This document shows positions 1-64,000 of a DNA stretch of 64,000 nucleotides, one piece after another. The stretch's first letter is position 1. Each line of letters opens with the position of its first letter. Position numbers and translations under genes: made by a program. The DNA comes from Myxococcaceae bacterium JPH2 (GTDB taxonomy: Bacteria > Myxococcota > Myxococcia > Myxococcales > Myxococcaceae), in the NCBI GenBank assembly GCA_016458225.1, contig JAEMGR010000009.1, positions 434,001 through 498,000 of the forward strand, given 5' to 3'. The notes beneath the pieces are model-generated. The model made no database searches. It saw only the letters and a program-made list of their open reading frames with translations, and was not told where the DNA came from.

Positions 1-3000
1 TGGGCCTGGGTGACCGGGACGGCTTCCAGCTTCGGACCGCCAACACGGACCGGTTTGGCCAGACACACGTACGCTTCCAGCAGACGTTCTCCGGCGTGCC
101 GGTCTGGGGTGGCGACGCCATCGTCCACCTCGATGTCGACAATGGGGAGCAGCCCGCGACGACGCACCTGTATCCGGGAGTCCGCATGCCGGACGTGCGC
201 CCCGCGCTGCAGGCCAGCGAGGCGCTCACGGTCGCGGAGCAGGACGAGGGAACGGCGGCCCATGGCGCGTACTCGGTCGCGCCGCAGTCCGAGCTCGTCA
301 TCTACCCGGTGACGCAGGAGCAGATCCTCACGCCGGAGAAGTCCCGGGAGCAGCTCAACGCGGTGGACGTCACGCGCCAGGTGACGCGCTACGCGCTCGC
401 GTGGCACATCCACACGGAGCTGTCGAACAAGCAGGACGGTGTCCGCCACACGGACTACATCGTCGACTCCCAGTCCGGTGAGGTGCTGCGCCGCTGGAAC
501 GCGCTGCAGACGGCCGCCGCGGTGGGCACGGGCAACTCGCAGTACAGCGGCACGGTGGCCCTGCAGACGAACCAGCTTCCGGACGGGACGTTCGAGCTGC
601 GCGACACCACGCGCGGCAGCACGGGCAACATCACGTACTCGGCCGAGCACGGCGATGCCGACCTCGGCCCCGTCACGCTCATTCCTTACACCGACGCGGA
701 CAACACCTGGGGCAACGGGCAGCAGTACATCGAGGGCAACCCCACGATGGACATCACCGGCCAGACGGCCGCCGTCGATGCCCACTTCGGACTCCAGACG
801 ACGTGGGACTTCTACAAGAACGTCATGAGCCGTCACGGCATCGATGACAGGGGCACGGCCACCTTCAACCGCGTCCACTACAAGACCGCCTACGACAACG
901 CGTTCTGGAGCAATGGCTGCTTCTGCATGACCTACGGCGATGGCGCGGGCTTCACGACCCTGACTGCCATTGACGTGTCGGCGCACGAGATGAGCCACGG
1001 CGTCATGGCCAACACGGCGGCCCTCATCTACGCCGAGGAGTCCGGCGGTCTGAACGAGGCCAACTCCGACATCATGGGAACGATGGTGGAGTTCTACCTG
1101 CGCGGCAAGAACGCCACGGGCTCCGTCATCGGCGATACGGGCGGCAACTGGTCCATCGGCGAGCAGCTCGACTCCGAGCCCCTGCGGTACATGTTCAAGC
1201 CCAGCAAGGACGGGCTGAGCCCTGATGCGTGGACGCCGGACCTCTACAAGGTCGACGTGCACTACAGCAGCGGCCCGATGAACCGCGCGTTCTACTTCCT
1301 CTCCGTGGGCGCGACGACCACGGGCGAAACGTCCACGCCTTACCTGCCGCAGGGCATGGGCGGCATCGGCAACGACAAGGCCGCGGCCATCTGGTACCGC
1401 GCCATCACCACGTACCTCTTCCCCGCCTCCAACTACGTGGCGGCGCGCACCGCCTGCCTCCAGTCGGCTCGGGACCTGTTCGGCTCCGACTCCGCGGAGT
1501 TCCGCGCGGTGCAGAACGCCTTCGCGGGCATCAACGTGGGCTACACCGCTGGAACGTATGACGACCGCGTCCCGCCCCAGGTCGCGGCGTCGGTGGTCGG
1601 CAACGCGGGCACCCTCCGCCTGGAGGCCACCGCCTCCGACAACGTCGGCGTCACGCGCGTGCAGTTCGTCGTGGACGGCGTCATCGCGGGCGAGAGCGTG
1701 AGCCTGCCGTTCTTCACGATGTTCAACTCGCAGAGCCTGGCCAACGGCGTTCACCAGCTCCAGGCCATCGCGCAGGATGCCGCGGGCAACCGGACGACCT
1801 CCGCCTCGGTGGCGTTCATGGTCTCCAACCAGACGGAGCAACTCCTCATCAACCCGGGCTTCGAGCTGGGTGACTTCGGGTGGGATCACACCGACGCGGT
1901 CCTCAACTATCCCGTGAGCAGCGGCTCGCACCGAGGCTCGGGCTACATCTGGCTGGATGGCTACGGCACCGCGCACACGGACAACCTGTCGCAGCTCGTC
2001 ACCATCCCGGCGGGGACCACGTCCGCCTCGCTGTCCTTCTGGCTGAGCCTGACCACCGCCGAGACGACGACGACCGCCGTCAATGACTACATCACCATCT
2101 CGGTGCGCGACCCCCAGGGCAACGTGCTGCAGACGCTCGCCACGTACTCCAACCTCGACGCGGACCTCGACTATGTCCAGCGCAGCTACGACCTGACCGC
2201 GTACGCGGGACAGACCATCCGCATCTTCCTGGAGGCCGTGGAGAACAGCTCGCGCGCGTCCAACTTCAAGCTGGATGACTTCGCGCTGCGCGTGTCGTCC
2301 ACGCCGGATGTGACCGCGCCCACTGTCAATGCCTATGTCCAGCAGGCGGGCAACGCCGTGGGCCTCTACGCGGACGTGTCCGACGACAGCGCGCTCAGCA
2401 GCGTGAAGTTCCTCGTCGACGGGACCGAGGTGGCCTCGAAGGCGTCGTCCTACAGCGCGATCATCCCCACCAGCAGCCTGACGAACGGAAGCCACACGCT
2501 CGTGGTCACCGCCACGGACGTCGCGGGCCACACGGCGTCCTCCACGCCGGTCAGCTTCTTCATCGATCGCACGACCACCCAGCTCCTGCTGAACCCGGGC
2601 TTCGAGACGGTTCCCAATCCGGCGGCGGCCTGGACGTTCACCAGCGTTCCCAGCTCCACGTCCATCAACAACGTCGGGACCAGCTCTCCGCGCTCCGGCT
2701 TGCGGCTGGCCATCTTCAACGGCGCGGGTGTCCCCAACACGGGAACCATGCGGCAGACGGTGACGGTGCCGGCCGCTGCCACGTCCGCCGTCCTGACGTT
2801 CTGGACCCGCATCCTGAGCACGGCCTTCGCCGACGGGCAGGTGCACGACACGTTCACGTTCCAGATTCGCGACAGCTCGGGCAACGTGCTGGCCACCCCG
2901 GCCGTCTACTCGAACCTGGATGACACCGCGGGTGTCTATGTGATGCGCACGTTCAACCTGAGCGCATACAAGGGCCAGACCCTCCAGTTGTTCTTCACCG

Positions 3001-4049
3001 CCGTGCAGACCGCGCCGGTCGTCCCGGGAGGCTTCACGCGCGTGCGCGTGGATGACTTCTCGCTGGCGGTCTCCACCGCGCAGGACACCAACCCGCCCCG
3101 CGCCAGCGTCGCGGTCAAGGGGACCTACGGCAACATCTCCATCACCGCCGGCGCCACGGACAATGTCTGGGTCTCCCAGGTGGATGTGTATGTGGATGGC
3201 ACGCTCGTGCGCTCCCAGCAGAACCCTCCGGGCCCGTTCACGGTCGCGTACGACACGCGTGGCCTCACGAATGGCGACCACACGGTCGAGGTGCGCGCCA
3301 CGGACGTGGCGGGCAACGTCGGCACGGCCAGCCAGACCTTCGGCATCTACAACAGCACCATCCAGGACACGCAGGACCCGACGGTCACCGGGAGCGTCAG
3401 CGGCACCCACGGCGTGGTGACCCTCGCCGCCACCGCGTCCGATGACACGGGCGTCACCGAGGTGGAGTTCTACGTCGACAACCTCTACCGAGGTCGCTCC
3501 GTCACCGCCCCCTACGTGGTGCCGTTCGACCTGAGCACCGTGGCCTACGGCACGCACACGCTCACGGTCCGCGCGTACGACGCCTATGGCCATGAGGCCG
3601 TGCACTCGGTCGCGTTCGAGCGCGTCCCGGTGTCCGTCGCCGTCGCCCCCGCCTCGGCGATCGTTCGCTGGGGTGAGACGGTCAACTTCGGCGCGACCGT
3701 GCTCAACACCGAGACCAACTCGGCCGCCACCTGGTCGCTGCAGGAGGGCCCCGCGGCCGGCAGCATCAGCGCCACGGGCGTCTACACCGCGCCCAGCGCC
3801 ACGGGCACCTTCCACGTCGTGGCCACCAGCGTGGAGGACCCGACCCGGAGCGCGAGCGCGACGGTGCGCGTCTACACGGGTGACATCAACGCGGACGGAC
3901 TCGTCGATGGCGAGGACATGGGCGTGCTCGCCCAGGCCCTCGGCGCACACAACGGCGACGCCCACTACGCCCCCGCGGCCGACCTCGATGGCAACGGCCT
4001 CGTGGACGACAACGACATCACTCTCTTCATCGCCGAGTTTGGACGGTAA
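1..4049 (+). CDS. Secreted M4 family (thermolysin-like) metalloprotease with Ig-like, jelly-roll and dockerin-like modules; 5' partial
   Basis: The reading frame is open from base 3, so the start and signal peptide lie outside the window. The first codons (HVRFQQTFSGVPVWGGD) match an FTP propeptide domain. The catalytic part carries HEMSH (His codon at base 984), the third zinc ligand Glu in GGLNEANSD (base 1056) and the active-site His of VHYSSGPMNRAFY (base 1260), all as in the M4 family. After it come an Ig-like domain, two jelly-roll-like domains each opening with LLxNPGFE, further Ig-like domains, and one repeat (about 3625-3880) of the same type as those in the next gene. The C-terminus (about 3880-4045) has two calcium loops, DINADGLVDGED and DLDGNGLVDDND, spaced as in a type I dockerin. 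It is probably an exported protease for predation or nutrient release. The next gene begins 6 bases after the stop, which suggests co-transcription. The family call is firm; the dockerin partner is unknown. Confidence 0.93.
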   Translation, partial: GLGDRDGFQLRTANTDRFGQTHVRFQQTFSGVPVWGGDAIVHLDVDNGEQPATTHLYPGVRMPDVRPALQASEALTVAEQDEGTAAHGAYSVAPQSELVIYPVTQEQILTPEKSREQLNAVDVTRQVTRYALAWHIHTELSNKQDGVRHTDYIVDSQSGEVLRRWNALQTAAAVGTGNSQYSGTVALQTNQLPDGTFELRDTTRGSTGNITYSAEHGDADLGPVTLIPYTDADNTWGNGQQYIEGNPTMDITGQTAAVDAHFGLQTTWDFYKNVMSRHGIDDRGTATFNRVHYKTAYDNAFWSNGCFCMTYGDGAGFTTLTAIDVSAHEMSHGVMANTAALIYAEESGGLNEANSDIMGTMVEFYLRGKNATGSVIGDTGGNWSIGEQLDSEPLRYMFKPSKDGLSPDAWTPDLYKVDVHYSSGPMNRAFYFLSVGATTTGETSTPYLPQGMGGIGNDKAAAIWYRAITTYLFPASNYVAARTACLQSARDLFGSDSAEFRAVQNAFAGINVGYTAGTYDDRVPPQVAASVVGNAGTLRLEATASDNVGVTRVQFVVDGVIAGESVSLPFFTMFNSQSLANGVHQLQAIAQDAAGNRTTSASVAFMVSNQTEQLLINPGFELGDFGWDHTDAVLNYPVSSGSHRGSGYIWLDGYGTAHTDNLSQLVTIPAGTTSASLSFWLSLTTAETTTTAVNDYITISVRDPQGNVLQTLATYSNLDADLDYVQRSYDLTAYAGQTIRIFLEAVENSSRASNFKLDDFALRVSSTPDVTAPTVNAYVQQAGNAVGLYADVSDDSALSSVKFLVDGTEVASKASSYSAIIPTSSLTNGSHTLVVTATDVAGHTASSTPVSFFIDRTTTQLLLNPGFETVPNPAAAWTFTSVPSSTSINNVGTSSPRSGLRLAIFNGAGVPNTGTMRQTVTVPAAATSAVLTFWTRILSTAFADGQVHDTFTFQIRDSSGNVLATPAVYSNLDDTAGVYVMRTFNLSAYKGQTLQLFFTAVQTAPVVPGGFTRVRVDDFSLAVSTAQDTNPPRASVAVKGTYGNISITAGATDNVWVSQVDVYVDGTLVRSQQNPPGPFTVAYDTRGLTNGDHTVEVRATDVAGNVGTASQTFGIYNSTIQDTQDPTVTGSVSGTHGVVTLAATASDDTGVTEVEFYVDNLYRGRSVTAPYVVPFDLSTVAYGTHTLTVRAYDAYGHEAVHSVAFERVPVSVAVAPASAIVRWGETVNFGATVLNTETNSAATWSLQEGPAAGSISATGVYTAPSATGTFHVVATSVEDPTRSASATVRVYTGDINADGLVDGEDMGVLAQALGAHNGDAHYAPAADLDGNGLVDDNDITLFIAEFGR

Positions 4050-4055
4050 TCACCC

Positions 4056-7000
4056 ATGAACCTGCTGAAGAAGATCATCGTCCCCGTCCTGCTCGTCGGC
4101 CTGATGGCCGCCTGCTCGGACGACGTCAAACCCCAGACAGACACGGGCCAGGTCACCATCACGCCCGACAAGGCCACCGTGAAGGCTGGCGAGCAGGCCA
4201 CCTTCACCGCCACCGTCGAGGGCAAGTCGGACGGACAAGTCCGATGGAGCCTGCCGCAAGGCACCCAGGCGGGCACCGTCACCAGCGACGGCGTCTACAC
4301 CGCGTCCGAGACCCCGGGCACCTACTCCCTGCTGGCCACCAACGTCGCGGACACCTCCAAGACGAGCCGCGCCACCATCACCGTGGTGCCCAGCATCTCG
4401 GTGTCCGTGAAGTCTGATACCGCGGTCATCTACACCGGCAGCACCACCCTGTTCACCGCGACGGTCCAGGCCAAGGGGACCACCAACCTCGGCGTCACCT
4501 GGAGCGTCCTGGAAGGCGACGCGGGTGGGACCTTCACCAGCGCGGGCCGCTACAAGGCGCCCACCACGCCGGGCACGTACCACGTCGTTGCCACCAGCAT
4601 GGTGGACGCGAGCGTGAAGGCCGTGGTCGCCGTCGAGGTCGTCGCCGTCAAGGTGACCGTCACGCCGGACGGCGTGACGCTGGACCAGGGCGCCGCGACC
4701 ATCCTGAGCGCCACGCTCCTGGGACCCGCGGGCACCTCCGTCACGTGGAGCGTGCAGGAGGGCGCCGCGGGCGGCACCGTCACCCCGAGCGGCGTCTACT
4801 CCGCGCCCAACAAGGCCGGCACGTACCACGTCATCGCCACCAGCACGGCGGACACGACGAAGGCGGGCTCGGCCACCATCACCGTGCGCCCCATCACGCT
4901 GGCGCTCGACAAGACCGAGGCCACCGTCTCCACCGCCGCGAGCACTCCCTTCCGCGCGATCTTCACGGGCACGGTGAACACGGGCGTGACGTGGAGCATC
5001 CAGGAAGGCGCCGCGGGCGGCACCATCAGCAGCGCGGGCGTCTACACGGCTCCCACCTCGGGCGGCACGTTCCACGTCGTCGCCACCAGCAAGGCGGACA
5101 GCACCGTGACCGCCACGGCCACGGTCACCGTCACGCCCGTCGCCGTCACGGTGACGCCTGACACCGCCACGCTCGATCAGGGCGCGAGCACCCCGCTCCA
5201 GGCCCAGGTCACTGGGACGGCCAACACCTCCGTCATCTGGAGCATCCAGGAGGGCGCAGCCGGAGGCGCTGTCACCGCGGACGGCGTCTACACCGCGCCC
5301 AAGAAGGCTGGCACGTACCACGTCGTCGCCACGAGTGCGGCGGATCACTCCAAGGCGGGCTCGGCCACCCTCACCGTCCGGCCCGTCACCGTGACGCTCT
5401 CGGACGCGGCGCCGACGCTCTCCACCGCGAGCACGTTCCAGTTCATCGCCACGGTCGCCGGCACGGTGACCCCAGGCGTGACGTGGAAGGTCCAGGAAGG
5501 CGCCGCGGGAGGCGCCATCTCCAGCGCCGGTGTCTACAAGGCGCCCACCGCTGCGGGCACGTACCACGTCGTCGCCACCAGCGTGGCGGACACCACCGTC
5601 AGCGCCACGGCGACCGTCACGGTCATCGCCGTTTCCGTCGCGGTGGCCCCCAACACCACCACCCTGGATCAGGGCGCCCACGCCACGTTCCAGGCCCACG
5701 TCACCGGGACCAGCGACACCTCCGTCACCTGGAGCATCGAAGAGGGAGCCAGCGGCGGCACGCTCAGCGCCGCGGGTGAGTACGTCGCGCCCAACAAGGC
5801 CGGCACGTTCCACATCGTCGCGACCAGCACGGTGGACGACTCCAAGTCGGGTACCGCGACCATCACGGTCCGGCCCGTCACCGTGACGCTCTCCGACACG
5901 ACGGCCACCGTCTCCACGGCGGGCACGTTCCACTTCTCCGCCACCGTCGCCGGCTCGGTGAACCATGGCGTGACGTGGACCGTTCAGGAGGGCGCGAGCG
6001 GCGGCACCATCACCACCGACGGCGACTACACCGCGCCCCTCACGGGTGGCACGTACCACGTCATCGCCACCAGCGTGGCCGATGCCACGGTGAGCGACAC
6101 GGCCACCATCACCGTCAAGCAGGTCGCCGTCAGCGTGGCGCCGACCTCCGCGACGGTGGACCAGGGCGAGGTGAAGACGTTCACCGCCGACGTGACGGGC
6201 TCGTCCAACCTCGCCGTCAACTGGACCGTCCAGGAGGGCGCCGCGGGCGGCTCCATCACCTCCACGGGTGCGTACACCGCGCCCAACACGGCTGGCACCT
6301 ACCACGTCGTGGCGACGAGCCAGGCGGATGGTTCGAAGTCGGATACCGCCACCGTCACCGTGCGCGCGGTGGCCCTGGCGTTGGATCGCACCGAGGTGAA
6401 CGTCATCACCTCCGGCACCTACCACTTCAACGCCACGGTCACCGGCACGGTGAACACGGGCGTGACGTGGACCGTCCAGGAGGGCGCGAGCGGTGGCTCC
6501 ATCACCACCGCGGGCGTCTACAGCGCCCCGGCCACGAACGGCACGTACCACGTCATCGCCACCAGCGTGGCGGATGTCGCGATCAAGGCCGTTGCCACCG
6601 TCACGGTCTCCACCGTCGCGGTCATGGTGAATCCTGCCGCCATCACCCTGAACCAGGGTGATGCGACGACGTTCACCGCGGATGTGACGGGCACGTCCAA
6701 CACCGGCGTCACGTGGACCGTCCAGGAGGGCGCGTCCGGCGGATCCATCACCAGCGCCGGCGCATACACCGCCCCCACCCACGCGGGCACCTACCACGTC
6801 ATCGCCACCAGCGTGGCGGACCCGACCCACTCGGGCTCGGCCACCGTCGTCGTGCGCCCCATCGTCGTCACGCTCTCGGACGCCGCCCCCACCGTGGCGG
6901 CAGCCGGGACGTTCCACTTCGGCGCCACCGTCACGGGCACGGACAACACGGGCGTGACGTGGAGCGTGCAGGAGGGCGCCGCGGGCGGCTCCATCACCGC

Positions 7001-10000
7001 ATCCGGTGACTACACCGCGCCGAACAAGGGCGGCACGTATCACGTCATCGCGACCTCGCAGGCGAACACGTCGAGCACCGCCGTCGCGACGGTCACCGTC
7101 ACCTCGGTCGAGGTCGCGGTGTCTCCCGCCACCACCACCCTGGACCAGGGCGCGACCGTTCCGTTCCAGGCGAATGTGACGGGGGCGGCCGTCAACACCG
7201 TCACCTGGACCATCCTGGAGGGCGCCAGCGGCGGCACCATCACCGCAGCGGGTGCGTACACCGCGCCCGCCAAGGCGGGCACGTACCACGTGGTCGCCAC
7301 CAGCACGGTGGACACGTCGGTGTCCAGCTCGGCCACGGTCACCGTTCATGCGGTCACCGTGACGCTGGCGGACACGACGGTGGCGCTGTCCTCGGGCGGC
7401 GCGTTCCACTTCTCCGCCTCGGTCACCGGCACGGTGACCCCTGGCGTGACGTGGAGCGTTCAGGAGGGCACGAGCGGCGGCACCATCACCGCCAGCGGTG
7501 ACTACACCGCGCCGCCTACGGGTGGCACGTATCACGTCACCGCCACCAGCGTGGGCGATGCCACGGTGAGCGCCACCGCCACCGTCACCGTCACCCAGGT
7601 CGCGGTCAGCGTGGCCCCCAACACCGCCACCCTGGAGCAGGCCGAGGCGAAGACGTTCACGGCCACCGTGACGGGCACGTCCAACTCCGCCGTCACCTGG
7701 ACCATCCAGGAGGGCGCGAGCGGCGGCACCATCACCGCGGACGGCATCTACACCGCGCCCAACAAGGCCGGCACGTACCACGTCGTGGCGACGAGCAATG
7801 CGGATGTCTCCAAGTCCGACACGGCCACCGTCACCGTGGGCAGTGTCACCGTGACGCTCGCGGACACGACCGCGGCGCTGTCCACGGCGGGCACGTTCCA
7901 CTTCGCCGCCACGGTCACCGGCACGAAGACCCCGGGCGTGAACTGGTCCGTTCAGGAAGGCGCCGCGGGCGGCACCATCACCGCCAATGGCGACTACACC
8001 GCCCCCGCCGCGGGCGGCACGTTCCACGTCATCGCCACCTCGAAGGGCGACGCGACGGCCAAGGCCACCGCCACCGTCACCGTCACCCTGGTGGTCGTGG
8101 CTGTCACCCCGACTGAGGTCACCCTGGATCAGGGTGACACCAAGGCGTTCCAGGCGAGCGTGACGGGCACGTCCAACATCGGCGTCACCTGGAGCATCAA
8201 GGAGAACACCGGTCCGGTGGGCAGCGTCACCTCGGATGGCGTCTACACCGCGCCCTTCAAGAGCGGCACGTTCCACGTCGTCGCGAAGAGCAATGCGGAT
8301 GGCTCGAAGACGGGCGTCGTCACCGTTACCGTGCGTCCCGTCGTCGTGACGCTCGCGAACAACGCCCCTACCGTCTCCACCGGGGGCAGCTTCGCCTTCG
8401 GCGCCACGGTCACCGGCACGACGGCGAGCCATGACGTGACGTGGAGCGTCCAGGAGGGCTCGCGCGGCGGCACCATCACCGCCGCGGGTGTCTACTCGGC
8501 TCCGCTCTCGGGTGGCACCTTCCACGTGACCGCCACCAGCGTGGCGAACACGGCGTCCAAGGCCTACGCCACGGTCACGGTCACCCCGGTCGCGGTGACG
8601 GTGTCCCCCGCGACGGCGACGTTGGATCAGGGCGCGTCCCAGCGCCTCACGGCCACGGTCACCGGCACGACGAACGAGAACGTCACCTGGTCGATCCAGG
8701 AAGGCGCCGCGGGCGGAGACCTCACCTCCGATGGCGTCTACACCGCTCCAGCCCACGCCGGCACGTACCACGTCGTCGCGACCAGCGCGGCGGATGGCTC
8801 GAAGAAGGGCACGGCCACGCTCACCGTGAGCCCGGTCACCGTGGCGCTCGCGAATCCGTCGACCACCGTCGCGGCCGCGGGCAGCTTCCACTTCTCCGCC
8901 ACGGTCGCCGGCACGGTGACCTCGGGCGTGACGTGGAGCATCGAGGAAGGCGCCGCGGGCGGCTCCATCACCTCGGATGGCGACTACACCGCGCCCGCCG
9001 TCGGTGGCACCTACCATGTCATCGCCACCAGCGTGGCGGATGCCACGGCCAAGGCCACCGCCACGGTCACCGTCACGCCGGTCACGGTCGCGGTGTCTCC
9101 GAACTCGGTCGCGGTGAACCAGGGTGAGACGAAGACGTTCGTGGCCCACGTGACGGGCACGTCCACCACCTCCGTCACCTGGACCGTCGAGGAGGGCGCC
9201 GCGGGTGGCGCCATCACCAGCGCGGGCGTCTACACCGCGCCGAACACCGCGGGCACGTACCACGTCGTCGCCACCAGCACGGTGGATGCGTCCAAGTCGA
9301 GCTCGGCCACCATCACCGTGCGTCCCGTCACCGTGACGCTCGATCCCACGAACGCGGCCCTCGCGTTCGGAGGCAGCCAGCACTTCACGGCCACCGTCAC
9401 CGGCACGGCGACGACGGGCGTGACGTGGAGCATCCAGGAGGGCGCCGCGGGCGGCTCCATCACCGCCTCCGGTGACTACTCCGCGCCGAGCACGGCGGGC
9501 ACGTACCACGTCGTCGCCACCAGCGTGGCCGACGCCTCGGCCAAGGCCACGGCCACCGTCTCCGTCTCCTCGGTCAGCCTGGCCCTGTCGCCCACCTCGG
9601 TGGATGTCACCCCGGGCGGCCAGTTCACGTTCACCGCGGTGGTGACGGGCTCGGCCAACACGGCCGTCACCTGGAGCACCTCCGCGGGCAGCATCACCCA
9701 GGCTGGCGTCTACACGGCTCCGTCCGAGTTCGGCACCGCGACGGTGACGGCCACGTCCGAGGCGGATCCCTCCGTCAAGGCCACGGCCATCGTCACCATC
9801 CGCGCGGCGAGCGGCCTCGTCTACACGGATCCGAGCGGCCTCGGATGGAAGCTCGTCCGCAACGCCACCGAGTCCACGCCGACGCACCTCGTGCTCGACC
9901 TCGTCGGGCCCGTGGGCGAGCTGGGCCGCGGCGTCGCGCTGACGCTCTCCGCGCCTCCGGCGCTCACGACGTGGGCTCACGTCGCGACGTCAGACACGGA

Positions 10001-10283
10001 GTTCGTCACGAACCGCGCCTTCGCGCTCGGTGGCATGCCCCAGCTCCTCAAGGGGACGGTGGCAGGCAACGCGCTGCGCCTGGGTGTCTTCCAGAAGGGA
10101 ACGAGCGCTCCGGCGGTCGTCTACGCCGACGCGCTCGTCTCCGTGGCGCTGGAGCTGAACACCGCGCAGGCCATCCCCGCCGGGACGGTCATCACGCTCG
10201 CCGTGGACAAGGCCCATGCCCTGCCCGGCGTCGACACCCTGGGCCCCATCACGGTGGCCGTGGGTGAGCTGAAGGCTCAGTAG
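4056..10283 (+). CDS. Giant lipoprotein with 23 tandem Ig-like (BIG2-type) repeats and a C-terminal beta-rich domain
   Basis: This 2075-residue protein begins with a lipoprotein signal (MNLLKKIIVP..., lipobox-like LMAAC, Cys20), so it should be lipid-anchored in the envelope. About 23 units of roughly 82 residues follow, each with a core like VTWSVQEGAAGG and an end like GTYHVVATS. They alternate between a form with TLDQGA near its start and a form with TVSTAGTFHF, so the true period is two domains. The last 160 residues differ: they are Gly/Ala/Leu/Val-rich, predicted mostly beta, and end with LVSVALELNTAQAIPAGTVI and VAVGELKAQ, which loosely resembles the end of a cohesin fold. The upstream protease carries one copy of the same repeat and a dockerin-like end. 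Likely role (inference): a long surface stalk or scaffold. No catalytic motif is visible. The start is the first ATG after the protease stop. Confidence 0.88.
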   Translation: MNLLKKIIVPVLLVGLMAACSDDVKPQTDTGQVTITPDKATVKAGEQATFTATVEGKSDGQVRWSLPQGTQAGTVTSDGVYTASETPGTYSLLATNVADTSKTSRATITVVPSISVSVKSDTAVIYTGSTTLFTATVQAKGTTNLGVTWSVLEGDAGGTFTSAGRYKAPTTPGTYHVVATSMVDASVKAVVAVEVVAVKVTVTPDGVTLDQGAATILSATLLGPAGTSVTWSVQEGAAGGTVTPSGVYSAPNKAGTYHVIATSTADTTKAGSATITVRPITLALDKTEATVSTAASTPFRAIFTGTVNTGVTWSIQEGAAGGTISSAGVYTAPTSGGTFHVVATSKADSTVTATATVTVTPVAVTVTPDTATLDQGASTPLQAQVTGTANTSVIWSIQEGAAGGAVTADGVYTAPKKAGTYHVVATSAADHSKAGSATLTVRPVTVTLSDAAPTLSTASTFQFIATVAGTVTPGVTWKVQEGAAGGAISSAGVYKAPTAAGTYHVVATSVADTTVSATATVTVIAVSVAVAPNTTTLDQGAHATFQAHVTGTSDTSVTWSIEEGASGGTLSAAGEYVAPNKAGTFHIVATSTVDDSKSGTATITVRPVTVTLSDTTATVSTAGTFHFSATVAGSVNHGVTWTVQEGASGGTITTDGDYTAPLTGGTYHVIATSVADATVSDTATITVKQVAVSVAPTSATVDQGEVKTFTADVTGSSNLAVNWTVQEGAAGGSITSTGAYTAPNTAGTYHVVATSQADGSKSDTATVTVRAVALALDRTEVNVITSGTYHFNATVTGTVNTGVTWTVQEGASGGSITTAGVYSAPATNGTYHVIATSVADVAIKAVATVTVSTVAVMVNPAAITLNQGDATTFTADVTGTSNTGVTWTVQEGASGGSITSAGAYTAPTHAGTYHVIATSVADPTHSGSATVVVRPIVVTLSDAAPTVAAAGTFHFGATVTGTDNTGVTWSVQEGAAGGSITASGDYTAPNKGGTYHVIATSQANTSSTAVATVTVTSVEVAVSPATTTLDQGATVPFQANVTGAAVNTVTWTILEGASGGTITAAGAYTAPAKAGTYHVVATSTVDTSVSSSATVTVHAVTVTLADTTVALSSGGAFHFSASVTGTVTPGVTWSVQEGTSGGTITASGDYTAPPTGGTYHVTATSVGDATVSATATVTVTQVAVSVAPNTATLEQAEAKTFTATVTGTSNSAVTWTIQEGASGGTITADGIYTAPNKAGTYHVVATSNADVSKSDTATVTVGSVTVTLADTTAALSTAGTFHFAATVTGTKTPGVNWSVQEGAAGGTITANGDYTAPAAGGTFHVIATSKGDATAKATATVTVTLVVVAVTPTEVTLDQGDTKAFQASVTGTSNIGVTWSIKENTGPVGSVTSDGVYTAPFKSGTFHVVAKSNADGSKTGVVTVTVRPVVVTLANNAPTVSTGGSFAFGATVTGTTASHDVTWSVQEGSRGGTITAAGVYSAPLSGGTFHVTATSVANTASKAYATVTVTPVAVTVSPATATLDQGASQRLTATVTGTTNENVTWSIQEGAAGGDLTSDGVYTAPAHAGTYHVVATSAADGSKKGTATLTVSPVTVALANPSTTVAAAGSFHFSATVAGTVTSGVTWSIEEGAAGGSITSDGDYTAPAVGGTYHVIATSVADATAKATATVTVTPVTVAVSPNSVAVNQGETKTFVAHVTGTSTTSVTWTVEEGAAGGAITSAGVYTAPNTAGTYHVVATSTVDASKSSSATITVRPVTVTLDPTNAALAFGGSQHFTATVTGTATTGVTWSIQEGAAGGSITASGDYSAPSTAGTYHVVATSVADASAKATATVSVSSVSLALSPTSVDVTPGGQFTFTAVVTGSANTAVTWSTSAGSITQAGVYTAPSEFGTATVTATSEADPSVKATAIVTIRAASGLVYTDPSGLGWKLVRNATESTPTHLVLDLVGPVGELGRGVALTLSAPPALTTWAHVATSDTEFVTNRAFALGGMPQLLKGTVAGNALRLGVFQKGTSAPAVVYADALVSVALELNTAQAIPAGTVITLAVDKAHALPGVDTLGPITVAVGELKAQ
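4150..9810 (+). repeat. Tandem Ig-like domain repeats, about 23 units of about 246 bp in two alternating types
   Basis: Read from the protein, the units alternate A-B-A-B through nearly the whole gene. A units carry the TLDQGA-type opening. B units carry the TVSTAGTFHF-type opening, and FHF is frequent in them. Unit 17 has a changed core (SIKENTGPVGS in place of IQEGAAGG) and unit 23 is shortened (WSTSAGSITQ). Similarity is high enough at DNA level to allow recombination between units, so copy number may vary between strains. Confidence 0.9.
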
Positions 10284-10299
10284 TCCGCAGTCGCATCAC

Positions 10300-10332
10300 A
10301 CGCCCGCGGGTGCAGTCGTCACCCGCGGGCGT
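10300..10332. terminator. Hairpin between convergent genes (13-bp perfect stem)
   Basis: ACGCCCGCGGGTG (10300-10312) pairs perfectly with CACCCGCGGGCGT (10320-10332) around a 7-base loop. It lies between the stop of the repeat lipoprotein and the stop of the ABC ATPase, so it can serve both strands. There is no clear T-run on either side. Confidence 0.6.
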
Positions 10333-10336
10333 CGCG

Positions 10337-11374
10337 TCACGGAGCGGCGAACACCTTCGCCCTCCGCACGCGGATTCGCAGCACCTGTCCTGTGCGGACG
10401 CCCTCCACCGGAGGCGCCACGACCCGCAGGAGCGAGGTGCCCACCGCGAAGCGATACTCCACCGAGTTCCCTAGGAAGAGGCGCGCAGCCAGCGGCAGCG
10501 CGGTGCCCTCCGTCCCCAGCTCCAGGTCCTCCGGACGAAGGACCAGCGCCCCAGGCCCCTCGCTCCGCGCCACATCGGCGGGAAGCGCGAAGGCCGTCTC
10601 GGCCTGCGCGCAGTAGAAGACGCCGTCTCGCACCGCACCGGAGAGGACGTTCGCACCGCCCACGAAGCGGGCGACGAAGGCCGAGGTCGGTGCGTGGTAG
10701 AGCCGCTCCGGGGCATCCACCTGCTCCAGCACGCCCCCGTTCATCACCGCGATGCGATCCGACAACGCCAGCGCTTCGGCCTGGTCGTGCGTCACGAAGA
10801 CGAGCGTCGTCCCGAGGCGCTCGCGGAGCGCGGCGAGTTCCGCGCGGAGTTCCTCGCGCAATGCCGCATCCAGGTTGGAGAGCGGCTCATCCAGCAGCAG
10901 CACGCGCGGGTTGGACACGAGCGCCCGAGCCAACGCCACGCGCTGAAGCTGGCCACCGGACAACTCATGCGGCATGCGCTCCGCGAACGCCTCGAGCCGA
11001 ACCCAGCGCAGCGCGGTCCGCACCCGCTCGGAGATCTCACTCCGCGAGGTTCGCCGCAGCGCCAACGGATAGGCGACGTTCGCCTCGACCGAGCGGTTCG
11101 GCCACACGGCATAGCTCTGGAACACCATTCCCAGGCCGCGTCGCTCGGGAGGCACGCGGATGCCGGGGCCCGCGACCCGGGTTCCACCGATATCGATGGT
11201 GCCCTGATCCGGATGCTCCAGGCCCGCGATCATCCGCAGCGTCGTCGTCTTGCCGCAGCCGGATGGCCCGAGCAGCGACAGCAGCTCGCCCTCGCGAACC
11301 TCCAGGCTCAGCCCGCGAACCACCGGGGTCTTGCCATAGGCCTTCACCACGCCATCGAGCACGATGTTCGCCAT
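10337..11374 (-). CDS. ABC transporter ATP-binding protein, iron(III)/FbpC type
   Basis: This 345-residue nucleotide-binding subunit should energise the adjacent permease at the inner membrane. Walker A (GPSGCGKTTT), the Q-loop region (MVFQSYAVWP), signature LSGGQLQRVALARA, Walker B (LLLDEPLSNLD) and the switch His in FVTHDQ are all intact. The last 90 residues (VLRPEDLELG onward) form a TOBE-type domain typical of the FbpC/PotA group. The ATG at 11374 overlaps the permease stop by one base (TGATG), implying translational coupling. Substrate specificity cannot be read from the ATPase; the iron assignment rests on the binding protein and permease architecture. Confidence 0.92.
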   Translation of the reverse strand: MANIVLDGVVKAYGKTPVVRGLSLEVREGELLSLLGPSGCGKTTTLRMIAGLEHPDQGTIDIGGTRVAGPGIRVPPERRGLGMVFQSYAVWPNRSVEANVAYPLALRRTSRSEISERVRTALRWVRLEAFAERMPHELSGGQLQRVALARALVSNPRVLLLDEPLSNLDAALREELRAELAALRERLGTTLVFVTHDQAEALALSDRIAVMNGGVLEQVDAPERLYHAPTSAFVARFVGGANVLSGAVRDGVFYCAQAETAFALPADVARSEGPGALVLRPEDLELGTEGTALPLAARLFLGNSVEYRFAVGTSLLRVVAPPVEGVRTGQVLRIRVRRAKVFAAP

Positions 11375-13035
11375 CACCCCTCCACCGACGAACGAGGCCC
11401 GAGCGCGAGCACGCCGCGCCCCCCCAGCACCAGCGCGACCAGGACGCAGGCCAGCACCGCCGCGGAGGCCGGGTCGTCATAGCTCTGAAGCTCGAACAGC
11501 AGCGTGCCCAAGACCTGCGAGCCCGCGGGCACCAGCAGCACCGACATGGTCATCTCCGAGGCACAGGTGAGGAACGCGAGCACGAACGCCGAGACGATCG
11601 CGGGCCGCAGCACCGGCAGCGCCGCGTCTCGGAACGCACGCAGCGGCCCTGCCCCGCTCAACCGCGCCGCCTCGACGAGCGACACGTCGAGCTGCGCGAG
11701 CCCTTCGGAGCTGTTGCGCTCCCCCAGCGCCAGGTACTTCACCGCGTAGGCGATGAGCAGCAGCCACGGGGTGTGCGCCAGCGCGAGGACGAAGGCGACT
11801 CGCTCGAACGCGATGAACCGCCAGTCCCGCGAGAAGGCCACGAGCAGCGCCAGGGCCAGCACCGTGCCCGGCACGGAGAAGGGCCCCACTGACAACGCCT
11901 CCACCATCCCGCGTGAACGCCGGCGCAGCATGGCCGCGGCGAGACCGAACCCGCACACCAGCCCCCCTGCCCCCGTCGCCAGCATCAGGCTGTTGCCCAA
12001 CGCACTGCGCGCCCGCTCACTCCACAGCACGCTTCCCCAGCGCGTGAAGGTCAGGGACGCCCAGGACAGCGGCGCGCCAAAGCTCCGCTGAAGCGACGTG
12101 AGCAACAGCGCCCCCAGCGGCAACACGATGAAGGCCGCGCACACCAGCGACACCGTGATGCCCCAAGGCACACGCGCCTTCCCGAGTGCCATCGGGCGAA
12201 GCGCCAGTCCCTTGCCGGCGCCCAGCCGCACACGTCCGCCTCGCCCCAACCACCGCATCACGCCCAGCGCGATGGGCGTCAGTCCCAGCAGCAGCGTGGC
12301 CAGCGCCATCGCACGGGGAAGTCCCTCCGAGCCTCCCATCAACACCAGCTCATAGATGCGGGTGGTCAACACGCGCGTTGGAGGTGAGGCTGAGACACCC
12401 AACAGATAGGGCACCCCAAACGACGAGGCGGTCAGCAGGAAGACCATGACCGCGCCGGACAGCACCGAGGGCAGCATCAAGGGCAGCGTCGCCGTCGTCA
12501 GCGCTCGGAACGGGGACGCCCCACACACGCGAGCCGCTTCCTCCAGGGCCGGGTCGATGCGACGAAGCGCGGCGGCGCCCGCCAGCAAGACAAAGGGCAG
12601 GCCCGAGAGCCCCTCCACGAAGGCGATGCCGCCCACCCCGTAGATGTCGAACGTGCCCGTCCCCCACAGCCGATTGAGATAGCCCGCGCGAGGGCTCGCG
12701 AGCGACAGCCAGCCCATGCCCCAGATGAACGCGGGGATCGCCGAGGGCAGCGTGAAGAGGACCGCGAACACGCGCCGGAGCGGCAGGTCCGTGCGGAACA
12801 ACAGCAGCGCCAGCGGCGCTCCCAAGCCGAGCGCCAGCAGACTCGCGCCTGTCGAAATCATGAGCGTGTTGGACAGTGCGCCCCACTCGCTTCCCCAGGC
12901 CGTGCTCGACCGCGCGGTGAGGGATTCCAGCCCGCGGATCAACAACACGCCCAGAGGCCCCGCGCCAAAGAACAACACCGGCACCAGCCACGCGCCCAGC
13001 CCGAGCCGAGGGCCCCACGTCCCTTCGCGGGTCAT
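11374..13035 (-). CDS. ABC transporter permease, fused two-domain FbpB type
   Basis: At 553 residues, the protein is two binding-protein-dependent permease domains joined in one chain, as in FbpB/AfuB iron(III) permeases. Each half has an EAA loop for contact with the ATPase: EEAARVCGASPFRALTTATL and VEAARLSGAGPLRAFRDAAL. About 12 hydrophobic segments are visible. The open frame runs further upstream, but the ATG at 13035 forms an ATGA overlap with the stop of the binding-protein gene and is taken as the start. It is the middle gene of a three-gene operon. Confidence 0.92.
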   Translation of the reverse strand: MTREGTWGPRLGLGAWLVPVLFFGAGPLGVLLIRGLESLTARSSTAWGSEWGALSNTLMISTGASLLALGLGAPLALLLFRTDLPLRRVFAVLFTLPSAIPAFIWGMGWLSLASPRAGYLNRLWGTGTFDIYGVGGIAFVEGLSGLPFVLLAGAAALRRIDPALEEAARVCGASPFRALTTATLPLMLPSVLSGAVMVFLLTASSFGVPYLLGVSASPPTRVLTTRIYELVLMGGSEGLPRAMALATLLLGLTPIALGVMRWLGRGGRVRLGAGKGLALRPMALGKARVPWGITVSLVCAAFIVLPLGALLLTSLQRSFGAPLSWASLTFTRWGSVLWSERARSALGNSLMLATGAGGLVCGFGLAAAMLRRRSRGMVEALSVGPFSVPGTVLALALLVAFSRDWRFIAFERVAFVLALAHTPWLLLIAYAVKYLALGERNSSEGLAQLDVSLVEAARLSGAGPLRAFRDAALPVLRPAIVSAFVLAFLTCASEMTMSVLLVPAGSQVLGTLLFELQSYDDPASAAVLACVLVALVLGGRGVLALGPRSSVEG

Positions 13036-14078
13036 CGGGCGAACGCCTGACTGAACGACGCCTTGATGGTCGTCCCGCGTGACAATCCCAGCTCCAACAG
13101 CTCGGGAGTCCACGGCTGCGCGCGCCCGAGCAGGGTCTCCACGCCCGCCTCGCCTCGCGGCCCTTCCAGCCGTGGATCCACGCCATGCATGTCCCCTCGC
13201 TCGATGATGATGCGCTGCCCTTCCGGCGAGAGAAGGAGGTCCACCAGGGCGCGAGCGGCGACGGGGTTGCGCGTCGATTGGAAGATGGCCACCGGGCCAG
13301 GGATGACGACCGCGCCATCCTCGGGCCAGCTCACGGCGACAGGACTTCCGCGAGCCCTCGCCGCGAGCACGTTCTCCAGCAGGACGACGCCCACGTCCAC
13401 CTCGCCGCTCTCCACCTTCTGCAGTACGGCCGCGTTCCCACCGGCCACGAGCGCGCCGCGCGCCCGCAGCTCCGAGAAGAATCCCTCGCCATAGCGAGAC
13501 CGCAGGAACACCGCCCAGGTGTAGGCCGTCCCGGAGGTGAGCGGATCTCCAATCGCGGCGCGGCCCGACCACGGACCTCTCGCCAGCGCCGCGAAGGACG
13601 GAGGCGGCGGCACCGAGTCCTCGCGATGGACGAGCACCATGGTGGACACCCGGGCCGCCGCGTAGCGCGCATCCAAGTCGAGCAACGGTCGAGGAACGCG
13701 CAGGACATTCGGCGACGCATACCGAAGGAAGGCGCCCTCCCGAGCGAGTCGCTCATAGAGGAACGGATCGGACGTCAGCAGCACGTCCGCGCGCACAGCT
13801 CCGGCGAGGCGCTCCGCCTCCAACCGGCTGGCCACCTTCTCGCTGCCTGCTTGATACCAGTGCACCTTCACGCCCGGCAGCCGCTGGGCCAGCAGGGGCG
13901 CCAGCGCGTCCAGCACGTGCTGGTACATCGACGTGTAGACCCACACGTCGCCCGTCGCGGCCTCCGTCGACGCCACGGGTCCCCCGCTCGCCGGCGCCGC
14001 GGACTCGATGCGGCACGACGCGAGCAGGAGGACCGCGAGCAGGGAGCAGACGCCTCGGAACCGCGTTCGGACGCGCAT
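13032..14078 (-). CDS. ABC transporter substrate-binding lipoprotein, iron(III)/AfuA-like
   Basis: This 348-residue binding protein has a short lipoprotein signal ending in LLASC. The mature part starts with VWVYTSMYQHVLDAL, typical of the Fe3+/AfuA branch of extracellular solute-binding family 1, and contains DPLTSGTAYTWAVFL and later LLSPEGQRIIIERG, a common motif near the hinge. It should capture the substrate at the membrane surface and deliver it to the downstream permease. Iron is the usual substrate for this family, but thiamine- and phosphonate-binding relatives exist, so the substrate is an inference. The ATG at 14078 is preferred; a GTG at 14102 is in frame but would add eight polar residues before the signal. 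Confidence 0.85.
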   Translation of the reverse strand: MRVRTRFRGVCSLLAVLLLASCRIESAAPASGGPVASTEAATGDVWVYTSMYQHVLDALAPLLAQRLPGVKVHWYQAGSEKVASRLEAERLAGAVRADVLLTSDPFLYERLAREGAFLRYASPNVLRVPRPLLDLDARYAAARVSTMVLVHREDSVPPPPSFAALARGPWSGRAAIGDPLTSGTAYTWAVFLRSRYGEGFFSELRARGALVAGGNAAVLQKVESGEVDVGVVLLENVLAARARGSPVAVSWPEDGAVVIPGPVAIFQSTRNPVAARALVDLLLSPEGQRIIIERGDMHGVDPRLEGPRGEAGVETLLGRAQPWTPELLELGLSRGTTIKASFSQAFAR

Positions 14079-14144
14079 GGCGGGCGATGATGCACCACCC
14101 ACGCGCCATCCTCACGTTCCGCCCGCGTCACCGCGGACAGGGAG

Positions 14145-15488
14145 CTACTTCGCGGCCACGTCGCGCGGGAACTGACCGCTGGCCACCAGCAGGTTCAGCC
14201 GGGCCTGGAGCACCGCGTCCTGGGCGAGCAGCGCATTCGTCTCGGCGTCTCGCGCCGTGCGCTCCGCGTCCACGACGTCCAGGTTCGTGGTGGCACCCGC
14301 GCGGTAGGCCTCGGTGGAGAGCTGGAGCGTCTCGCGCGCCGACTCCGCCGAGTGCCCCTGCTCCACCGCCGCGGCCGTCGCGCCTTGGAGCTGTTCGTCC
14401 GCCGAACGCACCTCACCCCGAGCCCGCTGCATCAAGGTGTCCAACGCGCCCCGGGCATCCGCCACCAGCGCCGCGCGCTCGCGCTTGGCGCCATAACGGA
14501 AGCCGCCGTCATAGAGCGGCACCGACAGCAGCACCTGGGCCTGGAAGCCCCACGTGGGCAGCGTGACGGTCTCCGGCGTCTGGAAGTACGGCTGCGCCGA
14601 AGCGGACACCGTGGGCATGAAGTCCGCCCAGCTCTCCTCGTAGGTGCGCTCGGCCAGCGAGAGCCGCGCGCGCTGCGAGGCGATGTCCTCGCGCTGCTCC
14701 ACCGCCTTCAAGGCATCCGTGAGCGCGGGAGGCGAAGCCAGCACCGCATCTCCGGCCGCGTCGAGCGGACCATCCACGCCCACCGCCACACCGAGCGCCT
14801 CGCGCGAGCGATTCAACGCCGTGGCGGCGAGCTGCACGCGCGCCTCGTTGTCATACAGCTCGCGCTGCGCCCGAGCCTCATCCAACCGAGTGCCCAAGCC
14901 CTTCGAGCGCCGGGCCTGAGAGAACTCCAGATGCGCCCGCGCCGTGTCTCGCGCTTGCACGGCCACGGCCAGCAAGCGCCGCTGCAGCACGACGGACAGA
15001 TAGGCCTGGGCCGCGCCCGAAGCGACCAGGCGCCGCACATCCGACTCACTGGCGCGCGCCACGTCCACGGCCTGCTTCGCGCGGCTCGCGGCGAGCCAGC
15101 GCTGGGGCGCCACCAAGGGCACGGTCAGGTTGAGGTTGGCATTGAACGCGCTGCCAGGCTGCACCACGCGATCGTTCTGCACGCGGTCCGCGTCCAACTG
15201 CGTGTACACGCCGTTGGCCGTGAGCACGGGCAGGAAGGCCGCGCGGGCCTCGGTCACCAAGGCCTGCGCTCGCGCCACCTGGGCCTTCGCCTGGGTGAGC
15301 GTCGGGTTGCGCGCGAGCGACTGCTGCACGGCGTCCTCGAACGTCAGGGCCGGGGCCTGCACCGTCGCGGGGACCTGCGTCGCCTCGGGAGCCGGGGTCG
15401 GGGTCGTCGGCGGCTCCCCCCGCGCCGCGCCGGACAGCAGCGCGGCGACCATCACTCCACCCTCCATCCACGCTCGCATCGCGCTCAC
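14145..15488 (-). CDS. TolC-family outer-membrane efflux protein
   Basis: At 447 residues, it has an N-terminal signal (hydrophobic VMVAALLSGAA) and two OEP repeats rich in Ala/Leu/Glu helices, for example FEDAVQQSLARNPTLTQAKA and the second-repeat VPLYDGGFRYGAKR. It would form the outer-membrane duct of the tripartite pump encoded just upstream. No lipobox Cys is present. The GTG at 15488 overlaps the adaptor stop (GTGA); an ATG nine bases further in is an alternative start. It is the last gene of the operon. Confidence 0.92.
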   Translation of the reverse strand: MSAMRAWMEGGVMVAALLSGAARGEPPTTPTPAPEATQVPATVQAPALTFEDAVQQSLARNPTLTQAKAQVARAQALVTEARAAFLPVLTANGVYTQLDADRVQNDRVVQPGSAFNANLNLTVPLVAPQRWLAASRAKQAVDVARASESDVRRLVASGAAQAYLSVVLQRRLLAVAVQARDTARAHLEFSQARRSKGLGTRLDEARAQRELYDNEARVQLAATALNRSREALGVAVGVDGPLDAAGDAVLASPPALTDALKAVEQREDIASQRARLSLAERTYEESWADFMPTVSASAQPYFQTPETVTLPTWGFQAQVLLSVPLYDGGFRYGAKRERAALVADARGALDTLMQRARGEVRSADEQLQGATAAAVEQGHSAESARETLQLSTEAYRAGATTNLDVVDAERTARDAETNALLAQDAVLQARLNLLVASGQFPRDVAAK

Positions 15489-16660
15489 CGCTTCTCCGCC
15501 GAGGCCAGCACCGCGTCCACCGGGCCGCCATCCGTCACGTCACTGCCCGCGTTGAGGGCGACCACTTCACCGCCCTGAAGCCCGCTGACGATCTGCGCGA
15601 CCTTGCCGTCGTGTCGCCCCACCACCACCGGCACCACCCGCGCGCGCCCGTCCTGCACGACCGCGACGAACGGCTTGTCGGCGCGCATGAAGAGGGCCTC
15701 GGCGGGCACCATCGGATAGGGGCGAGCCTGCAGGTGGAGCGTGGCGTGGATGAAGCTGCCCGGGTACAGGCCCACGTCCTTGTTGTCGATGTCCACCTCG
15801 CACAGCATGGTGCGCGTGCGCGCATCCAGGTTGCGCGTCATGCGCGTCACCTTCGCCTCGAGCGTCTGTCCCGGGCGCTGATCCACCGACAGCGTGACCG
15901 CGTCGCCCTCGTGCACGGAGTCCGCGTCGTCCTGGCCCAGGTAGACGTAGACGCGCAGCTTGTCCATGTCCGCCAGGTCCAGCACCGGCTGGGCGCTCGT
16001 CGTCGAGCCCGTGGCGGCCGGAAGCAGCGCGCCCGTGTCCACGTAGCGCGCGGTGACGATTCCCTCGAATGGCGCGGTCAGCGTCCCATAGGCCTGGAGC
16101 GACTGGGCTCGCGCGAGGTTCGCCTCGGAGATCTTCACCCCCGCCTGCGCATCATCCACCTGCTGCTGGGAGCTGACGCCCGTCGAGACCAGCGACAGGT
16201 GCCGTTGCAGGAGCTGTCGCTTCACGTCCAGGTCCGCTCGCGCGGCGGCCACCTGCTGCTCGGTGTCGGGAGACTCGAGCGTGGCCAGCAGCTGGCCCTT
16301 CTTCACGCGGTCGCCCTTGTCCACGCGGATGTCGCGCAGGTAGCCGCTGACCTTGGCGTAGAGCGTGGCCTGAGCCCAGGCGCGGGCCTCGGCGGGCAGC
16401 GTGACGTCGCGGCCCGATGCGGCCAGGGTGACCTGGACGGCGCGCAGGCGAGGGCCGGCGGCCACGGCGGCGCGGCGAGACTCCGCCTCGCGGGCCTCGG
16501 CGTGGCTGCGCGTCGTGGCCAGGAACGCCACGCCACCGATGGCGACGCTGACGCTCACCACGCCCACCGCGAACAGGCCGCGCGCGGAGGGAGGTCGAGA
16601 GGGAGCAGGAGGCACCGGCTCAGGCGAGGGAGGGATGACGGGCACGGGAGCGGAACTCAT
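15485..16660 (-). CDS. RND efflux periplasmic adaptor (membrane fusion protein)
   Basis: This 391-residue protein has an N-terminal membrane anchor (GLFAVGVVSVSVAIGGVAFLA) after a Pro-rich cytosolic start, then the biotinyl-lipoyl-like half-motifs around GYLRDIRVDKGDRVKKGQLL and APFEGIVTARYVDTGALLP, a coiled-coil hairpin between them, and a C-terminal beta-barrel. This is the HlyD/AcrA architecture. It bridges the inner-membrane pump and the TolC-like duct. Both gene junctions overlap by four bases (ATGA with the pump stop, GTGA with the next gene), which fits equimolar expression. Confidence 0.93.
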   Translation of the reverse strand: MSSAPVPVIPPSPEPVPPAPSRPPSARGLFAVGVVSVSVAIGGVAFLATTRSHAEAREAESRRAAVAAGPRLRAVQVTLAASGRDVTLPAEARAWAQATLYAKVSGYLRDIRVDKGDRVKKGQLLATLESPDTEQQVAAARADLDVKRQLLQRHLSLVSTGVSSQQQVDDAQAGVKISEANLARAQSLQAYGTLTAPFEGIVTARYVDTGALLPAATGSTTSAQPVLDLADMDKLRVYVYLGQDDADSVHEGDAVTLSVDQRPGQTLEAKVTRMTRNLDARTRTMLCEVDIDNKDVGLYPGSFIHATLHLQARPYPMVPAEALFMRADKPFVAVVQDGRARVVPVVVGRHDGKVAQIVSGLQGGEVVALNAGSDVTDGGPVDAVLASAEKR

Positions 16661-19600
16661 GCGGAGTGACCTGGAGAGGAAGAAGGAAGGAGCGCGGCCT
16701 CGGCCTCGAAGCGCTTGTCCAACTCGTGCTGGCGAGGCGGCGCCTTGCGCAGGAGCGAGTAGACGACCGGGACCATGAACAGGGTGACGAAGGTGGCCAC
16801 CGAGAGACCACCGATGACAGCTCGGCCCAGCGGCGCGTTCTGCTCACCCCCCTCGCCCAACGCCAACGCCATGGGCAGCATGCCGAGCACCATGGCGAGC
16901 GCCGTCATGAGGATGGGACGCAGTCGCGTACGCCCCGCCTCCAGCGCGGCCTCCAGCGCGCTGATGCCGCGCTCGCCGCGCACATCGTTGGCGAAGTTGA
17001 CCAGGAGGATGGAGTTACTGACCGCGATGCCCACGGCCATGATGGAGCCCATGAAGGACTCCACGTTGAGCGTGGTGCCTGTCACGGCCAGCATCCAGAG
17101 GATGCCCACCAGCGCGCCGGGCACCGCGACCATGATGATGAACGGATCCAGCCAGCTCTGGAACAGCACGACCATGAGCAGATAGACGAGCACGATGGCC
17201 AGGAGGAGCCCGGTGCCCAGGCTCTTGAACGAGGTGAACATGCTCTCGCTCTGGCCTCGGATGGTGATGCGCGTCGTCTTGGGCACGTCCTTCAGGCCGC
17301 TGATGGCCTTCTGGATGTCGCGGGTGACGCTGCCCAGGTCCCGGCCCTCGGCGGAGGCCTGCACGTTGATGACGCGCTGAACGGTGGCGTGGTTGATGAG
17401 GGCCTTGTCCTGCGTGGCCCGCATCGAGGCGATGCTCCCCAGATAGAGCGTGGTGCTGGAGCTCGCGTCCCCCACCCCGCGGCTCGGAGTCTGTCGAAGC
17501 GGCGCCGTGCCCCCCGCCACGGGCGTGGTCATCAGGTCGTTGACGCTCTGCATCTGCACGAGCGGCGTCTGCACCACGACGGGGTAGTTCACGTTGTTCT
17601 GCGGGCTCAACCAGAAGGACGGCGACACCGTGGAGCTGGACGACAGCGTGGTGAGCAGGTTGTTGGCCACATCGCGCTGGGTGATGCCGACCTGGGCGGC
17701 GCGCACGCGGTCCGTCACCACCTGGATGGCGGGATGGTCCAACACCTGGGCGATGCGCACGTCCGCGGTACCCGGGATCTCGCGCATGCGGTCGCGCAGC
17801 TCGCGCGCCAGCAGGAAGGACTTGTCCAGGTCGCTGCCTTCAATCTGCACGTCGATGGGCGCCGACAGGCCGAAGTTGAGCACCTGGCTGACGATGTCCG
17901 GCGCCTGGAAGTAGGCGCTCACGCCGGGGAAGTCCTTCGCCAGCATCTCGCGGATGGCCTGCATGTACAGGCGCGTGGGGTGGTGATGCGCCTTCAGCGC
18001 GATGAGCACCTCCGCGTCCTGGCTCCCGATGTTGTCCGTGGGGACGAGCGCCAGGTTGAAGGAGATGGGCAGGCCCAGGTTGTCGTTGATGGTCTCCAGC
18101 TCATCCTCCGGGATGAGGTCCCGGATGCGCTGCTCCACCGCGTCGACGATCTCTTCGGTCGTCTCCAGCCGCGTGCCGATGGGCGCGCGCACGTGCAGGC
18201 GCATCTGGCCGGCATCCACCGAGGGGAAGAAGTCGAAGCCCACGACGAACGGCAGGACCGCGGTGGCGCCCACCAAGAGCGCCGCGCACCCGAGGACGAA
18301 GCCCCGATGTGCCAGCACCATGGACAGGGCCCGGCCATACACGTCCGTGAAGCGATCGAAGTGACGGTCGCGCCAGGCATTGAAGCGGCCCCAGATGCCC
18401 CGGGCGGCCTCGGGCCCATGGGCCTCGTGCTCCAGGAGCTGGCGCGCCAGCGTGGGCACCAAGGTCCGGCTGAGCACGTAGCTGGCGAGCATCGAGATGA
18501 CCACCGACAGCGCCAGCGGCGTGAAGAGGAAGCGCGCGGGCCCCACCAGCAGCACCACCGGGAAGAACACGATGCAGATGGTCAGGGTGGCCGCCAGCGC
18601 GGGCGTGGCGATCTGCTCGGCGCCGATGAGGATGGCGGGCGTCAGCGGCATCCCCAGCGTGCGGTGCCGGTGGATGTTCTCCACGGCCACCGTCGCGTCA
18701 TCCACGAGCATCCCGATGGCGAGCGCCAGTCCGCCCAGCGTCATGATGTTGAACGTGTGGCCCAAGAGGAACAGGCCCGTCACGCCCACGGCCATGGCCA
18801 GCGGGATGGACGTGGACACCAGCAACATGCTGCGCCAGCTCCCCAGGAACAGGAGGATCATCACCGACACCAGCACCGAGCTGATGAGCGCCTCATGCAG
18901 CACGTTCATCACGGCGGCGCGCACGAACACGGACTGATCGAAGTCGATCTTCAGCTCCATGCCCTCGGGCGCCGCCGCCTTGAGCTGGGGCAGCAGCTCT
19001 CGCGAGGCGTCCACCACCGCCAGAGTGGAGGCGTTGGCGTGCTTGAGCAGCGACAGGTAGGTGGCGCGCTTGCCGTTGACCCGCGCGATGTTGGTCTGCA
19101 CGGCGAAGCCGTCATGCACGAACCCCACGTCGCGCAGATATACGGGCGCGCCGTCCACCACCTTCACGGGCAGGGCGTTGAACTCATCGACGGTGGTGGG
19201 GCTGGAGTTGAGCTTGACGTTGTACTCGGTGTTGCCGATCTGCGCGGTGCCCGCGGGCACGAGCACGTTGGACTGGAGCAGCGCCTGCACCACGTCCTGC
19301 GGCGTGAGCCCCTTGGCCGCCACCTTCGCCGGATCCACGTCCACCATGATCTGCCGGGCCTTGCCACCATACGGTGACGGAATGGACATGCCCGGGATGG
19401 TGAACAGCTTGATGCGCAGGAAGTTCAGGCCGTAGTCATAGAGCTGCTGCTCGGACAGGTTCTGGCTGGAGACGGTGAGCTGGGCCACCGGCACGTTGGA
19501 CGCGTTGTAGCGGATGACGTTGGGCGGGCTGATGCCAGGGGGCATGAGCCGGCTGGCCGTCTGCGACACGCTGGCGATCTGCGCGATGGCCGCGCCGATG

Positions 19601-19902
19601 TCCGCGTCCTGCTCGAAGTAGACCTTGAGGATGCCGATGCCGGAGATCGACTGCGAGTCGATGTGGCTGATGCCATCCACCGTCGTCGAGTAGGCGCGCT
19701 CGCTGATGAGCACCACGCGTCGCTCGATGTCCTCGGCGGACATGCCCGGATAACTCCAGACCACCATGACGACCGGGATGTCGATGGCAGGAAAGATGTC
19801 CACCTTCATCCGGGCCGCGGACATCACTCCCGCCAGGAGGATGAGCGCGGACATCACGGCAATGGTGTAGGGGCGCCGTAGCGCCAGCCGCACGATCCAC
19901 AC
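16657..19902 (-). CDS. RND family efflux transporter permease
   Basis: The pump is about 1081 residues and belongs to the AcrB/CusA superfamily. It opens with WIVRLALRRPYTIAVM and shows the duplicated RND plan: a transmembrane helix, a large periplasmic porter domain, a helix bundle, then a second copy. The TM4 proton-relay aspartates are present in GMLVDDATVAVENI. The matching TM10 position reads VGIAVSNSILLVNFA, without the Lys found in AcrB. The GTG at 19902 is preferred because it places the first helix normally and has GGGAG upstream; a GTG at 19932 is also in frame. Substrates cannot be predicted. It lies downstream of, and co-oriented with, a LysR gene. Confidence 0.93.
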   Translation of the reverse strand: MWIVRLALRRPYTIAVMSALILLAGVMSAARMKVDIFPAIDIPVVMVVWSYPGMSAEDIERRVVLISERAYSTTVDGISHIDSQSISGIGILKVYFEQDADIGAAIAQIASVSQTASRLMPPGISPPNVIRYNASNVPVAQLTVSSQNLSEQQLYDYGLNFLRIKLFTIPGMSIPSPYGGKARQIMVDVDPAKVAAKGLTPQDVVQALLQSNVLVPAGTAQIGNTEYNVKLNSSPTTVDEFNALPVKVVDGAPVYLRDVGFVHDGFAVQTNIARVNGKRATYLSLLKHANASTLAVVDASRELLPQLKAAAPEGMELKIDFDQSVFVRAAVMNVLHEALISSVLVSVMILLFLGSWRSMLLVSTSIPLAMAVGVTGLFLLGHTFNIMTLGGLALAIGMLVDDATVAVENIHRHRTLGMPLTPAILIGAEQIATPALAATLTICIVFFPVVLLVGPARFLFTPLALSVVISMLASYVLSRTLVPTLARQLLEHEAHGPEAARGIWGRFNAWRDRHFDRFTDVYGRALSMVLAHRGFVLGCAALLVGATAVLPFVVGFDFFPSVDAGQMRLHVRAPIGTRLETTEEIVDAVEQRIRDLIPEDELETINDNLGLPISFNLALVPTDNIGSQDAEVLIALKAHHHPTRLYMQAIREMLAKDFPGVSAYFQAPDIVSQVLNFGLSAPIDVQIEGSDLDKSFLLARELRDRMREIPGTADVRIAQVLDHPAIQVVTDRVRAAQVGITQRDVANNLLTTLSSSSTVSPSFWLSPQNNVNYPVVVQTPLVQMQSVNDLMTTPVAGGTAPLRQTPSRGVGDASSSTTLYLGSIASMRATQDKALINHATVQRVINVQASAEGRDLGSVTRDIQKAISGLKDVPKTTRITIRGQSESMFTSFKSLGTGLLLAIVLVYLLMVVLFQSWLDPFIIMVAVPGALVGILWMLAVTGTTLNVESFMGSIMAVGIAVSNSILLVNFANDVRGERGISALEAALEAGRTRLRPILMTALAMVLGMLPMALALGEGGEQNAPLGRAVIGGLSVATFVTLFMVPVVYSLLRKAPPRQHELDKRFEAEAALLPSSSPGHSA

Positions 19903-20008
19903 GGAATGGCAACTCCCGGGAGCGCCTGTCACGCCTCGGTGTCACCACCGCGCGCGAAACGCTCCCTGTTGAATGCCGTGCTAAATGCGCTCCGAGTCCG
20001 TCCGCGTC

Positions 20009-20040
20009 CAATACTTTGGGGACGCGACTTCAATACTTCG
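20009..20040. promoter_or_regulatory. Direct repeat AAGTATTG, two copies 22 bp apart, between LysR and RND genes
   Basis: On the minus strand AAGTATTG occurs twice, with starts 22 bp apart (two helical turns), in an AT-rich patch that spans the stop codon of the LysR gene and lies 110-130 bases before the pump start. Placement and phasing suit a regulator-binding site, but with only two copies it could be chance. Confidence 0.3.
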
Positions 20041-20968
20041 GAGATATCGAAACCACGTTCCCCGAGCGGCGCGCCTCGTGGACCGCCGCCGCTTCGCGGG
20101 CCACGTTGAGGAACGCCTGCACGAGCGGAGAACGGTCCCCCTGCCGCCACGCCAGGGTGAGGTCCACTCGCGGCGCGGGATCCGTGATGGGGCGGAACAC
20201 CACGCCTTCACGCTGGAGCACCTGATACGTGGCGGGCACCATCGTCACGCCCATGCCTCCGGCCACCAGTGCGATGCGCGCGTGAAGCTCCGTCGCCTGC
20301 TGGGCGATGCGGGGCGTGATTCCGTGCAGAGCACAGGCCTGCATGATGAGGTCATGCAGCGTCCCACAGCCGCTGTGTCGAGGAGGCAACACCACCGGCT
20401 CGCGGGCCAGGTCCACCAGGTCCACCCGCGCGCGAGAGGCCAGCGCATGCCCCTCCGGCAGCACGGCGACCAGCTCCTCGGCCAGCAGGGGCTCCAGGCA
20501 CAGGCCGTTCACCTCGCTCGTCGACCGCAGCAGGCCCACCTGCAGGGAGTCCTGGAGGAGCGCCTGCACCTGGTCGGGCGTGCGCAGCTCCACGAGGTGC
20601 AGCTCCACGTCGGGGTATTGCCGGCGGAAGGCTCGCAGCAGCGTGGGGAAGAAGTGGAACGCCACCGAGCCCACGAAGCCCACGGACAGGTGCCCGGAGT
20701 CCCCCCGCGCGGCCTTCTGGGCGGCTCGCGCGGCGTGCTCGGCCTGCTCGAGGACCATGCGCGCCTCCCGAAGGAACGCCGCGCCCGCCTCGGTGAGCTT
20801 CACCTGGCGCCGCTGGCTGCGCTCCAGCAGGAGCACGCCCAGGTCCTCTTCCAGACGGCGGATCTGCTGGCTCAGCGGGGGCTGCGCCATGTGCAGCCGG
20901 GCCGCCGCGCGTCCGAAGTGGAGCTCCTCCGCGACCGCGATGAAGTAGTGCAGGTGGCGCAGTTCCAT
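20030..20968 (-). CDS. LysR family transcriptional regulator
   Basis: At 312 residues, it has a typical N-terminal winged helix-turn-helix (MELRHLHYFIAVAEELHFGR, then AQPPLSQQIRRLEEDLGVLL) and a two-lobed effector domain of the periplasmic-binding fold (LSVGFVGSVAFHFFP...; LVAVLPEGHAL). It lies directly upstream of, and in the same direction as, the RND pump operon, so regulation of that pump is the simplest guess. The ATG at 20968 starts the canonical MELRHLHYF; an earlier codon at 20977 would add only three residues. A 274-base region separates it from the divergent TPR lipoprotein gene. Confidence 0.93.
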   Translation of the reverse strand: MELRHLHYFIAVAEELHFGRAAARLHMAQPPLSQQIRRLEEDLGVLLLERSQRRQVKLTEAGAAFLREARMVLEQAEHAARAAQKAARGDSGHLSVGFVGSVAFHFFPTLLRAFRRQYPDVELHLVELRTPDQVQALLQDSLQVGLLRSTSEVNGLCLEPLLAEELVAVLPEGHALASRARVDLVDLAREPVVLPPRHSGCGTLHDLIMQACALHGITPRIAQQATELHARIALVAGGMGVTMVPATYQVLQREGVVFRPITDPAPRVDLTLAWRQGDRSPLVQAFLNVAREAAAVHEARRSGNVVSISPKY

Positions 20969-21242
20969 GGCCTGCACCTATACGGGAGCCCGCCCGCGCC
21001 GTCACGCGCCGCCCGGACGCTCCGCGTGCGCCTCCCTCCCAGGCCCTAGAAGGCGGGCATCTATCCAGGCCCTCACACGTCCATCCACTCCCGAGTCGAG
21101 GGCCCCTGTCAGGACGGGAACGTGGTAGGCGAGTTCGGGTATGCTCCCAGGCCCGTGAGGGGCCCCCGGAGGGAGCCCCAAAGGCTGTTTTCCGAACCGT
21201 GTCCGGCCCGAGAGGCCGGCACCCGCCAGAAAGGCTTTGTCG

Positions 21243-22031
21243 ATGAAGCACATGGGACGTGTTGGATTGGTGCTCGGGGTGCTGGCCCTGAGCGGCATGA
21301 CGGGCTGCAAGAACGAGCAAGAGGAGCAGGCGAACTCCCACCGCATCGCCGGCACCAACTTCCTGGCGGACAAGAAGTACGCCGAGGCCATCAAGGAGTA
21401 CGAGCTGTCGCTCCAGGCCAACCCGAACCAGGAGAAGGTCTGGGAGAAGAAGGCCTTCGCGCACCTGCAGGCGGGCGACCCGGCCGCGGCGGCGACCTCG
21501 GCGCTCAAGCTCCTCGAGTTCCGCAAGGAGCCCGCCCAGAAGGCGGAGGTCTACCGGAACATCGCCGGCTTCTACATGCAGGGCGGTCCGCTGGAGAAGG
21601 CCGAGGAGTACTTCAACGAGGCGCTGAAGATCGATCCGAAGGACGAGGCCTCGCTTGGCTGGATCGCGGAGATCTACTCGCAGAAGGGCGGCGCGCGCTC
21701 CATGACCGCGCCCCTCGTCCCCGAGCACCTCGACAAGGCGCTCCAGTATTACGACAAGGTCCTGGCCGTGAACCCGAACTCGGCCAACACGTACCTCAAC
21801 AAGCGCATCGTCATGTTGAAGTACATCCAGTACGAGACGGACCAGAAGGACGCGGCCCTCTCCGAGGCCGCCGAGAACGCCAAGGACGCCGCCATCGTGG
21901 CCGAGGCCAAGGCGCGCGCGGACCAGCACCAGGCCCGCGTCGAGGAGTTCAAGAAGCAGTTCGACGAGGTGAACAAGAAGTTCGGCGACCTCGCCAAGGC
22001 CGCCAAGGGGCAGGCCGCCGCGAAGCCGTAA
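21243..22031 (+). CDS. TPR-repeat lipoprotein
   Basis: This 262-residue lipoprotein has the signal MKHMGRVGLVLGVLALSG followed by MTGC, then acidic KNEQEEQ. Several TPR-like helix pairs follow (FLADKKYAEAIKEYELSLQA, KAEEYFNEALKIDPKDEASL, ALQYYDKVLAVNPNSANTYL). The C-terminal 60 residues are Ala/Lys/Glu-rich and probably a coiled coil. It likely acts as a protein-protein adaptor in the envelope; no partner is indicated by its neighbours. The start is ATG 21243 with AAAGG upstream; a TTG six bases earlier is less likely. Confidence 0.85.
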   Translation: MKHMGRVGLVLGVLALSGMTGCKNEQEEQANSHRIAGTNFLADKKYAEAIKEYELSLQANPNQEKVWEKKAFAHLQAGDPAAAATSALKLLEFRKEPAQKAEVYRNIAGFYMQGGPLEKAEEYFNEALKIDPKDEASLGWIAEIYSQKGGARSMTAPLVPEHLDKALQYYDKVLAVNPNSANTYLNKRIVMLKYIQYETDQKDAALSEAAENAKDAAIVAEAKARADQHQARVEEFKKQFDEVNKKFGDLAKAAKGQAAAKP

Positions 22032-22056
22032 GCCTCGCTGTCGCACCGTGACACCC

Positions 22057-22099
22057 GGGCCCGGAGTCCCGAGGCAGCCGCCTCGGTGCTTCCGGGCCC
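22057..22099. terminator. Two-part hairpin between convergent genes
   Basis: GGGCCCGGA (22057-22065) pairs with TCCGGGCCC (22091-22099). Inside it CCGAGGC (22069-22075) pairs with GCCTCGG (22080-22086). The structure sits between the TPR lipoprotein and the MFS gene, which face each other. There is no T-run. Confidence 0.55.
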
Positions 22100-22109
22100 T
22101 GTCGCATCC

Positions 22110-23438
22110 TCAGGACTCTTGAGGACCGGTGCGCTCCGCGCCCGCCGCCATCCCCGATGCCACCTCGGCCGGGATGATGCCCAGGCGCGTGTAGATGGGG
22201 CGGACGTGCTCGCGCAGCGACGGCAGTCGCCAACGGAACAGCGCCGCGGCCACGATGCACGCCGCGCCCCCCAGCGCGATGGTGATGGGCGCCCCGACCC
22301 TCGACGCGAGCGAGCCAGCCAGCAGGCTGCCAAAGGGCACCGTCCCCATGAAGGCCATGGAGTAGAAGCTCATGACGCGGCCGCGCATGCGCTCCTCCAC
22401 GATGGTCTGCAGGACGGTGTTGCACGCGGCCATCGTCACCATCATCCCGAAGCCCGTGGCCACGAGCGTCACCAGCGACAACACCAGCCCTCGTGACAGC
22501 GAGAACGCGAGCTGCCCCACGCCGAACACCGCCGCGGTGGTGACGATGACGCGGCCCAGGCCTCGAACGGAGCGGCGCGACGCGAGGTAGACGGCGCCGA
22601 TGAGCGCGCCCAGCCCCGAGGCCGCCATGAGCCAGCCCATCACGTTCGCCCCGCCCTGGAGCACCTTCGAGGCGATGACAGGCATCAGCACCGTGTAGGG
22701 CGTGCCCATGAGGCTCATCATCGCGAGGAGCAGGAGCACCGTGCGGATGGGCGGGAAGTGGTAGGCGTAGCGGAAGCCCTCGCGAAGCTCGGAGAGCACG
22801 TGCTGGTGCTCCGCGTTCGGCGTCCGCGGGCGCACGCGCATGGCGAGCAGCGAGGCGATCACCGCCAGGTAGCTGAACCCGTCGATGAGGAAGCAGCCGC
22901 CCTCCCCCACCGCCGCCACGAGCGCGCCCGCCACCGAGGGCCCCAGCAGTCGCGCCGCGTTGAACATGCTGGAGTTGAGCGCGATGGCGTTGGGCAGGTC
23001 CTCGCGCGCGTCGATCATCTCCACCACGAACGACTGTCGCGCGGGGATGTCGAAGGCGTTGATGACGCCCTGAATCACGCTCAACACGAGGATGTGCCAC
23101 ACGGCGATGACGCCCGAGAGGGCCAGGGCCGCCAGCGCGAACGACTGGAGCATCGCCAGCACCTGCGTCCACACCAGCACACGGTGCCGATTCCACCGGT
23201 CCGCCAGCACGCCCGCGAATGGCGCGACCAGGAACGTGGGGAGCTGTCCGCAGAAGCCCACCACGCCCAGCAACATCGCCGAGCCGCTCAAGCGGTACAC
23301 CAGCCAGCTCGTCGCCACCCGCGTGAGCCACGTCCCGATGAGCGAGACGCTCTGCCCTGAGAAGAAGAGGCGGTAGTTGCGGTGACCCAGCGCTCGCAGC
23401 ATGAACCGCCAGTCGCTCGCAGCCCGCTCTGCCGCCAT
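22110..23438 (-). CDS. MFS transporter, EntS-like (MFS_3) exporter
   Basis: This 442-residue integral membrane protein has about 12 hydrophobic segments. The start, LGHRNYRLFFSGQSVSLIGT, and the loop 2-3 motif GVLADRWNRHRVLVW are characteristic of the MFS_3/EntS-like exporters. It should export a small molecule by proton antiport; substrates in this family include siderophores and drugs, and nothing nearby identifies one. ATG 23438 gives the expected N-terminus. Confidence 0.88.
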   Translation of the reverse strand: MAAERAASDWRFMLRALGHRNYRLFFSGQSVSLIGTWLTRVATSWLVYRLSGSAMLLGVVGFCGQLPTFLVAPFAGVLADRWNRHRVLVWTQVLAMLQSFALAALALSGVIAVWHILVLSVIQGVINAFDIPARQSFVVEMIDAREDLPNAIALNSSMFNAARLLGPSVAGALVAAVGEGGCFLIDGFSYLAVIASLLAMRVRPRTPNAEHQHVLSELREGFRYAYHFPPIRTVLLLLAMMSLMGTPYTVLMPVIASKVLQGGANVMGWLMAASGLGALIGAVYLASRRSVRGLGRVIVTTAAVFGVGQLAFSLSRGLVLSLVTLVATGFGMMVTMAACNTVLQTIVEERMRGRVMSFYSMAFMGTVPFGSLLAGSLASRVGAPITIALGGAACIVAAALFRWRLPSLREHVRPIYTRLGIIPAEVASGMAAGAERTGPQES

Positions 23439-23480
23439 GGTGCTCCGCTCCTCCGCGCTGGGTGCCGACGAAGTCAGAAG

Positions 23481-23696
23481 CTAACGCCGCCGACCGCCTC
23501 CCAGCACGAGCAAGGCGAGTCCGCCCACCAGGGCCGCACCGCCGCCCGCCAGATAGCCCGTCGTCGTGTCGCTGTTGCGGCCGGTGAGCAGCTCCGTTGC
23601 GCGCTCCGACAAGGAGTCACGGGCTTTCATTCCCGTCCACAACAGCACGCCCCCGACCACGACGAGCATCAATCCCACGACGCGGGCAGCACCCAC
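23481..23696 (-). CDS. Small two-helix membrane protein, DUF3185-like
   Basis: At 71 residues, it has two membrane helices (VVGLMLVVVGGVLLWTGM and LAGGGAALVGGLALLVLGG) separated by about 25 polar residues including DSLSERATELLTGRNSDTTT. The layout matches the DUF3185 family. The GTG start at 23696 has an excellent ribosome binding site, AAGGAGGA, four bases upstream. Function is unknown. It lies between RNase R and the MFS gene in the same direction. Confidence 0.75.
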   Translation of the reverse strand: MGAARVVGLMLVVVGGVLLWTGMKARDSLSERATELLTGRNSDTTTGYLAGGGAALVGGLALLVLGGGRRR

Positions 23697-23756
23697 ATGT
23701 CCTCCTTGCTGGTTCCCCGTGGGACGCGCAGCCCCTCAGGGTCGGTCCGACTCGGG

Positions 23757-26753
23757 TCAGCGCTTGCGCCCGGGCGACTTCTTGGAGCGTCCCACGGACT
23801 TCTTCGGCGCGCGCGACTTTCCACCGGGCGACTTCTTCGGCCCGCTGGCCTTCACCTTCTTGCCCTTGCGCGGCGGAGATGCCCCCGTGTCACGCGGAGC
23901 CCATCCACCCGAGTCCTCCGGCCCCCGTGCCTCCGTGCCCACTTCTCGCCCGCGCGACGCATCCCACTTGCGCTGCGAGGCCAGGGCCCGGATGCGGTCG
24001 AAGCCCGGGTGCGGCGAGGGCGACGTCTCCCCCGAGGAACCCGACCCCGCGACAGGAGCCTCGGGAGCGGACTCGACGGAAACAGGAGGCTCACTGGGCT
24101 CGGCGGGAACGGCCGCCGGGCGCACGAACATGCGCCGCTTCGGCGTCGTGGGCGCGGGCGTGGCATCCATCCCCGGCCAACGAGTCGTGGACTCCTCCGC
24201 GTCCACGGGACGCGCGCGTGGCCCTCGCGCGGGCGCGGCATCTTCGCGACGACCCTCGCGGCTGAAACGCCCGCGAGGCCGCGCGGGCTCGGCCCACGGA
24301 AGGGCCTCCGCGACGGGCACGGGAAGCGCCTCGAGCGCCTGCGCCGCATCCAGCTCCTCCGGAGACGGCATCGAGGGCTGCACTTCCTTCGCGGCCTCAC
24401 GCTCACGGCGGCCCGGTCGCTTCGCACGCTCGCCAGGGCGGTGCGTGGGCGCGGACGGGGCCCACTCCCGGCGACGACGGGGCAGCGCGTAGCCACCTCG
24501 GCTGGGCAGCGGCGCCTCGCCCGAGAACTGGAGCGCCTCGAAGTCGATCTTCCGCGTCGTGGGATTCGCCGACACCAGCCGCACGCGCAGGGCCTGCCCC
24601 ACGCGCACGCGGCGCCCGTTCGCATACACGAGGGCGTGCACGCGCTTGTCCAGCTTCGAGCCAGGCCCGAGCGTCTCCGCCTTCACGAGCCCCTCGACGT
24701 GCACGGTGTCGAGTTCCACGAAGAAGCCGAAGTCAGCGATGCCGGCCACGGTGGCGTCGAACTCCTCCCCCACCCGGTCTTCCATCATCAAGGCAGCGTA
24801 GAAGGACACCACCTCGCGCTCGACCTGCATGGCGGCGCGCTCGCGCTCGGAGCACTGCACGGCCATGTCCTCGAGCCGCTCCTCCTCGCGCTCCAGCTGC
24901 GCCTCGGTGGGCTTGCGCCCCTTGCGAGCCCAGTGCGCCTTGAGCAGCCGGTGCACCAGCAGGTCCGGGTAGCGCCGGATGGGCGAGGTGAAGTGCAGGT
25001 AGTACTCCGCCGCGAGCCCGTAGTGGCCCACACGCGAGGACGTGTAGACCGCCTGCATCATCGAGCGGAGCAAGAGCTGGTTGAGCGCGCGCTGCTCGGG
25101 GTGCCCCTCCAACTGGCTCACGAAGGCGTCCAGCTCCTTCGAGGACACGCCATCCTCGATGTGGAGCACGAAGCCATAGGCCTGCGCGAGCGCGGCGAAG
25201 GCCGCCAGCTTGTCGGGGTCCGGCTCGCCATGGAACCGGTACACCGTGGGCAGGCCCTCGTCCTGGAAGAACGCCGCGACCGCCTCGTTGGCGGCGAGCA
25301 TGCACTCCTCGATGAGCCGGTGGCTGTCCTTGCGCTCGCGCTTGTCCATGCGCTCGGGCAGGCCATCCGAGCCCAGCACCACCTTGTGCTCCGGCAAGTC
25401 GAAGTCGATGGCGCCGCGCTCCTTGCGCATGCCCATCAACGCGCGCGCCAGGGCCATGAGCTGCTCGAAGTGCGGCTTGAAGGCGTTGCGGTGCGGCACG
25501 TCCTTGCCCTCCAGGACGTCCTGCACCTCGTTGTATGTGCAGCGCGCCACGCTGCGCATCACCGCCGGATACAGCTCCGACGAGCGCCGGTGGCCGCGCG
25601 CATCGAACGTCATGTCCGCCACCATGCACAGGCGGTCCTCGTCCGGGCGCAGCGAGCAGATGCCATTGCTCAGCCGCTCGGGGAGCATGGGCAGGACGCG
25701 ATCCGGCAGGTACACGGAGGTCGCGCGGCGCAGGGCCTCGGTATCCAGCGCGCGGCGCTCGCGCACGTAGTGCGTCACGTCCGCGATGGCCACCACCAGC
25801 CGCCAGCCATTCCCGAGGGGCTCGGCGTACACCGCGTCGTCGAAGTCACGCGCGTCCTCGCCGTCGATGGTGACGAGCGGCAACGTGCGCAGATCCTTCC
25901 GGTGCTCGCCGCGCGCCTCCTCTTCGGACACGCGCACGTCGAAGGTGTCCGCCTCGTCCATGACCTCCGGAGGAAACTCATCGGAGAAGCCCTGGGAGTA
26001 CGCGATGCCAATGACCTCGGCGCTGGGCGTACCGGGACGCCCGAGCGAACCCGCGACCTCACCGATGAGATCCCGCCCCGGAGTGAGCAGGTTCGCGCCG
26101 ATGCCGAGCCGCACCTTCACCAGGTCGCCATCTCGCGCCATCTGCGTGAGCGGCACGCGGATGGGGCCCGGCAGGCTCGTGTCCGTGGGAACCACGAGGC
26201 CGTGGCGGCCATGCGTCATGTAGGTTCCCACCGCCAGCTCGCGCCGCCGTTCGACGACGCGGACGAGCCGCCCCTCGAAGCGACCTGGACGCCCCGACAC
26301 CTCGACCACCACGCGGTCGTTGTCGAGCGCCCGCTGGGCCTCGTGCGGAGGCAGGAAGATGTTCTCCCCCTCCCCCGAGACTGGATGCACGAAGCCGAAG
26401 CCGTCCCGGTGGACATGGAGCGTTCCCTCCACCGTGGACTCGCCATCGGCGTCCCCGTCGTCACGCGGGGCAGGGGCGGCGCGCGACGTGCGGCCAGGGG
26501 GACGAGGGCGCTCGCGCTCGGCTCGCCCAGGACGAGAGGGCCGCTCGGGGCTCGGAGCCTGGGAGGCAGCATTGAGGCGGAAGCGCTTGCCGTCCTTGGC
26601 AATGTCGCCTTGGCGAACCAGGTCGCGAAGGGCGCGCTTGAGCGCGGTCTGCTGGCCTGGGTGCAGGCCCGCGAGGCGCAGGAGTTCCTTCACCCCAAGG
26701 GGGTGATCGGCATCAGCGAGGAGTTGCTTGAGATGTTCGGGAGTAAGAGTCAC
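23757..26753 (-). CDS. rnr: Ribonuclease R with a long basic C-terminal extension
   Basis: This 998-residue 3'-5' exoribonuclease has, in order, an N-terminal winged helix (LTPEHLKQLLADADHPLGVK), cold-shock-like OB folds (about 105-230; GTLHVHRDGFGFVHP), the RNB catalytic domain from about residue 297 (DGEDARDFDDAVYAE, with the metal-binding Asp cluster intact) to about 630, and an S1 domain (VAGIADFGFFVELDTVHVEG). About 270 further residues are Pro/Arg/Ser-rich and end in repeated Lys-Lys/Arg motifs (KSRAPKKSVGRSKKSPG). E. coli RNase R also has a basic tail, but a much shorter one; it helps binding of structured RNA and ribosomes. The enzyme degrades structured RNA and helps in rRNA and tmRNA-linked decay. 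The GTG at 26753 is the only suitable start for the winged helix. Confidence 0.93.
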   Translation of the reverse strand: MTLTPEHLKQLLADADHPLGVKELLRLAGLHPGQQTALKRALRDLVRQGDIAKDGKRFRLNAASQAPSPERPSRPGRAERERPRPPGRTSRAAPAPRDDGDADGESTVEGTLHVHRDGFGFVHPVSGEGENIFLPPHEAQRALDNDRVVVEVSGRPGRFEGRLVRVVERRRELAVGTYMTHGRHGLVVPTDTSLPGPIRVPLTQMARDGDLVKVRLGIGANLLTPGRDLIGEVAGSLGRPGTPSAEVIGIAYSQGFSDEFPPEVMDEADTFDVRVSEEEARGEHRKDLRTLPLVTIDGEDARDFDDAVYAEPLGNGWRLVVAIADVTHYVRERRALDTEALRRATSVYLPDRVLPMLPERLSNGICSLRPDEDRLCMVADMTFDARGHRRSSELYPAVMRSVARCTYNEVQDVLEGKDVPHRNAFKPHFEQLMALARALMGMRKERGAIDFDLPEHKVVLGSDGLPERMDKRERKDSHRLIEECMLAANEAVAAFFQDEGLPTVYRFHGEPDPDKLAAFAALAQAYGFVLHIEDGVSSKELDAFVSQLEGHPEQRALNQLLLRSMMQAVYTSSRVGHYGLAAEYYLHFTSPIRRYPDLLVHRLLKAHWARKGRKPTEAQLEREEERLEDMAVQCSERERAAMQVEREVVSFYAALMMEDRVGEEFDATVAGIADFGFFVELDTVHVEGLVKAETLGPGSKLDKRVHALVYANGRRVRVGQALRVRLVSANPTTRKIDFEALQFSGEAPLPSRGGYALPRRRREWAPSAPTHRPGERAKRPGRREREAAKEVQPSMPSPEELDAAQALEALPVPVAEALPWAEPARPRGRFSREGRREDAAPARGPRARPVDAEESTTRWPGMDATPAPTTPKRRMFVRPAAVPAEPSEPPVSVESAPEAPVAGSGSSGETSPSPHPGFDRIRALASQRKWDASRGREVGTEARGPEDSGGWAPRDTGASPPRKGKKVKASGPKKSPGGKSRAPKKSVGRSKKSPGRKR

Positions 26754-26880
26754 GGGAGGGATGCGGCTCGGCCGCTACGGGAACGGGTAGGCCCGGAGTG
26801 GCCGGGCGAGAACCCCCCGGCGAACGCTCGCCCCCCCGGTCCCATACGGTCCGGGTGGGGGCGTGCGGCATTTCCACTTC

Positions 26881-28293
26881 TCAGGGTTTGACCGTCACGT
26901 TGATCTTGAAGGAGCGCTCGACCTGGCCGGGCATGAAGGCCTTGGCCAGGAAGAACTCCACTTCGAAGGTGCCGGGGTTTCGCGGCGTGAAAAAGAATTC
27001 TCGGGTTGCCGGGCCACCGCTGGGGCCCGACTCAAAATTCGCCTCGCGCAGCCCCACGCGCTTGGCGATGGTGGGCTCGATGGCCCAGGTGGCGCCGGGC
27101 TGCTCGGGCAGGCGCACGGTGAGGCCGTGGTTGAGCTTCACGTCCACGCTCGTGGGCACCTCGCCCTCGATGTGAACGATCTCCATCTCGTCGCGAAGGA
27201 CCGCGCGCGCTTCGGAGGGCCGAGGCTCCACGGTCTCCGCGCCGATGCGGCCACCCCAGCCAGCGAGCTTGTCCACGACGCCCGTCACCTGCAGCGTCTG
27301 ACCGACGAACTTGCGCAGCCCCTTGCTGGCGGCCTTGCCCTCCACGATGAAGGACACCTGCTGGCGCGTGCCACCGTTGGACACGACGAGCACGTACTCC
27401 TCGCCCGTCATCTCCAGGTTGCCGCGGATGCTGGCGAAGCCCTTGATGCCGGCGCCCATGCCCGCGGCCACCAGCATCGACACCTCGCCCGGCGACAGGT
27501 AGCGCAGCTTCGGCTCGGTCTCGACCGGGACGACCTCCGGAACCTCGACCTCCGGCTTCTTCGCCGAGTACTTCCGCACGTCCACCACGCCGCTGTGGTT
27601 GGTGGTCTTGCGGATGAGACCGCTGACGGAGACCTTGTGGTCCACATACGCCGGCAGCACTTCCTGGTCCGGCCCCTGGAGCAGGAACAGCAGCTCGCGC
27701 TTGTCCCGGCCAATCACGACCAGGTGTGGCATCTCGCCGTTGACGATGAGGCGGCCCTTGAGGCTGCCCTCGCCCATCACACCCCGGCCCTCGCCAGCCG
27801 TGAGGAGCTGCTCCATCTCACGCTTGGTCAGGGGCTCGCCGGGAGGAGGAAGCTTGGTGGCGCGAGGCCGGGGGCGATCCACGGCCGGAGCGGCAGGGGC
27901 TGAAGCAGCGCCCTTGGCGCCCTTGCCCGTCGCCTTCTTGCCAGCGGGGGCCTCGGCGGGAGCGGCCTTGGCCGCGGGGGTCTTGCCCACCGCCTTGGCA
28001 GCGGGCGCGGCGGCCTTCGTCCCCGACGCGACCTTCGCCTTGCCCTTGGCCTCGACGACCTTCTCGGCCTTCTCTGGCTTGGCTTTCTCGGCGGGAGCCT
28101 TCTTCGCCGCTGCGGCCTTGCCCTTCGTTCCCTCGGGGGGCGACTTCGCCGGCTTTGCCTCGACCTTCGCCACCTTCTTGGAGGCGTTCTTGATCAGGTC
28201 CAGCCGGGCTGCCTTGTCCTTCTTTGCGGCGGGCTTGGCACCTGCCTTGGCAGCGGGAGTCGCCTTCTTCGCCCCGGACTTGGGCTTGGCCAT
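26881..28293 (-). CDS. Histone H1-like tailed protein with beta-rich domains; function unknown
   Basis: At 470 residues, the first 145 are almost only Ala, Lys, Pro, Gly and Glu (AKPKSGAKKATPAAKAGAKP) and resemble the C-terminal tail of histone H1. Two OB-like or Ig-like segments follow (GSLKGRLIVNGEMPHLVVIG; GFASIRGNLEMTGEEYVLVV). The last 90 residues (LTVRLPEQPGATWAIEP ... NPGTFEVEFFLAKAF) weakly resemble a chagasin-type (I42) inhibitor fold. The ATG at 28293 has AAGGAGA eight bases upstream, and a good sigma-70-like promoter lies about 90 bases before it. It may bind nucleic acid or another polyanion through the tail (inference). No Cys is visible and no catalytic motif is recognised. Confidence 0.8.
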   Translation of the reverse strand: MAKPKSGAKKATPAAKAGAKPAAKKDKAARLDLIKNASKKVAKVEAKPAKSPPEGTKGKAAAAKKAPAEKAKPEKAEKVVEAKGKAKVASGTKAAAPAAKAVGKTPAAKAAPAEAPAGKKATGKGAKGAASAPAAPAVDRPRPRATKLPPPGEPLTKREMEQLLTAGEGRGVMGEGSLKGRLIVNGEMPHLVVIGRDKRELLFLLQGPDQEVLPAYVDHKVSVSGLIRKTTNHSGVVDVRKYSAKKPEVEVPEVVPVETEPKLRYLSPGEVSMLVAAGMGAGIKGFASIRGNLEMTGEEYVLVVSNGGTRQQVSFIVEGKAASKGLRKFVGQTLQVTGVVDKLAGWGGRIGAETVEPRPSEARAVLRDEMEIVHIEGEVPTSVDVKLNHGLTVRLPEQPGATWAIEPTIAKRVGLREANFESGPSGGPATREFFFTPRNPGTFEVEFFLAKAFMPGQVERSFKINVTVKP

Positions 28294-28381
28294 CGACGCC
28301 GTCTCCTTGAAAGTTCCCGTGTCTTATCAACGGGTTGGCGGGACGCCCCCGAGTGGGACGCGGGCCTCGCGATCACGATTG

Positions 28382-28410
28382 CTTGTAACGATGATCAGGA
28401 GGGCTGTCAA
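28382..28410 (-). promoter_or_regulatory. Sigma-70-like promoter for the H1-like gene
   Basis: On the minus strand TTGACA (28410-28405) and TACAAG (28387-28382) are separated by exactly 17 bases, in an AT-rich patch unusual for this sequence. Transcription would begin about 80 bases before the ATG at 28293. Confidence 0.5.
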
Positions 28411-28486
28411 ACTAACACTTGATTTTCCCACGGACTTTGGTCGTGAAAACGCCCCCGTGGCGCGCTCGCGGGGCTATAAATCCGCC

Positions 28487-29716
28487 ATGACTGATGCCCC
28501 CGCCCTCATGCCCGTGGAGGACGCCCGAGCCCACGTGCTGGAGCAGGTGGCCCCGCTCTCCCCCGAGTGGGTTCCGCTGGACGATGCGCTGGGGCGCGCC
28601 TTGGCCGAGGACGTGGTCGCGCGCCGCACGCTCCCGCCCTGGCACAACTCGGCCATGGACGGCTATGCCGTGCGCGCCGCGGACCTCGCCCGTCCCCTCC
28701 CCGTCCGGCTCTCCGTGGGCGAGACGGTCTATGCCGGCCACGTGCCCACGCGGGCCATCCACGCCGGTGAGTGCGCTCGCATCATGACCGGTGCACCGCT
28801 CCCCCCGGGCACGGACGCGGTGGTGATGCGCGAGAAGACCCGGACCGCCCCAGGGCCGGGGGACGCGGTGGACATCCTGGAAGCCGTGACCGCGGGGACC
28901 TTCGTGCGCCCCCAGGGTGAGGAGGCCCGCGCTGGCGAGGTCCTCCTCCCGCGCGGCACGCCCCTGGGCATCCCGGAGCTGGGGCTCTTGTGGGCGCAGG
29001 GGCTTGGCGCGGCATGGGTGCCACGCCGCCCGCGGGTGGCCATCCTCTCCACCGGCGACGAGCTGTGCCGCCCGGACGAGCCGCCGGAGGGTCGCATCGT
29101 CGACACCAACGCCCCCGCGCTGGCGCTCGCCGTGCGGCGCGCGGGAGGGGTTCCCAGCCTGCTGGGAATCGCCCGGGACACGCGCGCGGACGTGGAGGCC
29201 GCCCTCGCGCGGGCCGTGGGCTTCGACGTCGTCCTCACCAGCGCGGGCGTCTCCGTGGGCGAGCGGGACTTCGTCAAGGACGCCCTGGAGGCCCTGGGCG
29301 TAGAGCGGCGCTTCTGGCGCGTGGCCATCAAGCCCGGCAAGCCGCTGCTGGTGGGCACGCGGGGGGCCACCCTCTTCCTGGGCCTGCCCGGCAACCCCAC
29401 GTCTTCCCTGGTGACGTTCGAGCTGTTCGTCCGGCCCGCGCTGCGCCGCATGCTCGGCCACGCCCAGGTGGATCCGCCCCGGGTGTCCGGCCGCTTGGAT
29501 GGCCAGCTCTCCAAGCCCCTGGGCCTGGCCCACTTCATCCGGGTCTCGGCGGCCTGGCGAGAGGGCGAGCTATGGGTGCGGCCATTGGCCACCCAGACCT
29601 CGGGTGTTCTGAGATCGGCAGCCCTGGCCACACACCTGCTCCACTTCCCCCAGGTAGCCAACAGCCTGGCTCATGGCGCCCATGTGGAATTGCTCCCGCT
29701 GTCCTGGGTGGGATGA
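28487..29716 (+). CDS. moeA: Molybdopterin molybdenumtransferase MoeA
   Basis: At 409 residues, this enzyme inserts molybdate into adenylylated molybdopterin in the last step of molybdenum cofactor synthesis. Family motifs are in place: NSAMDGYAVRA near the N-terminus, ARIMTGAPLPPGTDAVV, AILSTGDEL, LTSAGVSVGERDFV, IKPGKPLLVG and LGLPGNPTSSLV. The open frame extends far upstream, but the ATG at 28487 starts the conserved part at the usual distance. moaA of the same pathway lies 22 kb away in this window, so the pathway genes are scattered. The next gene, ribA, follows in the same direction after 120 bases. Confidence 0.95.
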   Translation: MTDAPALMPVEDARAHVLEQVAPLSPEWVPLDDALGRALAEDVVARRTLPPWHNSAMDGYAVRAADLARPLPVRLSVGETVYAGHVPTRAIHAGECARIMTGAPLPPGTDAVVMREKTRTAPGPGDAVDILEAVTAGTFVRPQGEEARAGEVLLPRGTPLGIPELGLLWAQGLGAAWVPRRPRVAILSTGDELCRPDEPPEGRIVDTNAPALALAVRRAGGVPSLLGIARDTRADVEAALARAVGFDVVLTSAGVSVGERDFVKDALEALGVERRFWRVAIKPGKPLLVGTRGATLFLGLPGNPTSSLVTFELFVRPALRRMLGHAQVDPPRVSGRLDGQLSKPLGLAHFIRVSAAWREGELWVRPLATQTSGVLRSAALATHLLHFPQVANSLAHGAHVELLPLSWVG

Positions 29717-29836
29717 GGAACACACAACCGGGCGTTGCATCTGACCTCGTGATTTGTTCGAAGGGCCCTCCCCAGTCGCCTTGACATGATTCCAGGGCGA
29801 CCCCAAAGAGAGTCCGGCAACGGGAGAAGACACACC

Positions 29837-30511
29837 ATGTCTGACACGCGCTCACCACAGGTCCTGCCGACGCGCAAGCCGACCCAGTTCCTCGAGCGAT
29901 ATTCCGAGGCGGACGTGCCGACGGCGCGGGGTGTCCTGCGGACCATCGTGTTCCGGGACAAGCGCAATGGCCGGGAGCACGTGGCGCTGACGGTGGGCAA
30001 CGTGACGGGCCTGGAGGGCGTCCCGGTGCGGATCCACTCCGAGTGCCTCACGAGCGAAGTCTTTGGCAGCCTCAAGTGCGACTGCCGGCAGCAGCTCGAC
30101 CGGTCGCTGGACTTCATCGCCCAGCAGGGACTCGGCGTGGTGCTGTACCTGCGGCAGGAGGGCCGAGGGATCGGCCTGGGCAACAAGATCAAGGCCTATG
30201 CGCTGCAGGCCAAGGGTCTGGACACCTACGAGGCCAACCGGCAGCTCGGCTTCGCGGATGATCTGCGCACCTACGACATCGCGGCGGAGATGCTGCGCGG
30301 CCTGGATGTACGCTCCGTGGACCTGATCACCAACAACCCGCTGAAGATCGCGGGGCTGGTGGAGGAAGGCATCCCGGTACGTCGCCGAATCCCTTCCCGG
30401 ACCGAGCACAATCCGCATAACGTCGACTACTTGAAGACGAAGCGTGAGCGTACGGGGCACCTGATTGAGCTCTTCGCCGAGGACGACGACACGGAAGCCC
30501 AGACCGGCTGA
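29837..30511 (+). CDS. ribA: GTP cyclohydrolase II
   Basis: At 224 residues, it converts GTP to the pyrimidine precursor of riboflavin, releasing formate and pyrophosphate. The zinc site is in CLTSEVFGSLKCDCRQQL (three Cys), the catalytic loop in YLRQEGRGIGLGNKIKAYAL, and LITNNPLKIAGL is conserved. It lacks a RibB (DHBP synthase) domain, so it is the stand-alone form. The start is ATG 29837 with GGGAGA upstream. A perfect TTGACA lies at 29781-29786, but no good -10 is seen at 17 bases. No FMN riboswitch is recognised. Its end overlaps the next gene by 47 bases. Confidence 0.95.
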   Translation: MSDTRSPQVLPTRKPTQFLERYSEADVPTARGVLRTIVFRDKRNGREHVALTVGNVTGLEGVPVRIHSECLTSEVFGSLKCDCRQQLDRSLDFIAQQGLGVVLYLRQEGRGIGLGNKIKAYALQAKGLDTYEANRQLGFADDLRTYDIAAEMLRGLDVRSVDLITNNPLKIAGLVEEGIPVRRRIPSRTEHNPHNVDYLKTKRERTGHLIELFAEDDDTEAQTG

Positions 30512-31385
30512 GCGCCCGGCGAAGGGACGCAACACGCTGGCGCGCAACAAGGCCCGAGGTCCCTTCGAGGTCCGGTTCTGGGGCGTGCGTGGCTCCATCC
30601 CCGCTCCGGGCCCGACGACGAAGCGCTACGGCGGCAACACGCCCTGCGTGGAGGTGCGGTGCGGAGGTGAGCTGCTCATCTTCGACTTGGGCTCTGGCGC
30701 CCGCGCGCTGGGCGATGAGCTGGGCTTCAAGCCGCTCAACGCCTCCATTTTCATTTCGCACTACCACTACGATCACCTGCAGGGCCTGCCGTTCTTCGCG
30801 CCCATGTTCGGGCCGGACAACGCCATCACGCTGTTCGGCTCGCCCCGCAATGGGCAGTCGGTGAAGCAGATCCTCGCCGGGCAGATGATGCCTCCGTACT
30901 TCCCGGTGACGGCCGAGGCGGTCTTCCGCGCGCGGGTGGAGTACCGAGACGTGGTGGCGGGCGAGGTCCTCGAAGTGGGCCCCGCGCGCGTGCGCACGCT
31001 GGAACTCAACCACCCGGGTGGCAACCTCGGCTATCGCGTGGACTACCAGGGGCGGTCGCTCGTCTACGCCACGGATGTCGAGCACGGCAGCGAGTTGGAC
31101 TCACGCCTCTTCGACTTCGCGCGCGGCGCCGACCTGCTCATCTACGACTCGATGTACACCGAGGACGAGTACCACGGCCGCACCGGGCCAGCGCGCACGG
31201 GCTGGGGCCACTCCACCTGGGAGGCGGCCGTGCAGGCCGCCAACGCCAGCGACGTGAAGACGCTCGTCCTCTTCCATCACGATCCCACGCGGGACGACGC
31301 GAAGATGGACAAACTGGTGCGCCAGGTGCGCAAGCATCGCCCCGAGGCCATCGCGGCCAAGGAGTCGATGGTCATCAAGCTCTGA
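30465..31385 (+). CDS. MBL-fold metallo-hydrolase
   Basis: At 306 residues, it has the metallo-beta-lactamase fold with the metal motif SHYHYDHLQGLPFF (HxHxDH), a later metal His in ELNHPGGNLGYRV, Asp in YATDVEH, and His in LFHHDPTRDD. The start FEVRFWGVRGSIPAPGP with RYGGNTPCVEV is characteristic of the phosphodiesterase-like/cAMP-type MBL subgroup. Substrate is unknown; a cyclic nucleotide or nucleic acid phosphodiester is possible. The only plausible start is TTG 30465 inside ribA, since no ATG or GTG precedes the conserved fold at a sensible distance. That gives a 30-residue basic leader segment. Co-expression with ribA is likely. Confidence 0.85.
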   Translation: MSSSPRTTTRKPRPAERPAKGRNTLARNKARGPFEVRFWGVRGSIPAPGPTTKRYGGNTPCVEVRCGGELLIFDLGSGARALGDELGFKPLNASIFISHYHYDHLQGLPFFAPMFGPDNAITLFGSPRNGQSVKQILAGQMMPPYFPVTAEAVFRARVEYRDVVAGEVLEVGPARVRTLELNHPGGNLGYRVDYQGRSLVYATDVEHGSELDSRLFDFARGADLLIYDSMYTEDEYHGRTGPARTGWGHSTWEAAVQAANASDVKTLVLFHHDPTRDDAKMDKLVRQVRKHRPEAIAAKESMVIKL

Positions 31386-32466
31386 GGGCGAAGCGCGCCA
31401 CCGTGCGACGCACGGTCTCGCGCAGCCCCTCGAAAGGCAGTCGCTCCAGCGCGGTGGGGATGTTCACCCACTCGAAAGCATCGTGCTCCGGCCCCAGGCG
31501 GACGCTCACATCGGGCGCGCCCTGGGCGCCGAAGCCGTGCTCCTGGACGAGCCGCAGGGGCGCTGCGTTCCCCACCGCGAACGCGTGGCGGTAGTCGAGA
31601 TCCTGCGGCGTGAGCACCAGGCCCGTCTCCTCCGCGAGTTCGCGAGCCGCGGCCTGGGCGGGAGTCTCCCCTGCTTCGACCTTGCCGGTCACGACTTGCC
31701 AGAAGCCTCCGCGCTCGGGCCTCCGTCGCAGGAGCAGGACTTGAAGCTCCGAGCCATGACCGCGCAGGGCCGCCACGCTCACGGTGCGCGCGGGAGCGAG
31801 CGCATCGACGCGCTGGCTCTCGAACACCTCGCAGAAGTTGCGCGCGAGCACCTCCTCCACGTCAGGAATGGCGAGCGCATGGCCCAGCTCGCGCTGCATG
31901 GAGGTGACCCCCGCCTCGCGAATGCCGCAGGGGACGATGAGCTGAAAGTGCTCCAGCCGCGTGTTCACGTTCAGCGCGAAGCCGTGCGTGGTGAGCCAGC
32001 GTGACAGGTGCACGCCAATGGCGGCGATCTTCCGCGCATCCGGTGAACCCTCGCCACCGACCCAGACCCCCGGCCACTTGGGAATGGTGCCCGACGTGAT
32101 GCCGAAGGTGGCGAGCGACTGGATGATGCAGCGCTCGACGTCGCGCACGTAGCGGCGCACGTCCTGGCGCTCTGGGGGCAAGAGGAAGATGGGGTAGCCG
32201 ACGATCTGCCCAGGCCCGTGGTACGTGACGTCGCCACCGCGATTGGTGTCGAAGGTCGTCACGCCCTCCGCCGCGAGATCCGCATCGCTCGCGGTGATGT
32301 TCTCGCGCTTCGCGGCGCGCCCGAGCGTGAGGACCGGCGGATGCTCGAGCAGCAACAGTGAGTCCGACACCTGTCCCTGCAAGCGGGCTTCACCCAGCAA
32401 CTGCATGAGGCGCAGGCCGTCCTCATACTCAACCCGGCCGAGCCGGTAGACGGTGATGGTGTTCAC
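31375..32466 (-). CDS. lipB: Octanoyltransferase LipB fused to a C-terminal Nudix hydrolase
   Basis: Of 363 residues, the first 215 are a complete LipB: TNRGGDVTYHGPGQIVGYP, the KIAAIGVHLSRW motif with the catalytic Lys, and LIVPCGIREAGVTS with the catalytic Cys. LipB transfers octanoyl from acyl carrier protein to lipoyl domains. From about residue 223 a Nudix domain follows, with an intact box (GKVEAGETPAQAAARELAEE then TG). GFWQVVTGKVE and EHDAFEWVNIPTALERLP resemble NudB (dihydroneopterin triphosphate pyrophosphatase). The usual LipB has no such tail. The ATG overlaps the stop of the upstream P-loop gene (ATGA). The substrate of the Nudix part is an inference. Confidence 0.92.
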   Translation of the reverse strand: MNTITVYRLGRVEYEDGLRLMQLLGEARLQGQVSDSLLLLEHPPVLTLGRAAKRENITASDADLAAEGVTTFDTNRGGDVTYHGPGQIVGYPIFLLPPERQDVRRYVRDVERCIIQSLATFGITSGTIPKWPGVWVGGEGSPDARKIAAIGVHLSRWLTTHGFALNVNTRLEHFQLIVPCGIREAGVTSMQRELGHALAIPDVEEVLARNFCEVFESQRVDALAPARTVSVAALRGHGSELQVLLLRRRPERGGFWQVVTGKVEAGETPAQAAARELAEETGLVLTPQDLDYRHAFAVGNAAPLRLVQEHGFGAQGAPDVSVRLGPEHDAFEWVNIPTALERLPFEGLRETVRRTVARFALRA

Positions 32467-34001
32467 GACGAGCCCTTCCGCCGCCCCCTGCCTCGGGCAC
32501 GGGCTGGCTTGACGCGGGGCTCCAGTCGCCAGGAGCCCGCGATGACACGAGACAAGAGAGCGTGCAGTTCATGGCCCGCGCGCGGTGAGCGCAGGGCCTC
32601 GGCCGCGAAGGCCGACAGCACGTCCTCGGACAAGGAGATCGCGGGCGAGTGCCGTGCCAGCCACTGCTTCGCCATCTCCACGAAATCCGCCCTTGAGGGC
32701 CCGGGCAGCGGAACGTAGCCCTGAACCTGTTCGAGCACAGCGAGGTGCACGCGTCCCTCGACCGATTCAGACAAGCCCGCGGTACTGGGCACGAACAGTC
32801 GGCCCGCTTCGCCGCGCAGTGCCCATCCCGCTGACTTGGGCGCCCCACGCGCGCTGAGAACAACCGGTGCCCGGGACGCCTTCGACAGGAACGCTGACAA
32901 CGCGCGCTGCGAAGCCTCGTCCAAGCGGTCCACGTCCTCCACCAGGAGACATGCCGCGGAAGTCCCCTCCTCCAGCGAGTCCACGGTGGAGAAGACGCCC
33001 TGGCCCGCCTTCGCGAAGGACTGAAGCAACGTGCTCTTGCCGCTCCCTTCGGGGCCGACGAGCAGGAGGCAGCGAGCCCCTGCGCGCAGGGCCTCTGTGA
33101 TCTGGGCGCGCGGTTGCTCCTGGCCCACGCCCACGGGCTCAACAGCCACCGATGGAGCGGCACCTTGCGCAGCCCCTGCTCGAGGCACCGCGGGCACTTC
33201 GGACAGGAGGTGGGTGGACTCCTCCAGACAGGCACGACAGATGAACGCGCCCGCGGGGCTCGCGACGAGCGCCCCCACTTCGCCACGAGGACGACAGCAG
33301 AAGGAGCACCACGCCTCGACGTCATCGGGTGCACGAACGGGTCCGCGCTCGATGAGGCGAGGCGTGCCTCGACGCCCGCGACCTTCGCGCCGAGCAGGCT
33401 CCGACGCCAGCACCGCCTCCAATCGCTGGAGGTCCGCCTCGACCGGCGCATCGAGCACCCAGCGCGACTCTTCGATCGGCTCGTCGCTCCGCGCATCGAC
33501 AACGGAGACTGCGAGCAGGGCTTCCTCAATGAGGCGCTGGCGTAGCAGGGCCTCCGCTGGAGACTCCGTCAGCGGATCCAGTTCGGAAGGCAATTCTTCG
33601 CGCTCAGCCTGCACCACGCGGGGGCGCTCCTCTTCCCCCTCGGAATGCGACTCCGCGTGCTCCGACTCCGGCGAGCGCGGCGCAACCGAATCCAGAGCGG
33701 AAGTTCCCTCCACGCGGTTCAACTGCACGGCGTGTCCCGAAAACTCATCTAGCCCTGGGCGCATCGCCACTTGATCCGGTGACACCACGCGCGACGTAAC
33801 CGCCTCCGCAGCGGCCGCGCTCACGCTTCGCACCGCGTCCAGCCGCTCTGCATGCCGGAGCAACTGTGCGGCCCGCGAGGCCATGCCCGCTCGCTGATAG
33901 ATCTCGGCCGCCCGCTGGAGGCAATCGACAGCGTGAGCCGTGTTGCCCTGGCTCTCGGCGGACTGCGCGGCGCGAAGGAGGTCGCGAGGGTTCTCGGACA
34001 T
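32463..34001 (-). CDS. TPR / ClpX-type zinc finger / P-loop ATPase protein, function unknown
   Basis: At 512 residues, it has three parts. An N-terminal TPR-like helix pair (RAAQSAESQGNTAHAVDCLQ) is followed by a long acidic, low-complexity linker. A zinc finger of ClpX type comes next, with paired Cys in WCSFC and ICRAC about 22 residues apart. The last part is an AAA-like P-loop module with Walker A GPEGSGKST, Walker B LLVEDVDRLD and a helical lid region. It lacks the ClpX unfoldase pore loops. Its stop overlaps the lipB start, and E2 and lipA lie upstream on the same strand, so a link to lipoylated complexes is possible (inference). The ClpX finger in other proteins mediates dimerisation and partner binding. 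Confidence 0.78.
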   Translation of the reverse strand: MSENPRDLLRAAQSAESQGNTAHAVDCLQRAAEIYQRAGMASRAAQLLRHAERLDAVRSVSAAAAEAVTSRVVSPDQVAMRPGLDEFSGHAVQLNRVEGTSALDSVAPRSPESEHAESHSEGEEERPRVVQAEREELPSELDPLTESPAEALLRQRLIEEALLAVSVVDARSDEPIEESRWVLDAPVEADLQRLEAVLASEPARREGRGRRGTPRLIERGPVRAPDDVEAWCSFCCRPRGEVGALVASPAGAFICRACLEESTHLLSEVPAVPRAGAAQGAAPSVAVEPVGVGQEQPRAQITEALRAGARCLLLVGPEGSGKSTLLQSFAKAGQGVFSTVDSLEEGTSAACLLVEDVDRLDEASQRALSAFLSKASRAPVVLSARGAPKSAGWALRGEAGRLFVPSTAGLSESVEGRVHLAVLEQVQGYVPLPGPSRADFVEMAKQWLARHSPAISLSEDVLSAFAAEALRSPRAGHELHALLSRVIAGSWRLEPRVKPARARGRGRRKGSS

Positions 34002-34140
34002 ACGAGAGACAGACTAACCGTCCCGGTTCGCCGCCGCGCGCTCTCCGACGCGAAACGGGGGCCTCGCCTCCCGGTCTCCCGGCAGGCGGGCTGGCGCGCG
34101 CCCGGAATCACCCGAGCGCGCGGGAACAACGCACGTCACC

Positions 34141-35397
34141 TCACGACATCGCGAGGAAGAGCAGGTCCGGCTTCTCCAGATACTTGATGACCTCGTAGAC
34201 GAAGCTCGCGGCCACGTCGCCGTCGATGACGCGGTGATCGCACGACAGCGACAGGTTCATCATGTCGCGGATGACGATCTGATCATCCTTCACCGCCGGG
34301 CGCTTCTTCAGCTTGTGCACGCCCATGATGCCCACCTCGGGGTGGTTGATGATGGGCGTGGCGAACAGGCCGCCGCTCTGGCCGAGCGAGGTGATGGTGA
34401 ACGTGCCGCCCGTCAGCTCCTCCATCTTGAGCTTCCGATCGCGCGCGGCATTGCTCAGGCGGGAGATCTCCTTCGCCAGCTCGCCCAGCGTCAGGCGATC
34501 CGCGTGCCGAACCACCGCCACGGTGAGCCCGTCCGGCGTCGCCACCGCGATGCCGATGTTGAAGTCGCCGCGCACCACGAGTTCCTGCGTGGACTCGTCG
34601 AAGTTGGAGTTCAGGTGCGGGAACTTCTTCAGCGCGGCGATGGTCGCCTTCACGATGAACGGCAGGTACGTCAGCTTCGTGCCATCGCCCGAGGACGCGA
34701 GCTGCGCGTTGAGCCGCGTGCGCAGCGTCACCAGGTCCGTCGCGTCCACCTCCTCGACGAAGGCGAAGTGCGGCATGGTGAACTTCGAGCGGACCATCTT
34801 CTCCGCGATCTTCTTGCGCAGGCCCCGGAGCGCGATGCGCTCATCGGCACGGCCCGAGGCCACCGGCGCGGCCGCGGGACGCGACTGCTGCACAGCGGGA
34901 GCCGAGACCTCGTTCTTCTGCGCGCCACCCTCGAGGGCCGCGACGACATCCGCCTTCGTCACCCGCCCCTGCGGACCCGTGCCGGAGATCTCCGCCAGGT
35001 TGAGGCCATGCTCACGCGCCATGCGCCGAGTGACCGGCGTGGCGAGCACCTTCGAGGCCGCCGCAGGAGCACTCGCCACCGCTGCAGGGGCCGCCGCCGG
35101 CGTCGCCGCCACGGGCGCCGCGCCGTGCGAAGAGGCAGCCTGAGCCGGAGCCGCGCCCTCGATCTCCAGGATGGCGAGGAGCTGGTGCACCTTCGCCATC
35201 TCCCCTTCCTTGCCGAACGTCTTCATGACGCGGCCGGCCTTGGGGCTGGGGACCGTGACGGTGGCCTTGTCGGTCATCACCTCGGCGAGCACCTGGTCCT
35301 CCTTGACCAGATCGCCCTCCTTCACGTGCCACTTCACCAGCTCCCCCTCCATCACGCCTTCACCAAGGTCGGGGAGCTTGAATTCGAAAGTCGCCAT
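34141..35397 (-). CDS. 2-oxo acid dehydrogenase complex E2 (dihydrolipoamide acyltransferase)
   Basis: At 418 residues, it has an N-terminal lipoyl domain with the lipoylated Lys44 in EVMTDKATV, an Ala/Pro linker, an E1/E3-binding domain (VTRRMAREHGLNLAEISGTG), another linker and the catalytic domain ending with CDHRVIDGDVAASFV (the HxxxDG motif). The MTDKA form and the single lipoyl domain suit the branched-chain or general 2-oxoacid group as well as pyruvate, so the substrate is left open. It should form the core of the complex whose E3 (lpdA) lies 2.2 kb upstream on the same strand, with lipA between them. No E1 gene is in the window. Confidence 0.93.
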   Translation of the reverse strand: MATFEFKLPDLGEGVMEGELVKWHVKEGDLVKEDQVLAEVMTDKATVTVPSPKAGRVMKTFGKEGEMAKVHQLLAILEIEGAAPAQAASSHGAAPVAATPAAAPAAVASAPAAASKVLATPVTRRMAREHGLNLAEISGTGPQGRVTKADVVAALEGGAQKNEVSAPAVQQSRPAAAPVASGRADERIALRGLRKKIAEKMVRSKFTMPHFAFVEEVDATDLVTLRTRLNAQLASSGDGTKLTYLPFIVKATIAALKKFPHLNSNFDESTQELVVRGDFNIGIAVATPDGLTVAVVRHADRLTLGELAKEISRLSNAARDRKLKMEELTGGTFTITSLGQSGGLFATPIINHPEVGIMGVHKLKKRPAVKDDQIVIRDMMNLSLSCDHRVIDGDVAASFVYEVIKYLEKPDLLFLAMS

Positions 35398-35445
35398 GTG
35401 TGGGGTGTTTCTTTCCGTGACGAGAGAAAAGGAATGCGGCGGGAC

Positions 35446-36375
35446 TCAGCCCAGGCGCTCAATGCGCTCGCGCTCCATGAGGCCCTTCATGAAGAACTCG
35501 GCCGCCCGGTAGCTGGAGCGGACCAGCGGACCCGACGCGACGTAGAGGAAACCCATCGACTCGGCCAGCGCCTTGTACTCCGCGAACTGGGCCGGCGACA
35601 CGAAGCGCTCCACCCGCAGGTGGTACTGCGACGGCTGGAGGTACTGGCCCAGCGTCAGCACGTCCACGCCCACGCTGCGCAGGTCCTTGAACGTCTGCTC
35701 CAGTTCGGCGTCGGTCTCGCCCAGGCCCACCATGACGGACGTCTTGGTGTAGAGGCCCTCGGGGCGGTGCTTCAGGAACTCCAGCACGCGCAGGGACTGG
35801 CGGTACGTCGCGCGGCGATCTCTCACGGTGGGCGTGAGGCGCTCCACCGTCTCCACGTTGTGCGCCACCACGTGCGGCCGGGCCTCGGCCACCGTCGTGA
35901 GGTCCTTCTCCACGCCCTTGAAGTCGGGGATGAGCACCTCGACGAGGGTGCGCGGGCTCTCGCGGCGCAGCTCGCGGATGGCCGACGCGAAGTGGCTGGC
36001 GCCGCCGTCCGGGCGATCATCGCGGTTCACCGAGGTGACCACGATGTACTCGAGGTTCATCTCCTTCACGGCCTGGGCCAGATGGATGGGCTCCATCGGA
36101 TCCAGCGGCGGAGGCGCGCCCACCTTCACGTGGCAGAAGCGGCACGCGCGCGTGCAGACCTCGCCCATCAACATCACCGTGGCGGTACCCCCGCCCCAGC
36201 ACTCCGCGATGTTCGGGCAGCGGGCCTCTTCGCACACCGTGGCCAGCTTCGTGCGCTTCACGATGGCCTTGACCCGCTCGTATCCCTCTCCATGCGGGAG
36301 GCGCACCTTGAGCCACTCGGGCTTCCGGGTGGACTCAGAGACCTGTGGGAGGGGAAACCTGTCGGGAGTCGCCAT
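35446..36375 (-). CDS. lipA: Lipoyl synthase
   Basis: At 309 residues, this radical-SAM enzyme inserts two sulfurs into octanoyl-lipoyl domains. The auxiliary cluster motif is CEEARCPNIAEC (Cx4Cx5C), the SAM cluster motif CTRACRFCHV (Cx3Cx2C), and the C-terminal RSSYRA that ligates the auxiliary cluster is present. It works on LipB products such as the E2 encoded immediately downstream. The ATG at 36375 gives a normal-length protein. The intergenic distance to E2 is 48 bases. Confidence 0.96.
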   Translation of the reverse strand: MATPDRFPLPQVSESTRKPEWLKVRLPHGEGYERVKAIVKRTKLATVCEEARCPNIAECWGGGTATVMLMGEVCTRACRFCHVKVGAPPPLDPMEPIHLAQAVKEMNLEYIVVTSVNRDDRPDGGASHFASAIRELRRESPRTLVEVLIPDFKGVEKDLTTVAEARPHVVAHNVETVERLTPTVRDRRATYRQSLRVLEFLKHRPEGLYTKTSVMVGLGETDAELEQTFKDLRSVGVDVLTLGQYLQPSQYHLRVERFVSPAQFAEYKALAESMGFLYVASGPLVRSSYRAAEFFMKGLMERERIERLG

Positions 36376-36538
36376 GGGTCGCGGGCCTTCTAAGGGTTGG
36401 GCGAAAGCAGGGTCAAGCGCGAAGCCACTAACGCGAGGCGTCAGCTCCCGCTACCTGCTCTCGGGACTGCCCCTCAGATAACGAAGGGCGCGCCACGTCG
36501 CTCCCCTCGCGCGAGCAGTCAGCCGACCGGCCCAGGCC

Positions 36539-37510
36539 TCAGCGCAGCACGTGTCCCGCCCACATCCCCGCGCCAAACGCGAACGTGACGAACACCCACA
36601 CCCAACGTGCCGGCAGCCCCGAGGGCGGGGGGGCGGCCTGCGCCACGCTCGGACGCGCGGGCACCGACTCGTCCGGCACGAGCACGCGCACCTTGATGGC
36701 CGCGGTGGCGAGCACGTGCTCCACGTCCTGGAGGAACCGCTCGTACTCCTCGGGTGCCAGCTCCAGCGGCTCCCCATGCTGCGCCTCATGGCGCCGGGCC
36801 ACCGCGTCGAAGTTGCGCAGCGCCGCCTGCCCCTTCGCCACGTCCACCCAGCCGCACACCAGCGCGGGCCCGGTCCCCTTGCGCGGCACCAAGGACAGCG
36901 CCTGCCGAGCCAGCAAGCCCCCCGCCGTGCTCGGCCCCTCGGGCTCCTCCACGCGCAGGATTCGGTGCGGCGTGCGGCCGTACATCTTCGTCGCCAGCTC
37001 GCCTTTCAGTCGGTCCGCGAGCAGCGCCGAGTGGGTCGCGAACATCGTCCGGAACGCGGGCTCGTCCTCCCCCGGTCCGGCCCCGGGACCTTGCAGCGGC
37101 GCGAGCACCGGCGCGCCCGCGTTCCGGCTCGGGCCCGGCAATCCCACCTCCAACGGGGCCATGCGTGTGACGGGGACCGGCGTGCTCCCACGCGTGCTCC
37201 CCGCCACGGGGGCACGGGGCGGAGCGCGCAGGGGCGAAGGTGCCTGCGGCGCGCGCGGAGGTGGCGGAGGAGAAGGCGCACGCAGCGGCGAGGGCGGCGG
37301 TGGAGGAGACGGCGCACGCAGCGACGCGGGCGGCGGTGGGGACTTCGCCGGTGCGCCGGACTTGGGCCGCACCTCGGTGGGGATCAGGAGCTGGATCTCC
37401 TCGGTTCGCATGTCGGGGCCGTCCTCTGGAACCTCCTCCGGGTCCGGTGGCGCCATCCGAGTCTCCTCCGGACGACTCGAAGCTCCCGCTTTCCTGTATC
37501 CACTCGACAT
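36539..37510 (-). CDS. Proline-rich, C-terminally membrane-anchored protein of unknown function
   Basis: This 323-residue protein opens with an acidic region (EEVPEDGPDMRTEEIQLLIP), then a long Pro/Ala/Arg low-complexity segment (repeated SPPPPPSPLRAP). A folded domain of about 130 residues follows (FRTMFATHSALLADRLKGEL to VLATAAIKVRVLVPD), and one C-terminal helix (WVWVFVTFAFGAGMWAGHVL) suggests a tail anchor. No known family is recognised. ATG 37510 has GAGG upstream at good spacing. It lies between lpdA and lipA on the same strand, but its role there is not evident. High GC opens competing frames, yet the folded middle and terminal helix support this one. Confidence 0.65.
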   Translation of the reverse strand: MSSGYRKAGASSRPEETRMAPPDPEEVPEDGPDMRTEEIQLLIPTEVRPKSGAPAKSPPPPASLRAPSPPPPPSPLRAPSPPPPPRAPQAPSPLRAPPRAPVAGSTRGSTPVPVTRMAPLEVGLPGPSRNAGAPVLAPLQGPGAGPGEDEPAFRTMFATHSALLADRLKGELATKMYGRTPHRILRVEEPEGPSTAGGLLARQALSLVPRKGTGPALVCGWVDVAKGQAALRNFDAVARRHEAQHGEPLELAPEEYERFLQDVEHVLATAAIKVRVLVPDESVPARPSVAQAAPPPSGLPARWVWVFVTFAFGAGMWAGHVLR

Positions 37511-37636
37511 GCGCGCATCCTCGTGAAGACGGTGACAATAGCGCCTGTCTCGTCAAACGTGGAAAAGCCGCCCACGACAAGGCGAGGTGCCTTGCCGGGA
37601 CGGCTTGTCCGATGACCGCGCGAGCGCGGGGCGCGA

Positions 37637-39034
37637 CTAGAAGTGCAGCGGGTGGCCCAGGGTGGCCTCGGCGCCCTCGTGCATGATCTCGGAGAGCGTC
37701 GGGTGGGCGTGGATGGTGTGCGCCAGCTCCTCGGTGGTGATCTCCAGCTTCATCGCCACGCAGGCCTCGGCGAGCAGCTCCGTGGCGTGCGGCCCGATGA
37801 TGTGGATTCCGAGGACCTCGTCGTACTTCTTGTCCGCGACGATCTTGATGAGGCCGATGGACTCATTGGAGATGGCCGACTTGGTGACGGCGCCGAACGG
37901 GGCGGTGGACGCCTTGACGTCGTAGCCGCGCTCCTTGGCCTTCTTCTCCGTGAGACCCACGGACGCCACCTCGGGGTAGCAGTACGTGGCGGACGGGGTG
38001 AGGTCGTAGTTGATGGGCGCCGGGTTCTTGCCCGCGATGTGCTCCACGGCCAGGACGCACTCGGCGCTGGCCATGTGCGCCAGCATCGGCGTGGGGATGA
38101 CGTCGCCGATGGCGTAGACGTTGGGCTCGCTGGTGCGGTTCATCGAGTCGACCTTGATGAAGCCCCGGTCGGTCTGGATGCTCGTCTTGTTCAGCCCGAT
38201 GTCCTCGGTCACCGGAGCGCGGCCCACGGCCGACAGGAGCAGCTCGGCCTCGAGCGTCTTCGTCTCGGTGCCCACCGACATGGTGACGCGCACGCCGTCC
38301 GCGGTGTGCTCGACCTTCTCCACCTTGGCGCCCGTGTGCACGTCGATGCCGCGGCGCTTGTAGATCTTCTCCAGCTCCTTGGAGACGTCCACGTCCTCGA
38401 TGGGCAGCAGGTTGGGCATGTACTCCACGATGGCCGTCTTGCTGCCGACGTGGTTGAACACGGAGGCGAACTCGCAGCCCACCGCGCCAGCGCCCAGGAC
38501 GATGATGCTCTTGGGGATGCGGTCGATGCCCAGGATGGAATCACTGTTCATCACGCGCTTGTGGTCCACCGTCACGTTCGGCAGCGACTTGGGAACCGAG
38601 CCCGTGGCGATGATGATGTTCTTGGCGTCCAGCGTCTGCTTGGAGCCGTCCTCGGCCGTGACCTCGACCTTGCCCTTCCCCGCGATCCGGCCATGGCCCT
38701 TGATGACCGTGACCTTGTTCTTCTTCATCAGGAAGTCGATGCCGTTGGCACCCTTGGTGACGACCTTGTCCTTGTGCTTCTGGGCGTTGGCCCAGTTGAC
38801 GGTCGGGTTCGCCACATCGATACCGAAGTCCGAGGACTCCTTGATGTGGTGGAACAGCTCGGCCGTCCACAGGAGGGACTTGGTGGGAATGCAGCCTCGG
38901 TGGAGGCAGGTGCCACCCAGGCGCTTGTCCTTCTCGATGATGGCCGTCTTCAGCCCGAGCTGCGCCGCGCGGATGGCCCCCACGTAGCCGCCAGGCCCCG
39001 AGCCGATGATCACCACGTCGAAAGTCTCAGCCAC
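37637..39034 (-). CDS. lpdA: Dihydrolipoyl dehydrogenase (E3)
   Basis: At 465 residues, this flavoprotein reoxidises dihydrolipoyl groups with NAD. The FAD-binding start FDVVIIGSGPGGYVGAIRAA, the redox pair in GGTCLHRGCIPTKS, the NAD-binding GAGAVGCEFASVF, and the active-site HAHPTLSE near the C-terminus are all intact. The start is GTG 39034: GGAGG lies five bases upstream, and MAETFDVV is the expected N-terminus. An upstream in-frame ATG at 39049 lacks a site. It is the first gene of a minus-strand lipoate block and diverges from the gene at 39115. Confidence 0.95.
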   Translation of the reverse strand: MAETFDVVIIGSGPGGYVGAIRAAQLGLKTAIIEKDKRLGGTCLHRGCIPTKSLLWTAELFHHIKESSDFGIDVANPTVNWANAQKHKDKVVTKGANGIDFLMKKNKVTVIKGHGRIAGKGKVEVTAEDGSKQTLDAKNIIIATGSVPKSLPNVTVDHKRVMNSDSILGIDRIPKSIIVLGAGAVGCEFASVFNHVGSKTAIVEYMPNLLPIEDVDVSKELEKIYKRRGIDVHTGAKVEKVEHTADGVRVTMSVGTETKTLEAELLLSAVGRAPVTEDIGLNKTSIQTDRGFIKVDSMNRTSEPNVYAIGDVIPTPMLAHMASAECVLAVEHIAGKNPAPINYDLTPSATYCYPEVASVGLTEKKAKERGYDVKASTAPFGAVTKSAISNESIGLIKIVADKKYDEVLGIHIIGPHATELLAEACVAMKLEITTEELAHTIHAHPTLSEIMHEGAEATLGHPLHF

Positions 39035-39114
39035 ACACGCCTCCGTCATTTTTGCGGATGGAACTCGCGGGCGCTGATAACCCCCGCTACCGGTCGGAAT
39101 CAAGGAGTTTGCTC

Positions 39115-40236
39115 GTGCGCCGCTTCCCTCTTCACCGCATCGCTCTGATGCTCGTCGCGCTGCTTGCCTTCGCGCGCTTCTGGTACGTGTCCCATCAGAG
39201 CCCCGCCTCCCCGCCCAGCGGGCGGCCCGCTTCCCCCGTGGCCCCAGTCCCCAGCGCCCCCGTGGCCACCGAGTGTCGGACACTCGACCGCGCCCTGGAG
39301 TCCGCGCTGCGAGCCCCCGAGGACGCGCGCGCCGTCTCCGACGCACGGCGGCAACTGGGAGAGTGCGCCCACCCACCCTCGCGGGCCTGTGAGCTGGGCA
39401 CCGCCCTGGCCGCTCGCGCGCCCCTCGCGGCGGGCGCGTCACCGCTGCGTGAACTGCTCGGAGACCTGTGCGGGCGCTGTGGCGAGGGCCAGAACACCTG
39501 CGCCGACGCGGTGGGCCGAGGGCTGCTGGAGTCCGCCGCCGGACGGCCCCCGGACCTGGCGGAGCTGCACTGGAGCCTGGAGCACGCGGGGCCGACCACC
39601 GCGACCACGTGCGAGCGCGTCATTGGCTCGACGCTGGGCGCCGCCGCCGTGACGGAGGGGACCCTCTCCCGCGCCGTGCTCGACATCCTCCAGGACCTGG
39701 CGCCCTTGTGCGCGAAGGGGAATCACCTTCCAGCCGCGGTGCTCAACGCCGCCGCCGTCCAGCAGGGGCGTCAGGCGCCCGTGCTGGCGACGCTGGCCGT
39801 CCGTCCCGCGGGCACGACCCAGCTCTTGAAGCCCGATCACCTGACGGGGGCGCTCAATGGGACGCTCGCCTTCGATGGCGACGCGGCCACGGGAGTTCCG
39901 CTCAAGGATGCCGCGCGGACGGTGCGCTGGGACGCGGACGGCGCGCTGCGTGCCGAGTACGCCCCGCCGCTCAAGCAGGTGGCGTCGCTGCGCATCCGGG
40001 CGAAGGGGGCGGGTTCGGTGCGCGCCATCGTGCGCACGCCTCGCAGCGCGGGGATGATGGAAGACCCTGAGCGCGGCTTCGCGTTCGTCAACCCGACGGT
40101 GTGCCGCTTCCAGGGCACAGGCGCCTGGGAGGACTGCCCGCTGGTGGCCCCGTTGCTCGACGTGGACGGCCTCAGCGTGTTCCCGGAGCGCTCGGAGCTG
40201 GTGCTCAACGAGTTGGAAGTGGTGGGCGCCCGCTAG
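39115..40236 (+). CDS. Signal-anchored protein of unknown function
   Basis: This 373-residue protein has one N-terminal hydrophobic anchor (HRIALMLVALLAFARFWYV) and then a Pro/Ala-rich linker. An Ala-rich helical region with several Cys follows (RACELGTALAAR; CGRCGEGQNTCADAVGRGLL). The C-terminal half is probably beta (LNGTLAFDGDAATGVPLK; VASLRIRAKGAGSVRAIVRT). It is likely exposed to the periplasm. No family is recognised. GTG 39115 has AAGGAG seven bases upstream and decides the start. It is divergent from lpdA across about 80 bases. Confidence 0.7.
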   Translation: MRRFPLHRIALMLVALLAFARFWYVSHQSPASPPSGRPASPVAPVPSAPVATECRTLDRALESALRAPEDARAVSDARRQLGECAHPPSRACELGTALAARAPLAAGASPLRELLGDLCGRCGEGQNTCADAVGRGLLESAAGRPPDLAELHWSLEHAGPTTATTCERVIGSTLGAAAVTEGTLSRAVLDILQDLAPLCAKGNHLPAAVLNAAAVQQGRQAPVLATLAVRPAGTTQLLKPDHLTGALNGTLAFDGDAATGVPLKDAARTVRWDADGALRAEYAPPLKQVASLRIRAKGAGSVRAIVRTPRSAGMMEDPERGFAFVNPTVCRFQGTGAWEDCPLVAPLLDVDGLSVFPERSELVLNELEVVGAR

Positions 40237-40265
40237 GACGCCGGGCCACCGGCCGACATGGCAGG

Positions 40266-40296
40266 GCACCCGCGTGGGGCCCTGCCTCGCGGGTGC
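40266..40296. terminator. Hairpin between convergent genes, with an overlapping alternative stem
   Basis: GCACCCGCG (40266-40274) pairs with CGCGGGTGC (40288-40296). GCAGGGC (40261-40267) can instead pair with GCCCTGC (40279-40285). It lies between two genes that end facing each other. Confidence 0.5.
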
Positions 40297-40740
40297 TCAG
40301 GCGATCAGGCCGCGCTCGCGGGCCACCTTGAAGATGGGGCTCGCGTCCTTCTTCAGCGCGGTGCCCACATCCTTGACGATGGCGTCCGCGGACTTCGCCA
40401 CCGACAGGTAGTTGTCGAAGGTGCGCGTGAGGATGAGCACGCCCGAGATGATGACGCGCTGCAGGTTGTGCTGGAGATCGGTGCCTTCGTAGACGAGCCA
40501 GGACTGCTCGCAGAAGCGGCGACCCTCGGCGACCATCTGGTTGAGATACGCGCGCTCCTGCGCGTCCGGAACCTTCGCCTTCGGGCTGATGGACGCGATG
40601 TAGAGCAGGTTCTGCCCGAGCCGCCGAGCCGCCTCCTCCATCTGCGCCATCATCGCCGCCACATCGTCCTTCGTCGGCGGGTTGTGCCAGCGGGAGAAGA
40701 TGATGCGGTCGATGACTTCGGACTGGTACGTGGGAGTCAC
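40297..40740 (-). CDS. Small soluble protein of unknown function
   Basis: At 147 residues with mixed alpha/beta character, it starts VTPTYQSEVIDRIIFSRWHN and has amphipathic helices (DDVAAMMAQMEEAARRLGQN) around hydrophobic strands (LLYIASIS; RVIISGVLILTR). The strand-helix order recalls STAS/SpoIIAA-like domains, but this is weak and no specific motif is recognised. GTG 40740 has GGAGG four bases upstream. The 224 bases between it and hisIE hold no gene that I can support. A weak hairpin around 40942-40962 (CATCC...GGATG) could end the his operon. Confidence 0.65.
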   Translation of the reverse strand: MTPTYQSEVIDRIIFSRWHNPPTKDDVAAMMAQMEEAARRLGQNLLYIASISPKAKVPDAQERAYLNQMVAEGRRFCEQSWLVYEGTDLQHNLQRVIISGVLILTRTFDNYLSVAKSADAIVKDVGTALKKDASPIFKVARERGLIA

Positions 40741-40964
40741 GATGCCTCCGGTGAAACGGTCGCGTTGGACTGGGGGCACTCCATCAGCATGCCCCCGTGC
40801 CCCCGTGGTCGGACTCTGTAGCAGGATCACTGTGAGCGTTGAAGAGGAGGAGACACACATCCCCCAAGTGAGGGTTGGCGGAGTCAATTGGACTGTCCAG
40901 GTACAACAAGGCTGGATAATCCCGCCGGGGTCACAAATGACACATCCGCCCTTGGGAGGATGGA

Positions 40965-41570
40965 TCAGCGCCGAGCTCGGGCGGCAAGGACCGCCTTCAC
41001 GTCGTTCCCGCTGAGGCCGAGCGGAAGCAGCGCGACGAGGACGTGGTACAGCACGTCGGCCGCCTCCTCGACCGCGCGGGTCCGATCACCATCGGCGCAG
41101 GCCGTCACGAGCTCCGCGGCTTCTTCTCCCAGTTTCTTCAGGCGAAGGTTCCGATCCCCCAGCAGCCGGCGGGTGTAGCCCGGGGGCTCGCCCGCCTCGG
41201 CAGGTCGAGTGGCGCGGGCCGCGAGCAAGGCGTCCAGGTGCGCCAGCGGATCATCCAGCCCAGGGCCGAAGCACGTCTCGGTCTGGGTATGGCACGCGGG
41301 TCCCGCCTTCTCCACACGCGCGAGCACCGCGTCACCGTCACAGTCGGCGCGCAGGGACACCACCCGCTGCGTGTTCCCACTCGTGGCGCCCTTGTGCCAC
41401 AGCCCTCGGGTCCGAGAGCGGTAATGCATCTGGCCCGTGCGCAGCGTCGCCTCGAGCGCCTCGCGATCCGCGTGCGCGACCATGAGCACGTCGCCCGTGT
41501 GCGCGTCCTGGGTCACGACCGTCACCATGCCTTGGCCCTTGTCGAAGTCGAGCGTCGCGAGGTCGAGCAT
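40965..41570 (-). CDS. hisIE: Bifunctional phosphoribosyl-AMP cyclohydrolase / phosphoribosyl-ATP pyrophosphatase
   Basis: At 201 residues, it catalyses steps 2 and 3 of histidine synthesis. The HisI part (about 1-115) has MHYRSRTRGLWHKGATSGN and the metal Cys/Asp set in RADCDGDAVL and GPACHTQTETCF. The HisE part (from about 130) has LKKLGEEAAELVTA and the Asp/Glu motif EEAADVLYHVLVAL. The ATG shares one base with the hisN stop (TGATG). It is the last gene of the his operon. Confidence 0.95.
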   Translation of the reverse strand: MLDLATLDFDKGQGMVTVVTQDAHTGDVLMVAHADREALEATLRTGQMHYRSRTRGLWHKGATSGNTQRVVSLRADCDGDAVLARVEKAGPACHTQTETCFGPGLDDPLAHLDALLAARATRPAEAGEPPGYTRRLLGDRNLRLKKLGEEAAELVTACADGDRTRAVEEAADVLYHVLVALLPLGLSGNDVKAVLAARARR

Positions 41571-42349
41571 CACGGGTTCCCCGTCGCGCCCAGTCGAGCG
41601 CGGACGTCCTGGGCCAGCACCGCGTTGGTGGCGATGCCACTGCCACCGAAGGACGTGCGCGCGCCGGTCCAGTCGGTGAAGACGCCTCCTGCCTCCTCGA
41701 TGATGGGCTGCAGCGCGGCCGCGTCCCACGGCGACAGCATCTCGTCCACCATCACCTCGGCGCGTCCGGTGGCCACGAGCAGGTAGCCGTAGCAGTCGCC
41801 CCACGTGCGCGAGATGCCCGCGCGCAGCGTCAGCTCGCGCCATGCCTCGCCGCGCTCGGGATAGCGGAAGAAGCGCTCGTCGGTGGAGAGCACCACGGCC
41901 TTCGACAGGTCGGCTTCCGTGGACACGCGGGCGCGCTGATCATTCCAGAAGCACCCCTGCCCCGGTGCCGCCACGACCAGCTCTCCCACGGCGGGGAAGT
42001 ACGCGGCGCCCGCGACCACGCGCTCGCCCTCCGCCACCGCGACCAACGTGCCCCACAGCGGGACACCGCGGATGAAGGTCTTCGTTCCATCGATGGGGTC
42101 GAGGATCCACCTGCGCGGCGCACCCGGCCGCGTCTCGCCGAACTCCTCGCCCAGGATTCCATCTTGGGGGAAGCGTGCCTCCAGCCACTGACGCGCCACC
42201 TGCTCCGCCGTGCGATCCGCCACCGTCACAGGTGTTCCATCCCGCTTGGTGTCCACCGCGATGCCCCCTCGGAAGTATCCGAGCGCTACGTCCCCGGCCT
42301 TGCGAGCCACCTCCGCGGCGGCACGCATCAACGACTGTCCGTCACTCAT
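41570..42349 (-). CDS. hisN: Histidinol-phosphatase, inositol monophosphatase family
   Basis: At 259 residues, it is a magnesium-dependent phosphatase of the IMPase family. The metal motifs are GEEFGE, WILDPIDGTKTFIRG and SPWDAAALQPIIEEAGG. In this operon HisB has only the dehydratase domain, so an IMPase-type HisN must supply the histidinol-phosphate phosphatase step; the location inside the operon supports that. The start overlaps the hisF stop (ATGA). Confidence 0.92.
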   Translation of the reverse strand: MSDGQSLMRAAAEVARKAGDVALGYFRGGIAVDTKRDGTPVTVADRTAEQVARQWLEARFPQDGILGEEFGETRPGAPRRWILDPIDGTKTFIRGVPLWGTLVAVAEGERVVAGAAYFPAVGELVVAAPGQGCFWNDQRARVSTEADLSKAVVLSTDERFFRYPERGEAWRELTLRAGISRTWGDCYGYLLVATGRAEVMVDEMLSPWDAAALQPIIEEAGGVFTDWTGARTSFGGSGIATNAVLAQDVRARLGATGNP

Positions 42350-43107
42350 GTCTGGCTCCGAATCTCGATTCCGTTGTCGCGCAGCATCGCCTTGAGCGCC
42401 CCCACCGTGGTGATGCCCTCGTGAAGGATGCCCGCGACCAATGCCGCATCCGCGCCGCCCTCGCGAAGTGCGTCACGGACATGCGCGCCCGTTCCCGCGC
42501 CACCCGATGCGATGACCGGCACATCGACCGATGACGAGACTGCGCGCGTCAGCGCCACGTCATAGCCCTCTCGCGAACCATCGCGATCCACGCTGGTCAG
42601 CAGCACCTCGCCCACGCCGCGCCGCACACACTCGCGCGCCCAGCCCACTGCGTCCCACTCGGTCCGTCGTCGCCCGCCGTGCGTGTAGACGCGCCAGCCG
42701 TGCTCCTCTCGCTTCGCGTCGATGCTCGCCACCACGGCCTGCGAGCCGAAGCGCTCGGCGCAAGCCGTGAGCACTTCGGGGTCCGCCACCGCGGCGGAGT
42801 TGAGGCACACCTTGTCCGCGCCCGCGCGCAGCGCCCGGCCCGCGTCCTCCACGGTTCGCACGCCGCCCCCCACGGTGAGCGGGATGAACAGCCGCTCGGC
42901 GGTGCGCTGGACCAGGGCCCACAGCGTCGCGCGTCCCTCCTCGGTCGCGGAGATGTCGAGGAACGTCACTTCGTCCGCGCCCTCCTCTTCGTAGCGTTGG
43001 GCGAGCGAGACCGGATCCCCCATGTCGCGCAGTCCCTCGAAGCGAACGCCCTTCACGACCCGACCGTCCTTCACGTCCAGGCAGACAATCAGCCGCCGCG
43101 CGAGCAT
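42346..43107 (-). CDS. hisF: Imidazole glycerol phosphate synthase subunit HisF
   Basis: At 253 residues, this (beta/alpha)8 cyclase uses ammonia from HisH to form imidazole glycerol phosphate and AICAR. The catalytic Asp residues sit in IVCLDVKDGRVVKG and VVASIDAKR, and phosphate-binding loops are present (VGGGVRTVEDA; PVIASGGAGTGAHV). The start at ATG 43107 overlaps the 3' end of hisB by 19 bases. Confidence 0.96.
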   Translation of the reverse strand: MLARRLIVCLDVKDGRVVKGVRFEGLRDMGDPVSLAQRYEEEGADEVTFLDISATEEGRATLWALVQRTAERLFIPLTVGGGVRTVEDAGRALRAGADKVCLNSAAVADPEVLTACAERFGSQAVVASIDAKREEHGWRVYTHGGRRRTEWDAVGWARECVRRGVGEVLLTSVDRDGSREGYDVALTRAVSSSVDVPVIASGGAGTGAHVRDALREGGADAALVAGILHEGITTVGALKAMLRDNGIEIRSQT

Positions 43108-43643
43108 TCGCTCACCTCCATCACGACCGTTCCCTTCAGGCTGAACACCGCCCCCGAGTCCACCATCGCGTCCCGCAGCGCCAATCCGAGCGCCTTGAAC
43201 GCCGCCTCCGTGACGTGATGGCGATCCGTCCCTCTCAGCACGCGCAGGTGCAGCGTCAGTCCCGCGTGCTCGCTGAACGAGCGCATCCAGTGCTCGTAGA
43301 GCGGACTCTTCAACGGGCCTCGGTAGAAGAACCGTCCCCCCGCATCCAGGCACGCCTGCACGAGCGCATCGTCCATGGGCACGGTGCGCTCGCCGTAGCG
43401 CGCCGCCGTGGCCGGAATCACCTGCCGCACCGCCGCGCCCAGCGTGATGGCCACGTCCTCCATGAGGTGATGCGTGAGATCGCCTCGCGCCTCCAGCGAC
43501 AGCTCCCAACCCGCATAGCGCGCCAGCGTGGCCACCATGTGGTCCAGGAACTTCAGCCCCGTGTCCACCCGCGTAGCACCGTCACCGCGTGCGAGCGCCA
43601 CGCGCACCCGCGTCTCTTTCGTCTCTCGAACCACCGTGGTCAT
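43089..43643 (-). CDS. hisB: Imidazoleglycerol-phosphate dehydratase
   Basis: At 184 residues, it is the monofunctional form without the N-terminal phosphatase found in E. coli. The manganese-binding motifs are LDHMVATLARYAGW, DLTHHLMEDVAITLG, FSEHAGLTLHL and GTDRHHVTEAAFKALG. The ATG overlaps the hisA stop by four bases. Confidence 0.96.
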   Translation of the reverse strand: MTTVVRETKETRVRVALARGDGATRVDTGLKFLDHMVATLARYAGWELSLEARGDLTHHLMEDVAITLGAAVRQVIPATAARYGERTVPMDDALVQACLDAGGRFFYRGPLKSPLYEHWMRSFSEHAGLTLHLRVLRGTDRHHVTEAAFKALGLALRDAMVDSGAVFSLKGTVVMEVSECSRGG

Positions 43644-44356
43644 TCCGCGAACTCCCGAGCCACCGCGCTCGCATCCAGCCGTCCCGTGTACAGCGCCATG
43701 CCGATGACCGCGCCGTGCACTCCCGCCGCGTCCAACGCGCGAAGGTCCTCCAGCGTGGCCACCCCTCCCGAGGCCACGACCGGGTGCGGACTCCTGCTCA
43801 CGACCTCTCGCATCAGCGCGAGGTCCACGCCGCCCATCTGCCCTTCCTTGTGCACCGCCGTCACCAGCAACCCCGCCAAGGGAAGCCGAGCGCAGAGCCC
43901 GAGAACCAAGGCGATGTCCTGGCCACTGCCCTCCGTCCAACCGCGCGTCACCACCTCGCGGCCCTTCACGTCGGCGGCCACGAGCACGCGACCGGGGAAC
44001 CGAGACGCCACGTCCCCCAGCCACGCGACGTCCTCGATGGCGCGCGTGCCGACGACCACCGTCGAGGCGCCGTCCTGAAGCAGTGTCGCCACGCGCTCGC
44101 TGTCGCGCACGCCGCCCCCCACCGAGAACTCCAGTTCCGGAGACGCCGCCACGAGTCGGGCGATGACCGCCGCGTTGGAGCCCCGCCCGAGCGCCGCGTC
44201 GAGATCCACCACATGGAAGGCAGTGAAGCCGTGGGCTCGCCAGCGAGACAGCGCCTCCAGCGGATCCTTCACGCGAACCCGCTCCTCGGCGTAGGAGCCG
44301 CCGACGAGTTGGACACACGCGCCTTCTCGCAGATCAATCGCGGGAATGGCCCTCAT
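43640..44356 (-). CDS. hisA: ProFAR isomerase HisA
   Basis: At 238 residues, this barrel enzyme isomerises ProFAR to PRFAR. The catalytic Asp residues lie in IPAIDLREGACVQL and VLVAADVKG, with the phosphate-binding loops SVGGGVRDSE and VVASGGVATLEDL. It is homologous to the nearby hisF. It starts in an ATGA overlap with hisH. Confidence 0.96.
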   Translation of the reverse strand: MRAIPAIDLREGACVQLVGGSYAEERVRVKDPLEALSRWRAHGFTAFHVVDLDAALGRGSNAAVIARLVAASPELEFSVGGGVRDSERVATLLQDGASTVVVGTRAIEDVAWLGDVASRFPGRVLVAADVKGREVVTRGWTEGSGQDIALVLGLCARLPLAGLLVTAVHKEGQMGGVDLALMREVVSRSPHPVVASGGVATLEDLRALDAAGVHGAVIGMALYTGRLDASAVAREFAE

Positions 44357-44946
44357 GACATCCACTCCGTGAGGAGGGTCCGCAGGAAGTGCACGCCCGC
44401 CAGCGAGGACTTCTCTGGATGAAACTGCACGCCCAGCACGCGGCCTCGCCGCACCGAGGCAGGAAACGTGTCCCCCTCGTGTGTCGTCCACCCCGTCACT
44501 TCGCGCGGGTCGCTGGCGCGGCACGCGAAGCTGTTCGCGTAGTACACGTGACTCAACCGCGACGACTCGACCACGGGATCATCCCGCACCGTGTTCCATC
44601 CCATCTGTGGCACCCGGCGCGCCATCAGCCGCGTCACCCGGCCTCGGAAGTAGCCGAGGCCCGCACCTGCCCCCTCCTCGCTCTCCTCGAACAAGAGCTG
44701 CATGCCCAGGCAGATGCCCAGACACGGCAATCCCTCGTCGAGTGCTTGGCGCATTCGCGCGCGGCCCGGCTCGAGGCGTGCCGCCGCCGAGCCAAAGGCT
44801 CCCACGCCCGGCAACACGAGCACGTCGGTGTCGAGCGCACGCAGGGCATCGTCCTGGACACGCACCTCCGCGCCCTCCACGAGCGCGAGCGCCTTGGTGA
44901 GCGAGTGCAGATTGCCCGCGCCGTAGTCGAAGACCGTCACTCGCAT
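44353..44946 (-). CDS. hisH: Imidazole glycerol phosphate synthase glutaminase subunit HisH
   Basis: At 197 residues, this class I glutamine amidotransferase feeds ammonia to HisF. The nucleophile Cys is in CLGICLGMQLLFEESEEG, the His-Glu pair in VQFHPEKS, and the oxyanion strand in LVLPGVGAFGSA. It overlaps the 3' end of hisC by 10 bases. Confidence 0.96.
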   Translation of the reverse strand: MRVTVFDYGAGNLHSLTKALALVEGAEVRVQDDALRALDTDVLVLPGVGAFGSAAARLEPGRARMRQALDEGLPCLGICLGMQLLFEESEEGAGAGLGYFRGRVTRLMARRVPQMGWNTVRDDPVVESSRLSHVYYANSFACRASDPREVTGWTTHEGDTFPASVRRGRVLGVQFHPEKSSLAGVHFLRTLLTEWMS

Positions 44947-45983
44947 CGCAGCGCCTCGCGCAGCGCGGCCAGCGCGTCTTCGAGCAACGGCCAGGGCCCC
45001 ACGCTCACCCGCAGCGCGTCTCCCAGCCCCGCCAGTCCTTGGAAGACCCGAACGTTCACGCCAGCGTCGCGCATCCGCTCGGCCACCCTCACGGCCCCGG
45101 GCAAGGGCACGAGGAGGAAGTTGGCATCCGAAGCCAGCGCACGCAGGCCCATTCCTTGAAGTGCCTCACGAAAGCGCTCACGGTTCGCGACCGCCGCCTC
45201 GGCCTGCGCCCGCATCCACGGCACGTCCTCCGAGAGCACCGCGATGCTCATCGCCTCGGCGATCGCGGTGTGCTTGTAAGGCCCTCGCGCCTTCTCCACT
45301 TCCGCGACCAGCGCCGCGTCTCCCACGGCCCACCCCACGCGCATGCCGGCGAGGCCAAAGGCCTTCGACATCGTCCGCGTCACCAGCACGTTGGGACAGG
45401 TGCGAGCGAGGTCCAGGAAGCCCCCGCTCGAGGAGAACTCCGCATAGGCCTCGTCGATCAACACCACGCCGGGAGCCTGCGCCACGAGCATCTCCAGCGA
45501 CGCTCGCGAGACAGCCGTGCCCGTGGGGTTGTTCGGCGCGCACACGTAGATGACCCGCGCGCCCGTCGCGAGCAGGCCCGTCACGTCGAGCGAGCAGTCC
45601 GCGCGAAGTGGAACCGGCGCCGGCCGCAGACCGTTCACTCGCGCGAACACGGGCACCATGACGAAGGTGGGATCCGCAAACGCGACCGCCTCCCCTGGAG
45701 CCAACAGCGCGCGCAGCACCGAGTCGATGACATCGTCGGAGCCACACCCCGTCGTCACGTTCTCCGGCGTCACGCCCGCATAGGTCGCCACCGCGCGCTT
45801 CAGGCCCGGGGCATAGCTCGCGGGATAGCGGGCCACGCTGTCGACGCCCGCCTCGCGCAGCACTCGCTCCGCGCTGGGAGGCATGCCGAAGAGGTTGGTG
45901 TTGTCTCCGAGGTTCACGCGACACACGCGCGTCGTCGGCCGGTAGGGAGTCAGGTCTCGCCACTCTGCCTTCGCGGCCGTCAT
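44937..45983 (-). CDS. hisC: Histidinol-phosphate aminotransferase
   Basis: At 348 residues, this PLP-dependent class I/II aminotransferase has the Schiff-base Lys in TRTMSKAFGLAGMRVGWA, the PLP-binding Asn/Tyr region VCAPNNPTGTAV and DEAYAEF, and a C-terminal Arg in DALRVSVGP. The ATG overlaps the hisD stop (ATGA). Confidence 0.96.
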   Translation of the reverse strand: MTAAKAEWRDLTPYRPTTRVCRVNLGDNTNLFGMPPSAERVLREAGVDSVARYPASYAPGLKRAVATYAGVTPENVTTGCGSDDVIDSVLRALLAPGEAVAFADPTFVMVPVFARVNGLRPAPVPLRADCSLDVTGLLATGARVIYVCAPNNPTGTAVSRASLEMLVAQAPGVVLIDEAYAEFSSSGGFLDLARTCPNVLVTRTMSKAFGLAGMRVGWAVGDAALVAEVEKARGPYKHTAIAEAMSIAVLSEDVPWMRAQAEAAVANRERFREALQGMGLRALASDANFLLVPLPGAVRVAERMRDAGVNVRVFQGLAGLGDALRVSVGPWPLLEDALAALREALRCE

Positions 45984-47281
45984 CCCAGCCTCCAGGCCCG
46001 CGCCGCGTCGCCGTGCGCATACAGGCCCTCGGCATCCGCCATGGCCCCCACGTCGCCGGCCAGGGACACCGCCGCGGAGCGCTCCACCCGCTGGTAGGTG
46101 GTCCATCGGAAGAAATCGAGCGCGCTCAAGCCCGAGTACACCCGCGCCAACCCCGCGGTGGGCAGCACATGGTTCGCCCCGGTCAAGTAGTCGCCGAAGG
46201 CCACGGAGGAGCGCTCGCCCAGGAAGACCGTCCCCGCGTTGCGCACCCTCGCCAGGTCGGCCTGGGGCGCGGCGGTGGCGATGAGCAGGTGCTCGGGCGC
46301 GAAGTCCGACACGAAGGGCCAGACTTCATCCAGCGAGGCCACGCTCAGCACCGCGCCCTGCCCGGCCAGCGCGGCGGCGACGATGGCATCCCGCCTCGCC
46401 TCTCCCGCCAGGCGATCCACCGCGTCGACAATCGCTTGCGCCAACTCGTCCCCCAGCGCCAGCGCGACACAGCATGCATCCGGGTCGTGCTCCGCCTGCG
46501 CGACCATCTCTCGCGCGACGGCCTCAGGGCTCGCGGTGGCGTCGGCCACCACCAGCAGCTCACTCGGGCCGGCGGGAGCATCGATGCCCACCGCGTCCAC
46601 GACCTGCAGCTTCGCCGCCGCGACATAGGCATTGCCCGGCCCCACGATGCGATCCACCCGTGGCACCGTGCTCGTGCCGTAGGCCATGGCGGCCACCGCG
46701 CCCGCGCCGCCCAAGGCGAAGACGCGATCCGCTCCCGCCAAGGCCGCTGCCGCGAGCACTCCGGGGCTCGGCAGGCCATTGGGTCCGGGCGGCGAGCACA
46801 CGATGATCTCGCCGACGCCCGCGACCTTCGCGGGCACCACGCCCATGAGCACGCTGCTGGGATACGCGGCCCTACCGCCCGGCGCGTAGACGCCCACGCG
46901 TCCCAACGGATCCGGTCTGCGGCCCACCAACACGCCCGGCTCGGTCTCCACCTCCACCGTGCGAGGACGTTGGGCGGCGTGGGCTCGGGCGATGTTGCCC
47001 ACGGCTCGGGAGAGCGCGGCGCGCAGGGGCTGAGACAGGCTCGCGAGCGCCGCGTCCCACCGCACGCGAGGCACCTCCAGGGCCGCCAGCTCCACCCGGT
47101 CGAACTGGCGCGCGAGCGCGAAGAGGGCCGCGTCGCCTTCCGCGCGCACTCGGGCGATGACCGAACGGACCTGCTCCGTCACGTGCGCGTCCGTCGCGGA
47201 GGAGCGCTGCATCAAGGCCCGACGAGACTCGGGGTCGAGTTCCGCGAGGGCACCGCGATACTTCAGGAGGGACGTGCTCAT
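45980..47281 (-). CDS. hisD: Histidinol dehydrogenase
   Basis: At 433 residues, this zinc enzyme carries out the last two oxidations to histidine. Conserved segments include VGVYAPGGRAAYPSSVLMG, IVGPGNAYVAAAK, the zinc region QAEHDPDACC, FAPEHLLI, and GDYLTGANHVLPTAGLAR. It starts in an ATGA overlap with the hisG stop. Confidence 0.97.
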   Translation of the reverse strand: MSTSLLKYRGALAELDPESRRALMQRSSATDAHVTEQVRSVIARVRAEGDAALFALARQFDRVELAALEVPRVRWDAALASLSQPLRAALSRAVGNIARAHAAQRPRTVEVETEPGVLVGRRPDPLGRVGVYAPGGRAAYPSSVLMGVVPAKVAGVGEIIVCSPPGPNGLPSPGVLAAAALAGADRVFALGGAGAVAAMAYGTSTVPRVDRIVGPGNAYVAAAKLQVVDAVGIDAPAGPSELLVVADATASPEAVAREMVAQAEHDPDACCVALALGDELAQAIVDAVDRLAGEARRDAIVAAALAGQGAVLSVASLDEVWPFVSDFAPEHLLIATAAPQADLARVRNAGTVFLGERSSVAFGDYLTGANHVLPTAGLARVYSGLSALDFFRWTTYQRVERSAAVSLAGDVGAMADAEGLYAHGDAARAWRLG

Positions 47282-48135
47282 GCCATCAGCCTCTCGATGC
47301 GGGTGACGAGGATGCCTTCACAACCCAGTGACTTCAGCGCGCGGATGGTTGCGTCGAGTGTCCGCGCCAGCACGACGGCGTGCACCGCCACGAAGCGCCC
47401 CCCATCGAGGACGTCCACCACCGTGGGCCCGTTGAGTCCGGGGAGCACCTCGCGCACGCGCCCCAGCTCCTGCTTGGGCACGTTCGCCATGAGGTAGCGC
47501 CGGCAGCGCGCGGCGATCACCGAGCCCAGCGCTCGCGACAGCTCATCCAACGCCTGCCTCGCGTCCGCGTCATTGCCCTGGCAGGCGACGAGCCGGGCGC
47601 TCGACTCCAACACGGTGGACACCTCGCGCAGCCCGTTCATCCGCAACGTCGAGCCCGTGGACGTGAGGTCCACCACGAGGTCCGCGATCCCCAGGCGCGG
47701 CGCGATCTCCGCCGCCCCCGACACCGGCACCACCGTCACGCTGCGCCCCACCTGGTCGAAGTGAGCCTGCGTCAGTCGGGGGAAGCAGCTCGCCACCCGC
47801 ATGCCGTCCACCACGTCCGCCTCGGTCGCGATGCCGCTGTCCTCGCGGGCCGCCACCACCAGACGACAGCGGCCGAACTCCAGGTCGCGCAGCAGCTCCA
47901 CCGGACGTCCCGCCTCACTCACGAGGTCCCAACCCGTGACGCCGGCATGCGCCGCGCCATCCGCGACGAACTCGGGGATGTCCTGGGCCCGCACGAAGAG
48001 GGCCTCGAACTGGCCGCCCAGCGACGCGGACAGCGCGCGCTCTCCCCTGGCGCGCACCTCCAATCCCGCGTCGTGGAACAGCTCGCGGATCTCCTCGGAC
48101 AGACGGCCTTTGTTGGGCAGGGCGATCTTCAGCAT
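47278..48135 (-). CDS. hisG: ATP phosphoribosyltransferase, long form
   Basis: At 285 residues, it catalyses the first, committed step from ATP and PRPP. The catalytic lobes carry ALPNKGRLSEEI and the PRPP loop DLTSTGSTLRMNGLREV. The last 75 residues (KQELGRVREVLPGLNGPTVV and beyond) are the ACT-like regulatory domain of the long form, so feedback inhibition by histidine is expected and no HisZ is needed. ATG 48135 starts MLKIALPN. It is the first gene of the operon, preceded by the attenuator. Confidence 0.96.
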   Translation of the reverse strand: MLKIALPNKGRLSEEIRELFHDAGLEVRARGERALSASLGGQFEALFVRAQDIPEFVADGAAHAGVTGWDLVSEAGRPVELLRDLEFGRCRLVVAAREDSGIATEADVVDGMRVASCFPRLTQAHFDQVGRSVTVVPVSGAAEIAPRLGIADLVVDLTSTGSTLRMNGLREVSTVLESSARLVACQGNDADARQALDELSRALGSVIAARCRRYLMANVPKQELGRVREVLPGLNGPTVVDVLDGGRFVAVHAVVLARTLDATIRALKSLGCEGILVTRIERLMA

Positions 48136-48160
48136 CAATGGGCTCGGGGGCTGCGAGGGG

Positions 48161-48198
48161 AAAAACGAAAAAAGGCCCGTCCTGGGGGGACGGGCCTT
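48161..48198 (-). terminator. His operon attenuator (Rho-independent terminator upstream of hisG)
   Basis: On the minus strand AAGGCCCGTCC (48198-48188) pairs perfectly with GGACGGGCCTT (48182-48172) around a 5-base loop, followed by a T-rich run (TTTTTTCGTTTTT). It lies 39 bases after the stop of the histidine-rich leader frame and ends about 25 bases before hisG. A six-base match, GACGGG in leader codons 13-14 with CCCGTC in the 5' arm, could form an alternative antiterminator. Confidence 0.82.
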
Positions 48199-48236
48199 CG
48201 GTCATCGCGGCAGGTGCCGGAACGAGGGTGTGCGAG

Positions 48237-48314
48237 CTAGCAGTTCACCCCGGCATGCGCGTGGCCAACGGTCCCGTCGAGGGCCGGCCGATGATGCGCA
48301 TGGGGATGATGCAT
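48237..48314 (-). CDS. hisL: His operon leader peptide
   Basis: A 25-codon frame starts MHHPHAHHRPAL and ends HAHAGVNC-stop. Seven of 25 codons are His (positions 2, 3, 5, 7, 8, 18, 20), and six of these are CAT, which is notable in such GC-rich DNA. It lies just before a strong terminator and the first his gene on the same strand. In known his leaders, ribosome stalling at His codons when charged tRNA-His is low prevents the terminator from forming. No good ribosome binding site is visible before the ATG, so translation may be weak or leaderless. It was recognised by composition and position, not by homology. Confidence 0.8.
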   Translation of the reverse strand: MHHPHAHHRPALDGTVGHAHAGVNC

Positions 48315-48336
48315 GGAAGCGAAACGCACGGACTCA

Positions 48337-48365
48337 TGGGTAGCGCCAAAGCCTCGCGTCGTCAA
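48337..48365 (-). promoter_or_regulatory. Possible his operon promoter
   Basis: TTGACG (48365-48360) and TACCCA (48342-48337) are 17 bases apart on the minus strand, just before the leader ATG at 48314. The -35 is good and the -10 is poor. The region also serves the divergent thiO gene. Confidence 0.3.
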
Positions 48366-48431
48366 CCGGACCCCGGTGCGCCTTCGCCATCTCGCTTGCA
48401 AAGCCCTGTCGAGGCGAGCACAAGCGCACAC

Positions 48432-49550
48432 ATGCAAGACACGGAAGTCATCGTGGTGGGTGGCGGCGTCATGGGCTGCGGCATCGCGCTGCGGCTGCGA
48501 CAAGGTGGCGCTCGCGTCACCGTGCTCGAGCGCTCCATCCCCGGCGCCGAGGCATCGAGCGCCGCGGCCGGAATCCTCGCGCCGCAGTGGGAGTCCGAGG
48601 GCCCCGGAGCCTTCATGGATCTGTGCCTGAGAAGTCGCGCGCTCTATGGGAGCTTCGCCGCGGAGCTGCGCGAGCTGACCGGCGTGGACGTGGGCTATCG
48701 CCCGTGCGGCCTGCTCAAGGCGGTGTTCGACGAGGCCGGCGTGCATCACCTGGAGGCCACCGTCGGTTGGCAGCGCGGACTGGGCTTGCGCGCCGAGCGA
48801 CTCGATGGCGCGCAGGCTCGTGCCCTGGAGCCCCAGCTGTCGCCTCGGGTCGTGGCCGCGGCGCACTTCCCGGATGATCACCACGTGGACAACCGGCTGC
48901 TCGTGCGCGCCCTCACCATGGCCGCGGCGCGAGTGGGCACCACGTTCCAGAGCGGCCACGTGCGCGGCGTGGTGCACGAGAACGGGCGCGCGGTGGGCGT
49001 CGACCTGGATGGCCAGGTGCTGCGCGCGGACGCGGTGGTGCTCGCGGCTGGCTCGTGGTCCGCCCTGGTTCCCGGCGCGGGCGTGGCCGCGCAGGCGGTG
49101 CGGCCGGCTCGCGGACAGATGGTGCAGTTCCAGACACGGCTTCCGTTGCTGGAGCGCATCGTCACGTCGGAGAAGGGCTACCTGGTGCCCCGCGTGGACG
49201 GGCGTGTCATCGCTGGGAGCACCATGGAGCTGGTCGGCTTCGACAAGCAGGTGACGGCCGCCGGTGTGGCCCGCATCCTCGACATGGCCCTGGAGCTGTG
49301 CCCCGAGCTGGCCCAGGCCCCCATCACCGAGACCTGGGCGGGCTTCCGCCCCTGGACCGAGGACCACCTGCCCTACCTGGGAGGGGGGCCCACCCCCGGC
49401 CTCTTCCTGGCCACCGGACACTTCCGCAACGGCATCCTCCTGGCCCCCATCACCGCGAAACTCGTCGCCGAGGCGGTGCTGGGACAGCCTCCTTCCGTGG
49501 ACCTGGCGCCGTTCCGGTATGATCGGCCGCCCGCCCGCCTGCCCGCGTGA
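48432..49550 (+). CDS. thiO: Glycine oxidase ThiO (FAD-dependent)
   Basis: At 372 residues, this DAO-family flavoprotein forms dehydroglycine for the thiamine thiazole ring. The FAD-binding start is VIVVGGGVMGCGIALRLRQG; ERSIPGAEASSAAAGILAPQ and the C-terminal WAGFRPWTEDHLPYLG and TGHFRNGILLAP are typical of ThiO. ATG 48432 places the dinucleotide motif at residue 7; the upstream open frame runs across the his leader region and is not used. thiC lies 3 kb downstream on the other strand. A general D-amino acid or glycine oxidase role is the alternative. Confidence 0.88.
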   Translation: MQDTEVIVVGGGVMGCGIALRLRQGGARVTVLERSIPGAEASSAAAGILAPQWESEGPGAFMDLCLRSRALYGSFAAELRELTGVDVGYRPCGLLKAVFDEAGVHHLEATVGWQRGLGLRAERLDGAQARALEPQLSPRVVAAAHFPDDHHVDNRLLVRALTMAAARVGTTFQSGHVRGVVHENGRAVGVDLDGQVLRADAVVLAAGSWSALVPGAGVAAQAVRPARGQMVQFQTRLPLLERIVTSEKGYLVPRVDGRVIAGSTMELVGFDKQVTAAGVARILDMALELCPELAQAPITETWAGFRPWTEDHLPYLGGGPTPGLFLATGHFRNGILLAPITAKLVAEAVLGQPPSVDLAPFRYDRPPARLPA

Positions 49551-49610
49551 AGGTGGTAATTTCTCTTACTCGTTCGCCTTTGAAAGCGGGAAACCTCTAG
49601 AATCCCCCCC

Positions 49611-50855
49611 GTGGAAGCCATCCCTCCTGCCCCGCCTCGAATCCTGATCGTCGACGATGACGACTCCGTCCGGGACGTCATCTCCGTCCTCCTCCGGGAG
49701 GAGGGCTACAACTGTGTCGTGGCCAGCGGCGCCGAGATGGCGCTGGATGTCGCGGGCGAAGAGGACACGCCGCTCGTCATCAGCGACATGAAGATGCCGG
49801 GCCGGGATGGGCTCTGGCTGCTGGAGAACCTGCGCGAGCGGCTGCCGGACACGTCCGTCATCATGCTCACCGGCTACGGCGACACCGAGTCCGCGGTGGA
49901 CTGTCTGCGCCGTGGCGCGGTGGACTACCTGCTCAAGCCACCCAAGCTGACCGACCTCATCCGCGCCATCGAGCGCGCGTTGGCCAAGCGGCGCATCGAG
50001 ATGGCGCGCAAGCGCTACCAGAAGAAGCTCGAGCGCAAGGTGCGCGACCGCACCGCCGAGCTGCGCACCGCACTGCGCGACATCGCGAACACGTACCAGA
50101 ACACCCTCTTGGCCCTGGTGGCGGCGCTGGACGCGCGCGAGCACGAGACGAGCGACCACTCGCTGCGCGTGGTGAGCTACACGAGCGCCATCGCGCATCG
50201 CATGGGCATCCACGGCAAGGAGCTGGATGAGATTGGCCGTGGCGCCCTCCTGCACGACATCGGGAAGATTGGCGTGCCCGACGCGGTGCTGCTCAAGCCC
50301 GGCAAGCTGACTCCCGACGAGTGGTTGGAGATGCGGAAGCATCCGGAGATCGGCTTCCAGATGATCCAGAACATCCCCTTCCTCTCCACGCCGGCGCAGA
50401 TCGTCCTGTCCCATCAGGAGCGCTACGACGGAGCGGGCTACCCTCGCAATCTCCAGCGCCAGGAGATCCACGTGGGCGCGCGCATCTTCGCGGTGGCGGA
50501 CACCCTGGACGCGATGACGAGCGATCGCCCGTACCGCAAGGGGACGTCGTTCGCGAACGCCATCCAGGAGATCAAGCGCTGCGCCAACACCCAGTTTGAT
50601 CCGGACGTGGTGCGCGCCTTCCTGGACATCGGCGAGGAGGGCCTCATCCGCATCAAGGAGGAGATGGCCCAGCGCAAGCTCCAGCCCCTCCAGGTGGAGG
50701 CGGAGGCCCTGGAGGCCGAGGCGGAGCTGGCGCGGCTGACGGATACAGAGGACGACGCGGAGACGACCGCTCCGGGCAACCGCCCGCCCGCGGGCACTTC
50801 CGCGGAGGAGCAGCTCAAGGTGGCCGTGCGTTCGGCCACGGGAACCAAGGGCTGA
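49611..50855 (+). CDS. Response regulator with HD-GYP domain (cyclic di-GMP phosphodiesterase type)
   Basis: This 414-residue protein has a receiver domain (about 8-125) with phosphoacceptor Asp59 in LVISDMKMPG and the Lys of LLKPPKL, then a coiled-coil linker. An HD-GYP domain follows (about 150-340) with LLHDIGKIGVPD, the later His of SHQERYDGAGYP and the GxGYP motif intact. This supports c-di-GMP hydrolysis. A Glu/Ala-rich tail follows. The GTG at 49611 precedes the conserved RILIVDDDDSV; no clear ribosome binding site is seen. No partner kinase is adjacent. The next gene, moaA, follows in 37 bases but is functionally unrelated. Confidence 0.93.
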   Translation: MEAIPPAPPRILIVDDDDSVRDVISVLLREEGYNCVVASGAEMALDVAGEEDTPLVISDMKMPGRDGLWLLENLRERLPDTSVIMLTGYGDTESAVDCLRRGAVDYLLKPPKLTDLIRAIERALAKRRIEMARKRYQKKLERKVRDRTAELRTALRDIANTYQNTLLALVAALDAREHETSDHSLRVVSYTSAIAHRMGIHGKELDEIGRGALLHDIGKIGVPDAVLLKPGKLTPDEWLEMRKHPEIGFQMIQNIPFLSTPAQIVLSHQERYDGAGYPRNLQRQEIHVGARIFAVADTLDAMTSDRPYRKGTSFANAIQEIKRCANTQFDPDVVRAFLDIGEEGLIRIKEEMAQRKLQPLQVEAEALEAEAELARLTDTEDDAETTAPGNRPPAGTSAEEQLKVAVRSATGTKG

Positions 50856-50892
50856 GCACCCCAGCGGCTGGCACGGCGGACGAGCGCCCGTG

Positions 50893-51891
50893 ATGACCGA
50901 ACTCCAGACGACTCCGCTCGCACCCCCTCTGCGCGACGCGCAGGGGCGCGTCATGACGTACCTGCGGCTGAGCGTCACGGACCGCTGCAACTTCCGCTGC
51001 GCCTACTGCTCACCGGCCTCATGGGGCGGGCGCAAGGATTTGCTCACCGCGGAGGAGTTCGCGCGCATCGCCTCCGTCTTCGCGCGCATGGGCATCCGCC
51101 GCGTGCGCCTCACCGGCGGCGAGCCGCTCATCCGGCCCGACATCCTCGACATCGCCCAGCGGATCGCGGCGCTGCCCGGCGTGGCGCACCTGGCGATCAC
51201 CACCAACGCCAGCCGCTTGGAGACGCTCGCCCTGCCCTTGCGTGAGGCGGGCGTCAGCCAGCTCAACCTGAGCCTGGACACGCTCGAGGCCGCGACGTTC
51301 CGCAGCATCTCCCGGCAGGGAGACCTGGACGCGGTGCTGCGGGGAATCGACGCGGCGGCGCACGCGGGGTTCGCCTCGCTCAAGCTCAACGTCGTCGTGA
51401 TGCGCGGCGTGAACGACACCGAGGTCCCCGCGCTGGTGGCCTACGCGCACGCGCGCGGCATCACCCCGCGCTTCATCGAGCTCATGCCCTTTGGCCAGGG
51501 CACGCCCGTGCCCACCGCGGAGCTGCTGGAGCGACTCCAGGACGCGGGGCTGTCGCTCACGCCCGAGCCCGCGGAGCCCGGCACGTCCGACACGGCCGGC
51601 CCCGCCCATTACTGGCGCACCGACTCGGGGCGCGTGGGCTTCATCTCCCCGCTGACGCGCAACTTCTGCGGCGGGTGCAACCGCGTGCGCGTGGCGTCGA
51701 ACGGGGACCTGAGGAGCTGCCTGGGGGGACGTGCCCAGGCGCCGCTGCATCAGCTCATCCGCGGCGGTGCCAGCGACGAGGAGCTGGCGCTGGCGGTGCG
51801 GCGCGCGCTCGGCGACAAGCCCGAGGGCCATCGCTTCACCGACGCCGGCAACGGCGCCACGCTGCTGCCCATGATGGGCATTGGCGGCTGA
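50893..51891 (+). CDS. moaA: GTP 3',8-cyclase MoaA
   Basis: At 332 residues, this radical-SAM enzyme starts molybdopterin synthesis from GTP. The SAM cluster motif is DRCNFRCAYC (Cx3Cx2C), the second cluster motif is CGGCNRVRVASNGDLRSC (Cx2Cx13C), RLTGGEPLIRPD is typical, and the essential C-terminal Gly-Gly is present. The start is ATG 50893; a GTG directly before it is in frame. Confidence 0.96.
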   Translation: MTELQTTPLAPPLRDAQGRVMTYLRLSVTDRCNFRCAYCSPASWGGRKDLLTAEEFARIASVFARMGIRRVRLTGGEPLIRPDILDIAQRIAALPGVAHLAITTNASRLETLALPLREAGVSQLNLSLDTLEAATFRSISRQGDLDAVLRGIDAAAHAGFASLKLNVVVMRGVNDTEVPALVAYAHARGITPRFIELMPFGQGTPVPTAELLERLQDAGLSLTPEPAEPGTSDTAGPAHYWRTDSGRVGFISPLTRNFCGGCNRVRVASNGDLRSCLGGRAQAPLHQLIRGGASDEELALAVRRALGDKPEGHRFTDAGNGATLLPMMGIGG

Positions 51892-51906
51892 ACTCCAGAC
51901 GCGACT

Positions 51907-51947
51907 CGGGCGGGCCACCGCCTCAGGGAGTGCGATGGGCCCGCCCG
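51907..51947. terminator. Hairpin between convergent genes (10-bp stem)
   Basis: CGGGCGGGCC (51907-51916) pairs with GGCCCGCCCG (51938-51947). It lies between the moaA stop and the stop of the DUF4870 gene, which face each other. Confidence 0.55.
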
Positions 51948-51960
51948 GATTGCCGCGTGA

Positions 51961-52353
51961 CTACTTCACCAGTCGCAGCGCGAAGGGGTACTTGTAGAGC
52001 TGCCCCTCGTTCGCCTTCAGGCCACCGATGATGCCGAAGACGACCGCGCCGATGAACACCACGGCCAGCAGCACCAGGCCCACGCCCAGGCACGCCGTGG
52101 CGCCGCCCACCAGACCGGCGATGACGCAGGTGATCTGGAAGTTCAGCGACTCGACCGCGTGCGCCCGGATGTAGGACGACTCCTTGCCCTTGGTCATCAT
52201 CAGGAACAGCGGGACCAGGAAGCCAAAGCCCATGAAGAGGTTGGCGACCACCGTGCCGATGTGCGCCAGCATCGCCATCGTCTTCTCATCCTGCGTGGGC
52301 ACCGGGGTCCCCGTGATGAACGAGCCCATCATCTCCTGCTGCTGAGACTCCAT
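51961..52353 (-). CDS. DUF4870-type small membrane protein
   Basis: At 130 residues, the N-terminus is polar with a Met/Gln stretch, then TQDEKTMAMLAHIGTVVANL, two or three membrane helices (GFGFLVPLFLMM; VIAGLVGGATACLGVGLVLL) and the SSYIRAHAVESLNFQIT motif characteristic of DUF4870. Function is unknown. ATG 52353 has a strong GGAGGAAGGA site upstream. Confidence 0.85.
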   Translation of the reverse strand: MESQQQEMMGSFITGTPVPTQDEKTMAMLAHIGTVVANLFMGFGFLVPLFLMMTKGKESSYIRAHAVESLNFQITCVIAGLVGGATACLGVGLVLLAVVFIGAVVFGIIGGLKANEGQLYKYPFALRLVK

Positions 52354-52480
52354 CGTCCTTCCTCCTGCTTTCCGCGGGCGCGAACCACGCCCTTGACGGG
52401 CCACACCATGGCACGCGCCCGCGTCCACTGTCACCAGGAGGACAGAGGATGTGACAGGTCGTCACGACCTGCTTGGAGCC

Positions 52481-54498
<2,018 letters not shown>

Positions 54499-54507
54499 AC
54501 GCGCGTC

Positions 54508-54536
54508 GGTCTAGCGCACGCCATCGCCGCCTTCAA
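54508..54536 (-). promoter_or_regulatory. Probable thiC promoter
   Basis: TTGAAG (54536-54531) and TAGACC (54513-54508) are 17 bases apart on the minus strand. Transcription would start near 54500, directly at the riboswitch, which supports the call. The remaining bases to 54702 hold no gene that I can support. Confidence 0.45.
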
Positions 54537-54702
54537 CCCACCGTTCGGGCAAGGTCGCGTTCGGTGGACACCACTCGGGCTGGGCCCGGGCGTGCGAGCG
54601 GTGCGCCCGGCCTGCTGGCTTGCGCGCGCCGGACGGGGGACTGACCGTCCTAGGCAGCACCTCCGGGGATGGCTCCGGCGGCGCGCCCGAGCGGAGGGCC
54701 CC

Positions 54703-55131
54703 ATGCAGATCGTTGGCGAGCTGATGACACGGCCCGTGGTCACCCTCAAGGAGACCCAGAACCTGGCCAAGGCGGACGAGCTGCTGCGCCTGCACCGCAT
54801 CCGGCACCTGCCGGTGGTGCGCCAGGGGCGGCTGGTGGGGCTCGTCACGCACCGCGACCTGCTGCGCGCGGCGGCGCATCACGGGCCGCCCACCGAGCGC
54901 CCCATCTGGGCCGCGGACATCATGACCCGCGACGTGGCCACGGTGCGGCCGGACACGCCGCTGCGCGACGCGGTGCGGCTGATCCTCTCGCAGAAGTACG
55001 GCTGCCTCCCCGTGGTGGACGAGGACGACGCGCTGCTGGGCATCCTCACCGAGGCGGACCTCGTGAAGTACGCGCAGCACCTCATCGACATCCAGGATCG
55101 CCGGGAGATGGCGGCCTCCTACGACGCGTGA
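54703..55131 (+). CDS. CBS-domain pair protein
   Basis: At 142 residues, it consists of two CBS domains only: MQIVGELMTRPVVTLKETQN with IRHLPVVRQGRLVGLVTHRD, and AADIMTRDVATVRPDTPLRD with GCLPVVDEDDALLGILTEAD. Stand-alone CBS pairs bind adenine nucleotides and act as energy or redox sensors. The ATG at 54703 has GGAGGG four bases upstream. It lies 46 bases before a triple-Usp gene in the same direction; Usp domains also bind ATP, so the two may act in one stress response (inference). Confidence 0.9.
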   Translation: MQIVGELMTRPVVTLKETQNLAKADELLRLHRIRHLPVVRQGRLVGLVTHRDLLRAAAHHGPPTERPIWAADIMTRDVATVRPDTPLRDAVRLILSQKYGCLPVVDEDDALLGILTEADLVKYAQHLIDIQDRREMAASYDA

Positions 55132-55177
55132 GCCCTCCACGGCGCGCGAACGGGCGGCAGACACGAACGGGGGAACC

Positions 55178-56524
55178 ATGTCCATCGTCTTCGGAACCGA
55201 CTTCTCCTCGCAGGCGATGGAGGCGGCGGAGACCGCGACGGCGCTCGCGCACCGGATGGGGGAGTCACTCCATCTGGTGCACGTGACGGAGTACGGCAGC
55301 GGCGGGCGCTCGAAGGCCTCGGACGAGGCGCTGCAGCAGGGCGCCCGGGCTCGCCTGGAGGAACAAGCGGAGGCGCTGCGGGCGCGTGGCGTCGCCGTCG
55401 AGGCGCACCTGCTGGAAGGTGTCCCCGACGAGGTGCTGGTGGACCTGGCCACGAGCCAACACGCCGCCCTCATCGTCCTGTCGCGACACGGCCAGCGGGC
55501 GCCGCGCTGGCGCATGGGCAGCGTGGCCGAGCGCGTGGTGGAGAGCGCGCACTGCCCCGTGCTGGTGCTCCAGAACGCGCGGTCGATGGAGGCGTGGGCC
55601 AGCGGCGTGGGCTCGCTGCGCGTGCTGCTGGGGCTGTCGTTCTCTCCGCCTTCGGACGCGGCGGTGGCGTGGGTGAAGCGGATGCGCTCGCTGGGCCCCT
55701 GTGAGGTCATCGCGGCGCACCACTACTGGGGCGTGGACGCGCACGCGCGCTACGGCCTGCCGCTCACGCCGGGCGCTGAAGCGACCCCCGAAGCGGAGCA
55801 GGCCCTGCGCCGCGACCTGCTCGCGCGGCTGGGTGACATGCCCGGCTCGGGCGCCGTCTGGGTGCAGCTCCAGTCCGGACTGGGCCGCCCCTCCGAGGCG
55901 CTGGTGTCCCTGGCGGGGCGCGAGTCCGTGGACCTCATCGTCGTGGGCACGCATCAGCGCACCGGGGCGCGGCGGTGGTGGTACGGCTCGGTGTCTCAGC
56001 ACGTGCTGCAGAACTCGAGCACCAACGTGCTGTGCGTCCCGGTCAGCGCGCTCCAGCCGCTGCCCCTGCCCTCGGTGCGACGCGTGCTCGTGCCCACGGA
56101 CCTGTCCGACTGGGGCTCGGCCGCCGCGCGGTATGCCTACGCGCTCGTCCCCGAGGGCGGCGCCGTGTGCCTGCTGCACGTGGCCGAGCCCGGCTCCGGC
56201 GAGACGTACGATCCGCGCCGCTTCGTCGAGCCCATGACACCCGAGGCCCGCGCCCAGCGAGAGCGCGTGGAGGTGGCCCTGCGCGCCCTCATCCCCGAGG
56301 AGGCCGCGGCCCGACGCGTCACCACCGAGGTGGAGATCGTCGCCAGCCGGCGCGTCGCGGAGGCCGTTGGTCAGGCGGCGGAGCGGCTCGACTGCGACTT
56401 CATCTGCATGGCCAGTCATGGACGCACGGGCCTGTCACGGGCGCTGGCGGGCTCGGTGGCGCAGGAGGTGATCATGCACGGCGTCCGCCCTGTCTTCGTC
56501 GTCCGGCCTCCCCGCGATGAGTGA
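55178..56524 (+). CDS. Universal stress protein with three Usp domains
   Basis: This 448-residue protein has Usp domain 1 (about 1-130, SIVFGTDFSSQAMEAAETAT to HCPVLVLQN). Domain 2 (about 145-290) is divergent at its start, LRVLLGLSFSPPSDAAVAWV, and ends VGTHQRTGARRWWYGS. Domain 3 (about 300-448) runs from VRRVLVPTDLSDWGSAAARY to MASHGRTGLSRALAGS. Domain 3 has the best match to the ATP-binding Gx2Gx9G(S/T) motif. Most Usp proteins have one or two domains. It probably acts in stress survival in the cytoplasm. It follows the CBS gene and may share its transcript. Confidence 0.9.
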   Translation: MSIVFGTDFSSQAMEAAETATALAHRMGESLHLVHVTEYGSGGRSKASDEALQQGARARLEEQAEALRARGVAVEAHLLEGVPDEVLVDLATSQHAALIVLSRHGQRAPRWRMGSVAERVVESAHCPVLVLQNARSMEAWASGVGSLRVLLGLSFSPPSDAAVAWVKRMRSLGPCEVIAAHHYWGVDAHARYGLPLTPGAEATPEAEQALRRDLLARLGDMPGSGAVWVQLQSGLGRPSEALVSLAGRESVDLIVVGTHQRTGARRWWYGSVSQHVLQNSSTNVLCVPVSALQPLPLPSVRRVLVPTDLSDWGSAAARYAYALVPEGGAVCLLHVAEPGSGETYDPRRFVEPMTPEARAQRERVEVALRALIPEEAAARRVTTEVEIVASRRVAEAVGQAAERLDCDFICMASHGRTGLSRALAGSVAQEVIMHGVRPVFVVRPPRDE

Positions 56525-56633
56525 GCGCGCGCGGGCGTCCCTCCCGAGAGGACGACGCGAGGTCCGCTGTCCGCCATCCGCGCGGCACGGCCATTGAAGA
56601 GGCTCCCTCTCAGCGCCACCTGGGAGGTGTCTC

Positions 56634-57170
56634 ATGACATCGATTTCCATCACCGAGTACGAAACGCGCCTCTTCTGGCAGGGAGCCCACAGCGCGGTGC
56701 TCACCAGTGATCACGCGACGCCCGTGCCCATCGGCCGACCGCTCGCCTTCTCCGAGGACGCGGCCGAGGGACACTGGGAGCCCGAGGCGCTGCTGGTGGG
56801 CGCCGTGGAAGGACGCACGCTCCTGGCCTTCCTGGAGCACGCGCGGGCCGCGGACATCTCCGTCCTCTTCTACCAAAGCTCCGCGCTCGGCCGGGTGATT
56901 GGCGGGACGGGGCGAATGCCCCAGTTCACCGACCTCATCGTGCGCCCGCACGTCGCCGTCCCCACCGACGCCGAGGCCGCGACCGTCCGCGACATCTTCA
57001 CCCAGCTGCCTGGCTGCTGCTTCCCAGGCTCGGTGCTCCACGTCGCGCCGCGCATCGAGGCCGTGGTGGAGACCTGGAGTCACGCGCGCCCAGCGCAGCC
57101 GCGCCCCGCGCAAAGATGCCGCGTGGATGAAACGCTCCGCGTCGCGATGGCGCCCACGCCGGAACGTTGA
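56634..57170 (+). CDS. OsmC/Ohr-superfamily protein lacking the peroxidatic Cys
   Basis: At 178 residues, the pattern ETRLFWQGAHSAVLTSDHAT, then WEPEALLVGAVEGRTLLAFLE, then a beta segment with LIVRPHVAVP and a late GCCFPGSV, matches the OsmC/Ohr fold. In typical members the central helix carries the peroxidatic Cys (AACF-like); here that place is AVEGRTLL and has no Cys. Only the second Cys region (GCCF) remains, so peroxide reductase activity of the usual kind is doubtful. A basic, Pro/Ala-rich tail follows. Confidence 0.75.
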   Translation: MTSISITEYETRLFWQGAHSAVLTSDHATPVPIGRPLAFSEDAAEGHWEPEALLVGAVEGRTLLAFLEHARAADISVLFYQSSALGRVIGGTGRMPQFTDLIVRPHVAVPTDAEAATVRDIFTQLPGCCFPGSVLHVAPRIEAVVETWSHARPAQPRPAQRCRVDETLRVAMAPTPER

Positions 57171-57270
57171 ATTCACAACATAAGCAAAATTCCGTCTCAT
57201 TCTGGATTCATTGAGAAGGTCGGACCTCCTCTTGATGATGCGCCCGCATCCACCCGAGGAGAGACATCTC

Positions 57271-60200
57271 ATGACTGGAATGAAGTGCCGCGCGGCCCTG
57301 GTTTTGGCCGCCGCGTGGCTGGCCCTCAGCGCAGGCAGCGCGCAAGCGCAGACCTATTCGCTGTTCCTTCCCACGGACGTCCCCATCGTCGCGTCCGTCA
57401 CCAATGATTCCGCATCCGTGGAGCTGGGCGTGAAGTTCACGTCCGACGTCGCGGGCGACATCACCGGCATCCGGTTCTACAAAGGCGCGAACAACACGGG
57501 CACCCACGTGGGCAGCCTGTGGAGCAGCACCGGCACGCTGCTCGCCACCGCGACGTTCACGTCCGAGACGGCCACCGGCTGGCAGCAGGTCAGCTTCGCC
57601 ACGCCGGTGCGCATCACGCCGGGGACGACGTACGTGGCCTCGTACCATGCCCCCGTGGGCGCGTATGGCTTCACCGACGCGGGCCTGACGACGGGGCTGG
57701 ACAATCCGCCCCTGCATGCGCTGGCGGGAACCACCTCGGGTGGCAATGGCTTGTTCCAGTACGCCGCCAGCTCCGTGTTCCCCACGAGCAGCTACCGCAA
57801 CTCCAACTATTGGGTGGACGTGGTGTTCCGCCCCGCCGAGCCCGTCACGCTCTGGCCCTCCACCGCCACGCCCGCCGTCGCCTCGGTGACGAACGATGCG
57901 CAGGCCGTGGAGGTGGGCGTGAAGTTCAAGACGGACGTGAGCGGCAACGTGCTCGGCGTGCGCTTCTACAAGGGCGCGGGCAACACCGGCACGCACGTGG
58001 GCAACCTGTGGAGCAACTCCGGCACGCTGCTGGCCACCGCCACGTTCAGCGCCGAGACGGCCACGGGTTGGCAAGAGGTGCGCTTCGCCGCGCCGGTCGC
58101 CATCGCCGCGAACACGCAGTACGTGGCCTCGTACTTCGCGCCCGTGGGCGCGTATGCCTTCAACGACGGCGGGCTCGTCACCGGCCTGGATGCGCCTCCG
58201 CTGCACGCGCTCCCGGGGAACGCCAACGGCGGCAATGGTGTGTATGGCTATGGCGCCACCACCCGCTTCCCCACCCAGAGCTTCAACAACTCGAACTACT
58301 GGGTGGACGTCGTCTTCCAGGCCACGGGCGCGCCTCCGCCCACGCAGCCGCCCGTTCCGGGACTCAGCCTCTGGAGCGCGTCCGCGACGCCCGCCGTCGC
58401 CACCGCGCCCGAGACGCAGGCCATCGAGCTGGGCGTGAAGTTCACGTCCGACCTGGACGGCAAGGTGAAGGGCATCCGCTTCTTCAAGGGCGGCGGCAAC
58501 ACCGGCACGCACGTGGGCAACCTCTGGAGCAGCACCGGCACGCTGCTCGCCACCGCCACGTTCACGTCCGAGACGGCCTCGGGATGGCAGCTCGCGCAGT
58601 TCGCCACGCCCGTGGACATCGCCGCGGGCACCACCTACGTGGCCTCGTACTTCGCGCCCATGGGCGGCTATTCGTATGACTCGGATGGCCTGGTCTCGGG
58701 CATGAACACCCCGCCCCTGCACGCGCTGCCCGGCGGCACCACGGCCGGCGGCAACGGCGTGTTCACCTATGCGAGCACGTCCACCTTCCCTACGCAGAGC
58801 TATCGCTCGACCAACTACTGGGTGGACGTCCTCTTCCAGTCCAACGGTCCGCCGCCGCGCCCAGGTGTCACGGGCGCGGGGCCGGTGCTCGTCGCCACGG
58901 CGCCGGGCAATCCCTTCACGGACTACCTGAAGGAGATCCTCAAGGCCGAGGGCATCACCACGTTCGCCGCCACGGACACCGGCAACCTGGGGTCGACCGT
59001 TTCGCTCAACGACTACAAGGTCGTGATCCTGGGCGAGCAGGCGCTCTCCGCCGCGCAGGTGACGCTGCTCACCAACTGGGTGACCGCGGGCGGCACGCTC
59101 ATCGCCATGCGGCCGGGCGCGAACCTGAACAGCCTGATGGGCCTCAACGCGGCCACGGGCACGCTGGCCAATGGCTATCTGCGCGCGGACACGTCGCAGG
59201 CGCCCGGCCAGGGCATCACCGTGGAGACGGTGCAGTACCACGGCTTGGCGGACCTCCACACGGTGGTGTCCGGCACGCGCGTGGTCGCCACGCTCTACAG
59301 CGACGCGATTACGCCTTCCACCGCCGCCGCCGTCAGCCTGCGTCCGGTGGGCGCCGGCACCGCCATCGCGTTCGCGTATGACCTGGCGAAGTCCGTGGTC
59401 TACACGCGGCAGGGCAACCCCGCGTGGCAGGGCCAGAACCGGGACGGCTCCAACATCGGGCCGCGCGCTCGCTCCGACGACATGTTCTACGGCAACGCGC
59501 TGTACGACCCGCAGCCGGACTGGGTGAACCTGAGCAAGGTCCAGATTCCCCAGGCGGACGAGCAGCAGCGGCTGCTCGCGAACATGCTCCACCTGACGAG
59601 CCCCATCCCCCTGCCGCGCCTCTGGTACTTCCCGCGCGCGAAGAAGGCGGTGGTGGTGATGACGGGCGATGGTCACCCGGGCAACGCCACCGTGGCGCGG
59701 CTCAACCAGTACCTCGCGGCGAGCCCCACCGGGTGCAGCGTGGCGGATTGGGAGTGCGTGCGCTCCACCGTCTACAACTACGTCGGTGGCATCGACGCGA
59801 CGACGGCGGCGTCCTACGTCGCGCAGGGCTTCGAGTACGCCATCCACCTGGACACGGGCTGCACGGACTTCACCGCGACGAACCTGGATCCATCCACGTA
59901 CACGCCGCAGCTCGCGAGCTTCGCGGCCACGTACCCCACCCTGCCCGCGCCCGTCACCAACCGCACGCACTGCATCGTGTGGAGCGACTGGTCCACCCAG
60001 CCCAAGGTGGCGCTGCGCCACGGCATCCGGCTCGACACCAACTACTACTTCTGGCCGCCCGAGTGGGTGCTGGACCGTCCGGGCCTCTTCACGGGCTCGG
60101 GCATTCCCATGCGCTTCGCGGATGAGGACGGCACGCCGCTCGACGTCTATCAGGCCACCACGCAGATGACCGACGAGTCCGGCCAGTCCTTCCCGCTGCA

Positions 60201-60615
60201 CATCGACACGCTGCTCGCCAACGCCGTGGGCCCGCTGGGCTACTACGGCGCCTTCACCGCCAACATGCACGTGGACGTGCAGCCGTCCTCCGGCTCGGAC
60301 GCCATCATCGCGTCCGCGCAGCGCGAGGGCGTGCCCGTCATCAGCGCGAAGCAACTGCTCGAGTGGCTCGACGCGCGCGAGGGGACGCACATCAACACGC
60401 TGGCCTTTACCGGCACGGCGCTCTCCTTCACCGTCACCACCCCGGCGCGCAACCTGTCCTTGATGGTGCCGGTGCACTCGTTCAATGGCCGCACACTCGT
60501 CTCGGTGAGTGTCAATGGCTCAGCAGTCAGCGCACCGCAGCAAACCATCAAGGGTGTCGCCTACGCGTTCGTGAACGCCGCGCAGGCCGGCACCTACGTC
60601 GCGACGTACCAGTGA
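57271..60615 (+). CDS. Secreted protein with three DUF4082 repeats, a GATase-like domain and a deacetylase-like C-terminal part
   Basis: This 1114-residue protein has a Sec signal (MKCRAALVLAAAWLALSAGS, cleavage near AQAQT). Three DUF4082 repeats of about 160 residues follow, each with GVKFTSDVAG-like and THVGNLWSSTGTLLATATF segments (about 57.36-58.85 kb). Next is a ThuA/GATase-like domain (KVVILGEQALSAAQVTLL ... GGTLIAMRPGANL). The last third contains KAVVVMTGDGHPGNATVA and later NRTHCIVWSDW and TNYYFWPPEWVLDRPG, which recall a polysaccharide deacetylase-type barrel. It is probably an exported glycan-active or adhesive protein. The catalytic assignment is uncertain. ATG 57271 has GAGGAGA upstream. 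The 100 bases before it are AT-rich and hold the likely promoter. Confidence 0.82.
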   Translation: MTGMKCRAALVLAAAWLALSAGSAQAQTYSLFLPTDVPIVASVTNDSASVELGVKFTSDVAGDITGIRFYKGANNTGTHVGSLWSSTGTLLATATFTSETATGWQQVSFATPVRITPGTTYVASYHAPVGAYGFTDAGLTTGLDNPPLHALAGTTSGGNGLFQYAASSVFPTSSYRNSNYWVDVVFRPAEPVTLWPSTATPAVASVTNDAQAVEVGVKFKTDVSGNVLGVRFYKGAGNTGTHVGNLWSNSGTLLATATFSAETATGWQEVRFAAPVAIAANTQYVASYFAPVGAYAFNDGGLVTGLDAPPLHALPGNANGGNGVYGYGATTRFPTQSFNNSNYWVDVVFQATGAPPPTQPPVPGLSLWSASATPAVATAPETQAIELGVKFTSDLDGKVKGIRFFKGGGNTGTHVGNLWSSTGTLLATATFTSETASGWQLAQFATPVDIAAGTTYVASYFAPMGGYSYDSDGLVSGMNTPPLHALPGGTTAGGNGVFTYASTSTFPTQSYRSTNYWVDVLFQSNGPPPRPGVTGAGPVLVATAPGNPFTDYLKEILKAEGITTFAATDTGNLGSTVSLNDYKVVILGEQALSAAQVTLLTNWVTAGGTLIAMRPGANLNSLMGLNAATGTLANGYLRADTSQAPGQGITVETVQYHGLADLHTVVSGTRVVATLYSDAITPSTAAAVSLRPVGAGTAIAFAYDLAKSVVYTRQGNPAWQGQNRDGSNIGPRARSDDMFYGNALYDPQPDWVNLSKVQIPQADEQQRLLANMLHLTSPIPLPRLWYFPRAKKAVVVMTGDGHPGNATVARLNQYLAASPTGCSVADWECVRSTVYNYVGGIDATTAASYVAQGFEYAIHLDTGCTDFTATNLDPSTYTPQLASFAATYPTLPAPVTNRTHCIVWSDWSTQPKVALRHGIRLDTNYYFWPPEWVLDRPGLFTGSGIPMRFADEDGTPLDVYQATTQMTDESGQSFPLHIDTLLANAVGPLGYYGAFTANMHVDVQPSSGSDAIIASAQREGVPVISAKQLLEWLDAREGTHINTLAFTGTALSFTVTTPARNLSLMVPVHSFNGRTLVSVSVNGSAVSAPQQTIKGVAYAFVNAAQAGTYVATYQ

Positions 60616-60644
60616 GCCCCACCCGCTCCCTCTGAAAAAGGGCC

Positions 60645-60690
60645 GGGACGGAGCCCGGTGCGCGACGCTGGCACCGGGCTCGACCGTCCC
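60645..60690 (+). terminator. Long hairpin after the DUF4082 gene
   Basis: GGGACGG followed by AGCCCGGTGC (60645-60661) pairs with GCACCGGGCT (60671-60680) and, after a small bulge, CCGTCCC (60684-60690). It begins 30 bases after the stop. No T-run follows. Confidence 0.6.
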
Positions 60691-60791
60691 TCCCTTGGAG
60701 GACAGGCGAGTGTTCGCAATGACAAGCATTCATCTTCTCATTGCCCGAGAGTCCAAGTGTCATGCCTTGGGTACGTGGCGACCATCCGGGC

Positions 60792-61055
60792 ATGAACAGA
60801 CCCGACAAGCATACAAGCGCCCTGGATGAGTCGTGGGATGCCGTCGCGGATGAGTCGTCACCTCCGGACGCGGCCCGGCTGTGGCTCCAAGCGAGCATCC
60901 GCCTGACGCGTTCCCAGGCGGATCTCCATGCCGCCATCTTCTCGAATGACGGCTCCGAGGAGAGCCTCGACCGCTACGCGAGCGCGCGCGCTGAACTCGA
61001 CTCAGCCGAGGCGTGGGCCCTGCGCGTCGCCAAGGCGCTGCCGAAGAGCTCCTAG
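60792..61055 (+). CDS. Small protein of unknown function
   Basis: At 87 residues, it is acidic and probably helical: LDESWDAVADESSPPDAARL, then LWLQASIRLTRSQADLHAAI and SLDRYASARAELDSAEAWAL. No Cys, no membrane segment and no recognised family. ATG 60792 is chosen because upstream codons add low-complexity sequence. Its stop overlaps the stop of the histidine kinase gene on the other strand. Confidence 0.55.
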   Translation: MNRPDKHTSALDESWDAVADESSPPDAARLWLQASIRLTRSQADLHAAIFSNDGSEESLDRYASARAELDSAEAWALRVAKALPKSS

Positions 61056-62128
61056 TTCGCGCCGCGCCACGCGGGGAGTCGGAGCACGAACCGCGCGCCC
61101 GCTCCCGCGCGCGGGGCATAGCGCACCTGTCCGCCGTGGCGTTCGACCAAGCGGCGGACCAACGCGAGCCCCAGGCCCGTGCCCCGGGCCTTGTTCGTCA
61201 CCAGCGGCTCGAACAGGCGATGGCGCAGCGCCGCGTCCACGCCGGGCCCCGAGTCCTCCAGCGCAAGCTCAACCATCGCGCCATCATTCGACGCCGTGAG
61301 GGTCACCGTGCCGCTCGTGCCCACGGCCGCCACCGCGTTCTCCAACAGGTTCACGAACACCTGTCGCAAGAGCAGCGCGTCACCCGCGACGGACGCGAGC
61401 CCATCCAGGCCCTCGGCGTGGAGCCGCACCCCCTCGGGACGCGGCACGGCCTCCCGTGATTCGGCCCAGACCTCTGTCAGCGACACCTCGTGCCGCTCAA
61501 TGGGCGCGTCGCGCACCAGGCCGAGCAGCCCCGACACGATGCGCCCCGCGAGCCTCACCTGCTCGCCCATCCCCGAGAGGATCCGACGCACGCGCTCGTC
61601 GCGAGTCAGCTCCGGGCGGGCCTCCAGCACGGTGACCGAGGTCCCCAGCACGGCCAGCGGGTTGCGCAGCTCATGTCCAATGGCCGCGACCACCTCGCCC
61701 ACCGACGCCAGCCGGGCTTCCCGCGCGTGCTGCCCGTGCCGGAGCTGGAGGACGCACGCGAGTTCTGCGTCCAGCCGGCGACGCAACACCGCGCCAGAGG
61801 ACTCCGCCAACGAGCCCAGGTGCGCTTCGAGCGACTCGCGCACCTGACAGGCAGCGCTCAACAACACGGCGGGAGACAACGTGGAGGCCGCGTCCCACCA
61901 CGGCGCGGGCGCGGGAGGGTTGAGCAGGGCCTCCAATCCAGCGAGGACCCCTGCCTCCAAGGCGGGCACCTCTCCCAGCACCGCATGCGCGCGCAGGCGC
62001 GTGGCCAGCGTCTCCGCGATCCGCGGCAGCTCGGCCTGAAGCGCGGCGCGGACGTCGCTCAGGGCCCGCGCGTCCTCGGGCCCGAGGTGCAGGTGTCGCA
62101 TCGCCTCATCGTGGGGGCTGTCGTTCAT
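61052..62128 (-). CDS. Soluble sensor histidine kinase with an all-helical N-terminal sensor region
   Basis: At 358 residues with no membrane segment, the N-terminal 125 residues (PEDARALSDVRAALQAELPR...) are helical and look like an RsbR-type or globin-coupled sensor fold; no clear heme His is evident. The kinase core has HisKA with the phospho-acceptor in AAIGHELRNPLAVL (His about 152) and an HATPase domain: N-box LRQVFVNLLENAVAAVG, G1 DSGPGVD, G2 GTGLGLALVRRL. No response regulator is adjacent. ATG 62128 is used; a GTG six bases earlier is in frame. Confidence 0.9.
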   Translation of the reverse strand: MNDSPHDEAMRHLHLGPEDARALSDVRAALQAELPRIAETLATRLRAHAVLGEVPALEAGVLAGLEALLNPPAPAPWWDAASTLSPAVLLSAACQVRESLEAHLGSLAESSGAVLRRRLDAELACVLQLRHGQHAREARLASVGEVVAAIGHELRNPLAVLGTSVTVLEARPELTRDERVRRILSGMGEQVRLAGRIVSGLLGLVRDAPIERHEVSLTEVWAESREAVPRPEGVRLHAEGLDGLASVAGDALLLRQVFVNLLENAVAAVGTSGTVTLTASNDGAMVELALEDSGPGVDAALRHRLFEPLVTNKARGTGLGLALVRRLVERHGGQVRYAPRAGAGARFVLRLPAWRGAN

Positions 62129-62194
62129 CGTCACCGCGGCGCAGGGTAGCGCCTGCGCGGGCCCGAGGGTGAGGGCTCGCGCGGACGGCTCCCT

Positions 62195-63370
62195 TCAATG
62201 CGTGGTGCGCGAGGGGCGACGGTTGCCGAGGAGTTGCTCCCGCGTCACCGTCTCGCGGCCGGTGGCCTTGCCTCGCTCCAGCAGCGACTTGAAGCGCAAG
62301 AGGTCATCGTCCATCTGCTTCTTCGGATCCGCGCCCAGCAGCTTCGCGAACGCGTGGCCCAGCGCTCCGGCCGGAGGCTGGTACGAGAGCCGGATGTCCA
62401 CGCGCGTCTTGCCCGAGGGCATGGACTCGAAGCGGACGACGCCTTCGTTCTGCACCGTGGCGCCGCGTTCGCTTCGCCAGGCCAGGAGCCGGTTGGGCAC
62501 GCTGCGCACCGTCACCGCCTCCCACTCGAAGTGGGTCCCCGCGGGCCCCTTCACCCTCCAGCGCGAGCGGTCCTTCGCGATGAGCCGCACCTCATCCACA
62601 TGCGTCATGAAGCGCGGGAAGTTGTGCATGGCCTCCCAGAACGCGAACACCTCCTCGACGGGCGCGTCCACCGTCACGTCCTTGTGCATGACGAGGCCTC
62701 GACCTCGCGCGCCCACGCCCGTGAGCCTCCGCAGGTCCAGGTTCGTCAGCGCGCGCACGCCCAGCAGCGCGCCCCCGAGCCCCGCCGCCACACCGAGAAC
62801 GCCGCCCCGCCGCGCGCCCCACGACAGGAGCCCCAGCCCCCCCATCGTGGAGAGGAACCGCGCCGAGGGTGACCAGTGGCTTCGCAGTCGCGCCCCCGCT
62901 CGCATCGCGCCTCCTTGCAGGGCTGGGTGTCGGCTGGGCTCGTCATGCGTGAGCAGCTTGTCGTCCACGTCCTTGACGCCTCGCACGGCACGCAGGCGCG
63001 CCACCAGGCGGCGAGACTCCGGCGCGAGCACGTCCCCCTCCAGCACCACGTGCCCGTTCAGCGCCGTCACCCGCACCGCGCCAGGATGGGAGCAGACGCG
63101 CCCCAGCGCCGCGCGCAGCCGCTGCTCCAGCGTCGTGTCGGGCACGGGCTCGCCCGTTCGCAGCCGCGCCACGGCCTCACGGAGGAGTCCTCGCGTGCGG
63201 TGGGACAGGTCGCGCGAGACGATGCCCACCGCATCGCTCGCCTCGTGCCCAGCGTGCACCGCGCGGCCCTGCCAATGCGCGCGGCGCCAGCGGCCGTTGC
63301 GTGGATCCGTCCAGTACATCAAGCCCAGTCCGAGGCCCAGGCCTCCAAGTCCCCACCAGCCTGCTCTCAT
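62195..63370 (-). CDS. BON-domain and SRPBCC-domain protein with glycine-rich hydrophobic segments
   Basis: At 391 residues, it starts with a Gly-rich hydrophobic helix (GLGGLGLGLGLMYW). A BON domain follows (about 85-140; VRVTALNGHVVLEGDVL ... VRGVKDVDDKL), then a second Gly-rich hydrophobic region (GVLGVAAGLGGALLGVRALT). The final part is an SRPBCC/START-like domain (KDVTVDAPVEEVFAFWEAMH to VDIRLSYQPPAGALG). BON domains bind membranes, and SRPBCC folds bind hydrophobic ligands, so an envelope role is likely. The start is ATG 63370 with GGAGG seven bases upstream; the longer frame is not supported. Confidence 0.87.
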   Translation of the reverse strand: MRAGWWGLGGLGLGLGLMYWTDPRNGRWRRAHWQGRAVHAGHEASDAVGIVSRDLSHRTRGLLREAVARLRTGEPVPDTTLEQRLRAALGRVCSHPGAVRVTALNGHVVLEGDVLAPESRRLVARLRAVRGVKDVDDKLLTHDEPSRHPALQGGAMRAGARLRSHWSPSARFLSTMGGLGLLSWGARRGGVLGVAAGLGGALLGVRALTNLDLRRLTGVGARGRGLVMHKDVTVDAPVEEVFAFWEAMHNFPRFMTHVDEVRLIAKDRSRWRVKGPAGTHFEWEAVTVRSVPNRLLAWRSERGATVQNEGVVRFESMPSGKTRVDIRLSYQPPAGALGHAFAKLLGADPKKQMDDDLLRFKSLLERGKATGRETVTREQLLGNRRPSRTTH

Positions 63371-63587
63371 GGTTCGGCCTCCGTGTTGGCGTGCGCGTGC
63401 AATCCCATCTCGGGAACGTGACGGCGGACCTCGCACGGGACAGCCACCCCACGCCGCTGCGAGGACAGGGGCTCGGCACCCCGCTCGGCACGGCACTCGG
63501 GCGAAGGGCGCCAGGACGCGCGCCCGCCCTCCCCGCTGGACGCTCTCGTCGCGGCGCCAAAACCGGGTACGCTGCCCGGCTGCCCTC

Positions 63588-64000
63588 ATGCAACGACTGG
63601 ACGTCTCCCGCTCCCTGCCGCTGGACCTCGCCACGCTCGCGTCGCTGGCCGTGACCTCCGTGGGAGGTGCCTGCCTCGTCGGCCTCGTGTCCGTGCCCGA
63701 CTCCGCCGCGTGGCTCGCGGCGTTCGTCATGATGGCGGGCGCGGGTGGCTTCGTCGCCCTGACCGAGCTGAGGCGGGCGCGGAAGGAGCGGGACGCCGCG
63801 CTGGGAAACCTGCGCGACTCGCACACGCTGCGCGACGGCTTCATGGACATCGCCTCCCTGGGCTTCGCCTTCTACGACCGGGAGCTGCGCTACGTGCACG
63901 TCAACGCCGCGCTCGCCGCCATGCATGGCGTGTCCGTGGCCGAGCACCTGGGCCGCCATGTCAGCGAGGTGCTGCCCGCGCTCGGGACGGTGCTGGAAGC
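63588..64000 (+). CDS. Membrane-anchored PAS-domain sensor protein, 3' partial
   Basis: The frame is open from ATG 63588 to the window edge (137 codons). Two membrane helices (LATLASLAVTSVGGACLVGL; WLAAFVMMAGAGGFVAL) are followed by a short coiled coil and the start of a PAS domain (GFAFYDRELRYVHVNAALAA, then HLGRHVSEVLP). A histidine kinase or diguanylate cyclase output outside the window is likely. It is divergent from the BON-SRPBCC gene across 217 bases, in which I see no other gene. Confidence 0.82.
   Translation, partial: MQRLDVSRSLPLDLATLASLAVTSVGGACLVGLVSVPDSAAWLAAFVMMAGAGGFVALTELRRARKERDAALGNLRDSHTLRDGFMDIASLGFAFYDRELRYVHVNAALAAMHGVSVAEHLGRHVSEVLPALGTVLE

Follow-up and report, generated by a model that had tools for sequence, protein, structure and literature searches.

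What is a long array of Ig-like repeats built to hold, and how did it grow? We addressed these questions in a stretch of 64,000 nucleotides (hereafter the window) from Myxococcaceae bacterium JPH2 (contig JAEMGR010000009.1, positions 434,001 to 498,000). All features described below are on the forward strand and are given in window positions.

Organization of the Ig-like array

The array extends from 4143 to 9806 and comprises 23 Ig-like units within an open reading frame (4056–10283) for a predicted lipoprotein of 2075 aa. The N-terminal lipoprotein-type signal (4056–4115) ends in LMAAC (Cys20); this lipobox was recognized by eye, and LAAC or LVAC occurs in many relatives. Pfam identified Ig-like domains in the array (I-set, 131.7 bits against a cut-off of 23.7; Big_2, 32.9 bits against 22.8), and matches to cupredoxin, DIX and VEGFR were taken as cross-matches. 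The initial annotation raised the possibility that a strict pair period sets a regular angle along the stalk. A structural model of four units had a pLDDT of 93.9 but a pTM of 0.69; nuclear pore entries led its Foldseek list, which also included Ig proteins.

The distance from Trp to Trp was 82 aa in 20 of the 22 intervals. The exceptions were 85 aa (units 1 to 2) and 84 aa (units 17 to 18), the latter reflecting one additional residue each in unit 17 (in the core) and unit 18 (ahead of the Trp), as seen in MAFFT rows. Units 1 (4143–4397) and 2 (4398–4643) precede ten A–B pairs (units 3–22; 4644–9569), in which all units are 82 aa long except for units 17 and 18 (83 each). Two irregularities already noticed in the initial annotation were seen again: unit 17 (A type; 8088–8336) has ENTGPVG in place of the EGAAGG core, and unit 23 (9570–9806) is shortened.

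A period of two units was apparent in several analyses. Tandem Repeats Finder scored the 492-bp period at 3647 versus 1010 for the 246-bp period. Mean amino acid identity between units at lags 1 to 6 was 0.51, 0.605, 0.49, 0.58, 0.49 and 0.605, and within this array even lags exceeded the adjacent odd lags through lag 18. For 19 units (1, 2, 17 and 23 excluded; the first part of unit 18 one residue out of register), identity was 0.606 within and 0.506 between types, a difference reached in 0 of 20,000 label shuffles; without unit 18 the values were 0.626 and 0.519 (18 units; 1 of 20,000 shuffles). The longest exact repeat in the array was just 35–39 bp, so that a short-read collapse is unlikely.

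Trees were constructed from HMM-delimited units, and a joint tree also included 7 of 22 relatives. With the array's own units only, ten A units (3–21) were placed apart from ten B units (4–22), with support of 58–96 on nested edges. In the joint tree each type was monophyletic (A, 92; B, 85), in agreement with the separate clades on which the initial reading depended; unit 1 grouped with unit 1 of the relatives, and units 2 and 23 were on the B side. Thus, spacing, even-lag identity, shuffles and trees all agree with 23 Ig-like repeats of two alternating types as first described. The claim of strict alternation can be retained for units 2–22, but unit 1 does not belong to the alternation and unit 23 breaks the run.

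A cohesin-like tip and a dockerin-bearing protease

The C-terminal 153 aa of the lipoprotein (9822–10280) had no match in Pfam or NCBIfam. Its AlphaFold2 model (pLDDT 93.6, pTM 0.89) displayed a cohesin beta-sandwich over the whole domain: ranks 1–37 of Foldseek and rows 1–47 of VIA-align 2 were cohesins or cohesin-bearing entries. The top VIA match, a cohesin, had a Z score of 12.4 (137 aligned residues, 3.1 Å rmsd, model residues 6–153), compared with 8.6 for the first non-cohesin. Identity to the VIA-list cohesins was 4–13%, and the Pfam cohesin profile PF00963 matched 0 of 52 family members and nothing in the JPH2 genome; the domain is therefore named cohesin-like and regarded as a divergent family. 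Relatives were recovered with an alignment query, a single-sequence scan of genome contigs having given none, and no match was found in a plasmid collection. The best hit in a search of PDB sequences, farnesyl diphosphate synthase (E = 0.66), was attributed to chance.

The ATG of the lipoprotein gene lies 6 nt past the stop codon of a gene for a secreted, thermolysin-like M4 metalloprotease of ∼1409 aa (3–4049; Pfam M4, M4_C, FTP and Big_7, with MAM-like domains), which starts 181 nt upstream of the window and has a Sec-like N-terminus by eye. M4 (133.5 bits) and M4_C (141.1 bits) were over their cut-offs, and HExxH is present as HEMSH. The protease ends in a type I dockerin with two Ca-binding loops (3858–4046; PF00404), which scored 28.8 bits in the genome scan and 28.3 bits for the tail alone (cut-off 22.9), although it fell below the cut-off (21.5 bits) when the full-length protein was scanned. 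Residues D9, N11, D13, D17 and D20 were invariant in all 23 aligned dockerins. In this genome the single dockerin, detected by both PF00404 and the A5 profile, adjoins the single domain of the cohesin-like family. Both the C-terminal domain and the neighbouring dockerin had been overlooked in the initial annotation.

Co-inheritance of the two genes

We examined 96 Myxococcaceae genomes for strong matches to the cohesin-like domain (E < 1e-30) and the dockerin (E < 1e-20). Both were present in 23 genomes and neither in 72; one genome (G051) had the domain only and none had the dockerin only. In all 23 genomes with both matches the protease-dockerin gene precedes the lipoprotein gene, with a gap of 3–6 nt. 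Carriage within genera was patchy yet paired (6/16 genomes in g5, 8/27 in g19 and 3/6 in g3). At a looser threshold (E = 0.001), the domain was found in 30 genomes and the dockerin in 24 (both together in 23, the domain alone in 7 and the dockerin alone in 1). It should be noted that PF00404 matched 29 of the 96 genomes, non-carriers included, and recovered the cassette dockerin in just 7 of the 23 carriers, so divergent dockerins elsewhere may be missed.

In 51 loci outside the Myxococcaceae lineage, the HMM of the Myxococcaceae dockerins matched 45 of the upstream gene tails (six failed), compared with 2 of the 1,184 tails of the remaining ORFs there. The pairing persisted there while the upstream enzyme differed (M4, Vps10/BNR-like, papain-like or NPCBM). 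The lipoproteins of Geothrix and its relatives often consist of a lipobox joined through a linker to the cohesin-like domain, and they are encoded after other dockerin-tagged hydrolases. Comparison of copy number among related genomes revealed that the lipoproteins of the 23 genomes have 1, 3, 4, 5, 6, 9, 11 or 23 Ig units, that is, 1 to 11 in the relatives and 23 in JPH2.

Growth of the array

That the array would have grown in blocks of two units, or multiples thereof, is supported by the even-lag signal, by the presence of two clades and by the highest DNA matches between units (8/14, 0.846; 9/15, 0.817), and these matches point to probable copying of a B–A block. The initial proposal of expansion by doubling a two-domain unit is thus upheld as to the size of the block, but the identity of the pair was only weakly tested. 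Similarities among A units correlated with those among the preceding B units in a Mantel test (r = 0.57, P = 0.005, n = 8, with unit 18 out of register); after removal of unit 18 this result was downgraded (r = 0.41, P = 0.053, n = 7), and the correlation with the following B units was r = 0.09 (P = 0.35–0.36, n = 9). The A/B split itself may be older than the present lineage, as the A units of this array cluster with DQGA-type units from other genera, on an edge with a support of only 65.

Synonymous third bases appeared to differ in behaviour along the unit. At residues 1–33 the A/B difference (within minus between types) was 0.209–0.21 and was reached in 0 of 300 shuffles. At residues 34–66 it was 0.021 (17 of 300 shuffles), or 0.013 without unit 18 (52 of 300).

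Array length and A–B alternation could quite possibly be a neutral by-product of unequal recombination and gene conversion, which would be compatible with the tether proposed below. This would account for a unit number that varies from 1 to 23 over 23 genomes, with 5 versus 23 in one genus, and for synonymous third bases that A and B share in residues 34–66 about as much as units within a type do. However, the array has an open frame, 18 of the 20 units 3–22 are exactly 82 aa long, and type identity persists at residues 67–82 and 1–33, flanking the inter-domain junction, even though the core is shared.

A proposed surface tether

We consider it probable that the lipoprotein is an anchored, length-variable tether with a single cohesin, which would retain the protease encoded with it on the cell surface through predicted binding. 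On the basis of the gene order, dockerin, co-inheritance and variable Ig number established here, and of a cohesin fold taken from a model, we infer that the two genes would be transcribed as one operon. The first would yield the secreted M4 metalloprotease with its terminal dockerin, and the second a lipoprotein exported to the outer face, with the N-terminal Cys as its anchor; its 23 Ig-like beads would form a stalk bearing the lone cohesin-like domain at the distal end. With Ca, this domain would bind the dockerin of the co-expressed protease; this would keep the enzyme on the surface of the cell, and the count of Ig units would determine how far out. One Ig domain measures ∼3.5–4 nm; with 23 of them in a straight stalk, the reach would be ∼80–90 nm, which exceeds the periplasm and argues for outward display. 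The shared fold by itself, as modelled, would say nothing about function.

It seems unlikely that the lipoprotein is instead an adhesin, with a beta-sandwich tip for prey, a neighbour cell or polysaccharide and a dockerin that is degenerate or has another partner. Ig arrays commonly form the stalks of adhesins; invasin, LigA, an RTX adhesin and cell adhesion molecules are among the Foldseek matches of the array model; and a staphylococcal adhesin domain (1amx) ranks 38 amid the cohesins for the tip. Nevertheless, an adhesin would leave unexplained why a dockerin gene lies immediately upstream in 23 of the 24 strong carriers and, joined to different enzymes, in 45 of the 51 further loci, as well as the existence of Geothrix-type lipoproteins with little or no stalk. 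Action of the pair inside the envelope, where the lipoprotein would serve the protease as a dedicated foldase, inhibitor or escort in export or self-protection, seems less likely still: the 3–6-nt gap, the one-to-one pairing and one genome with a single Ig unit would suit a dedicated partner, but a 23-unit stalk much exceeds the periplasm and the differing enzyme classes upstream make a class-specific foldase or inhibitor unlikely.

Under the tether model, the repeats become part of a surface system that is open to testing, in which an unannotated cohesin-like family has its likely dockerin partner next door. Myxobacteria are predators, and the model, if true, would explain how a secreted hydrolase stays near the myxobacterial cell. 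Natural spacers of 1 to 23 units with the same kind of tip would make the effect of tether length directly measurable, and the pair could serve as an orthogonal protein-assembly module.

Relation to known systems

Known cohesin–dockerin systems were compared partly by structure-entry titles. As in the modules of cellulosomes (types I and II) and of Clostridium perfringens glycoside hydrolases, a dockerin with two Ca loops is C-terminal on a secreted hydrolase and the partner domain has a cohesin fold (here in a predicted model); in contrast, the cohesin-like domain is PF00963-negative and occurs once per anchor protein, the partner is a metalloprotease and the anchor is a predicted lipoprotein. 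Anchoring scaffoldins use a cohesin on a protein fixed to the cell to capture partners that carry a dockerin, an arrangement that is predicted here as well. However, unlike scaffoldins with several cohesins, the JPH2 genome has one family domain, without a second cohesin, a carbohydrate-binding module (Pfam gave none for the 2075-aa protein at E ≤ 1) or a glycoside hydrolase partner, and the spacer consists of Ig units in varying number. Tandem beads also occur in bacterial Ig-like stalk proteins (Big_2 or I-set type), whereas the present one has two alternating unit types and a cohesin-like tip beside a gene for a dockerin-bearing enzyme.

Noncellulosomal cohesin/dockerin proteins near Ig-like domains are reported in syntrophic sulphate reducers and ANME (PMC10553843), and in TMEM132 a cohesin domain is reported to precede Ig-like domains (PMC6030884); the proteins are treated there as adhesion proteins, unlike the tether proposed here. 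The pair was not recognized in the titles and abstract beginnings listed by searches of an open-access library, and a review from 2009 on noncellulosomal cohesins and dockerins may mention such proteins. The pair would represent a new form of the cohesin–dockerin theme, with predicted binding.

Chromosomal site

In a genome of the same genus, this site is occupied by a divergent cassette with inverted orientation, and the homology of the flanks starts at 10334. We tentatively suggest, with rather less confidence than for the tether itself, a portable two-gene cassette (a dockerin hydrolase and a lipoprotein with one divergent cohesin), unlike cellulosomes, spread across Myxococcota, Acidobacteriota and some Betaproteobacteria. 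In Myxococcaceae its spacer may be an evolvable ruler of 1–23 beads for protease reach, with A/B junctions kept alternating, cores homogenised, and whole cassette alleles swapped at one site in either orientation. A mobile element was considered for the ∼50 bp past the lipoprotein stop codon in Myxococcus and Corallococcus, but inspection by eye showed a GC hairpin with a run of T's behind it, an intrinsic terminator, and the idea was abandoned. A hairpin in JPH2, recognized by eye as a possible terminator, is located at 10300–10332, at the downstream edge of the cassette.

Cohesin-like domain and the adjacent dockerin protease

Neither Pfam nor NCBIfam gave a match for the C-terminal domain of the Ig-array lipoprotein (window 9822-10280). 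A cohesin hypothesis was drawn from the neighbouring dockerin prior to the fold search. The predicted model of the domain, built from 52 sequences, had a pLDDT of 93.6. Cohesins or proteins carrying one filled Foldseek ranks 1-37 (best E 2.4e-5), although the title of 2o4e names only a protein-protein interaction module, and rows 1-47 of the VIA search were likewise cohesin or cohesin-bearing (best Z 12.4; first non-cohesin fold at Z 8.6). PF00963 had no match in the JPH2 genome.

The gene 5' of the lipoprotein gene encodes an M4 metalloprotease that also contains Big_7 and MAM-like domains and ends in a dockerin. It starts 181 nt ahead of the window, its product has an N-terminus resembling a Sec signal, and its stop codon is separated from the lipoprotein ATG by 6 nt (3-6 nt in 22 relatives). 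PF00404, the Myxococcaceae dockerin profile and the cohesin-like domain each matched the JPH2 genome once, and these matches are adjacent. Positions 10-11 of the dockerin loop, whose role is known from cellulosomal dockerins, were Gly-Glu in 23 of 23 Myxococcaceae versus Leu-Arg in 9 of the 14 loci with Geothrix record titles (by eye), as would be expected if each clade retains its own specificity.

On the basis of a putative Sec signal in the protease, a putative lipobox in the lipoprotein and the length of the stalk, the pair is inferred to be displayed on the cell surface. Each component is of a known kind, but a lone divergent cohesin-like domain on a lipoprotein anchor, with an Ig spacer of variable length and a dockerin protease encoded next to it, was not found as a combination in the open-access literature searched.

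Distribution of the cassette

Among 96 Myxococcaceae genomes, strong matches (E below 1e-30 for the domain and below 1e-20 for the dockerin) were identified in 24 and 23 genomes, respectively, and all 23 dockerin genomes were among the 24. The remaining genome, G051, has four domain copies with M4 genes nearby; the M4 tail on one of its loci, L104, passed the dockerin HMM (1.2e-4), and another tail, on L108, failed it (0.0032). At E up to 0.001, both were present in 23 genomes, the domain only in seven (G001, G039, G051, G056, G067, G073 and G079), the dockerin only in one (G030) and neither in 65. PF00404 matched in 29 of the 96 genomes, other dockerin-like proteins included, and recovered the cassette dockerin in only 7 of 23 carriers; therefore, absence of a Pfam match is weak evidence that a dockerin is absent.

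Relatives of the domain were found in Myxococcaceae genomes and at 61 loci whose record titles name Myxococcus, Pyxidicoccus, Corallococcus, Citreicoccus inhibens, Geothrix and further Holophagaceae, additional Acidobacteria, or a few MAGs of Proteobacteria or Betaproteobacteria. Outside Myxococcaceae, a dockerin HMM trained solely on the 23 Myxococcaceae dockerins matched the upstream gene's tail at 45 of 51 loci, compared with 2 of the 1,184 remaining ORF tails from those loci, both acidic and EF-hand-like too. Two of the 51 loci, L104 and L108, belong to G051, a member of Myxococcaceae outside the training set, and L078, truncated by a contig end, was left out. Six upstream tails failed: the L094 protein is a SpoIIE protein, the L108 tail tested belongs to an automatically picked regulator, and the tails of L102, L107, L109 and L118 are divergent and scored weakly. 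Across all loci, 37 of 61 upstream tails matched Pfam Dockerin_1 at E up to 0.05. The 18 upstream proteins scanned (of 60) comprised seven M4 proteases, seven Vps10/BNR-like proteins (three of them scoring below the Pfam cut-off), two papain-like proteins, one NPCBM and one SpoIIE protein. Outside Myxococcaceae, the lipoprotein often consisted of a lipobox, a Gly-rich linker and the domain alone, and some carried one extra small domain (both by eye).

Several other occurrences were observed. Short ORFs matching PF00404 (~335-350 aa) in G003, G017, G033, G059 and others, both carriers and non-carriers of the cassette, represent dockerin-like proteins. Weak domain-profile matches inside long ORFs (940-2161 aa) of G001, G039, G053, G056, G063, G067, G068, G073 and G079 may mark additional cohesin-like domains elsewhere. 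In G051 (L056/L104, L057/L108), L100, L102, L107, L109 and L117, a single contig carried two or more ORFs whose tails are divergent, acidic and EF-hand-like and are mostly not called dockerin by Pfam, which suggests tandem protease and lipoprotein cassettes.

Alternation and evolution of the Ig-like units

The lipoprotein ORF (4056-10283, 2075 aa) contains 23 Ig-like units (4143-9806), each with one conserved Trp. In the array DNA, Tandem Repeats Finder scored a 492-bp period above a 246-bp period (3647 vs 1010), and amino-acid identity between units at every even lag exceeded that at the adjacent odd lags. Identity was 0.606 within and 0.506 between the two unit types, A and B, with 0 of 20,000 shuffles as large (19 of 23 units; units 1, 2, 17 and 23 excluded, unit 18 partly one residue out of register); without unit 18, the values were 0.626 and 0.519 (18 units; 1 of 20,000). 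Unit trees split the ten A units (3-21) from the ten B units (4-22), so the separate clades implied by the initial annotation were recovered. Its strict alternation holds for units 2-22 and fails at both ends, since in a joint tree unit 1 clustered with the first unit of relatives (on the A side in the JPH2-only tree) and unit 23, although odd-numbered, was placed on the B side. An antisense ORF mirroring the array (4050-9980, minus strand, 1976 aa) was attributed to high-GC codon usage and regarded as an artefact.

The top DNA matches among units were 8/14 and 9/15, that is, a B-A block. The broader evidence for this block phase is weak: the correlation of A with the preceding B was r 0.57 (p 0.005, n 8) with unit 18 misregistered, and r 0.41 (p 0.053, n 7) after its removal. 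Type differences, scored at fourfold codons encoding the same residue, were 0.209 for residues 1-33 (0.21 without unit 18; 0 of 300 shuffles each) and 0.109 for residues 67-82 (1 of 300; 0.098 and 0 of 300 without unit 18). Residues 34-66 gave no clear type signal (0.021, 17 of 300; 0.013, 52 of 300 without unit 18). Judging from these sequence patterns, the unit core seems to have been exchanged between types, with the inter-domain junction region remaining type-specific. The longest exact repeat in the array was 35-39 bp.

Stalk length varied among 23 genomes: 23 units in JPH2, 11 in three genomes, nine in one, six in three, five in nine, four in two, three in three and one in one. The same-genus genome G014 has five.

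Inverted cassette in the same-genus genome

The cassettes of JPH2 and G014 occupy the same chromosomal site (about 5609 in L123 and about 10334 in the window; 4220 and 10617 in L050), and their flanks share 90-94% DNA identity. Relative to these flanks, the two cassettes are oppositely oriented, and they are divergent alleles (55% identity in the domain and 60% in the M4 region). Both the protease and the cohesin trees placed G014 among Myxococcus/Corallococcus cassettes and JPH2 apart, with low support for the G014 groups (38 and 33) and none printed for the separation of JPH2. This pattern could be explained by replacement with a transferred cassette or by an ancient pair of cassettes from which different members were lost.

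Elsewhere in the window, an AcrB/AcrD/AcrF-type efflux pump gene is located at 16657-19932 on the minus strand.
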